A program made the translations under genes and the position numbers. Shown here one piece after another: positions 1 through 36,485 of a DNA stretch of 36,485 bases. The notes beneath the pieces were generated by a model. That model ran no database searches. It had not been told where the DNA came from and saw only the letters and a list, made by a program, of their open reading frames with translations. The first letter of the stretch is position 1. The number at the start of each line of letters is the position of its first letter. Location: the NCBI GenBank assembly GCA_902727915.1, contig CACVAU010000029.1, forward strand, positions 1 through 36,485, given 5' to 3'. This DNA is from an uncultured Sulfurovum sp. (GTDB taxonomy: Bacteria > Campylobacterota > Campylobacteria > Campylobacterales > Sulfurovaceae).

Positions 1-104
1 CTAAGTTCAGCACCTGTACGCTTTACAGCTTCTACAATAGAAGCAACTGATCTGTCTAAAACACGGTGATCATAAGCTTTAAGCTTAAGTCTAATTTTTT
101 CCAT
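1..104 (-). CDS. rpsJ: 30S ribosomal protein S10 (N-terminal part, runs off the window)
   Basis: The first 34 codons read [20 protein letters not shown] and continue with the conserved [12 protein letters not shown] segment, which is the start of ribosomal protein S10 (NusE). S10 is part of the small ribosomal subunit and also of the NusB/NusE antitermination complex. The start is the ATG at 104-102, preceded on the minus strand by an AAGG Shine-Dalgarno sequence. The gene normally heads the S10 ribosomal protein operon, so the rest of that operon should lie beyond position 1. The gene is cut by the window edge and does not look damaged. Confidence 0.96.
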
Positions 105-192
105 TTAATTTACCTTATAAAGAACTCATTAGGTTACTGGCCATCGATGCTTTCACATGGATTTTTAGCTCCTAACTAAATTTTGGAGCCGA

Positions 193-198
193 ATTATA
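193..198 (-). promoter_or_regulatory. -10 box of the rpsJ (S10 operon) promoter
   Basis: The minus strand reads TATAAT here, followed by TCGGCTCC. This places the transcription start near 186 and leaves a leader of about 80 nt before rpsJ. No convincing -35 box is visible, as is common in Campylobacterota. The leader begins with an inverted repeat, GGCTCC ... GGAGCT, at about 167-190. Confidence 0.7.
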
Positions 199-287
199 CC
201 GAGACTTGCTTTTGTTGATGATGTGTTTTATGCTGTTTTTAGTCTATATCTGAATTTTATTTCCTTTTTAAAAGGAAAAATGTTATC

Positions 288-1394
288 ATGATACAAATAA
301 ATAAAGTGAGTTTTATGGAATTACTAGAATATTTTTATGATAGAAATAATGATATTGACAACTACCATCCAAGAAAATTTAACATTTCTGCCAATGAAAA
401 AATTCTTATCTATGGGTCGCCTGCATCAGGTAAGACTTCTTTAGTACTTGATTATTTAATGCGCTTTGATTCTGAAAATATTTTATATATTGATTTTCAA
501 GATCCAAAATTTGCTTTTCGTGATATTATGGAAGAAGATGTTCAAGGCTTTATTAATGCTCATAATATTAACTACTTAATCCTAGATCATTATGAACATG
601 AATATTTTGAACTCTTCCCAACAGTTAAACAACTCATTATCTTAAGTGCAACCTTTTATCAATATGAAGAAAATATAGAGGTGCTTAAAGTTCCTTTACT
701 TGATTATGAAGAATTTTTTTCGTTTCAAAAAAGAGGAACTGAAAAACAAATATTTAATTTATTTATACGACAAGGTACTTTACCTGCATTAGCAATACAG
801 TCTACCCCTAAAGAACAACTTTTTTTAAATTTTATACGCAGTCATTTTAATGACTCAGAACAAAAACTACTGGCTGTATTGGCTCACTTTAATGGGGCTA
901 CGGTCACAACCTTTCAACTTTATACTCATGCCAAAGAGCGTTACAAAATTTCAAAAGATTTAATTTACAAACAAATCAAATCCTTTAAAGAGCAAGGTAT
1001 CATAACATTTATTAGTGATATAGAAAATCCTAAACAAAAAAGGCTTCTTTTCTTTGATTTTGCTCTTGCAAAATATCTAACCTTATCACAAGGTTTTCCT
1101 AAACAATTTGAAACCATGGTTGCATTATCATTGGTTAAACATAAAATTCCTTTTAAAACTTTTAGTACCAATGCCTATATAACACATATCAATCACCTTA
1201 TCCTTCCTGCTCCCTTTGAAAATGAAGAAAGTTCTTGGAAAAAGGCACATAATAAATTTGCCAACTATAAAAAACAAAAAATTCAAAAAGTATACATTAT
1301 TACAGTAGGAACAAGTTTTGAATTTAGAATTGAAAATATTACTTTTGAAGCACTACCTTTTTATGAATGGGTAGTGATTAATGATGAAAGTTAA
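288..1394 (+). CDS. P-loop ATPase of unknown role
   Basis: This 368-residue protein has a Walker A motif GSPASGKTS at about residues 43-51 and a likely Walker B strand NYLILDHYEHE near residues 95-105. The layout fits the ATP-binding proteins often annotated next to ribosomal operons in epsilonproteobacteria: a small AAA-type core followed by a helical region (about 190-280) that may hold a winged helix. No signal peptide or membrane segment is seen. The start at 288 follows AAAGGA about 11 bases upstream. It is transcribed away from rpsJ and its 3' end overlaps the convergent gene by four bases. ATP binding is well supported; the biological role is not known. Confidence 0.7.
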   Translation: MIQINKVSFMELLEYFYDRNNDIDNYHPRKFNISANEKILIYGSPASGKTSLVLDYLMRFDSENILYIDFQDPKFAFRDIMEEDVQGFINAHNINYLILDHYEHEYFELFPTVKQLIILSATFYQYEENIEVLKVPLLDYEEFFSFQKRGTEKQIFNLFIRQGTLPALAIQSTPKEQLFLNFIRSHFNDSEQKLLAVLAHFNGATVTTFQLYTHAKERYKISKDLIYKQIKSFKEQGIITFISDIENPKQKRLLFFDFALAKYLTLSQGFPKQFETMVALSLVKHKIPFKTFSTNAYITHINHLILPAPFENEESSWKKAHNKFANYKKQKIQKVYIITVGTSFEFRIENITFEALPFYEWVVINDES

Positions 1395-2281
1395 TACTCA
1401 ACTTCTGTTTCTGCTAAGTGAACAACCTTGTTCATCTCTTTTAAGAGTAATTCATTACTCTCAATTATTATACTCAACTCTTTAACAGAGTTTTTTTCTT
1501 TTTCATAAAGTGGTTTTAATTGCTGCCACAGTGTAGAAACTACCTTCAATTGTTTAACTATCTTTTTATTCGTCGCTTTATTAATATGCTGTGGTAGGTT
1601 TCCTTCCATTAAAGCTGTTAACGATTCATCAAAAAGTTGTATGCTTTGTACTAAGTTATTTTTTGCTGTTTTTTCACCCTGTAAAAAGAATAATTTTTCT
1701 TTTGTCATTTTTTGCGTAAGCATACGTTGTCTACCAGCGACATTCACCATTCGCAATCTAGATTTTTCAAGATAATTTTCTGATGTATTTGAAAACTCAT
1801 AATGATGAACCAACTCATCAGAAAGTTTTAAAAGATTTTCATTCTTTAACATTATGTAGTGAAATGATTTGTTATCATCCATATTTTGACTAATGTTTTT
1901 TAGGTGTCCATAGAATGGTTTCCATGCTTTTTCAACTATCGTAATTTGTTTGAGTACTTTCATATTTGTAGCCTTCGTTATACCCATAGTATCATTACCC
2001 TCTTTAAAAGCTTTTAGCGTAATATCATATATAAAAGCCTCTTCAAGTAATTTAGATTGACTATCTTGTTTTTGTATATCTAGCATAATTTGTAAGCTAA
2101 GTTTTGACATCTTTTGTGTAAGCATTCTTTGTTTTCCTGACAAATTAATACTTTTCTTTAAGCTATTATTTTCATTCATAAAATCATTAACCAGTGAAGA
2201 GAAATTAAATTCATTATTAGCAACTAATATTGTATTTGGCAGTACTAAGATTAGTAAAGCAGTTTTAAGTATTTTGTTCAT
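1391..2281 (-). CDS. secreted protein with two PilJ-type domains
   Basis: The 296-residue product begins with a signal peptide (MNKILKTALLILVLPNTILV, residues 1-20). The mature part contains two tandem copies of the PilJ / type IV pilus chemotaxis-transducer N-terminal domain (PF13675-like). Copy one has the motif SGKQRMLTQKM at residues 48-58 and copy two AGRQRMLTQKM at 182-192. Each is followed about 55 residues later by a matching helix (KATNMKVLKQ and KATNKKIVKQ). Such domains are usually the periplasmic sensors of chemoreceptors or NarX-type kinases. Here there is no transmembrane anchor after the signal peptide and no cytoplasmic output domain, so it is probably a free periplasmic or exported ligand-binding protein. 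The gene stands alone, and its partner is not in view. Confidence 0.75.
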   Translation of the reverse strand: MNKILKTALLILVLPNTILVANNEFNFSSLVNDFMNENNSLKKSINLSGKQRMLTQKMSKLSLQIMLDIQKQDSQSKLLEEAFIYDITLKAFKEGNDTMGITKATNMKVLKQITIVEKAWKPFYGHLKNISQNMDDNKSFHYIMLKNENLLKLSDELVHHYEFSNTSENYLEKSRLRMVNVAGRQRMLTQKMTKEKLFFLQGEKTAKNNLVQSIQLFDESLTALMEGNLPQHINKATNKKIVKQLKVVSTLWQQLKPLYEKEKNSVKELSIIIESNELLLKEMNKVVHLAETEVEY

Positions 2282-2383
2282 AAAGTTATCCTCATATTTT
2301 CATATGAAAAAGTATAACATTTAAAACAAAAAAAAACATTGATACTGATTAATAAAATTATAGTAAAAGAAAGTATAGAAGGA

Positions 2384-2488
2384 GTACTCCCCCCAGATAC
2401 CTACGGCACATAGTAGAAGTAGGTGGGCTGCTATGTTCCCATCCTGACCCGTTGCCTACTAAAACCATTGCATAGGTCTAAAAGGAGC
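2384..2488 (-). ncRNA. ffs: signal recognition particle RNA (4.5S RNA)
   Basis: The minus strand carries the SRP RNA apical hairpin: GTCAGG, then ATG closing a GGAA tetraloop (plus 2436-2439), then CAT and AGCAGCC. This is the Ffh-binding symmetric and asymmetric loop signature. Outer helices support the ends: CCTATG pairs with CGTAGG, and the 5' CTCCTTTTAGA pairs with the 3' TCTGGGGGGAG through several G-U pairs. The RNA is about 105 nt, the short bacterial form without an Alu domain. The ends are set by the outermost pairing and could be off by a few bases. It partners with Ffh to target nascent membrane proteins. Confidence 0.88.
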
Positions 2489-2553
2489 GAAAGAATAATA
2501 ACTAAAAAGAGCTGAAATAACATTAAAACTACAAAATTTTAAAGAGTATTCGC

Positions 2554-2559
2554 TATAAT
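2554..2559 (+). promoter_or_regulatory. -10 box of the tRNA-Ser promoter
   Basis: TATAAT lies 27 bases before the mature 5' end of the tRNA, leaving room for a leader of about 20 nt removed by RNase P. No -35 box stands out. It lies back to back with the upstream end of the SRP RNA gene. Confidence 0.7.
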
Positions 2560-2586
2560 TCCATGCTTCACTTCAGAAGTAACTAC

Positions 2587-2674
2587 TGACAGGTGTCCGA
2601 GTGGTCGAAGGTGCAGACCTGGAACGTCTGTGTGGGGTAACCCACCGAGAGTTCGAATCTCTTCCTGTCAGCCA
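2587..2674 (+). tRNA. tRNA-Ser (anticodon GGA)
   Basis: A complete class II tRNA with a long variable arm. The acceptor strands are TGACAGG and CCTGTCA, followed by discriminator G and an encoded CCA at 2672-2674. The anticodon stem CAGAC/GTCTG holds the loop CTGGAAC, so the anticodon is GGA, reading TCC and TCT. The variable arm is GTGGGGTAACCCAC and the T arm is GAGAG-TTCGAAT-CTCTT. It is followed after seven bases by the stop codon of a convergent gene. Confidence 0.96.
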
Positions 2675-2681
2675 TAAAAAA

Positions 2682-3350
2682 CTAATAAATTTTCTCTAAT
2701 CTATCCAATAACATTTCTAATACTTCATCTGTTAAATTAATATCTATATGTTTATGAATCATCATATGTACAGAAATAATACGTTTTATGTAAGCTTTTT
2801 GCTCCTCTATTGAAAATTTTTTATCGCCATCTTTTTTGAGTAGAGCATGTTCTTTGCTTAGCAGTTGTACATTATCAATGTGGTGTTTACCTTGTTTATG
2901 ATGCACTAAAGAATAAGCATGATGTAGTACAAAATTTAAAGAAAAATATCGATTGAGTTGTTCCTTAATACTAAGTAGTTCTTCAAGCCTATAACGTTCC
3001 GACTCAACAAGCTTTTTAGTATCACTCTCTATTTTATCTTCAATGACAATGGACTCTATATCTCGATGTACTTCTTTTTTGGCTAAATCATTTTTTTGTT
3101 TTTCAGAAACATACATTACTTCTCTATAGGGTTTAACTTCTAATATTTTAAGTGATGGAAACTCTCCATTAGAAACTTTTAAACTCATATTTGCTACCAA
3201 TGTTTTTAAGGTCATCGGTTCATTGGTAGTACTATTAATTTGTCTTAATATTGCAGGATAATGCTCTACTACTCTATTTGCCCAGACCGATATTGTTACA
3301 GGTTGTTCAAATGTTTTCAGTACATCCATAAATCTTTCTTTTTTTGTCAC
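2682..3350 (-). CDS. unrecognised protein, possible N-terminal winged helix
   Basis: The product is about 222 residues. I prefer the GTG start at 3350 over a TTG two codons upstream, because AAGGA lies six bases before the GTG but runs straight into the TTG. Residues 1-75 have a helix-rich pattern ending in a basic segment (KILEVKPYREVMYVS) that could be a winged-helix fold. The middle is charged and probably coiled (110-140), and the C-terminal half is helical with histidines (HHAYSLVHHKQGKHH). There is no signal peptide or membrane segment. It ends eight bases from the 3' end of tRNA-Ser, a common place for acquired genes, but no integrase or attachment repeat is visible. Confidence 0.55.
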   Translation of the reverse strand: MTKKERFMDVLKTFEQPVTISVWANRVVEHYPAILRQINSTTNEPMTLKTLVANMSLKVSNGEFPSLKILEVKPYREVMYVSEKQKNDLAKKEVHRDIESIVIEDKIESDTKKLVESERYRLEELLSIKEQLNRYFSLNFVLHHAYSLVHHKQGKHHIDNVQLLSKEHALLKKDGDKKFSIEEQKAYIKRIISVHMMIHKHIDINLTDEVLEMLLDRLEKIY

Positions 3351-3462
3351 GACCAATCCTTCTAAAATTATTTTATAATAAATTTTAACATAATTAATTA
3401 TAATTTAACTTGCCAAATACTAAATTTATTACTTTAAATAAAAAAAAGATAGAATTTTTTAG

Positions 3463-3494
3463 AAAACCTTAGCCCTCATGGATCTTAAGGTTTT
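3463..3494 (-). terminator. hairpin at the end of the gene at 3485-3946
   Basis: AAAACCTTA (3463-3471) and TAAGGTTTT (3486-3494) form a perfect 9-bp inverted repeat with a 14-nt loop that includes the stop codon of the 153-residue gene. It may protect or terminate the mRNA. The downstream side on the minus strand is AT-rich but lacks an immediate T run, so terminator function is uncertain. Confidence 0.4.
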
Positions 3495-3946
3495 GGCTTT
3501 TCAATACGACAAAAGAAAAGTAGATTACAAGAGCTTTCTCCTTGTCCAGCATTAGCAAGTACATACGTAGTACCATCAACTAACCAGACAGCCAACTCAG
3601 TATCTCCATAAGTTAAGTTTTTAAGCAAAGGAGAGAGTGTTTCATATCCTCCTAAAGTATCAGAAACCTCTGTCTGTAAAATAGGAACCGTATCTAAGAC
3701 TTTCAAAGAAATCGCCTCTTGTGCTTGTAAATATTTAAGATGAAACGCTTTATCTTTTTGCGCACTTTTTTTTGTCTTCATGCCAAAATCTAAAAGTTTA
3801 ATTTCTCCAAAATTGGCATATTTTGTTTGTTTTTTAGGTACAGCATAAGGATTAAACTCTTCTACATAATTATTAAGTACTAAATTACCCTCTTCAGTAA
3901 ATACATCTTCACGAATAATGTCAAAATATCTATTTTTATTTAACAT
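3485..3946 (-). CDS. unrecognised small soluble protein
   Basis: The protein has 153 residues when started at the ATG at 3946, which has AAAAGGG eight bases upstream. An ATG ten codons further upstream lacks such a site. I do not recognise a family. The protein has no signal peptide or membrane segment. A basic lysine-rich stretch (KTKKSAQKDKAFHLKYLQAQ, about residues 58-77) is followed by a mixed beta-type region ending in SSCNLLFFCRIEKPKP. It stands alone between two other minus-strand genes with gaps of about 110-130 bases on each side, so it is probably its own transcription unit. Confidence 0.55.
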   Translation of the reverse strand: MLNKNRYFDIIREDVFTEEGNLVLNNYVEEFNPYAVPKKQTKYANFGEIKLLDFGMKTKKSAQKDKAFHLKYLQAQEAISLKVLDTVPILQTEVSDTLGGYETLSPLLKNLTYGDTELAVWLVDGTTYVLANAGQGESSCNLLFFCRIEKPKP

Positions 3947-4056
3947 ATGAAACCCTTTTAAAATTAAATATTTCAAATTGTATCATAAAAATATTTAAAT
4001 ATATAAAAATATTTCAAAATGAAATTATTTAACATTAAATGATGACAAAAAAAGAA

Positions 4057-6108
4057 TTAATTGTCTTTAGACATACTTTTTAACCTTTGTTGAATATTTT
4101 TAGGTGCATTATGAAAACGTGTATACCGTGTTGATTCAAAAATTCCTCGACAAATACCTTCCATTTCTTTCGCCAACTTAGGATACTTATTTATAAGGTT
4201 TTCATCTTTTTTATCATAATGGTATTTAAATAACCCCCTATCTTCACCATTGGCACGTATTCTAAAAATATACTCTTTACCTATTAAGTTCAAACGGAAA
4301 TTCTCTTCATGAGTTAAGTAAAAAGCATAATGCTGTTTCTTGTCAAAATCTTTTGCCAAAATATTACGCCCTATTGAAGCATTCATATAAGGTTCACCTA
4401 TTAAGCCTCCAATTGTTGCCATCATATCTACTTCAGAAACAGGGTAATCAATTTTTTTATGTTCTATAAGCTCAGGAGCATAAATAATCAATGGCGTATG
4501 TAAGGTATGTGTCTCAAAGGTCTGCTCTGCTTCATGCATATGGTCAGCTCTATTGGGTAATCCATGATCACCAATAAAAATAAAAATAGTATTCTTAAAG
4601 TAAGACTCTTTCTTTGCTAAGGTAATCAAACGTTTTACTGAATGATCTAAAAACATTTGTCCTTCTAATTCATTGATTGCACCTTTAAAACCATATTTTG
4701 AGAGTAACCCCTCATCAACCTCTTTGGGAAATTCAAAACCAAAATTTTCCTCAGGAATATTATTGGGTGAATGATTACCAGAGAGTTGTACAAAAGCAAA
4801 AAATGGTTTGTTTTGTGTTTTTAACACAGCATTTACTTCATTGGCTAAATGCACATCAGAAATTCCCCATACATCATTGTGTGGAGAATTTTTATAGTCA
4901 TGCTCTTCAAAAGTATGTAAATCATTAACATTACCCACAACCCCTCTCACATTACCCCAACTCAGACTTCCCCCTATAAAATAAAATTTTTCATAGCCTT
5001 TAAAGGCATTCAATATCATATGTTCTTGAACAGCCATAGGGTTTCGAGAACTGGTTTTCATACGTTCAACATCAGGTAACCCTGTCATGGCTGTCCAAAC
5101 ACTACGGGCTGTTCCTGAGTGGGGGGTATAAAATCTACTATAAGTTAAACCTTTATCACTCATCTTTTTTAAAAATGGGGTTGGGTTTAGAGGGTTTCCT
5201 GAAATACTACTTCGTGCATAGGAAGTTGATTCTCCTAAAATAAAGACAACATTTGGCTGCTTAAAACGGTAAAGTTCATTCTGATTGTCTTCAATGACCC
5301 TAAGTAAACTCACATTATTATCATCTTTAGGATCAATCTCTAAATAATTCACCATATACGGATAATATGCCATGGTTGCATTCAAGTCATATTTCACATC
5401 ACTATTTTTAAGTGTATTTTTAAAATACGTTACAGGATTAGATGCCAAATAAGATAAAAAACTATTGGACGAATAAAATGCCTCCGACCATCGCCAAGGA
5501 TACCACTCAAACTTACCATATCCTCCAAAGATATAAAAAACAAAGAAAATACTGTACAAAGTAATTTTATGTGTACTTGAACGAAAATAATCTTTAGCAC
5601 TGCTATTGATAGAATTAACCAATCCCCTTATAAGCATAAAGAAAATAATTAAAGCAACAATCGTTCCAATAATTGTTGGAACTAAAGGATAACCTTCTGC
5701 CAGCATCTTAAAGGCTTCACCTATATCATAAAAGTAACGAATAATACTTGAATCAACCATCTTCTTAAAAAAATCAAAATAAGGAAAATCAATAACATAA
5801 AGCAAAATAAAGACTGTATTTACCACAAAAATATACGATATCCAAAAATATTTGGCAAAAGTTGACTTAAAAATACCAATATATTTAATACCTCCCAATA
5901 AAAAAATGGGAAGATTGGCAATTAAGGCAAGTTGCAAGTCAAATCTAAAACCTAACCAAAAAGAGTAGACAACATCACCTGAAGTATAATCAGTTCCATA
6001 ATCTTTAAATGCCATAAAAAATGCCAGTCTAAAAAGTGTAAAAACCAAAACTTCCCAAAAAGTAAGAATAAGTAGAAAACGAATAAGTTTAGGTAAAGTC
6101 CTATACAT
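4057..6108 (-). CDS. LtaS/EptA-type membrane sulfatase-fold transferase
   Basis: This 683-residue protein has about five transmembrane helices (roughly residues 10-35, 60-80, 88-108, 145-162, 182-198) followed by an extracytoplasmic alkaline-phosphatase/sulfatase domain from about 285. Metal and catalytic positions can be seen: FILGES with E293, the nucleophile loop HSGTARSVWTAMTG with likely T333, and FIGDHG followed by a conserved TPLIIYAPEL. This is the layout of lipoteichoic acid synthase, OpgB/MdoB and the phosphoethanolamine transferases. It probably transfers a phosphoglycerol or phosphoethanolamine group from a phospholipid to a periplasmic or outer-membrane glycan. It is one base downstream of the phosphatase-like gene and probably co-transcribed with it. 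The donor and acceptor cannot be told from sequence. Confidence 0.82.
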   Translation of the reverse strand: MYRTLPKLIRFLLILTFWEVLVFTLFRLAFFMAFKDYGTDYTSGDVVYSFWLGFRFDLQLALIANLPIFLLGGIKYIGIFKSTFAKYFWISYIFVVNTVFILLYVIDFPYFDFFKKMVDSSIIRYFYDIGEAFKMLAEGYPLVPTIIGTIVALIIFFMLIRGLVNSINSSAKDYFRSSTHKITLYSIFFVFYIFGGYGKFEWYPWRWSEAFYSSNSFLSYLASNPVTYFKNTLKNSDVKYDLNATMAYYPYMVNYLEIDPKDDNNVSLLRVIEDNQNELYRFKQPNVVFILGESTSYARSSISGNPLNPTPFLKKMSDKGLTYSRFYTPHSGTARSVWTAMTGLPDVERMKTSSRNPMAVQEHMILNAFKGYEKFYFIGGSLSWGNVRGVVGNVNDLHTFEEHDYKNSPHNDVWGISDVHLANEVNAVLKTQNKPFFAFVQLSGNHSPNNIPEENFGFEFPKEVDEGLLSKYGFKGAINELEGQMFLDHSVKRLITLAKKESYFKNTIFIFIGDHGLPNRADHMHEAEQTFETHTLHTPLIIYAPELIEHKKIDYPVSEVDMMATIGGLIGEPYMNASIGRNILAKDFDKKQHYAFYLTHEENFRLNLIGKEYIFRIRANGEDRGLFKYHYDKKDENLINKYPKLAKEMEGICRGIFESTRYTRFHNAPKNIQQRLKSMSKDN

Positions 6109-6109
6109 T

Positions 6110-6727
6110 TTACTCTTTCAACTGATTAAAGGTACTATTTTCACCCATATTTCTTGGTTGATAATTCATCAAAAAATCACCTTTAACTTTCCCATCTGAA
6201 AAGCTACTGCGATATCCTAAACCTTCAACCACCACCCGTGTTTTTGCTCTAGCATCAATGTTTTTCCAATTTTCATACTCTACTCTGTATAAAGCACTGT
6301 ACATTTGCGCTCTACCTGTACCATGATAACAGTGAATCAAAATGGGATAGTTGTCTGCTTTATCCAAAATTTCAAAAAACTTGCTTAATGTCTTTTTTGT
6401 AGGTACTTGACCCGAAGGAATATTCACATGCTGAATATTTAAATGATGTTTTTCATTAATTTTATTAATTGCTTTATCTTCAGCATCTATCTCAGCTTGT
6501 TTTGCAGGATTTAACCGATCTTGTACACCGGGATCCAATAAATCTATAACGGTTTTAATCTTATTTTCTAACAAGAAATCTTCCAGTTTATCTGGACTAA
6601 TAAGTGCTGATTTATATACTTTGTTTTCACTAATTTCTTCAAATCGATAGTTAAAATGAACATGCCATACATAGTATGTAATACCCACCAACAAAATAAC
6701 ACCCATATATTTAAATATTCTTTTCAT
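6110..6727 (-). CDS. membrane-anchored tyrosine/dual-specificity phosphatase-like protein
   Basis: The 205-residue protein has one N-terminal membrane helix (about residues 7-21) and a cysteine-phosphatase domain. The P-loop is HCYHGTGR at 132-139, with the CX5R signature C133 and R139, and the general-acid segment may lie near VIDLLDPG (60-67). Small phosphatases of this kind sit beside envelope-modifying transferases, where the substrate can be a phospholipid or a phosphorylated glycan rather than a protein. It is the first gene of a two-gene operon with the sulfatase-fold transferase (one-base gap), so a joint role in envelope lipid or glycan modification is likely. Its true substrate is unknown. 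Confidence 0.75.
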   Translation of the reverse strand: MKRIFKYMGVILLVGITYYVWHVHFNYRFEEISENKVYKSALISPDKLEDFLLENKIKTVIDLLDPGVQDRLNPAKQAEIDAEDKAINKINEKHHLNIQHVNIPSGQVPTKKTLSKFFEILDKADNYPILIHCYHGTGRAQMYSALYRVEYENWKNIDARAKTRVVVEGLGYRSSFSDGKVKGDFLMNYQPRNMGENSTFNQLKE

Positions 6728-6756
6728 CTAAGCTCCTATCTGCCAATAATAGACGA

Positions 6757-6780
6757 ATTTTATCTAACTTTAGATAAAAT
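6757..6780. promoter_or_regulatory. perfect 11-bp inverted repeat with divergent -10 boxes
   Basis: ATTTTATCTAA and TTAGATAAAAT are separated by CT, between the phosphatase gene (minus) and the GT32-like gene (plus). Read outward, each arm ends in GATAAAAT, a common -10 form in this window. The repeat can therefore be two divergent promoters face to face, an operator, or both. Confidence 0.55.
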
Positions 6781-6808
6781 CGAGTCTTACATAATATTGG
6801 GAGTAAGC

Positions 6809-7624
6809 ATGTCATTTAAAATAGTTCTTGCCAATCGTTCGATTAAAATTTTAGGTGCTATGGTCAAAGGTGTAAGCTATTTATTCCACACTATTTTCCC
6901 TCAAAAACGCTTTATCATTCCCAAATATACTAAAGCTTTACGTCCTTCAAAAGAAAAGACAGGCATTCCTAAAATTATTTGGCAAACAAACTTTAGCAGT
7001 AGCGTTACCTTACCTGTTTATGCTAACTATCTTTTTAACCGTTATCTCTCTCCTGATTATGAACATCGTTATGTCAGTACAGAAGCACGGTATACCTTTT
7101 TAGAAGATCATGCACCTAAAGAGGTTTTTGAAGCCTATGCACAACTCACTGATGGGGCTGCCCAAGCTGATTTATGGCGTATGTTTACCTTAAATTTTTA
7201 TGGAGGTGTTTACATGGACATTGATGCCCATGCTGTTTGGCCTCTTTCAAAAATGATTCAAGCTGATGATAAAGAGATATTCTTACTCAACAAACAACAC
7301 TATACCAACTACTTTATTGCCAGTGAAAAAGAGAATCCCATTCTACAAAAAACCATTGATATTATTGTTGACAATATTCAAAAGAAAAAAATAGAAGGGG
7401 GTGTGTACGACTTAACAGGTCCCAATACCCTCAACCTTGCCATAGGCACTCAAACCGTAAATCATAGATTTTATCGCCATACTTGTGTTCAAGGAAGTTT
7501 TACCAATGAATATTTTCAATACTTAGATAAACCCAAAGGCAAATGGACACATGCCAAGAATGAGACACTTTTAAAAAGTGATACAACTCAAAAAAATAAG
7601 CATATAAATGGAGAATTAAATTAA
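6809..7624 (+). CDS. GT32-like glycosyltransferase
   Basis: The 271-residue protein starts at the ATG at 6809, preceded by GGGAG; an upstream ATG in frame would overlap the divergent gene and lacks a ribosome site. The family signature is clear: PKIIWQTNF near residue 54, then [20 protein letters not shown] and the D137-I-D139 metal/sugar-nucleotide motif. This matches the DXD sugar-binding family (Gly_transf_sug, OCH1/GT32), which often adds hexoses to surface polysaccharides using a nucleotide sugar. It is cytoplasmic or membrane-associated. It overlaps the next gene by one base (TAATG) and opens a four-gene glycan operon. Confidence 0.82.
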
Positions 7625-8559
7625 TGAAAAAACGCGTATTAGTTACTGGTGGTGCTGGATTTGTAGGTAGTCACTTATGTCGAAGATTACTCAAGGATGG
7701 TCATGATGTTATCTGTTTAGACAACTTTTTTACAGGGGACAAAGCCAATATTCTTGATATGATGGAAAATCCCTATTTTGAACTGGTAAGACATGATGTT
7801 CAAGAAGCTATTTTATTAGAGGTTGATGAAATTTATAATCTTGCGTGTCCTGCCTCTCCACCTTATTACCAATTTGACCCAGTGGCGACCACAAAAACAT
7901 CAGTCATGGGTGCCATTAATATGTTGGGCATGGCTAAAAAATGTAAAGCCAAAATTTTACAAGCCAGTACTTCAGAGGTTTATGGTGACCCCGAAGTTCA
8001 TCCTCAACCTGAAAGCTATCGAGGCAGTGTAAGCACCACAGGAATTCGTGCTTGTTATGATGAAGGAAAACGCTGTGCTGAAACACTGTTCTTTGATTAC
8101 TATCGACAACATGATGTAAAAATTAAAGTAATTCGTATTTTCAATACCTATGGTCCAGCCATGAATCCTAATGATGGTCGTGTAGTTAGTAATTTTATTG
8201 TTCAAGCCCTTAAAGGGGAAGACATTACCATGTATGGCGATGGAACACAAAGCCGAAGTTTCCAATATGTTGATGACCTTATTGAAGGAATGGTACTCCT
8301 TATGGACAGTCCTGATGCATTCACAGGGCCTGTAAACATAGGAAATCCAAATGAATTTACCATGTTAGAACTGGCTCAAAAAGTGATTGAGCTTACAGGG
8401 AGTTCTTCTAAAATCATCTTCCAACCTTTACCACAAGATGACCCTTTACAACGACAACCTCTTATTGAGTTGGCAAAAAAAGAGTTAAATTGGGAACCTA
8501 CCATTCAACTGGAAGAAGGATTAAAGAAAACAATTAACTATTTTAAAAGTGTTATATAA
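7624..8559 (+). CDS. uxs: UDP-glucuronate decarboxylase (UDP-xylose synthase)
   Basis: This extended short-chain dehydrogenase (311 residues) converts UDP-glucuronate to UDP-xylose with bound NAD. It shows the N-terminal [13 protein letters not shown] site (residues 8-17), the diagnostic [11 protein letters not shown] segment (73-83), TSEVYGDP, and the catalytic YDEGKR with Y145 and K149. The arginine-rich C-terminal pattern [10 protein letters not shown] also fits the family. The length equals that of cytosolic or bacterial UXS. It lies between glycosyltransferases with no gaps, implying that xylose or a xylose-derived sugar enters the surface glycan made here. ArnA-type or dTDP-glucose dehydratase activity is less likely given the [10 protein letters not shown] motif. 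Confidence 0.92.
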
Positions 8560-9381
8560 ATGACAATCAGTATTATTATCTCAGTCTATAAAGATGTTGA
8601 GGCATTAAGCTTAGTGATTAATTCCCTACTCCATCAAACCCATTTAGCTGATGAAATCATTATTTCAGAAGATGGTAATAGTGCTGAAATGAAAAAGTAT
8701 GTTAACACTCTTAATGAACCAAGTATCAAACACCTATCCCAAATAGATAATGGTTGGCAAAAAAATCAAGCACTGAATCAATCCATTCACGCCAGTTCTT
8801 CTAAGTATTTAATCTTTATTGATGGAGACTGTGTTCCGTATCCTAACTTTATTGAAGGACATTATGCTCTTGCCAAAGACAATGCTGTACTCTGTGGTAG
8901 GAGAAGTGAACCAGGTGAACACTTCTCAACCCTACTAAAAACAAGTCAATTAAGTATTCAAAAGTTTGTATCTAACTATGTGAAAAACTATTTTAAATTA
9001 AAGCAGGATAACATTAGACATTATGATGAAGGTCTCTATCTAAACCCAAACGCTAGCCTGTTAAAAATCATAAAATTTTTTAGACGAAAAAAAGAGAATC
9101 ATATTGTAGGTTGTAACTTCTCTTGTTGGAAATCAGATTTAGAAAAAATTAATGGATTTGATGAAGACTTTCACTTACCTACAACAGGTGAAGATACTGA
9201 TATTGAAAGAAGAATGCGACATTTTGACATTAAAATGGAATCTTGTCGATACAGTGCGAACCTTATACATTTATACCATGAAAAAATTTTCAACCCTGAA
9301 ATATCAGCCAAAACAGAAGCACTTATGGCAAGTAAAAAAGATATATTTATTTGTAAAAATGGATTAAGGAAACTTAACTAA
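8560..9381 (+). CDS. GT2 family glycosyltransferase
   Basis: A 273-residue GT-A enzyme. It opens with MTISIIISVYKDVEAL, carries the metal-binding D88-G-D90 in FIDGDCVPYP, and has the C-terminal signature GCNFSCWKSDL...GEDTDIERR (about 184-218) seen in GT2 enzymes with a galactosyltransferase-type C-terminal module. It would add a sugar from a nucleotide donor to a growing glycan on the cytoplasmic face. No membrane segment is seen. The ATG directly follows the uxs stop codon, and the gene ends one base inside the next start (TAATG), so translation is probably coupled. Sugar specificity cannot be read from sequence. Confidence 0.88.
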   Translation: MTISIIISVYKDVEALSLVINSLLHQTHLADEIIISEDGNSAEMKKYVNTLNEPSIKHLSQIDNGWQKNQALNQSIHASSSKYLIFIDGDCVPYPNFIEGHYALAKDNAVLCGRRSEPGEHFSTLLKTSQLSIQKFVSNYVKNYFKLKQDNIRHYDEGLYLNPNASLLKIIKFFRRKKENHIVGCNFSCWKSDLEKINGFDEDFHLPTTGEDTDIERRMRHFDIKMESCRYSANLIHLYHEKIFNPEISAKTEALMASKKDIFICKNGLRKLN

Positions 9382-10373
9382 TGAACCTACTCTATATTAA
9401 TCGCCCTAATTTCGACTATATTCAAGATTTTATCTATACAGGTCTAATCTCTGTGCTTGGTAAAGAACAAGTGATTGAATATCCATGGAATTTTAAATAC
9501 CATGTTAACCATCGTCCTTATCCTAAAAACATTGGATTGGTTACAGGAAATTTTTTTGGCTCTCTCTTTTCTAAAGTGGACTTTAAAAATATTGATGCTG
9601 TTATTCTTTCCTCCTGTCACCCTTTTAATATGCAAAAGTATTTAGAGATAATGGATAAAATAGACACGAATGTACCCCGAATATTTTTAGATGGTGGAGA
9701 TTTTCCTGAAGTAGCAGGAGACTTAAGTCGATTGGGTGGAGAAGAAATCTATCAAGAGATTATCAAAAAACGCCCTTTTGATTTAATCTTTAAAAGAGAG
9801 TACCTTTTAAATAAATCTTATGAAGCCAATGTACACTCCCTTCCTCTTTGTTTTAACTTAAAACATCTCCCCTCTAAACAAACTTCAAATTATAAATACG
9901 ATGTAGCATTTTGGGCAGTAGAGACAGCCCCTATACGCACAAAATCTCTGGAACTATTAGAAAATAAATTTGACTGTAAGAGTAATGGAACAGTAAGAAA
10001 CCAAGTCATGTCTAAATACAAACGAAAAGGGACATTTTACTTAGAAGAGTTACAAAGCTGTAAAATAGGACTAAACTTTCGTGGTGGAGGTTGGGACACT
10101 TTACGTTATTGGGAACTGGCTGCATTGGGCTGTTTCATGATTTCACAACGACCTCAAATTAAAATTGACAATAACTTTATTGAAGGTGAAGAGATTATCT
10201 ATTGTAAAGATGATTTAAGCGATTTAATTGAACTTTGTAACTACTATTTAGAACATGAAGAAGAGCGAAAAAGAATAGGCTCAAATGCCCAAAAAAGACT
10301 CAAAAAACATCATAGTAATATCGCAAGGGCAAGATTTATAATCGAGAAGATAGAAGCCTTACAGAATGATTAA
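9381..10373 (+). CDS. GT-B glycosyltransferase, CgeB / Glyco_trans_1_2 type
   Basis: The 330-residue protein has a C-terminal GT-B half with the CgeB-like pattern: FRGGGWDTLRYWELAALG at about 233-250, then a helix ending in SNAQKRLKKHHS. The N-terminal half starts MNLLYINRPN and includes FLDGGDFPE (102-110), which fits this family better than a classical GT4 enzyme. It probably transfers a sugar to the same core or O-chain glycan as its neighbours. It is the last gene of the 6809-10373 operon. Substrates are unknown. Confidence 0.75.
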   Translation: MNLLYINRPNFDYIQDFIYTGLISVLGKEQVIEYPWNFKYHVNHRPYPKNIGLVTGNFFGSLFSKVDFKNIDAVILSSCHPFNMQKYLEIMDKIDTNVPRIFLDGGDFPEVAGDLSRLGGEEIYQEIIKKRPFDLIFKREYLLNKSYEANVHSLPLCFNLKHLPSKQTSNYKYDVAFWAVETAPIRTKSLELLENKFDCKSNGTVRNQVMSKYKRKGTFYLEELQSCKIGLNFRGGGWDTLRYWELAALGCFMISQRPQIKIDNNFIEGEEIIYCKDDLSDLIELCNYYLEHEEERKRIGSNAQKRLKKHHSNIARARFIIEKIEALQND

Positions 10374-10553
10374 AGATAAATCCCCTTCATTACTAGAATT
10401 AGCTCTAATATTATAGTGATTTAAACCAGCTTGTTCCACAAAATGAAATATAACCCCAAATAGATATAAACTAAAATAATAACCAACATTATTAGGCTTA
10501 GTCTAAGCTTTATAAAAAAATTTTAACTTTTATTATATTTAAAAATTTATAAG
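10374..10553. other. gene-free stretch between convergent transcription units
   Basis: AT-rich sequence between the end of the plus-strand glycosyltransferase operon and the interrupted minus-strand small gene. The imperfect palindrome AGGCTTAGTCTAAGCTT lies near 10494-10510. I see no convincing terminator with a T run and no start-to-stop gene. A short minus-strand open frame without a start codon runs through part of it and looks like chance. Confidence 0.4.
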
Positions 10554-10725
10554 TTATAGAGGCAATAAAAACATTTTTTTGGCTTCTTGTTTTTCAATCG
10601 CAAGATAAAACAAAGTTTCAAACAGCTCTTTTTCCCCAAATCTTTTTAATAATTCTATGGTTTTACTTCTGTCTATTAAATTACAAGTATCAAGTATCAA
10701 GTATCTTTTCTATTCTTTTTTTCAT
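10554..10725 (-). pseudogene. small gene put out of frame by a 7-base tandem repeat
   Basis: From the ATG at 10725 (AGGG five bases upstream, just after the stop of the barstar-like gene) the frame reads MKKRIEKILDT and then stops. The stop lies in three tandem copies of ATACTTG (minus strand, about 10685-10705). With two copies the frame stays open to the TAA at 10554-10556 and gives 54 residues: a basic start, then helical segments such as TIELLKRFGEKELFETLFYL. I do not recognise the product. In the present state a TTG inside the repeat is the only in-frame alternative start, with a poor ribosome site. The gene may be off in a variable locus, or simply broken. Confidence 0.6.
10685..10705 (-). 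repeat. heptanucleotide tandem repeat (ATACTTG)3
   Basis: Three perfect copies of a 7-base unit lie near codon 8 of a small open frame. Because 7 is not a multiple of 3, gain or loss of one unit shifts the frame. Two copies would open the frame; three, as here, close it after 11 codons, and one would also close it. Confidence 0.85.
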
Positions 10726-10728
10726 TGT

Positions 10729-11472
10729 TCACCCTAAATATTTAAACAAAACAACTTTCTCTTCTCTAGCCCAATATTCATTATACAGTTGAAATGATTC
10801 CATAATTACATTATACAAGTTTCGATTTTGCTCTTCTAAATGGCTCTTATTTTTAACTTCTACAAGAATTTCCTCTTCAACTATCCAAGCCAAATCTCTC
10901 ATACACTCATCTAAAGCATCCAAATTAAAACCAAAATAACTAGGAAAATAAAATGCTTCATGCATCATCTCTAAAAACTGTTTTTTGCTCTGTATCCTAT
11001 TAAGGTTTAAACATATTGTTCGTTTATTTTTTGGTTCCGTTATCAAACTTTTCACCTTTCGATAATTCATCAAGAAGCTTCCTCTATAACCCCAATCTTC
11101 AGTCTCATCTTCTACTTGTGGATTCAGAAAAGTCACCTCTTCATTCTCTATTCCTAAAGCCCAACATGTCCATTGCCAATCATTTTCTAATACCTCTTCA
11201 ATAAAATAAATAAACAACTTACACTCTTCTACTAAACCCTTCTCATTCAACAATGATGAATCCAAAATATTTGTTAAATTCTCATAATGTTTAAGTAGTC
11301 CATCTCTACTTGCCCAATTACTCCAGTACTTTGTCAAAAATGTTTCACCATTGTTAGGTAATCCACTTTGGTCAATACCCATCATTTCACAAGTATAATC
11401 CCAGTCCTGACCAAAAAGCATCCCAAAGTCATTAAGAAGTTTGGCTACATGTTCTAATTTTATTGTATTCAC
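10729..11472 (-). CDS. barstar-like protein with a novel N-terminal region
   Basis: The 247-residue protein ends in a barstar (barnase inhibitor) domain at about 150-247. After the strand RTICLNL comes FLEMMHEAFYFPSYFGFNLDALDECM (166-191), the barstar signature, with D185 matching barstar Asp35 and E189 in place of Asp39. The first 145 residues are unlike barstar and contain a duplicated motif: QDWDYTCEMMGI (22-33) and NDWQWTCWALGI (97-108). No signal peptide is seen. Barstar-family proteins bind and inhibit secreted or intracellular RNases, so this may be an orphan immunity protein. No barnase-like nuclease is nearby. A small interrupted gene follows directly, and the pair sits inside a glycan locus, where mobile immunity genes are sometimes found. 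Confidence 0.75.
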   Translation of the reverse strand: MNTIKLEHVAKLLNDFGMLFGQDWDYTCEMMGIDQSGLPNNGETFLTKYWSNWASRDGLLKHYENLTNILDSSLLNEKGLVEECKLFIYFIEEVLENDWQWTCWALGIENEEVTFLNPQVEDETEDWGYRGSFLMNYRKVKSLITEPKNKRTICLNLNRIQSKKQFLEMMHEAFYFPSYFGFNLDALDECMRDLAWIVEEEILVEVKNKSHLEEQNRNLYNVIMESFQLYNEYWAREEKVVLFKYLG

Positions 11473-11515
11473 TTTAACTCAATTCTCAATTTTATAAAGG
11501 TACTTTTACAGTCTA

Positions 11516-12064
11516 TTACGGCTCCCAATTAATCCCCTCTTTTACAACCCTAGCAGGATTTCCTGCAACGATTGTATGGGATGGAATAGACTTGGTAACC
11601 ATAGAATTAATACCTACCACAGCCCCTGAAGCTATCTCAACACCTTTTAAAATCGTTACATTATCAGCAATCCAAATATTATCACCCAATATAATGTCTT
11701 GTGCCTCATTTATGCGTACACCATTTTGATAGATAGGGTGACCATCTGATGCCATCATTTTTACATTTCTTGACAAACCACAAGATTCGCCAATCATCAA
11801 ATTAATCTTCTCTTCTTTAACCATTAAATAGCAGTCATCACCAATCATACTATTTTTACCTATTTTGACAGAACAATTATTACCCATAATTTCAATATTA
11901 GAACGATGAATTTTAACACCTTCTTCTAATTCAAGTTTATTATTCAAACCTTTAATTGTTATTCTACAGCCCACTAATTTAATGTTTGTTGCAAGTTTAA
12001 GTTTTGTACTTTTATCAACACGTATTTTATTTCTAACCTTTTGAACAAATGTAAAATTGCTCAT
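11516..12064 (-). CDS. left-handed beta-helix acyltransferase (probably O-acetyltransferase)
   Basis: The 182-residue protein has hexapeptide repeats throughout (for example VKIGKNSMIGDDC and IILGDNIWIADNVTILKGVEIASGAVVGINSMVTKSI) and ends with the family hallmark AGNPARVV (167-174). The likely catalytic histidine is H109 in SDGHPIY. This is the layout of the WbbJ/CapG/maltose acetyltransferase group, which moves an acetyl group from acetyl-CoA onto a sugar. It lies two bases downstream of the GT4 gene on the same strand, so it probably acetylates the same glycan. The exact acceptor is unknown. Confidence 0.88.
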   Translation of the reverse strand: MSNFTFVQKVRNKIRVDKSTKLKLATNIKLVGCRITIKGLNNKLELEEGVKIHRSNIEIMGNNCSVKIGKNSMIGDDCYLMVKEEKINLMIGESCGLSRNVKMMASDGHPIYQNGVRINEAQDIILGDNIWIADNVTILKGVEIASGAVVGINSMVTKSIPSHTIVAGNPARVVKEGINWEP

Positions 12065-12066
12065 TA

Positions 12067-13149
12067 CTATCCTTTTATTACTTGATATAACTTCTCTAAC
12101 TGTACATCAGCATCAAATTTTTCTTTTGCTTTTTCATACCCTAACATAGCCAGTTGCTCTTTTAATTTAGGCTGATGATAAAGCATGGAGATTTTATTGG
12201 CTAAATCCTCACTACTTCTATCAAACAATAACCCATCTTCTCCATCATCAATAATCTCCAATGGTCCCCCATTATTCGTAGCAACCATACATACTTTATT
12301 CATCATCGCTTCTATCACAACCAACCCAAAAGTTTCTCTTGGAGTTGCTAGGATATTAACATCAAAAAGTTGCAAATGAACAGCCACCTCTTTAGTGAAA
12401 CCTGTAAAAATAACTTGCTTCTCAATCCCAAAATTTTTCACTTGAACTTTTAAAGTATTGAGATAATCTTCATCCATCGTATGTCCGACAATTAAAGCTT
12501 TTATATTGAGTTCTTTAAGCTTGGCAATCGCTTCCAATACCAAATATTGCCCTTTTACCTCTTCTATTCGTCCCACAATCCCAACAACAAAAGCATCATT
12601 TAGTGCATACTGCTTTTTCAATTCATTAACTTTTGAGGATGCTACCTCTTCCTCTTTCGTTCCCATATAAACTACTTTAACCTTAGGTCGAACATCAGCA
12701 GGAATAAATTTCTCTAACTGTGCTTTCAACTGATAAGTTACACCATGCATCGTACTAATATTCTTATAAAGCCACTTATGATAAACATCATCCTTAAAAC
12801 GTGTCATGGTCATATTTCTTGTTTGAATAATCTCTGGTTTTCGTTGACTCAATGTTTTGGCTAAGACAACAGTCGCGATGTCTTTAGTCCAATGAAAATG
12901 AATCACATCAATCTCATACTTATCAATAAATTGGGCTAACTTAAATGCTGGAATAAAAGGGAAAAATTTATTACGATTCATATAAAATTTAGCCTCATCC
13001 TCAACAAAAGCATCTAACTTTTGATTAGGAGCAAGTATAATCTTACAGTTGGTTTTTGTCTTAAAATATTCATAACAATTAACCATAAAAAGTTCTAAAC
13101 CACCAAGATCAGGAGAGAGACAAAATTCTAATATGTTTTTCTTTTTCAT
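12067..13149 (-). CDS. GT4 family glycosyltransferase
   Basis: This 360-residue GT-B enzyme has the GT4 retaining-transferase core: GIVGRIEEVKGQYLVLEAI (about 190-208), ILATPRETFGLVVIEAM (267-282) with the EX7E-type motif, and NNGGPLEIIDDGEDGLLF. The N-terminal half contains a glycine-rich loop PDLGGLELF near residue 13 that contacts the nucleotide sugar. It would add a sugar to lipopolysaccharide core or O-chain at the inner face of the membrane. It starts the minus-strand block that continues into the acetyltransferase. No Shine-Dalgarno sequence precedes its ATG, and a TATAAT box ends only five bases before it, which suggests a leaderless message. Confidence 0.9.
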   Translation of the reverse strand: MKKKNILEFCLSPDLGGLELFMVNCYEYFKTKTNCKIILAPNQKLDAFVEDEAKFYMNRNKFFPFIPAFKLAQFIDKYEIDVIHFHWTKDIATVVLAKTLSQRKPEIIQTRNMTMTRFKDDVYHKWLYKNISTMHGVTYQLKAQLEKFIPADVRPKVKVVYMGTKEEEVASSKVNELKKQYALNDAFVVGIVGRIEEVKGQYLVLEAIAKLKELNIKALIVGHTMDEDYLNTLKVQVKNFGIEKQVIFTGFTKEVAVHLQLFDVNILATPRETFGLVVIEAMMNKVCMVATNNGGPLEIIDDGEDGLLFDRSSEDLANKISMLYHQPKLKEQLAMLGYEKAKEKFDADVQLEKLYQVIKG

Positions 13150-13154
13150 TCTTT

Positions 13155-13178
13155 ATTATATCGAATCTTAGGTACAAT
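13155..13178. promoter_or_regulatory. compact divergent promoter, both sides apparently leaderless
   Basis: The 34 bases between two divergent ATGs hold a minus-strand -10 TATAAT (13155-13160) and a plus-strand -10 TACAAT (13173-13178). Each ends exactly five bases before the A of its start codon, so transcription should begin at or next to the ATG. Neither gene has a Shine-Dalgarno sequence, which agrees with leaderless translation. The two -35 regions would have to overlap the opposite -10 and start. Confidence 0.55.
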
Positions 13179-13183
13179 TAGAA

Positions 13184-13966
13184 ATGATTAAATACAAAGT
13201 AAATCCCAAATATGAAGAAGAATTTACAGATTTTTTAAAAAAAATAAAAACAATTTTTATTAAAAATAATCAAAGTATTCATAAAGCAAGAAATGAATTA
13301 AAAATTATAAAGCACCATAACATAACAACAGTGGTTAAAGCCTTTAAAATCCCTAATATTATCAACCAGTTTGCCTATGCCTATCTACGAGGAAGTAAAG
13401 CTAAAAAGTCCTATTACAATAGTATGAAACTCATTGAACTTGGTATTCAAACCCCTGAACCAATAGGTTATATTGAATTTTATGAAAAAGATCTACTTAA
13501 AGAATCTTTTTTTATCAGCCTACACCAACCTTACAATTTCCTAATTCGTGAACCACTCTATGAAGCAAATTTTTCAGACCGAGAAAATATTATTAAACAA
13601 TTTTCAGAGTTCACTTTTAATCTTCATCAAAAAAATATTTTTCATAAAGATTATTCAGCAGGAAATACTTTAGTTATTCCTCAAAACAATGGTCAATATC
13701 ATTTTAGTATTGTTGATATTAATCGTATGCAGTTTAAAGCCATTGACCTTAATCTTGCCATGCAAAACTTTAACAAACTTTGGGCAGACGAAGCCACCTT
13801 GACCATTATCGCTACAGCTTATGCAAAAGTGGCTAAAGTAGATGAAAGTAAAGCCTTAAAACTTATCATAGAACATGATAAAAAACTAAAAACTTTTGTC
13901 GAACGACGAAGAGCCATCAAAGCATTTTTTAAAGGCACAAAAAAACCTAAAGGTGAGAATAAATGA
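13184..13966 (+). CDS. InaA/WaaP-type lipopolysaccharide kinase
   Basis: The 260-residue protein is a small protein-kinase fold of the InaA/KdkA/WaaP group, which phosphorylates heptose or Kdo in lipopolysaccharide core. Kinase landmarks are present: a candidate ATP-binding lysine in VVKAFKIP (K52), the catalytic loop HKDYSAGN (154-161, D156 and N161), and the metal-binding aspartate in SIVDINRMQF (D178). It lacks a signal peptide, as expected for a cytoplasmic-face enzyme. The 3' end overlaps the WaaE-like gene by four bases (ATGA), so the two are coupled. The target sugar and position are unknown. Confidence 0.85.
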   Translation: MIKYKVNPKYEEEFTDFLKKIKTIFIKNNQSIHKARNELKIIKHHNITTVVKAFKIPNIINQFAYAYLRGSKAKKSYYNSMKLIELGIQTPEPIGYIEFYEKDLLKESFFISLHQPYNFLIREPLYEANFSDRENIIKQFSEFTFNLHQKNIFHKDYSAGNTLVIPQNNGQYHFSIVDINRMQFKAIDLNLAMQNFNKLWADEATLTIIATAYAKVAKVDESKALKLIIEHDKKLKTFVERRRAIKAFFKGTKKPKGENK

Positions 13967-14727
13967 TAAAAATTTCAGCAGCCATCATAACCTATAACGA
14001 AGAGAAAAATATCAAACGCTGTATGGAGAGTTTAGACTTTGTTGATGAAATTGTCATTGTTGACTCTCTAAGCTCTGACAATACTTGTGCCATTGCCAAA
14101 GAACTTGGAGCTAAAGTAATTAACCAAAAGTTTTTAGGACATATTGCCCAAAAACAACTGGCTGTTGAACATTGTAGTCATCATTGGGTATTAAGTTTGG
14201 ATGCTGATGAAGAAGTGTCAGTAGCGTTACGAGACGCTCTTATAGAACTCATAAAAAACCCTTTAGACTATGAGGGCTATGAAATGAAACGTGTGAGTTT
14301 TCACTTAGGAAAATGGATTCGTCATGGAGGATGGTATCCTGATAAAAAAATACGTTTTTTTAACAAACAACATGCCCATTGGGGTGGCTACAACCCTCAT
14401 GACAAAGTGATTGTCGATGGTAAAGTAGGAATGTTAGAGGGTGATCTAAAACATTATGTTTTTACAAACCTAAGACACAACATTGACACCAACAACTCTT
14501 ATTCATCCATTATGGCTGAAGACTTAGACAAAAAAGGTAAAAAATTCTCTTACTTCAAACTTTTTTTTAAACCTCTTGGAAAATTTCTTGAAGTCTATCT
14601 CTATAAAAGAGGGTTTTTAGATGGTATGCCTGGTTTCATCATTGCTGTTGGTGCATCTTATTCCATGTTCTTAAAATTTGCTAAACTTTGGGAACTACAA
14701 AAAATTGAACAAGAAAACACTAACTAA
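13963..14727 (+). CDS. WaaE/KdtX-like GT2 core glycosyltransferase
   Basis: A 254-residue GT-A enzyme with the LPS-core signature of the WaaE (LgtF) group: ISAAIITYNEEKNIKRCMES at the start, IVDSLSSDNT, and WVLSLDADEEVS with D80-A81-D82. The later RVSFHLGKWIRHGGWYPDKK segment is also characteristic. These enzymes commonly add a beta-1,4-glucose to the first heptose of the inner core. The location, between a core kinase and heptosyltransferases, supports an inner-core role. A hydrophobic C-terminal part (about 215-240) may associate with the membrane. Confidence 0.87.
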   Translation: MIKISAAIITYNEEKNIKRCMESLDFVDEIVIVDSLSSDNTCAIAKELGAKVINQKFLGHIAQKQLAVEHCSHHWVLSLDADEEVSVALRDALIELIKNPLDYEGYEMKRVSFHLGKWIRHGGWYPDKKIRFFNKQHAHWGGYNPHDKVIVDGKVGMLEGDLKHYVFTNLRHNIDTNNSYSSIMAEDLDKKGKKFSYFKLFFKPLGKFLEVYLYKRGFLDGMPGFIIAVGASYSMFLKFAKLWELQKIEQENTN

Positions 14728-14730
14728 ACC

Positions 14731-15651
14731 ATGAACATTCTAATCACCCGTCATGACAAAATAGGTGACTTCATCACCATGCTACCTGTCTGTAAAGTAT
14801 TAAAAGAACAAAGCAATCATAAAGTTGTTATGCTCGTTGCCAAAGTCAATGTGGCTTTAGCCAAAGAGCTTGATTTTATAGATGAGGTCATTGAATATAC
14901 TGAAGATAGTAAAGCTTTAGTTCAAACCATAAAATCATATAACTTTAGTGTTAGTATCTCAGGTTATATCGATACTTCTTTAGGAAAAGTTCTTTTTAAA
15001 TCACGCATTCCAAAACGTATCGCACCTGCCACTAAAATAGCCCAAATCTTTTTTAACAAACGCGTCAAACAACGAAGAAGTGAGGTAAAAAAACGAGAAT
15101 TTGAATACAATTTAGACTTACTCAAAGCCTTTGATAATAATTTAACTTTAAATTTTAAACGCCCTTTACTAAACGTAGATTCGATTTCATCGAACACAAA
15201 ACCATTCATCATCTTCCACACAGGATTTGGTGGAAGCAGTGATGGAAACTTAACACTTGACGACTATCTAAAACTGGCAAAAAAAGCATCCGAACATACA
15301 GAAGTAGTTTTTTCCTTCGGACCTGATGATGATGAATCCAAAGCTTACATCAAAAAACACTTAGATTTTAAAGCAAATATTAGAGATGACTTTAAAAGTC
15401 TTTTAGACTTCACCCACTTCATTGCGACTTCAAAACTCTTTGTCAGCACCTCCACGGGACCCATGCACTTAGCAGGAATGACCAATACCCCTACCCTTTC
15501 ATTTTTTGGAGCAAACCTATTTGCTTCTGCGAAACGTTGGGGAACGATTAGTGATGAAGACTTACAGCATAACTTTACAGTTGAAGCTGATTATGGTGTT
15601 GAGGTTTATAAAGAGATTGAAGAAAAGCTAATGGACATTATTAATGAATAA
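14731..15651 (+). CDS. GT9 heptosyltransferase-family protein
   Basis: The 306-residue protein begins MNILITRHDKIGDFITMLPV, the acceptor-side motif of ADP-heptose:LPS heptosyltransferases. It also has the nucleotide-side pattern FVSTSTGPMHLAGMTNTPTLSFFG (about 233-256). It is likely to add a heptose to the inner core, using the ADP-heptose made by the gene block at 18256-21851. The position (before WaaF) and the family fit WaaC or a third heptosyltransferase (WaaQ-like); I cannot choose between them. The start follows the previous stop by three bases, and the end overlaps the next gene by eight bases. Confidence 0.88.
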   Translation: MNILITRHDKIGDFITMLPVCKVLKEQSNHKVVMLVAKVNVALAKELDFIDEVIEYTEDSKALVQTIKSYNFSVSISGYIDTSLGKVLFKSRIPKRIAPATKIAQIFFNKRVKQRRSEVKKREFEYNLDLLKAFDNNLTLNFKRPLLNVDSISSNTKPFIIFHTGFGGSSDGNLTLDDYLKLAKKASEHTEVVFSFGPDDDESKAYIKKHLDFKANIRDDFKSLLDFTHFIATSKLFVSTSTGPMHLAGMTNTPTLSFFGANLFASAKRWGTISDEDLQHNFTVEADYGVEVYKEIEEKLMDIINE

Positions 15652-16789
15652 TAGATTCCCATGGGACAGCTATTCTGACCAACCCTACATCCTAAAACGA
15701 GAAGAGAAAAAAGCTCTACGTAAAGGACATAAACTAGCCTTTATAAAACTTCTAATGACCAACCTCATCTTCTTTCCCTATCTTTTTTTAAAGTTTCTGC
15801 TTAAGAGCAAAAAAACTAAAAATGATGAGAGCCATTATAACTACAACCAAAGAGCTAAAGACAGCATTGGTCTCTGTGTCAACCTAGATAAAGGTGAAGC
15901 TCAATATGAACTCATCAATGAGCTAAATGTCAAATCATTACAAATACGTGTCTTTTTAAATGACATGAACAATATAGATGATTATCTAAATTTTACCAAA
16001 GGCTTTGGAGAAGATAAAGAGCTACTCATCACCATTATTCAAGATCGTGAACATATTGAAAATCATGAACTATTAAAAGAAAACGTAACTATTATTTTTG
16101 AAAAGTTTCAAGGCATAGCCAATGAGTTTCAAATTGGCAATGCCATTAATCGTATAAAGTGGTCATTTGTTTCAATGGAAGAGTATTTAGCTTTTTATCA
16201 AACCATTCAAAAAGTACGTGATGAACAATTCCCAGATATCAAGCTTATTGGTTCATCAGTAATAGATTTTGAATACCACTTTAGCATTCGTACTCTATTT
16301 AATAACTACAAAGTACATTACGATAAATTTTCTACCCTACTTTATGTTGACCGACGTGGTAGCCCCTACTCTACACAAATGGGTATCTTTAATTTTAAAA
16401 ACAAAATAGAGTTTTTAGACAGTATTCTCAAAAGTTCCTCAAAATCAGGGAATAATATGTACATCACAGAAGCTAACTGGCCTTTAAGTGATACAGCTCC
16501 TTATGCACCAACTTCTGAAAAAGAATGCGTTAGTGAAGAACGCTATGCTCAATACATGAATGAATATTTTGAAATAGCATTAAAAACTAAGAAAATAGAA
16601 AAGGTTTTTTGGCACCAACTCATTGCACCTGGTTATGGACTTATTGATAATAGAAATGGGAAAATTCGTAAAACAAAAGCTTTTTATGACTTTAAAGAAT
16701 GGATGTACCAAAATCAGTTCTCTTATGAAGAGATGGGAACTTGCCATATATTACTTGATGAGGATAGAGGAGACACCAATCATGAATAA
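15644..16789 (+). CDS. glycosidase-like (beta/alpha)8 protein in the LPS core operon
   Basis: The 381-residue protein has a short basic N-terminus with one hydrophobic stretch (about residues 34-52) and then a region resembling clan GH-A glycosidases. NEFQIGNAINRIKWS (near 162-176) and NMYITEANWPLSDTAPY (near 272-288) fall where the acid/base and nucleophile strands would be. In the first, the usual NE is replaced by GN; in the second, the glutamate in TEAN is present. It may bind or trim a glycan rather than act as a normal hydrolase. The eight-base overlaps with GT9 and waaF show that it belongs to the core operon. The family assignment is tentative. Confidence 0.55.
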   Translation: MNNRFPWDSYSDQPYILKREEKKALRKGHKLAFIKLLMTNLIFFPYLFLKFLLKSKKTKNDESHYNYNQRAKDSIGLCVNLDKGEAQYELINELNVKSLQIRVFLNDMNNIDDYLNFTKGFGEDKELLITIIQDREHIENHELLKENVTIIFEKFQGIANEFQIGNAINRIKWSFVSMEEYLAFYQTIQKVRDEQFPDIKLIGSSVIDFEYHFSIRTLFNNYKVHYDKFSTLLYVDRRGSPYSTQMGIFNFKNKIEFLDSILKSSSKSGNNMYITEANWPLSDTAPYAPTSEKECVSEERYAQYMNEYFEIALKTKKIEKVFWHQLIAPGYGLIDNRNGKIRKTKAFYDFKEWMYQNQFSYEEMGTCHILLDEDRGDTNHE

Positions 16790-17729
16790 CATACTAATAG
16801 AAGTCCCAACATGGTTAGGCGACTGTGTTATGACTACTCCTGCTATAGAAAATATTATTAACACCTATCCCAATGTCAAAATCACTATCTTTGGTGCTTT
16901 TGTTTCAACAGCGATTTTTGAAGAACATCCTAATGTAGAAAGAGTTATTTTAGATGAAAGTAAAAAAGCTTCTTCACGATTAAAATGGATTTATCAACAA
17001 GCTAAAGCACTTGGTAAATTTGATGTAGCCATTACTTTTAGACGTACCTTTTTTTCACGGCTTTTTATTTGGTTGACACAAGCAACTACTAAAGGTTATT
17101 ACCGACGTTATACCAAAGAAATCATCCATCAAGCCATTCGATACAATGACTTTGTGAATAAAACTTTTAAACTAGATAGTAAAGCCCAAGATTTAAAAAT
17201 CTGTTTTAAGCCGTTTAATTATGAAAAGCCTACCTTAGGTATTAATCCAGGTGCATCCTATGGTTCTGCTAAACGTTGGTATCCTGAAAAGTTTGCTAAA
17301 GTAGCAACTGAATTAAGTAAACAATATAAGATTATTATTTTTGGAGGTCCAGCAGAAGTAGACATGGCTGAAGACATTGAAAAAGAACTCATAAAAGCAA
17401 ATATTACAAACTACCAAAATATTGCAGGAAAGACCAGTATTAGAGAATTATGTGAAAAGATTGGAGGCTTAAAGCTTTTCATCACAGGTGACAGTGGTCC
17501 GATGCATGTGGCAGCAGCCTTTAAAGTACCAACCGTTGCCATCTTTGGTCCAACCAAAGACAAAGAGACTTCACAATGGATGAATCCACAAGGTGAAATT
17601 GTTAAAAGAGAGATAGACTGTAGCCCTTGTATGCAACGTACTTGCCCCTTAAAACACCATGAGTGTATGAAGCTTATAGAAGCAGAAGATATCTTAAAAA
17701 AAATTAACACAAAGGACTTTCATGTATAA
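16782..17729 (+). CDS. waaF: ADP-heptose:LPS heptosyltransferase II
   Basis: The 315-residue product starts at the ATG at 16782, preceded by GAGGAG; an earlier in-frame ATG lies within the upstream gene and would add a non-homologous tail. WaaF features are IEVPTWLGDCVMTTPAI at the N-terminus, GINPGASYGSAKRWYPEKFA in the middle, ITGDSGPMHVAAAFKVPTVAIFGPT in the nucleotide-binding half, and a cysteine-rich end CSPCMQRTCPLKHHECM. It adds the second heptose to inner-core heptose I at the inner membrane. The 3' end overlaps the PAP2 gene by eight bases. Confidence 0.93.
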   Translation: MNNILIEVPTWLGDCVMTTPAIENIINTYPNVKITIFGAFVSTAIFEEHPNVERVILDESKKASSRLKWIYQQAKALGKFDVAITFRRTFFSRLFIWLTQATTKGYYRRYTKEIIHQAIRYNDFVNKTFKLDSKAQDLKICFKPFNYEKPTLGINPGASYGSAKRWYPEKFAKVATELSKQYKIIIFGGPAEVDMAEDIEKELIKANITNYQNIAGKTSIRELCEKIGGLKLFITGDSGPMHVAAAFKVPTVAIFGPTKDKETSQWMNPQGEIVKREIDCSPCMQRTCPLKHHECMKLIEAEDILKKINTKDFHV

Positions 17730-18246
17730 ATTTATCATATTACTGAGTATTACAATCTTATCCAATCCCCTACAAGCCCAAAGTAATACCAAGCTACTCA
17801 GTGATGCTTTAGCCCTAAGTATTCCTATGCTTTCTTATGGAGCTACCCTTTATAATGAAGACAAACAAGGTCAAGAAGAGTTTTATTACGCTTATGGAAC
17901 CACTGTATTGCTGACAAGTACACTCAAATATAGTATTGATAAAAAACGACCTGATAACAATGGTAATGACTCTTTTCCCTCTGGACACACTTCAAGTGCC
18001 TTTACAGGAGCAACCTTTATTCATAAAAAATATGGTTTTAAATACGCAGTATTACCTTATGTAGGTGCTATTTATACAGCCTATAGTCGTGTACATTTAA
18101 AACGACATGATAATTTGGATGTTTTAACAGGAGCATTAATTGGTATTGGCTCAGCATGGTATTTTACTAGTCCTTATAAAAAGGTACAAGTTCAACCTGT
18201 GATTCAATCCAATTACACTGGACTTAAAGTAGCTTACCAATGGTAA
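17722..18246 (+). CDS. PAP2-family periplasmic phosphatase
   Basis: The 174-residue protein has a signal peptide or first membrane helix (residues 1-19) and all three PAP2 motifs: KYSIDKKRP (69-77), FPSGHT (85-90) and SRVHLKRHDNLD (122-133). Catalytic histidines are H89 and H129. It is short for a six-helix PAP2 protein and less hydrophobic than typical LpxE, so it may be a periplasmic or outer-membrane-facing enzyme. As the last gene of the core operon, a lipid A or isoprenoid-phosphate phosphatase role is plausible, but the substrate is inference. It is convergent with gmhA, ten bases away. Confidence 0.85.
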   Translation: MYKFIILLSITILSNPLQAQSNTKLLSDALALSIPMLSYGATLYNEDKQGQEEFYYAYGTTVLLTSTLKYSIDKKRPDNNGNDSFPSGHTSSAFTGATFIHKKYGFKYAVLPYVGAIYTAYSRVHLKRHDNLDVLTGALIGIGSAWYFTSPYKKVQVQPVIQSNYTGLKVAYQW

Positions 18247-18255
18247 GCTTTCTAC

Positions 18256-18822
18256 TTAACTCAACGCATCATCTATAATTTGACACATCGTATGTCCAAA
18301 CAAAATATGCATCTCCTGAATACGAGGTGTATCGTCTGATGGAACAACAAGGTTCACATCACAAACTTCATTCATTTTCCCACCATCACGACCAGAAAAA
18401 CCAAGCGTAACACAGCCCATCTCTTTAGCCAACTTCAAAGCAGAAATAATATTAGCAGAATTTCCAGAAGTAGAGATTCCTATAAGTAAGTCACCTTCAT
18501 TGGCTAACGCTTCTGTCTGTCGGTCGAAAACTCGGTCGTATCCATAATCATTTCCTATGGCAGTTAAAGCAGAAGTATCCGTTGTTAAAGCAATTGAAGG
18601 TAAACCTCTACGCTCTGTTTTATACCGTCCTGTAAGTTCTGCTGCAATGTGTTGGGCATCAGCAGCTGAACCACCGTTTCCACAAAGAAGTATTTTATTG
18701 CCTCTGGCTAAAACTTCAACAGCTAAGCTACATGCTTTTTCCAAATCATCTTCCATGGTTCCCATAACAGCTTTTATGGTTTCTAAATGTAATTGAAACT
18801 CTTTTTGAATTGTATCTTTCAT
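18256..18822 (-). CDS. gmhA: sedoheptulose-7-phosphate isomerase
   Basis: This 188-residue SIS-domain protein converts sedoheptulose 7-phosphate to D-glycero-manno-heptose 7-phosphate, the first step of ADP-heptose synthesis. It has the GmhA signature [20 protein letters not shown] (48-67), the phosphate-binding [11 protein letters not shown] and the late catalytic segment [11 protein letters not shown]. The length is normal for GmhA. The start has GAAGGA upstream. It is the last gene of the heptose operon, separated from hldE by 70 bases that contain a REP-like hairpin. Confidence 0.96.
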
Positions 18823-18870
18823 TGTTTATTCCTTCATAAATTCCCATTTAATTAAAAGCAAGATTAAACA

Positions 18871-18890
18871 TGTGACATGGTCACACCTAC
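18871..18890 (-). repeat. REP-like element (GTAG + hairpin) inside the heptose operon
   Basis: On the minus strand this reads GTAG, then GTGTGAC-CAT-GTCACA, a hairpin with 6-bp perfect arms (TGTGAC/GTCACA). The same 20 bases recur exactly at 35237-35256, and a near copy lies at 35157-35177. GTAG at the foot of a hairpin is the known form of REP elements mobilised by RAYT proteins; no RAYT gene is in the window. It starts two bases after the hldE stop and could modulate gmhA expression. Confidence 0.7.
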
Positions 18891-18892
18891 TG

Positions 18893-20323
18893 TTAACAAC
18901 TTTTACCTTGTATTTTCGCTATGGTTTTGGTCGTACTTTTGCCTTCTACAAAATTCACCAATCGTAACTCATCAGCAATATCTTGTCCTACAACCTTTTT
19001 ACCTTCATAATCCCCACCCTTAACTAAGATATGAGGTTGCACAGCTTTTATAAGTTCGTACGGGGTATCATCATAAAACTTTACCACATAATCCACGGCT
19101 TCAAGTGAAGCTAAAATGTAAGCTCTATCATTTTCCGTATTGACGGGACGTGTTGGACCTTTTAAACGAGAAACACTTTCATCAGAATTTAATCCTAATA
19201 TCAATACATCTCCATAACTTTTGGCTTCTTCCAAATACTTTACATGTCCTACATGTAAAATATCAAAACAACCATTGGTAAAGACTACTTTTTTACCTCG
19301 TTTTTTTAATTCCGTACTTAAAAGCTCTATCTCTTCAAGCGTCTTAATATGTGAATCAGAGGTTGATTTTTTTAAACTTGATTCATATTCTATAATTTCA
19401 TTCAGTGTAGCTGTAGCAGAACCAATCTTTCCCACCACTACTCCAGCTGCTAGATTCGCAAACTTTACAGCTTTGTCTATGTCATACCCACAAGAAAGTG
19501 AAAAACCAAGTGAAGCAATCACGGTATCTCCAGCTCCTGTGACATCATAGACTTCACGCGCAACCGTAGGATGTGTTCTAAGCGCATCATCAAAAATAGC
19601 AATTCCATCTTCACTCAAAGTAATTAAACCGATGAAAAGTTGACATTCATTTTTAAGTTTTCTAATTGCTTCTAACAGGGATACTTCATCTTTAATTTGT
19701 ATTTTAGAAGCTTCAATGGCTTCTTTTTTATTGGGTGTTAAAAGATAGGCTCCTGCGTATTTTGTATAATCTTGACCTTTTGGGTCAACCAGCACTTTTT
19801 TATTATATTCATTGGCAATGTCAATTAACATACGTGTTAATTTAGTTGTTAAAACTCCTTTACCATAATCTGAGAGTATCACCATATCACAACTACTAAT
19901 ATTATTTTTAAAATTCTCAATTATTTTTAGTTCAGATGCATTAGCAATATCATCAGTACTCTCTTTGTCATAGCGTACTACTTGCTGTTGAGAAGCGATA
20001 ATTCTGCTCTTTTTCGAAGTGTTTCTACCTTCTTGTACGACTAGATTATATGTATTCACTTCTATATCATCCAGCATACTTTTTAGTTCTTGAGCATTAG
20101 TATCATCACCAATCACCGACAAAACAGAAACCTTAGCACCTAAAGCAGATAAGTTATTAATAACATTTCCAGCCCCACCCAATACAGCTGTCTCTTTCTC
20201 AACTGCAACTACTTGTACAGGTGCTTCAGGTGAAATACGTTCACACTTTCCCCAAAGATAGTGATCTATCATCAAATCACCAACAACTAAAATATTGGGC
20301 TTTTTACCTTTGAGTTCTATCAT
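18893..20323 (-). CDS. hldE: bifunctional heptose 7-phosphate kinase / heptose 1-phosphate adenylyltransferase
   Basis: The 476-residue protein joins two domains. Residues 1-315 are a PfkB/ribokinase-type kinase (GGAGNVINNLSALGA at 49-63, VTGAGDTVIASLGF at 261-274 with catalytic D266). Residues 335-476 are a cytidylyltransferase-like domain (FTNGCFDILHVGH, 348-360). It phosphorylates heptose 7-phosphate at C1 and later adds AMP to heptose 1-phosphate. The domain order and length match E. coli HldE. It overlaps hldD by four bases. The dephosphorylation between its two reactions is done by GmhB, encoded in the same operon. Confidence 0.97.
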   Translation of the reverse strand: MIELKGKKPNILVVGDLMIDHYLWGKCERISPEAPVQVVAVEKETAVLGGAGNVINNLSALGAKVSVLSVIGDDTNAQELKSMLDDIEVNTYNLVVQEGRNTSKKSRIIASQQQVVRYDKESTDDIANASELKIIENFKNNISSCDMVILSDYGKGVLTTKLTRMLIDIANEYNKKVLVDPKGQDYTKYAGAYLLTPNKKEAIEASKIQIKDEVSLLEAIRKLKNECQLFIGLITLSEDGIAIFDDALRTHPTVAREVYDVTGAGDTVIASLGFSLSCGYDIDKAVKFANLAAGVVVGKIGSATATLNEIIEYESSLKKSTSDSHIKTLEEIELLSTELKKRGKKVVFTNGCFDILHVGHVKYLEEAKSYGDVLILGLNSDESVSRLKGPTRPVNTENDRAYILASLEAVDYVVKFYDDTPYELIKAVQPHILVKGGDYEGKKVVGQDIADELRLVNFVEGKSTTKTIAKIQGKSC

Positions 20324-21324
20324 TTCACTTCTTCTTCATACATACGAATAATTTCAGATAAATAATCTTTAATCCCCTCTTCAAGTTCCCATTGAGGCTC
20401 ATAATCTAAAAACTCTTTGGATGTGGAAGTATCTGCTTGGGTATGCATTTGGTATCCAGTAAAAGGGTTAGGGAAGTAATCTGTTCCATAATCTGTACCT
20501 AGCTCTTTTTGCAAAATATCTGCAATGTCTTGAAAAGATCTTGGTTTTGAAGTTCCCACATTATAAACACCAGACTTTTTAGGATTACACGCCTTTATAT
20601 TTGCTTGAAGAACATCTTTTATGTATACAAAGTCACGTACTATTTCATCACTACCTTCAAAAAGGCGTGGTGTTTTTCCAGCCAATATTTGATGTCCAAA
20701 TTGAATAACGGTAGAAGATGTTTTATCTTTAAAGAATTCTCTAGCACCATAAACATTAAAATATTTAAGCCCCACAATATTCATTTCTGGATTTTCACAT
20801 ATGTAACGGTAAGCTATCTGATCCATTGCATACTTAGAAAAGCCATAAGGGTTTTCAGGGCCTTCTTTTCCTACTGTTTGAGGTGATGGTTGTGAACCAT
20901 AAGTAGCTGCTGAAGAAGCATAGACCAAAGAAGCATTGTCTTTTTTTGCCATTTCTAAAATAGCATAAAAAGAGTTGACATTCGTTTGCATAATAATCTC
21001 TTGATCATAAACACGTGTGTCTGAGATGGCAGCTTGATGAAAAATATGGTCAAAAGCATACGCATCTAACTGCTTCATATCTTTTTGTGAATTTAAATCT
21101 CCACAAATAATATCACCATGAAAACCAATTAAGTTTTTATAATGCCCAAAGCTCTGTAAGTTACCATTAGAAAAAGTTTTTTCTGAACGAAAAATATCAA
21201 AAATAACAATATGAGCCGAAGGGAAGTTTTCTTGAAAGTAAAAAGCCAAATTAGAGCCAATAAATCCAGCTCCACCAGTAATTAGAATCGTTTTATTATT
21301 AAAGTCAATGTCATTATATTTCAT
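20320..21324 (-). CDS. hldD: ADP-L-glycero-D-manno-heptose 6-epimerase
   Basis: A 334-residue short-chain dehydrogenase that turns ADP-D-glycero- into ADP-L-glycero-D-manno-heptose. It has the NADP site ITGGAGFIGSNLAFYFQ (15-31), the catalytic pair Y160 and K164 in NPYGFSKYAMDQ, and the HldD-specific segment YFNVYGAREFFKDKTSS. The four-base overlaps with gmhB and hldE show tight coupling. It supplies the substrate of the heptosyltransferases in the neighbouring plus-strand operon. Confidence 0.95.
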   Translation of the reverse strand: MKYNDIDFNNKTILITGGAGFIGSNLAFYFQENFPSAHIVIFDIFRSEKTFSNGNLQSFGHYKNLIGFHGDIICGDLNSQKDMKQLDAYAFDHIFHQAAISDTRVYDQEIIMQTNVNSFYAILEMAKKDNASLVYASSAATYGSQPSPQTVGKEGPENPYGFSKYAMDQIAYRYICENPEMNIVGLKYFNVYGAREFFKDKTSSTVIQFGHQILAGKTPRLFEGSDEIVRDFVYIKDVLQANIKACNPKKSGVYNVGTSKPRSFQDIADILQKELGTDYGTDYFPNPFTGYQMHTQADTSTSKEFLDYEPQWELEEGIKDYLSEIIRMYEEEVK

Positions 21325-21851
21325 GCACTAATTATAGCTTCATTTTCCTCTAAGAAAAGTTTACACTCTAAAATGGTTTTGAAGGTATAAGTTGCACCTT
21401 TTATACCATTTGCTCCAACAGCTATACGCTTTCCTATCTTACTGTTAATTCCTAAATCAATGTCACTCTGTTTATCACCAATAAGCCAAGAGTTTTTTAA
21501 ATCAATCTTTTCTTGAGAAAGAATTGCATCTACCATCCCTGTTTTAGGTTTACGACAGGTACAATTCTCTTCAGGAGCATGTTGACAGTAATGCACAGAA
21601 GCAATCTCAATACCCTCTTCTTTTAAGCTTTTCAACATCCAATTGGTCAATATTTTAAAATCATCTTCGCTGTAATAACCTCGACCAATACCCGATTGAT
21701 TTGTCACAATAAAAAGAACATATCCCTTTGCTATAAAAAGTTTTAAAAGTTCAAATATACCATTGTTAAATTCAAACTTATCAATTTGATACACATAAGC
21801 ATGGTCAATGTTGATCACACCATCACGATCTAAAAAAAGAGCTTTTTGCAC
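21321..21851 (-). CDS. gmhB: D-glycero-D-manno-heptose 1,7-bisphosphate 7-phosphatase
   Basis: This 176-residue HAD phosphatase removes the 7-phosphate from heptose bisphosphate. It shows the DXD nucleophile motif FLDRDGVIN (D8, D10), TNQSGIGRGYY, the zinc-binding loop HYCQHAPEENCTCRKPKTG and SWLIGDKQSDIDLG. All are typical of GmhB and of histidinol-phosphate phosphatases; the operon settles the choice. The start is GTG at 21851, with GAGGAG a few bases upstream. Confidence 0.94.
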   Translation of the reverse strand: MQKALFLDRDGVINIDHAYVYQIDKFEFNNGIFELLKLFIAKGYVLFIVTNQSGIGRGYYSEDDFKILTNWMLKSLKEEGIEIASVHYCQHAPEENCTCRKPKTGMVDAILSQEKIDLKNSWLIGDKQSDIDLGINSKIGKRIAVGANGIKGATYTFKTILECKLFLEENEAIISA

Positions 21852-21855
21852 ACAA

Positions 21856-22116
21856 CTACTCCTCAGCTGTTTTCATATCAATAAGTTCAGCTAAAATTTC
21901 ACCAGCTTCTGTATCATCCATTTCACCAACTTCTATTTCAACAACCATCTCTTTACACTCTGAATGCATCTCTTGAAGATCTTGAAGCTCCTCTTTATCT
22001 GCGATAGAAGCCATTTTAGCTTTTTCAATAAAAGCAAACATTTCATCAATGGCTTCTTCTAAATCTGGAATAATTTCTTGTGTTAAAAAATTTTTGAGTT
22101 TTTCACTGTTTGACAT
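21856..22116 (-). CDS. small acidic helical protein at the head of the heptose operon
   Basis: The 86-residue protein is almost all charged helix, rich in glutamate, with heptad-like spacing (for example DLEEAIDEMFAFIEKAKMAS). No known domain or motif is visible. Its start has AAGGGA upstream. It precedes gmhB by four bases, so it shares the heptose operon, but nothing in its sequence suggests an enzyme. It could be a small regulatory or scaffold protein, or just co-transcribed. Confidence 0.6.
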   Translation of the reverse strand: MSNSEKLKNFLTQEIIPDLEEAIDEMFAFIEKAKMASIADKEELQDLQEMHSECKEMVVEIEVGEMDDTEAGEILAELIDMKTAEE

Positions 22117-22146
22117 AATCGTCCCTTGTTCATAAATAAGTAAGGA

Positions 22147-22154
22147 ATTTTATC
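22147..22154 (-). promoter_or_regulatory. -10 region for the heptose operon
   Basis: The minus strand reads GATAAAAT about 30 bases upstream of the first gene of the 22116-18256 operon. This is the same -10 form as at 6757-6780 and 22974-22981. No clear -35 is seen. Confidence 0.5.
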
Positions 22155-22187
22155 TGAAATAATTAAAAATTCAGATTTAAAAGAAAG

Positions 22188-22211
22188 TGTTACGACAAAG
22201 CCATCGTAACA
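22188..22211 (-). terminator. Rho-independent terminator of the membrane-protein gene
   Basis: TGTTACGA and TCGTAACA form a perfect 8-bp stem with an 8-nt loop, followed on the minus strand by CTTTCTTTT. It lies 15 bases after the stop codon of the gene at 22227-22649 and upstream of the heptose promoter, so it separates the two units. Confidence 0.7.
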
Positions 22212-22226
22212 TCCGTAATTTAACAC

Positions 22227-22649
22227 TTAACTAAGAAAATAAACCAAAGCCACAGCAATACCTGTTGCACTCATATAACCACTACCATACATAAAAGAAG
22301 AAACCAACTTAATAAATGGTTGAAATCTCCATTTGACCAATAAAATTAAAAACGAACCTAACAGAGAAGGAATAAAGACATAAGCCATTAATCCAGCTAA
22401 ATCAATACCTATCGGAATTAAAAAGAAATGTGTTACAAATGCTGCAAAAATAAATGCTGATACTAAAAAATAAAACATATATTGTAAAGTATTGTAAGTT
22501 TCAAAACATTCTGACATGTCAACCTCTTCTTGTACCAAACACTTCATATCTGAAAAGTTTGCATCTTTAAGTGATTTCTCTTCACATACATAAAAAACAA
22601 TCATATTGTAAAGAAGTCCAGCCCCAATAGCTAACATTAGTGTACCCAT
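22227..22649 (-). CDS. unrecognised small membrane protein
   Basis: The 140-residue protein has four probable membrane helices (about residues 2-20, 54-72, 78-103, 118-139). The loop between helices 1 and 2 (20-53) carries four cysteines: C22, C37, C48 and one near the end of the first helix region. Such a loop could bind metal or form disulfides if outside. No family is recognised. The gene has its own terminator, and AT-rich non-coding DNA lies upstream, so it is probably monocistronic. Confidence 0.55.
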   Translation of the reverse strand: MGTLMLAIGAGLLYNMIVFYVCEEKSLKDANFSDMKCLVQEEVDMSECFETYNTLQYMFYFLVSAFIFAAFVTHFFLIPIGIDLAGLMAYVFIPSLLGSFLILLVKWRFQPFIKLVSSFMYGSGYMSATGIAVALVYFLS

Positions 22650-22808
22650 TTATAATCCTTTAATTTTTAATTTTTTACCTTTTTATTATAGCAAAATTAA
22701 TCAAAAATTATTTTAATTAATTATATTTTATTAAAATTTTCACCTATATTGTTAGAAAGATTTAAATGGTATTATTTTTACTTTTAACTCTAATAATTTA
22801 ATCAAATA

Positions 22809-22955
22809 TTAATAGCCTGTTAACTCTCCTTCTAAAAATACCATCGATTTTTTCAGTGCCTCCATAACACTCAAATTTTTTTGCTCATTTAAAGATTCAA
22901 GCGTTAATAGTCTTAATTTTTCTAAATATAAATTTAGTAACTCTTCATTATTCAT
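22809..22955 (-). CDS. unrecognised 48-residue protein
   Basis: An ATG at 22955 with a perfect TAGGAG ribosome site six bases upstream opens a 48-codon frame: MNNEELLNLYLEKLRLLTLE, then a charged helical region ending FLEGELTGY. A -10 sequence GATAAAAT lies at 22974-22981 on the minus strand, about 20 bases before the start. Promoter, ribosome site and a clean amphipathic composition together make this a credible small gene. No function is recognised. Confidence 0.6.
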   Translation of the reverse strand: MNNEELLNLYLEKLRLLTLESLNEQKNLSVMEALKKSMVFLEGELTGY

Positions 22956-22973
22956 AATATCTCCTATGGTCGA

Positions 22974-22981
22974 ATTTTATC
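22974..22981 (-). promoter_or_regulatory. -10 region for the 48-residue gene
   Basis: GATAAAAT on the minus strand, followed by TCGACC and then the TAGGAG ribosome site. The short leader would be about 12-15 nt. Confidence 0.5.
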
Positions 22982-23199
22982 TATTTTTACATGCAATTTA
23001 AAATATTAACAAATATAAATATAAATATTTTTTTAAAGTTTTATTTTACAATTATTTATTTTTTTATATATTATTTTAAAAAAAAATAAACTAAATTTTA
23101 CAAAAATGAGAATAAATATCATTATTTTAATAAAAAATATTGCATTTATCTAAATAATTTATTAAAATTTAACATATTAATTTTTCAAAGGAGTTAGAT
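22982..23199. other. very AT-rich intergenic region with upstream elements
   Basis: About 220 bases with long runs of A and T and no credible gene. It holds the likely Fur box at 23107-23121 and presumably the promoter of the 73-residue gene; candidate -10 boxes are too many to choose among. Such AT-rich, probably curved DNA could also bind nucleoid proteins. Confidence 0.45.
23107..23121. promoter_or_regulatory. candidate Fur box
   Basis: TGAGAAT-A-AATATCA matches the 7-1-7 Fur consensus TGATAAT-n-ATTATCA at 12 of 14 arm positions. It lies 79 bases upstream of the 73-residue gene on the plus strand. In AT-rich DNA partial matches arise by chance, so this is a candidate only. Confidence 0.45.
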
Positions 23200-23421
23200 A
23201 TGGAAGAATTTTTTGTTATAAGAAAACGAAAAATAGACAAAAGTTGGAACCTTAGTGATCTGCATGAACCACATAATGCATTTGACTATTGTGAACAAAT
23301 GCTTGATATTCCAGAAGAGCATATTGTTGATGCTGGTATGAGTTCAATAGGACTCGAAATTACCGTAGTGGATGCAAATGAAGATGAAGATTGGTACATG
23401 CAACTTCAAAGAAGTGCTTAA
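23200..23421 (+). CDS. unrecognised 73-residue acidic protein, possibly Fur-controlled
   Basis: The start has a strong ribosome site (AAAGGAG, eight bases upstream). The 73-residue protein has a basic N-terminal strand (FFVIRKRKIDKSW), a central histidine/cysteine-containing part (LHEPHNAFDYCEQ) and an acidic end (DANEDEDWYM). It has no signal peptide or membrane helix. It is monocistronic, followed by two hairpins and then convergent mrp. With a candidate Fur box upstream it might respond to iron, but the function is unknown. Confidence 0.6.
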   Translation: MEEFFVIRKRKIDKSWNLSDLHEPHNAFDYCEQMLDIPEEHIVDAGMSSIGLEITVVDANEDEDWYMQLQRSA

Positions 23422-23441
23422 TAAAAACCTTCAACTACACA

Positions 23442-23469
23442 AACATAAATAGAACTTTCTATCTATGTT
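23442..23469 (+). terminator. hairpin after the 73-residue gene
   Basis: AACATAAATAGAA pairs with TTCTATCTATGTT with one mismatch. There is no T run after it, so it may be an mRNA-protecting hairpin rather than a true intrinsic terminator. Confidence 0.4.
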
Positions 23470-23472
23470 CAA

Positions 23473-23496
23473 AAGTATGGTTAAAACACCATACTT
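23473..23496 (-). terminator. hairpin terminator of mrp
   Basis: AAGTATGGT and ACCATACTT form a perfect 9-bp stem with a 6-nt loop, six bases after the mrp stop. On the minus strand it continues with TTG after the stem's own TT, giving a short T run. Confidence 0.6.
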
Positions 23497-23501
23497 AACT
23501 G

Positions 23502-24707
23502 TTAGTCACAGTGTCCACCACCACAACATCCACCAGAAGCAGGAGCCTCAGTTTTTGGAGCAGTTTTAGTTGGAGCAGCAGCTGCTGCTGTACTACCTGT
23601 ACTACATGCTGATACACCAGGAGGTGTGGTTGGTTGCATTGCTGCGTTATCTACACCACCCTCTGCATTTACTTTGTCAAGGAAAGCTAATAAACTTGCC
23701 CCAGCTTCCTGATAACGTTTTGCTGTTTCAGACTCTGGTTGGAAAAAAGTAATAGGTTGACCTGTATCTCCACCATTTCTGATTGCTGGTTCTATTGGCA
23801 CTTGTGCCATTAGTGTTGTGTTATATTCTTCTGCAATTGCTTTGGCTGTACCCATACCAAAAATGTCTGACTCTGTATCACATGATGGACAGATAAATCC
23901 AGACATGTTTTCAACCACACCAGCAAGAGGAATATGGAATTTTTCAAACATATTTAATGAACGTTTAGAATCATCTAAACTTACTTGCTGAGGAGTTGTA
24001 ACCACAATACCAGCAGTCACGGGAACTGACTGTGCCAATGATAACTGAGCATCACCTGTTCCTGGTGGCATGTCGATTACTAATACATCTAGTTCTGACC
24101 ATAAGATATCCCTTAAGAACTGCTCAATGGCTTTCATAATCATTGAACCTCTCCAGATTAAAGACTTACCATCTTCTGCAAGAGAACCCATTGACATCAT
24201 TTCAATACCATACGCTTCGATTGGTAAAACTTTATTGCCTTGCATCTCTGGTTTAACACCATGAACACCCATCATCCGAGGAATGTTTGGTCCATAGATA
24301 TCAGCATCTAAAATACCAACTTTTTTACCTTGCATTGCCATGGCAATTGCCAAGTTCACAGAAGTTGTTGATTTACCAACCCCACCTTTACCAGAACTTA
24401 CCATTACAAAGTTCTTAATATGAGGAGCAATATTTTTACCTGTTACAGAGTTAGACATCTGCTTTGGCGCTTCTGGTGCTTTAACATTTACCTCAACAGC
24501 TAAAAAACCAAGTTTTGTAAGCTCTGCTGTGGACTCAGATACAATTTTAGCTTTAACTTCATCTGCTGAAGAAGTAATATCTACTGTAAATGATACTTTA
24601 TCACCTTCAATATTTATATCTTTTACAAAACCAAAAGTTACGATGTCTTTCGTAAATCCTGGGTATGTTACATTTTTTAATGCATCTAAGACAGTTTCAT
24701 TTGTCAT
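23502..24707 (-). CDS. mrp: Mrp/ApbC-type iron-sulfur cluster carrier ATPase
   Basis: The 401-residue protein has an N-terminal MIP18/DUF59 domain (about 1-80) and a P-loop ParA/MinD-type domain (deviant Walker A SSGKGGVGKST at 104-114, then ILDADIYGPNIPRMMG and DMPPGTGDAQLSLAQ). The cluster-binding CPSC motif lies in SGFICPSCDTES. The C-terminus is alanine-rich and ends with a cysteine-rich SGGCCGGGHCD tail, which could hold an extra metal or cluster. It loads Fe-S clusters onto target proteins in the cytoplasm. It appears monocistronic, with a terminator hairpin after the stop. Confidence 0.95.
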   Translation of the reverse strand: MTNETVLDALKNVTYPGFTKDIVTFGFVKDINIEGDKVSFTVDITSSADEVKAKIVSESTAELTKLGFLAVEVNVKAPEAPKQMSNSVTGKNIAPHIKNFVMVSSGKGGVGKSTTSVNLAIAMAMQGKKVGILDADIYGPNIPRMMGVHGVKPEMQGNKVLPIEAYGIEMMSMGSLAEDGKSLIWRGSMIMKAIEQFLRDILWSELDVLVIDMPPGTGDAQLSLAQSVPVTAGIVVTTPQQVSLDDSKRSLNMFEKFHIPLAGVVENMSGFICPSCDTESDIFGMGTAKAIAEEYNTTLMAQVPIEPAIRNGGDTGQPITFFQPESETAKRYQEAGASLLAFLDKVNAEGGVDNAAMQPTTPPGVSACSTGSTAAAAAPTKTAPKTEAPASGGCCGGGHCD

Positions 24708-24808
24708 TCAAGACTCCTATGTGTTATAGTTTTCCTACTTTTATACTTTATATCATAAGAGTTTGCTTAGCAACGAATACTTTTAAATACTTTCATTACA
24801 AAAAGCTA

Positions 24809-25201
24809 CTAATTCCCCATAGATTCATAGACTAATTTAATGTATTCGTCTGATAATACTTTTGAATGAGTGGGTTTTATTTCAATAGGCACAAGCTTAG
24901 AAATAACTGTTTGCTTTTCTATTTCTAGCACAAGAGGCTCACGCTTAATAATGCTCGTATTCTTTTCGCTTTGTTCTTTACTAATTAGAGGTACTTCAAG
25001 GGGTACTTCTTTGTTAAATAATGCTAAATTAAGAGGATGGCTCTCATTTTTAATCAAATAAACATAAAAAAAAGTAGCTATTCCCACAAGCATAAATAAT
25101 AACAGTAAGGGCTTATAAATAGACTTACTTTTCTTCTCTGATTCATCTACATAGGCACTGTAATACCTGCCATCTAAGGGTTTATTTTTATTGTTGGACA
25201 T
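24809..25201 (-). CDS. unrecognised single-pass membrane protein
   Basis: The 130-residue protein has a charged cytoplasmic N-terminus (about 1-29), one membrane helix (PLLLLFMLVGIATFFYVYLI, about 31-50) and a periplasmic tail rich in proline, valine and lysine. This is a type II (N-in) topology with no known domain. It could be a small envelope or secretion accessory protein. It has about 100 bases on each side, so it is probably its own transcription unit. Confidence 0.5.
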   Translation of the reverse strand: MSNNKNKPLDGRYYSAYVDESEKKSKSIYKPLLLLFMLVGIATFFYVYLIKNESHPLNLALFNKEVPLEVPLISKEQSEKNTSIIKREPLVLEIEKQTVISKLVPIEIKPTHSKVLSDEYIKLVYESMGN

Positions 25202-25296
25202 TGTTTTCCTTCATGTTAAATATAGAATATTAATACATATATTTTAACAGAAGTTAGCTTTTTAGACTTAGACGTATTTTTATTAAAATACAATCT

Positions 25297-26112
25297 TTAT
25301 TTTATTTTATAAAAATGATCAATAGGTCCATTACCTTTACCCAGCACCTTATCTTTCCCACTAACAATGGCTTCATTTAAATAGGTACAAGATTGAAAAA
25401 CAGCTTCTTCTAATCCAAGCCCTAAAGCCAATTTACTAGCAATGGCTGAGGAAAGAGAACAACCTGTTCCATGTGTATGATTGGTCTTAACATACGCATT
25501 ATTGATAATAACAACTGTTTGTGTCTCTTTAATATACAAGGCATCTGTCATGAAACGCTCTAACTCTAAATGCCCTCCTTTTAAAAGTACTGAAACCGAA
25601 AACTTTTCTCCTATCTCTTTAGCAGATGCTTCTAAATTGTCAAGCGTAATCTTATGCCCTATGATTAGTTCTGCTTCAGGAATATTAGGTGTAATTAAAT
25701 AAGTTTGAGGAAAAAATGCTTTAAGTGCCTCAATCGCCTCATCATTTATAAGTTTATCTCCTGAAGTTGCTATCATTACAGGGTCTAAAATAATCTTATC
25801 CATCTTATAAGAAGCCAAAGTCTCTTGAACCGTTTTAATCACTTCAGAAGAATGTAACATCCCAATTTTTACCGTAGAAAAATCAATATCAGACAACACA
25901 GCATCTAATTGCGCTTGAATATGTTCAATGGGTAAAGCATGAATATCTGTTACTCCTTGTGTATTTTGTGCTGTGGTTGCTGTAATAACCGTAGCAGCAT
26001 AAGCACCATTGGCTGAGATACTCTTTATATCAGCCTGTATACCAGCACAACCACCTGAATCTGAACCTGCTATACTTAAAACACTTTTATACCGATTCAC
26101 TACAAAGCCCAC
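25297..26112 (-). CDS. thiD: hydroxymethylpyrimidine / phosphomethylpyrimidine kinase
   Basis: The 271-residue ribokinase-fold enzyme phosphorylates HMP and HMP-phosphate in thiamin synthesis. It carries SIAGSDSGGCAGIQADIKS near residue 13, TVKIGMLHS, LDPVMIATSGDKL and the anion-hole loop THGTGCSLSSAIAS. The start is GTG at 26112, overlapping tenA by 13 bases; a second GTG at 26100, sharing a base with the tenA stop, is equally possible. It forms a thiamin salvage pair with tenA. Confidence 0.95.
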   Translation of the reverse strand: MGFVVNRYKSVLSIAGSDSGGCAGIQADIKSISANGAYAATVITATTAQNTQGVTDIHALPIEHIQAQLDAVLSDIDFSTVKIGMLHSSEVIKTVQETLASYKMDKIILDPVMIATSGDKLINDEAIEALKAFFPQTYLITPNIPEAELIIGHKITLDNLEASAKEIGEKFSVSVLLKGGHLELERFMTDALYIKETQTVVIINNAYVKTNHTHGTGCSLSSAIASKLALGLGLEEAVFQSCTYLNEAIVSGKDKVLGKGNGPIDHFYKIK

Positions 26113-26753
26113 TTTTCTTGTTTATAAGCAGAGTCCCAAAACATCCATTCCATTTGAGAGGTCTTCAAAAATACTTCTTCCATTAACTTTAAATTATCAG
26201 CTGAAGCAGTAGCAGCATACTTATTCGTAATTTCAATGGCTTTCGCAACCGAGATAGCAAACTCTTCTCCTGCATAAGTATCAATCCATGCTTGATAACT
26301 GTTTTCATCTTTATTGGTTTGGTTCGCTAAAATATAGTCACCAACCTCTTTATAGATAGCAAAACATGGTAACACAGCTGCCAAGCCAACTTCAACTGAA
26401 TAGTTGTTAACAATACGTGACATATAAGAGTTGTATAACTCACAAGTAGGACTTACTTCAGAACTTAAATATTGTTCATCTAAAAATAATTGATGTAACG
26501 CTTTTTCCACTTCAATAATACCTGTAGCCGATTCTAAATAAAACTGTGTTTCTTCAGCTTCATAACATTTAATACCCACTTGCGAAAGTGTTTTCGTATA
26601 TTCTGATAGATAAAGGGTATCTTGATTCACATAAAATCCAAATACCTCTTTATTTAATGTCCCAGCCATCAAATCTTTTATAAAACCATGTGCTATTATC
26701 TCTTGAAAAATAGGTTCAGTCTTAACCCTTATCTCATCATACCAGTTGGTCAT
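26100..26753 (-). CDS. tenA: thiaminase II / aminopyrimidine aminohydrolase
   Basis: The 217-residue TenA-family protein hydrolyses formyl-aminopyrimidine or thiamin to HMP, which ThiD then phosphorylates. The active-site cysteine lies in AAVLPCFAIYKEVG (C130) and the conserved glutamate in MEWMFWDSAY (E202). The length is typical. It begins 24 bases after the nusA stop and overlaps thiD, so the two act in thiamin salvage. I see no TPP riboswitch upstream. Confidence 0.94.
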   Translation of the reverse strand: MTNWYDEIRVKTEPIFQEIIAHGFIKDLMAGTLNKEVFGFYVNQDTLYLSEYTKTLSQVGIKCYEAEETQFYLESATGIIEVEKALHQLFLDEQYLSSEVSPTCELYNSYMSRIVNNYSVEVGLAAVLPCFAIYKEVGDYILANQTNKDENSYQAWIDTYAGEEFAISVAKAIEITNKYAATASADNLKLMEEVFLKTSQMEWMFWDSAYKQEKWAL

Positions 26754-26777
26754 ACAACACTCCTCTTAATAAAATTA

Positions 26778-27920
26778 CTATTTAAATAAATCAGCCAAAG
26801 CATCAGTATTGGTTGTTTTTTCTGTTTCAGGGCTTATGTTTCCAGAGCTTTCACCTGTTCTATCAGTAACGCCCTCTATCTCATTAAGCTCAATCGTGTA
26901 CCCTGTTAACATGGATGCCAAACGAATGTTAATACCAGATTTTCCAATGGCTTTTGCTTTTTGATCAGAAGTAATGTTCACAACTGCTTTTTTCTCTGTT
27001 GTTGAAGTCACCTTAACACTTTGTGCAATAGCAGGAGATAAAGCCCTAGTAATAAATACCTCAGGAATTGGAGAATAGTCAACACAGTCAATATTTTCGC
27101 CATTTAATTCAGAACTTACTGCATTAATTCTTGTTCCTTTTACCCCAACAGCAGCACCAATAGGATCAATGTTAGGAAAGTCTGTCTTTAATGCCAATTT
27201 TGCACGTTGTCCTGGAATTCGTGATGATGCCATAATTTGTACTGACTCATCTTCAATTTCAGGCACTTCTTTTGCCATAAGCTTTTCCAAAAACTTAGGT
27301 GCTGTTCTTGTAAGTTCTAAAAACATCCCCATCTCAGGATCAATGCTTACAAAACGTAAAAGTGCTTTTACCGTGTCACCTCTTTTAAACTTTTCACCTT
27401 TAATACGATTACGTTGAGAAAGTAAGCCTTTAAGCTCTCCAATCTCTATAAAAGTATTATCATCATCATCAACACGATTTACCGTACCAATCATTACCGT
27501 GTTCACTTTCTCTTTATACTTAGTGAAAAGGTCTTGTTCTACCTGTCTTTGAATATGATATTGTAACTCTTTAAATAAATTAAATGAAGCTGTACGACCA
27601 TGCTCTTCTAAAATAAAAGGTGAACGTAACTGATCACCTAGTTCTAAATCTTCTCCATACTCTTCTTGTGCTTCTTCAAGAGACATAACAGCATCAGGTT
27701 CAGATTCTAACCTCTCATCATCCCCTTTAACTATGGTAATAACTTGTTCAACCGAATAGTCTCGAACATCCATATCTACCGTAGCTTCAAATGCTGAGCT
27801 ATAAGTAGTACATCTTTTTGCTGTCTTAATTAATGCTTCTTTAAATGCATCAACAGCTGAGTCAAGTGAAATATTCTTTTCATGCGCCATGGCTTCTATA
27901 ATGTCTACAATTTTTTCCAT
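26778..27920 (-). CDS. nusA: transcription termination/antitermination factor NusA
   Basis: The 380-residue protein has the NusA N-terminal RNA polymerase-binding domain (about 1-125, starting MEKIVDIIEAMAHEKNI), an S1 domain (about 140-205, FIEIGELKGLLSQRNR), and two KH domains (about 205-350), including DPIGAAVGVKGTRINAVSSEL and QKAKAIGKSGINIRLAS. It lacks the C-terminal acidic repeats of E. coli NusA, as usual in this phylum. It modulates pausing and termination. Its promoter is the minus-strand -10 at 28031-28036. The downstream tenA-thiD pair lies close enough to be read from the same transcript. Confidence 0.96.
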   Translation of the reverse strand: MEKIVDIIEAMAHEKNISLDSAVDAFKEALIKTAKRCTTYSSAFEATVDMDVRDYSVEQVITIVKGDDERLESEPDAVMSLEEAQEEYGEDLELGDQLRSPFILEEHGRTASFNLFKELQYHIQRQVEQDLFTKYKEKVNTVMIGTVNRVDDDDNTFIEIGELKGLLSQRNRIKGEKFKRGDTVKALLRFVSIDPEMGMFLELTRTAPKFLEKLMAKEVPEIEDESVQIMASSRIPGQRAKLALKTDFPNIDPIGAAVGVKGTRINAVSSELNGENIDCVDYSPIPEVFITRALSPAIAQSVKVTSTTEKKAVVNITSDQKAKAIGKSGINIRLASMLTGYTIELNEIEGVTDRTGESSGNISPETEKTTNTDALADLFK

Positions 27921-28026
27921 AAAATATCCTTTTTCAATGATTTCAAAACAGACTTATTGACATCAACAAATGGGAACTTTGACAATGCGTTACAATTTGG
28001 TGTGATTTTGTCTTTTGTTTGAAGAG

Positions 28027-28073
28027 TTGAATTATATCTAAACTTACCTTTAAGGAAAAGAGGTATAATTCAA
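28027..28073. promoter_or_regulatory. mirror-image divergent promoters for nusA and the HP0268-family gene
   Basis: TTGAATTATA (28027-28036) and TATAATTCAA (28064-28073) form a perfect 10-bp inverted repeat. Read outward, each half is a TATAAT -10 box: minus for nusA, plus for the HP0268-family/miaB unit. The 27 bases between them would hold both overlapping -35 regions. Confidence 0.6.
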
Positions 28074-28140
28074 TAATAAAATAAAACATATAATATTATG
28101 TATATTAATAAGATAAACTTATGTTTAAGGATAGGGTATA

Positions 28141-28380
28141 ATGAAATTGAAATTAGCTAGAGCATCTGTAGAGACGAAACCTAAAGCAATCGAAATTGAT
28201 AAAATCGAAGAAGACTTAGAAAAAAAATCTATTTTTTATTTTGATAAAGAAAACTCACACAAAGACTTAAAGTCACTTATTCAACATTTTGAAACAAAAG
28301 ATTACTCTGTTTATATGAGAGAAGTAAAGTTTGGATTAAATGATGATGAGTATTTATATGAGGTACATATCGTAAAATAA
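28141..28380 (+). CDS. HP0268-family small protein (putative nuclease)
   Basis: The 79-residue protein starts MKLKLARASVETKPK and has the compact alpha/beta pattern and ending FGLNDDEYLYEVHIVK of the HP0268 family, which is largely confined to Campylobacterota. From memory, HP0268 of H. pylori was reported to nick DNA and cleave RNA. The position, just upstream of miaB and divergent from nusA, matches the arrangement I recall in C. jejuni and H. pylori. Ribosome site AAGGATAGGG lies before the start. The miaB start follows the stop by six bases or less. Confidence 0.75.
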   Translation: MKLKLARASVETKPKAIEIDKIEEDLEKKSIFYFDKENSHKDLKSLIQHFETKDYSVYMREVKFGLNDDEYLYEVHIVK

Positions 28381-28386
28381 TTGTCA

Positions 28387-29685
28387 ATGAAAAAACTATA
28401 TATTGAAACCTTAGGTTGTGCTATGAATGTTCGGGACAGTGAACATATGATAGCAGAGCTTAATGCAAAAGAACCCTACGAACTTACTGAAGAACTAAAT
28501 AACGCTGACCTAATCATTATTAATACTTGTTCTGTGAGAGAAAAACCTGTCTCCAAACTTTTTTCTGAAATTGGTGTGTTTAAAAAACATAAAAAAGAAA
28601 ATGCTAAAATTGGTGTAACAGGGTGTACAGCTTCCCATCTAGGTAAAGAAATTATTAAACGCGCACCAGCCGTTGACTTTGTTTTAGGTGCAAGAAATAT
28701 CTCAAAAATCACACAAGTCATAGAGCAAAAACATGCTGTAGAAATTGACATTGACAATGATGATAGTACTTATGACTTCTCTGAATACCGAAGCAATCAA
28801 TTTAAATCCATGGTAAACATCTCTATCGGTTGTGATAAATCTTGTACCTTTTGTATTGTTCCAGCAACAAGAGGAGATGAGGTTTCAATTCCCTCAGATT
28901 TAATTGTAAAAGAAATTACAAAAGCTGTTAACACAGGTGCAAAAGAAGTAATGCTTCTTGGCCAAAATGTTAATAACTATGGAAAATACTTTAAAGCTGA
29001 AGATGAACAATGTAATTTTACAGCATTACTACAAAAAATTTCTAAAATTGAAGGATTAGAACGTATTAGATTCACCTCTCCACACCCTCTACATATGGAT
29101 AATGCATTTTTACAAGAATTTGCTTCTAATCCTAAAATTTGTAAGCAAATCCATGTGCCTTTACAAAGTGGTTCAACTTCACTTTTAAAGAGTATGCGCC
29201 GAGGCTATACAAAAGAGTGGTTTATTAACCGTTGTGAAAAAATCAGAACACTTTGTCCTGAAGCAACTATTTCAACTGACATTATTGTTGGTTTTCCAGG
29301 TGAAACAGAAGAAGACTTTGCAGATACCATGGACGTACTTGAAAAAGTACGTTTTGAACAACTGTTTTCTTTCAAATACTCACCAAGACCTCATACGGCT
29401 GCACAAAACTTTGAGAACCAAATCCCCAATGACATTGCAGGAGCAAGGTTAACAAAACTTCAAGCCAGACAAACAGAAATTTTAGATGAAGTAATGAATG
29501 CCCAAATGGATGCTGAACATATGGTTTACTTTGACGAATTAAAAGCAGATTCTAAAGTATCTGGACGCAGTGATGATGGTAAACTTTTTTATGTTAGTGG
29601 AAGTGAAGAACTACTGGGGAAAATTATAAAAGTTAAAGTCAATAAGGTTTCAAGAGGTGCTTTAAACGGAATAGTTTGTGCGTAA
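28387..29685 (+). CDS. miaB: tRNA-2-methylthio-N6-dimethylallyladenosine synthase
   Basis: The radical SAM methylthiotransferase adds a methylthio group to i6A37 of tRNAs that read U-starting codons. The 432 residues (from the ATG at 28387; a TTG two codons upstream is possible) include the three N-terminal cluster cysteines C11, C48 and C80, the radical SAM motif C149-X3-C153-X2-C156 in [16 protein letters not shown] and a C-terminal TRAM domain (about 370-432). All key residues are present. It is downstream of the HP0268-family gene and overlaps the DUF374 gene by eight bases, so all three are one operon. Confidence 0.96.
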
Positions 29686-30298
29686 AAAAATTTTACGTCA
29701 AATAGGTGTAGTTCTTTTTCCTACACTTATTTTTATAGTAATGAAACTCTTATGGTTTACCTACAGAAAAAAATACCACTTCATAGACCAACCGATTGAA
29801 GAACAATGTCTGGCTGTTACTTGGCACTCGGAACTCTTAATTGCGCCACAAGCCTATAGAAGCTTACGTAAAAAACAGAAAACCTCAGCTATTATTGCAC
29901 AACATCATGATGGTGAAATTATTGCACGGACTTTAAAATTTTTACACATTACCCCTCTTCGTGGTTCATCAAGAAGAGGTGCTAGAACTGTTCTAATAGC
30001 TGCTATTAATGCTTTAAAAGATGGTTTTTCAGTCATGATTACACCCGATGGTCCGAAAGGGCCTCGTTATACAATGAATGATGGAGCAGTCTCTTTGGCA
30101 TTACGTTCAAACTTACCAATTATGATTGTTAATTATCAAGCTAATTCCTATTGGCAACTTAAAAGCTGGGACAAATTTATTATTCCAAAGCCTTTTACAA
30201 AAATAGCACTTTATCACCAAATTATTCATCTTGATAGATCCTCAAAAGAAGAAGCCAAAGAAATCCTCCTCAAACAAATGTTAACATACGCCATGTGA
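29678..30298 (+). CDS. DUF374 lysophospholipid-acyltransferase-like protein
   Basis: The 206-residue protein begins at a GTG eight bases before the miaB stop. It has an N-terminal membrane helix (about 7-25) and the DUF374 pattern: [12 protein letters not shown] with the likely catalytic His, [11 protein letters not shown], and [13 protein letters not shown]. The family is related to LpxL/PlsC acyltransferases and often lies near lipid A or tRNA modification genes in epsilonproteobacteria. It may acylate lipid A or a lysophospholipid at the inner membrane; the substrate is not established. Confidence 0.85.
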
Positions 30299-30366
30299 GT
30301 ATGTTGACTCTTTTAACTTTCAATTTTAGCTTTCTTATAAATTTCTCTTCTTTAAGTATATATTAC

Positions 30367-30384
30367 TGGCTATAAAGCCATTTT
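30367..30384 (+). terminator. intrinsic terminator after the miaB operon
   Basis: TGGCT-ATAA-AGCCA followed by TTTT, 69 bases after the DUF374 stop. The stem is only 5 bp, so moderate strength. Confidence 0.5.
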
Positions 30385-30475
30385 AAAGAGTTTTAATATT
30401 ATTATTAAATTAACTTTAAAATAAATATATATATTTATATTATAATAAATATATAAAAATATAAAAAAACATAAG
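30385..30475. other. very AT-rich spacer
   Basis: Runs of alternating A and T (for example around 30423-30465) with several overlapping AT palindromes. No gene is seen. It may favour DNA melting upstream of the promoter at 30476-30503. Confidence 0.35.
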
Positions 30476-30503
30476 TTGTTACAAATTAAAGGTTTGATAT
30501 ACT
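30476..30503 (+). promoter_or_regulatory. promoter of the GspL/GspM-like operon
   Basis: TTGTTA (30476-30481), a 16-base spacer and TATACT (30498-30503). The -10 ends six bases before the ATG at 30510, and no Shine-Dalgarno lies at a working distance, so this mRNA may be leaderless too. Confidence 0.5.
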
Positions 30504-30509
30504 TACATC

Positions 30510-30749
30510 ATGGTTAGTTTAAAAGAAAATTTTAATAACTTTTTATTCTATTTAGAAAAGGTTCGGAGATACGCTTCTAGCTCAATAGTTACTTCTACGA
30601 ATACTTTCAATCAAGTACACTCTTCTTTACTCTATGCTGTTAAGAAAAATTCATACAGAATTGAGTTCTATAAAAAATTAAATAAATATTCTAAAGCATA
30701 CCCAATGTACCAAGTAAAAAATAAGGAAAATAATCATAATGCAAAATAA
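30510..30749 (+). CDS. unrecognised small basic protein, first gene of a GspL/GspM-like operon
   Basis: The 79-residue protein is basic and helical (MVSLKENFNNFLFYLEKVRR, then many lysines and tyrosines), with no signal peptide or membrane helix and no known motif. It overlaps the next gene by 11 bases and so is translated with it. It might be a small cytoplasmic partner of the machine encoded downstream, but this is inference. Confidence 0.5.
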   Translation: MVSLKENFNNFLFYLEKVRRYASSSIVTSTNTFNQVHSSLLYAVKKNSYRIEFYKKLNKYSKAYPMYQVKNKENNHNAK

Positions 30750-32019
30750 ACAATATGTTACCATAACCCATTATAAAGAGCGAGAATTCTATTTTTTAAA
30801 TCATGCAATTCAAACCAATGATGGGTTTATTACAAAAGATATTGAGCAATTTCATGAAAGCGAAAAAGAACAATTTATTGAACGTATTCGTAATCTACAA
30901 GCACAGTATCCAACACATCAAGTTGTCTCTTTATCCTTAACAGCAAACCAAGTTGTTCAAGAGAAAGAAGACCCAAGCCAAGCCTCTGCAAAAATATTTA
31001 ATAATAGTTATGTCATTCAAGAAAAGATAGATATTGGAAATATTCCTGTAACACTTTACTTTTCTCCTTATGCGCTACTTTATGAAGAGTATAAACATAA
31101 ATTAGATGAGAAACTAACACTTATGATTGGTCTTTTTGATCGTAAACTCTACATTATGTTTGCTACTAAAGATAAAATTCATCAAAGTTGGACTTTAGGA
31201 ACACGTGGATTAACTGAAAAGCAGATAGCTGACAGGGTCTACAAAAGTATGAAAGCTTATTATAAAATATCATTTAAATTTGCTGATCATATTGAGATGT
31301 TAGTTTCAGATGATTCACCAAAACTCCTCAAAGTACTCAGAGATGAATTATCAATGAGTATTTTACCAACACAAAAAACCATTCATACCCTACTTCACTA
31401 TATGGGTGCAGAACAACGTAGATTTTCAAGTTCATACATGAAATCCTTTGCTTCTCCAAATAATAAACCAAATCTACAAGAAAGTCCAGCACTAACGAAT
31501 TTAAATCACTCTGATGCAGAAAATGTTGCCCTCAATAGTCTTGAAGATATTAAATTAAATAACGCATCAGATTCAACTTCAAACATAAAAAAACAAGCTT
31601 CATTACTAGATAAAATAAAGTCAATGTTTGGAAGTAAACCAAATTCAGAACAAGAGAAGAACACTTCTATTAGCTTATTTTCTTTTATCCCACTCGTCTT
31701 TGTTATCCTAGCTGGATTATATTTCACCATGCAAGAAAGTGCTTTAAAAGAAGAGTTAATCCTTGTTGAATCTCAATCGTCTGCACAAACAAACAATGCA
31801 TTATTGGCACTTAGTACGAAAGATATTTTTGAAGCAATGGGAAAAAGTGCTGATTTAAAATCAGCTCAAATTTCAAACGAATCTATTAATATTAAAGGAG
31901 TTGTTTGGGGTATTGAACCATTAAGAAATGCACTCACTGAACTTTATAATGATGGTAATTTTGTTATCAAACCACTTGAAAACTTCATGACTGAATTTTC
32001 ATTTAAATCTAAAGTATAA
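30739..32019 (+). CDS. GspL- or PilM/PilN-like membrane protein
   Basis: The 426-residue protein has a long cytoplasmic part (1-310), one membrane helix (about 311-331, LFSFIPLVFVILAGLYF) and a periplasmic part of about 95 residues. The cytoplasmic part ends in a pattern like the second half of an actin-like PilM/GspL domain: LMIGLFDRKLYIMF, a helix RVYKSMKAYYKISF and HIEMLVSDDSPKLLKVLRDEL. This is followed by a linker and TM. The periplasmic tail resembles a ferredoxin-like PilN/GspL domain. This is the architecture of GspL or a PilM-PilN fusion in type II secretion, type IV pili or DNA uptake. Sequence similarity is weak, and the assignment rests on layout. Confidence 0.45.
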   Translation: MQNKQYVTITHYKEREFYFLNHAIQTNDGFITKDIEQFHESEKEQFIERIRNLQAQYPTHQVVSLSLTANQVVQEKEDPSQASAKIFNNSYVIQEKIDIGNIPVTLYFSPYALLYEEYKHKLDEKLTLMIGLFDRKLYIMFATKDKIHQSWTLGTRGLTEKQIADRVYKSMKAYYKISFKFADHIEMLVSDDSPKLLKVLRDELSMSILPTQKTIHTLLHYMGAEQRRFSSSYMKSFASPNNKPNLQESPALTNLNHSDAENVALNSLEDIKLNNASDSTSNIKKQASLLDKIKSMFGSKPNSEQEKNTSISLFSFIPLVFVILAGLYFTMQESALKEELILVESQSSAQTNNALLALSTKDIFEAMGKSADLKSAQISNESINIKGVVWGIEPLRNALTELYNDGNFVIKPLENFMTEFSFKSKV

Positions 32020-32030
32020 AAGGTTCCATC

Positions 32031-32456
32031 ATGTTAGAAAAATTTAAAAGTACATCACTAATAACAAAATTACTCTACTTATTTGCATTCATTCTATTGG
32101 TTGCTTGGGTTATCCCAAAGGTAAGTGCTTACTATTCAACTGTCAATACCTATAAAGACAATACAGAAGCACTAAGAAGTCTCTCTGCAAAACATGGTAT
32201 TTCTACAAGTCCTAAAACATTTACAAAAATACTTTTTAAACAGGACAGTACCTTGCTTTTTTCAAAAGTTACCATCAATGACCTTGAAGAAAAAGAATAT
32301 GCCGTAGATATTAGTATGAAAAGGGAAGACTTAAATAGCTTCCACACTTTTCTTGACACCCTTGCTTTAAAATATTATGTCGAGGTAAGCAGTGCATTAA
32401 AATTCACCACTGAAGATGAAACTATTAATGTGAAAATGAACTTAAAAGCTTTATAA
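32031..32456 (+). CDS. GspM/PilO-like membrane protein
   Basis: The 141-residue protein has a short cytoplasmic start, one membrane helix (about 13-33, LLYLFAFILLVAWVIPKVSAY), a helical segment (YSTVNTYKDNTEALRSLSAK) and a small alpha/beta domain (60-141) of ferredoxin-like pattern. That is the layout of GspM and PilO, which bind GspL or PilN in the inner membrane. It follows the GspL-like gene by 11 bases. The last 32 bases overlap convergent tilS. No ATPase, secretin or pseudopilin gene is nearby, so the rest of the machine must be elsewhere. Confidence 0.45.
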   Translation: MLEKFKSTSLITKLLYLFAFILLVAWVIPKVSAYYSTVNTYKDNTEALRSLSAKHGISTSPKTFTKILFKQDSTLLFSKVTINDLEEKEYAVDISMKREDLNSFHTFLDTLALKYYVEVSSALKFTTEDETINVKMNLKAL

Positions 32457-33417
32457 GTGCTATCTCATTTTCATAGAGATAGGCTCTAACTTTAATGGGA
32501 ATGTTAAACTTCCTACATGCTTCTTTAAACTTTTTAGGCATTGTTACTGTTCTATAAGGTGCTATATAAATCTGCTTATCCCCTATCTCAACAGCCCACA
32601 AACCTCCAAAAACTAAAGAGTTTTCTTTCTTTAATTCTTTTCGTTGTTGTCCTGAAAGTAAATACCCTAACTTTTTAAGATACTTATCCACAACCCGAAC
32701 AATTAATTCTTTCCTCTCATAAGCAAAGACATAAAGCTCTTTCTCATGATAAAGCACTTCATACCCAGCACTCAAAACTTTTTTGTCTTCTTCCAAATAG
32801 TCAAAACTGCGTTTAATTCCCTCAGCATACGCTTCAATAAGCTCATTAGAAAACTTCGCTCGAAACTGATTACGCTCATACTTGTCACTATGGTTACTCT
32901 CATCCAGAAAATATTTATGCTTATGCATTTCCAAATAGTGAAGTAACTCATCTTTACTATGCCTCAACAAAGGACGAACCAACCTATAGTTTTTACGCTC
33001 CGAAACACCCTCTAAACCTAAAAGCTCAACCGTACCTGCCCCTTTAGTCAAACGCATTAAAAACCACTCTAATTGATCATTTAACTGATGAGCTGTCAAC
33101 AAATTATCATAAGCATGTTTTTCCATCAATTCATCAAAAAAAGCATAACGAAAATCACGGGCATTTTTTTCAAAGTTATTTTCAAAATGAGGTGCTTTTG
33201 TAGTGTAAGCTTTTAAACCATATGCTTTAGCCAACTCCAAAGCATAAGCCTCTTCTTCAGCACTCTGCTCACGCAAAGCATAATTTACCAAGGCAATGTC
33301 AAACTGTATCTTATGTTCAATAAGCAAAAAAAAGAGTGCAGAAGAGTCTACCCCTGCTGAAAAAGCCAAGAGGTTTTTACTTGTCTGTAATAAGCTAATA
33401 TTTTCTTTAGTTAACAT
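32425..33417 (-). CDS. tilS: tRNA(Ile)-lysidine synthase
   Basis: The 330-residue enzyme converts C34 of tRNA-Ile(CAU) to lysidine, letting it read AUA; it is essential in nearly all bacteria. It has the N-type ATP pyrophosphatase P-loop SAGVDSS (20-26), LVNYALREQSAEEEAYA, TAHQLNDQLEWFLMRLTKGAG and RPLLRHSKDELLHYL. It lacks the long C-terminal domains of E. coli TilS, as usual for short forms. It overlaps the upstream gene end by 11 bases and the convergent GspM-like gene by 32. Confidence 0.95.
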   Translation of the reverse strand: MLTKENISLLQTSKNLLAFSAGVDSSALFFLLIEHKIQFDIALVNYALREQSAEEEAYALELAKAYGLKAYTTKAPHFENNFEKNARDFRYAFFDELMEKHAYDNLLTAHQLNDQLEWFLMRLTKGAGTVELLGLEGVSERKNYRLVRPLLRHSKDELLHYLEMHKHKYFLDESNHSDKYERNQFRAKFSNELIEAYAEGIKRSFDYLEEDKKVLSAGYEVLYHEKELYVFAYERKELIVRVVDKYLKKLGYLLSGQQRKELKKENSLVFGGLWAVEIGDKQIYIAPYRTVTMPKKFKEACRKFNIPIKVRAYLYENEIALIKLLSSFSH

Positions 33418-33910
33418 CTATAATCTTACTCAACTTACGTACTTCACGCTTTAATAGAACCTCTATGTCTTCATACAAAAGTTTCTCTTTAAACAGAGGA
33501 ACTCGGTAGCTGTAATTACCTCGGTCTTTTTCTAAAAAGTATCCTATAACCAAACGTTCTAAACTTTCGTTTACTTTGTTTTCGTCGGCTGAAGCCAACC
33601 CTACACCTGCTAACAGCTCTAAAACATCTCCCAGTCTAAACTGCTCTTCATTGAGTGTTAAAAAGAGTATGGCTCTGTCTAAAGTATTTTCCTCTTCATT
33701 CAAACTGATTGTTTGCCACCCTTTTAAGTAGTCTTCCAAGGTAGAGTGCCGTATGACTTGTTCTATGTTCTCTTGGCTTATGACATTACCATTGAGTACT
33801 TTTAAAACTTCATGACAGGTAATGGATATGAGGTTTGTACGATTACCACAACGTTTAATGAGCTGACCAATCATCGCTTCATTTTCATACCTAATGCCAA
33901 TGCGTTTCAT
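33407..33910 (-). CDS. C-terminal part of the amber-split AAA/STAND-like ATPase
   Basis: This 167-residue frame lies in the same reading frame as the ATPase part upstream and is separated from it only by TAG-CCG. Its start MKRIGIRYENEAMIGQLIKR fits the helix that follows a ...RDLMVxP... junction in AAA_16/STAND-type ATPases. The rest looks like a winged-helix region (FRLGDVLELLAGVGLAS, then LVIGYFLEKDRGNYSYRVPLF). Thus it is probably the broken C-terminal half of one gene. An internal ATG (33910) lets it be translated alone, but no good ribosome site is seen there. Readthrough of TAG would restore a protein of about 579 residues. Confidence 0.65.
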   Translation of the reverse strand: MKRIGIRYENEAMIGQLIKRCGNRTNLISITCHEVLKVLNGNVISQENIEQVIRHSTLEDYLKGWQTISLNEEENTLDRAILFLTLNEEQFRLGDVLELLAGVGLASADENKVNESLERLVIGYFLEKDRGNYSYRVPLFKEKLLYEDIEVLLKREVRKLSKIIDVN

Positions 33911-33913
33911 CGG

Positions 33914-35146
33914 CTAAACCATAAGGTCTCTACACGCTTCATCGTCCAGTCCACCAAGCTTTACAAGCTCTCCAAAGTTTCTAAAAGGTGCATGGTAGTC
34001 ATTGGTCATGTAGTAATACATTGTCCAAAAACCAGTAATGACAAAGGTCGCTTTCCCCTCTTGTGCCAGTTTTCTAAAGGCTTTGGTGACTTTGTAGTCA
34101 TTTTGGGCATCAGCTACTATAAACTCGTCTCCTTCATCTATGAGGAAAATGGACTTTTTCTCTTTTTGTGAGAGGTAAGAGACCATCTCTTTAAGTTCTA
34201 AGCTTTCATCTAAGCCTAAAGCATTTTGCATCTCTAACAGTATCTGCTCATCATCCATTGTAATGTAGTACGCCTCCACATGATCATGCTCATCATAACG
34301 ACGTTTTAACGCACGTAAAACCGATGACTTACCCAACTGCCGTGAACCAACTATAAGGTAGTTTTTGTTGGTTCCCAATATATCACGAATAATCTCAACC
34401 CTACCAAAAAAGTTTGACTCATTTTTAATGTCTCCATTGGTCTGATAAGGCGAAACCTCTTTAGCCAAGAGACAATCAGCAAGTATCTCTATGAGTAACT
34501 CTTGTGAGTCTGAAGCAAGTAAAAACTCTGTAAGCTGTTCTACTGTAGGGGCTATCATAAAGTTTGTTTTTTCATGGGCTTTTTTTGCCACAGCATTTTG
34601 TTCACTGCTTTCACAAAGTACCAAAACCTTCTCTTGTTTGCTTATGACTTTTTTAGCAATGCTACTTGCAGAGGCATCACTAAGATAAACCAAAAAACTG
34701 TTAATGCTGTTTAAGTTAAATGCTTCAGGTAAATTAACACGGTAGTACTCCCCCTCTTTTTGGTAAGTGGCTTCTAGTTTTGTACTCAGTATGTTTACTT
34801 GTTCTTCTTTTGAACTTTCAAAAAATGCTAAGGCTTGCTCAAAGGTCTTTGGCTTAATATCTAAAGTTTTTAAAAGCGTTTTAAGTCGGTCTATTTTACT
34901 TAGGCGTTCTTTGGCTTCTTTTAGAAGGCTTGGCTTTAGGGTTTTCAAACCTGATGGTGTTTCTTCTAGTTTGACTATTAAAAGGGTCTTATATCGTTTA
35001 TAGTAAACTAGTAAGGACAGAATACCTAACATGATTAAAATATAAATCAAAAAAATTTTACCATTGGGGACAAGTGTGGGTAGTGCTGTAGTACTTGCGT
35101 AGAGTGTGGTAAAGAATAGAAGCAGAAAAGGTAGTAGTTTTTTCAT
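33914..35146 (-). CDS. N-terminal part of a membrane-anchored AAA/STAND-like ATPase, cut by an amber codon
   Basis: The 410-residue part has a signal peptide (1-18), a membrane helix (about 31-48), a coiled region (70-130), a mixed alpha/beta region (135-215) of unknown fold, then an AAA_16/STAND-type ATPase: SNFFGRVEIIRDIL (244-257), Walker A GSRQLGKSS (268-276), Walker B SIFLIDEGDE (332-341) and a sensor-like TFVITGFW (367-374). It stops at LGGLDDEACRDLMV, followed in frame by TAG-CCG-ATG-AAA and the missing C-terminus. ATP-dependent signalling or defence is possible, but no function is established. AGGAA lies before the start, right beside a REP-like element. Confidence 0.7.
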   Translation of the reverse strand: MKKLLPFLLLFFTTLYASTTALPTLVPNGKIFLIYILIMLGILSLLVYYKRYKTLLIVKLEETPSGLKTLKPSLLKEAKERLSKIDRLKTLLKTLDIKPKTFEQALAFFESSKEEQVNILSTKLEATYQKEGEYYRVNLPEAFNLNSINSFLVYLSDASASSIAKKVISKQEKVLVLCESSEQNAVAKKAHEKTNFMIAPTVEQLTEFLLASDSQELLIEILADCLLAKEVSPYQTNGDIKNESNFFGRVEIIRDILGTNKNYLIVGSRQLGKSSVLRALKRRYDEHDHVEAYYITMDDEQILLEMQNALGLDESLELKEMVSYLSQKEKKSIFLIDEGDEFIVADAQNDYKVTKAFRKLAQEGKATFVITGFWTMYYYMTNDYHAPFRNFGELVKLGGLDDEACRDLMV

Positions 35147-35156
35147 AACGGTTCCT

Positions 35157-35177
35157 GTAGGTGTGACCGTGTCACAC
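35157..35177 (+). repeat. REP-like element, left partner of an inverted pair
   Basis: Reads GTAG, then GTGTGAC-CGT-GTCACAC (perfect 7-bp arms). It differs from the copies at 18871-18890 and 35237-35256 mainly in the loop. It ends 11 bases upstream of the ATPase start, with its GTAG next to the ribosome site. Confidence 0.75.
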
Positions 35178-35235
35178 GCTTAAATATATTTCAATGAATT
35201 TAAAAGTTTTCAGTTAGATATTTTTGAAATTTGTT

Positions 35236-35256
35236 GTGTGACATGGTCACACCTAC
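35236..35256 (-). repeat. REP-like element, right partner of an inverted pair
   Basis: On the minus strand it reads GTAG, then GTGTGAC-CAT-GTCACAC (perfect 7-bp arms). The inner 20 bases (35237-35256) are identical to 18871-18890. With 35157-35177 it forms an inverted pair about 58 bases apart, like the BIME arrangement of REPs. Confidence 0.75.
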
Positions 35257-35348
35257 CTATACAAGGGTATGTTTAAAAATTGAAAATCTTTTTTGTTATA
35301 TGTCCATAGAGGTAAATCATAAACCATACAAGTATCAACAATCACCAT
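35253..35348 (-). pseudogene. remnant of a VapC-type PIN toxin with the middle deleted
   Basis: The ATG at 35348 overlaps the antitoxin stop by one base, as in typical TA pairs. The 31-residue frame reads MVIVDTC, the PIN-domain start with catalytic Asp (D5), and then VYDLPLWTYNKKDFQFLN, which matches the PIN C-terminus (PLxTxNxKxF). About 100 central residues, including other catalytic acids, are missing. The TAG stop lies within the GTAG of the adjacent REP-like element. Such a fragment would have no nuclease activity. Confidence 0.65.
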
Positions 35349-35629
35349 TATCGGTTTCTTTTTCTTCTTAAGTCATGAATGTATTGACCACTATCTTCAA
35401 TATGTGCATAAGGTTTTACATCAGATAAGTCTTCATCCTCTTCATCTATATAAGTAATTTTACGGCTATGCTTTTTAGGGTCTTTTTTCTTAAAGTCAAA
35501 CTTCTCTTTATTTTGAAAAGAGTTTAAAAAATTTCTTAAAGCTTCAACACTAACCTCTTTTTGCTGTTTGACAAAATGTGTTAACTCTTTTTCTATGTCA
35601 GGATTATCAATTTTTAGAGTAATCACCAT
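35348..35629 (-). CDS. antitoxin of a type II system with a degraded PIN toxin
   Basis: The 93-residue protein starts MVITLKIDNPDIEKELTHFV, a short DNA-binding-like antitoxin start, and ends in the C-terminal segment SDVKPYAHIEDSGQYIHDLRRKR, which I have seen in Campylobacterota antitoxins paired with VapC- or RelE-type toxins. The middle is acidic and probably disordered (TYIDEEDEDL). Ribosome site AAAGGA and a -10 TATAAT (35655-35660) precede it. Its toxin is now only a remnant just downstream, so the antitoxin may act on other toxins, or be on the way to loss. Confidence 0.65.
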   Translation of the reverse strand: MVITLKIDNPDIEKELTHFVKQQKEVSVEALRNFLNSFQNKEKFDFKKKDPKKHSRKITYIDEEDEDLSDVKPYAHIEDSGQYIHDLRRKRNR

Positions 35630-35654
35630 TTTTTATCCTTTTAATTTTATTTCT

Positions 35655-35660
35655 ATTATA
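35655..35660 (-). promoter_or_regulatory. -10 box of the antitoxin gene at 35629
   Basis: TATAAT on the minus strand, about 26 bases before the start codon, followed by an AAAGGA ribosome site. Such promoters are usually repressed by the antitoxin itself, but I see no clear operator palindrome. Confidence 0.6.
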
Positions 35661-35794
35661 ACCAATTAAATTTAACACCCTAAAACCTCTTTTACCAAAG
35701 CTTTCCTAGCCTTCCTTAAATCTATAACAACTAGATATTACTATGTTATTGAAAAAAGTGGAGATTTAATCACTGGGATGTAAAGTGGTAATTT

Positions 35795-36070
35795 TTACTT
35801 TTTAAATATCTCACTATGAGAACCAATATCTGCTAATATTAGTGTGTCATCAATGATCTTGTAGGTTAAAAGTAAATCAGGCTTAATATGACACTCTCTA
35901 AATTCTTTTAGATTGCCTTTGAGTTGATGGTCTTTATACTTCTCTTCAAGTTCTATTCCATTCAAGAGTTTAAAAATCACATCAATATAGGCTAACTCTT
36001 CTTCATCATTCAGCTTCTTCTTTTTAAAACTTCTCTTGAAGTTGTTTGAGCGTTCTAATTGGTATTTCAA
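35795..36070 (-). CDS. yafQ: YafQ-family mRNA interferase toxin
   Basis: The 91-residue RelE-superfamily protein matches YafQ: DHQLKGNLKEFRECHIKPDL and then LLTYKI, ending ADIGSHSEIF. Residues corresponding to the E. coli YafQ active site are present: H48, H61, D65, H85 and F89. It cuts mRNA in the ribosomal A site when freed from its antitoxin. It overlaps the antitoxin gene by four bases. The reading frame is intact, so the pair should be functional. Confidence 0.92.
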   Translation of the reverse strand: MKYQLERSNNFKRSFKKKKLNDEEELAYIDVIFKLLNGIELEEKYKDHQLKGNLKEFRECHIKPDLLLTYKIIDDTLILADIGSHSEIFKK

Positions 36071-36333
36071 GATTTTAAATCTTTCATCATTTCAGCAATA
36101 GGGTCATCACTCGAATAACTTACTACTTCACCTCGCTCTATTTCATCAATTGATTTTTGAAAACTATCACTTGGTATTTTTACATCAAAAGGTAATCCTT
36201 TTTCTAGTCGAACTCTATTTAAAAATATATTGATGGCATCTGTAACCGTCATGTTATATTCTTTAAATATCTCTTTTGCACTATCCCATGCAACAGGGTC
36301 TACTTTAATTGATGTTTGTCTTCTTGTTGTCAT
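36067..36333 (-). CDS. dinJ: DinJ/RelB-family antitoxin
   Basis: The 88-residue protein has an N-terminal ribbon-helix-helix (TRRQTSIKVDPVAWDSAKEI, then MTVTDAINIFLNRV) and a flexible acidic C-terminus (SIDEIERGEVV ... DPIAEMMKDLK) that would wrap the toxin. It neutralises YafQ and represses its own promoter as a complex. The start has AAAGGAATTACCACA upstream, and the -10 box is at 36363-36368. Confidence 0.92.
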   Translation of the reverse strand: MTTRRQTSIKVDPVAWDSAKEIFKEYNMTVTDAINIFLNRVRLEKGLPFDVKIPSDSFQKSIDEIERGEVVSYSSDDPIAEMMKDLKS

Positions 36334-36362
36334 TGTGGTAATTCCTTTGAAGTATTTAAAAT

Positions 36363-36368
36363 ATTATA
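36363..36368 (-). promoter_or_regulatory. -10 box of the dinJ-yafQ operon
   Basis: The minus strand reads ATGC-TATAAT, an extended -10 (TGn-TATAAT), 30 bases before the dinJ start. The transcription start would be near 36356. The operator cannot be fixed from sequence; imperfect AT-rich symmetry (TATTTAAAATA) lies beside it. Confidence 0.65.
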
Positions 36369-36485
36369 GCATATTTATGACTACTAAACCTCAAATGCCT
36401 AACTAAACCATTAAAACCTAGATTTAAAACTTAATGACTAAGTAGAGATTGAGAATAGTTAGAATGAAAAGTTAGCTAGAAGAAA

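Follow-up and report, generated by a model that had tools for sequence, protein, structure and literature searches.

Does a short tandem repeat that throws a small gene out of frame act as a reversible switch, or does it record how the gene came to be lost? The question is raised by a 7-base repeat that lies, together with the small frame it interrupts, behind a barstar-like gene, where two units of a surface-glycan locus converge; by the window we mean the whole 36,485-nucleotide stretch of DNA that was analyzed. The reading that we favor, at a probability of roughly 0.45, is that a small orphan gene coupled to the barstar-like gene was frameshifted by slippage, as a passive and possibly fixed loss and not as the off position of a switch.

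Results

The window DNA belongs to the Campylobacterota: the HldE-like product of 18893-20323 shares 72% identity with its counterpart in a metagenome genome labeled "Campylobacteraceae" and 65-69% with the closest records from Sulfurimonas, Sulfuricurvum, and Arcobacter. One of the two convergent units faces the barstar-like gene with a glycosyltransferase gene on the plus strand (9381-10373); the leftward unit consists of a second glycosyltransferase gene (13149-12067), a hexapeptide transferase gene (12064-11516), and the barstar-like gene (11472-10729), after which the small frame follows. A search of 10300-11700 found no terminators, and the nine promoter-like sites predicted there, compared with 7.7 in shuffles, amount to no signal; the predicted RNA structure of 10640-10745 is weaker than that of all 200 shuffles (z, +2.27). 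Elsewhere in the glycan locus, 15644-16789 on the plus strand encodes a 381-residue protein without a Pfam match at E 0.001. Two AAA_14-type ATPase genes, both barely over the Pfam cut-off, are situated one by each end of the window (288-1394 and 33914-35146).

The barstar-like gene (10729-11472, minus strand) has a GTG start and 247 codons, and its product is a composite in which a two-unit N-terminal domain precedes a single immunity domain, a Barstar domain (PF01337) at residues 152-242 with an E value of 3.5e-20 and 72.2 bits against a cut-off of 23.4. The N-terminal part, residues 1 to about 145 (11472-11043, minus strand), comprises two units of a domain that has no name in Pfam or NCBIfam, the second of which carries TFLNPQVEDETEDWGYRG. 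A profile search with this domain returned 33 hits in total, namely, P0001-P0003 and 30 further protein clusters of 79-98 residues, three of which bear the organism names Tenacibaculum, Chitinophagaceae, and Chitinophagales (labeled Bacteroidota taxa). Fifteen of the 30 clusters were aligned with both window units, the second of which fitted well and the first loosely; the 17 aligned sequences matched no Pfam or NCBIfam model convincingly (best E values, 0.075 and 0.016), and the model of P0010 built from this alignment is helical, with a pLDDT of 75. The domain was found in none of the 175 genomes of the family of G001 at an E value of ≤1e-5, in a search run without a positive control. For the barstar-like protein as a whole, weak matches of 24-30% identity, all inside query residues 131-219, were obtained in 12 of 398 genomes of the order, six plasmid records matched at 29-33% identity, and the viral contigs yielded one pattern match and no relative. 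No barnase-type toxin adjoining the gene was recognized by Pfam among 11 window proteins or pieces. A YafQ-type toxin, paired with a RelB-type antitoxin according to Pfam (35795-36333, minus strand), is encoded close to the window end, about 24 kb from the barstar-like gene.

Two frames meet behind the barstar-like gene. Its stop codon, TGA, occupies 10731-10729 and is followed three bases on by an ATG (10725-10723), upstream of which, and overlapping that stop, lies the ribosome-site-like sequence AGGGTGA (10729-10735, minus strand), identified from its letters only. A start three bases past the stop of the preceding gene, with such a sequence ahead of it, is the arrangement of a coupled pair and is consistent with a translationally coupled second gene. 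Frame A, which begins at this ATG, comprises 11 codons and ends at a TGA (10692-10690), thus spanning 10690-10725 of the minus strand; frame B, one base off frame A on the same strand, contains 51 open codons (10709-10557), is closed by a TAA (10556-10554), and is bounded upstream by a TAG (10712-10710). At their junction a period-7 scan located a tandem repeat of 3.14 exact copies (10684-10705), which reads CAAGTAT on the plus strand and has the unit ATACTTG on the minus strand. The frames are open together over 17 bases only (10709-10693), 13 of which fall within the repeat, the strongest reason for attributing the frame shift to it. The preliminary description had been accurate on these points: it reported three copies of ATACTTG placing the small gene out of frame and an ATG with a ribosome site directly behind the barstar-like stop, with termination after 11 codons, and its 54-residue frame in a two-copy state agrees with the arithmetic (10725 to 10557 is 169 bases), a calculation for which no changed sequence was built. 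Programmed frameshifting at ACT TGA, considered as a way of joining the frames, was held to be unlikely; a +1 shift would be required, and the context known from prfB, CTT TGA, is absent.

In its exact kind, the repeat exceeds what chance would supply. When the window was shuffled 100 times with dinucleotides preserved, no exact period-7 run reached 22 bases; with every period from 5 to 12 admitted, tracts of three copies and one further base, or longer, appeared 0.1 times per shuffled window. The window itself has no other three-copy run of period 7. Across 28 Campylobacterota loci (355,838 bases), two heptamer tracts of three or more copies were detected, both in L025 (Campylobacter sp. UBA1713), where tracts of 7.9 copies (12437) and 3.7 copies (11431) stand about 1 kb apart, the 7.9-copy tract being longer than that of the window. 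The window repeat lies inside a frame and has a unit length that is not a multiple of three, as expected of a contingency locus; since slippage generates such tracts without selection, their rarity leaves function unproven.

Frame B looks weakly coding, and the measures of its coding signal point in different directions. When the 355-base gap was shuffled 2000 times with dinucleotides preserved, 581 of the products had a frame with at least 51 open codons, and any of three frames remained open for 47 codons behind the ATG at 10725 in 2.1% of 20000 base shuffles. The codon-usage score of frame B, which exceeds those of the other five frames over the same DNA and is near that of the barstar gene, was matched by 19 of the 1822 base shuffles that were fully open (of 400000 made). 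Measured against the rest of the window, frame B outscores only 35 of the 185 pieces of window genes that have its length, and its score is equaled or exceeded by 18 of the 142 open stretches that are not in the gene list. Pfam identifies two of the 18 as real small genes (RelB and YafQ), and there may be further genes among them. A single-sequence fold of the 51-residue piece shows three helices, with a pLDDT of 62, which is low. We put the chances that frame B is a real or recent gene at about two in three.

All searches for homologues used this 51-residue piece as the query. None was found among 5.8 billion proteins, but this miss does not weigh heavily, because targets in that search need three 5-residue words in common with the query and because very short proteins often go unpredicted. 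Viral contigs and plasmids likewise yielded no homologue, and phages yielded none beyond Lactobacillus phage LpeD (two records of one phage), whose E value of 0.9 was judged to reflect chance. Three sets of related genomes, which partly overlap so that their counts are not additive, gave no match beyond chance level. In the set of 20, seven genomes had matches, at eight places with an E value of ≤1. The lowest E value, 0.018, belonged to L081, where the match is in a different frame of a 729-codon gene and was rejected; those in L082, L083, and L085 were taken as chance level from their alignments alone, and the same was assumed of those in L084, L086, L087, and L088, which have E values between 0.19 and 0.47 and fall in open frames 232-855 residues long. 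Five of 175 genomes had matches at an E value of ≤0.05, compared with about nine expected by chance; the match in L112, within a 113-codon frame upstream of ATPase-like pieces, and those in L113 and L114, antisense to longer open reading frames, were rejected, and the alignments of L110 and L111, considered as alignments only, resemble that of L112. The set of 228 genomes gave no match at an E value of ≤0.01. Such an outcome is what would be expected of a young or decaying orphan.

Relatives of the hexapeptide transferase gene at 11516-12064 occur in 9 of 175 genomes of a related family; eight of the loci (L101-L108) were compared with the window, the ninth (L109, 36% identity) being excluded. 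A relative of the barstar-like gene is absent from all eight (tblastn E value of ≤1e-4; flanks of up to 1.5 kb), and the small frame had no match there better than an E value of 13. Neighbors vary: the relative of 11516-12064 shares one to four bases with a relative of 9381-10373 (60% identity) in L101 and L103, ends opposite the 3' end of a relative of 7624-8559 in L104 and L108, has different convergent neighbors in L102, L105, and L106, and occupies another setting in L107. In both L101 and L103, a glycosyltransferase gene is followed on its own strand by a GT2, then by the hexapeptide transferase gene and the relative of 9381-10373, the GT2 being 38-39% identical to the product of 8560-9381 and perhaps not the same gene; the order of genes in 6656-13149 of the window is unlike this, with two of these genes facing each other across the convergent junction. 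Because both the barstar-like gene and the small frame are missing from eight related loci with such varied neighbors, they look like cargo added at a variable junction, on a comparison of loci that are not those of close strains.

Discussion

We suggest that an orphan gene of about 54 codons was translationally coupled to the barstar-like immunity gene and that ordinary replication slippage in the 7-base tandem repeat moved it out of frame. In the sequenced cells the small gene would then stop after 11 codons and be off or much reduced; the loss would be passive and possibly already fixed, in a gene that was dispensable and recently gained, and would owe nothing to a selected switch. This reading is favored because the short overlap of the two frames lies mostly in the repeat and the ATG is accompanied by a ribosome-site-like sequence, and because the figures for chance openness and codon usage behind that ATG are low and the barstar-like gene is missing from the eight compared loci. 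Against it stand the considerations that long open stretches are common in AT-rich gaps and many pieces of the window score above frame B, and that so rare a three-copy tract could have been retained for a purpose. On balance the small gene is probably decaying, and the locus would then offer a snapshot of a small orphan gene dying by slippage.

The first of these considerations leads to a different account, in which frame B was never a gene, its open codons and the ATG having arisen by chance in AT-rich intergenic DNA to which the repeat is incidental. The frequency of equally long open stretches in shuffled gaps, the 18 further stretches outside the gene list that score as well, the failure to find a homologue, and the low-confidence fold all accord with this account, but it must accommodate both the 2.1% figure behind this particular ATG and the few open shuffles that equal the codon usage of frame B, and we regard it as rather unlikely, though second in probability to the favored reading. 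If frame B is instead a gene, it may still be translated, with nothing lost. The preliminary description overlooked a TTG at 10700 within the repeat, which opens 48 codons of frame B (10554-10700, minus strand) and begins eight bases ahead of the stop codon of the 11-codon leader, so placed that initiation there, or re-initiation after the leader, is conceivable. TTG starts are weak in general, the upstream sequence AGAAAAG was judged to be a poor ribosome site, and we give residual translation little credence. An error of assembly or a mixture of strains, with a third copy that is wrong in the contig, might be suspected from the occurrence of the barstar-like protein in two contigs; common read lengths exceed 22 bases, however, and a miscount is highly improbable because the tract is shorter than they are.

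Slippage could also work in both directions, toggling the small gene within the population; its product might be an accessory to the barstar-like gene or a further immunity factor. The unit length, the position of the tract near the start of the frame, and the scarcity of such heptamers are all what a switch would call for; against it, the tract has only three units, its product has no homologue, and the TTG inside the repeat would blunt the off state. We consider a switch unlikely, and very unlikely in the fuller form in which the repeat reversibly controls a second small protein, not seen before and co-produced with a barstar-type immunity protein of composite build, and an environmental Campylobacterota population keeps some cells that have this partner at the end of the glycan locus and others that lack it. 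In its interpretation, the preliminary description was right to place the repeat at the frame junction and to note the geometry of a coupled gene, and the statistics lend modest support to frame B having been coding; switching, which it offered as an inference, is so far unsupported, and the homologue of the small frame for which it advised a search, and whose absence it named as counting against its reading, turned up in none of the proteins, viral contigs, plasmids, phages, or related genomes. Were a switch nonetheless to operate, slippage would be controlling a small gene linked to immunity in a lineage that is apparently free-living; the phase-variation literature that we found deals mostly with pathogens. 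Independently of the repeat, the unnamed domain joined to barstar offers a lead that can be tested.

Comparison with known systems bears on both genes. As in the polyimmunity proteins, to judge from the portion of their description drawn on here (PMC3482391), the barstar-like protein combines an immunity domain with other domains in one polypeptide; unlike them, its N-terminal domain is unnamed in Pfam and NCBIfam and has no known immunity role, and it is encoded by a single gene and not an array. For the repeat, excerpts of two surveys set the scale. Heptamer tracts in Haemophilus influenzae Rd number 126 at a two-unit threshold and 0 at a three-unit threshold (PMC2651432), which accords with the rarity of three-copy tracts in our own loci and favors a switch; three units, the number in the window, equals that threshold but falls under the five-unit cut-off that a Campylobacter survey applied to longer units, of which its excerpted text reports none (PMC6321876), and is short for a contingency locus. 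The hmw1a and hmw2a tracts of H. influenzae quoted in the former source share the 7-base tandem unit, and PittAA hmw1a, with a 14-copy heptamer in frame and a frameshift, speaks for a switch; the quoted tracts have 13-38 copies and lie mostly upstream of the gene, whereas that of the window has three and lies in a frame (PMC2651432). The product of the Salmonella O-antigen acetyltransferase gene oafA is abolished by a repeatedly observed contraction of a 7-base repeat, according to the part of that report used here (PMC9705250); the window locus differs in that its product would be an orphan of about 54 codons, known from one sequence, but it shares with oafA a 7-base tandem unit within a coding frame, and by analogy the oafA contraction may serve as a precedent for the switching off of a gene by such a repeat.
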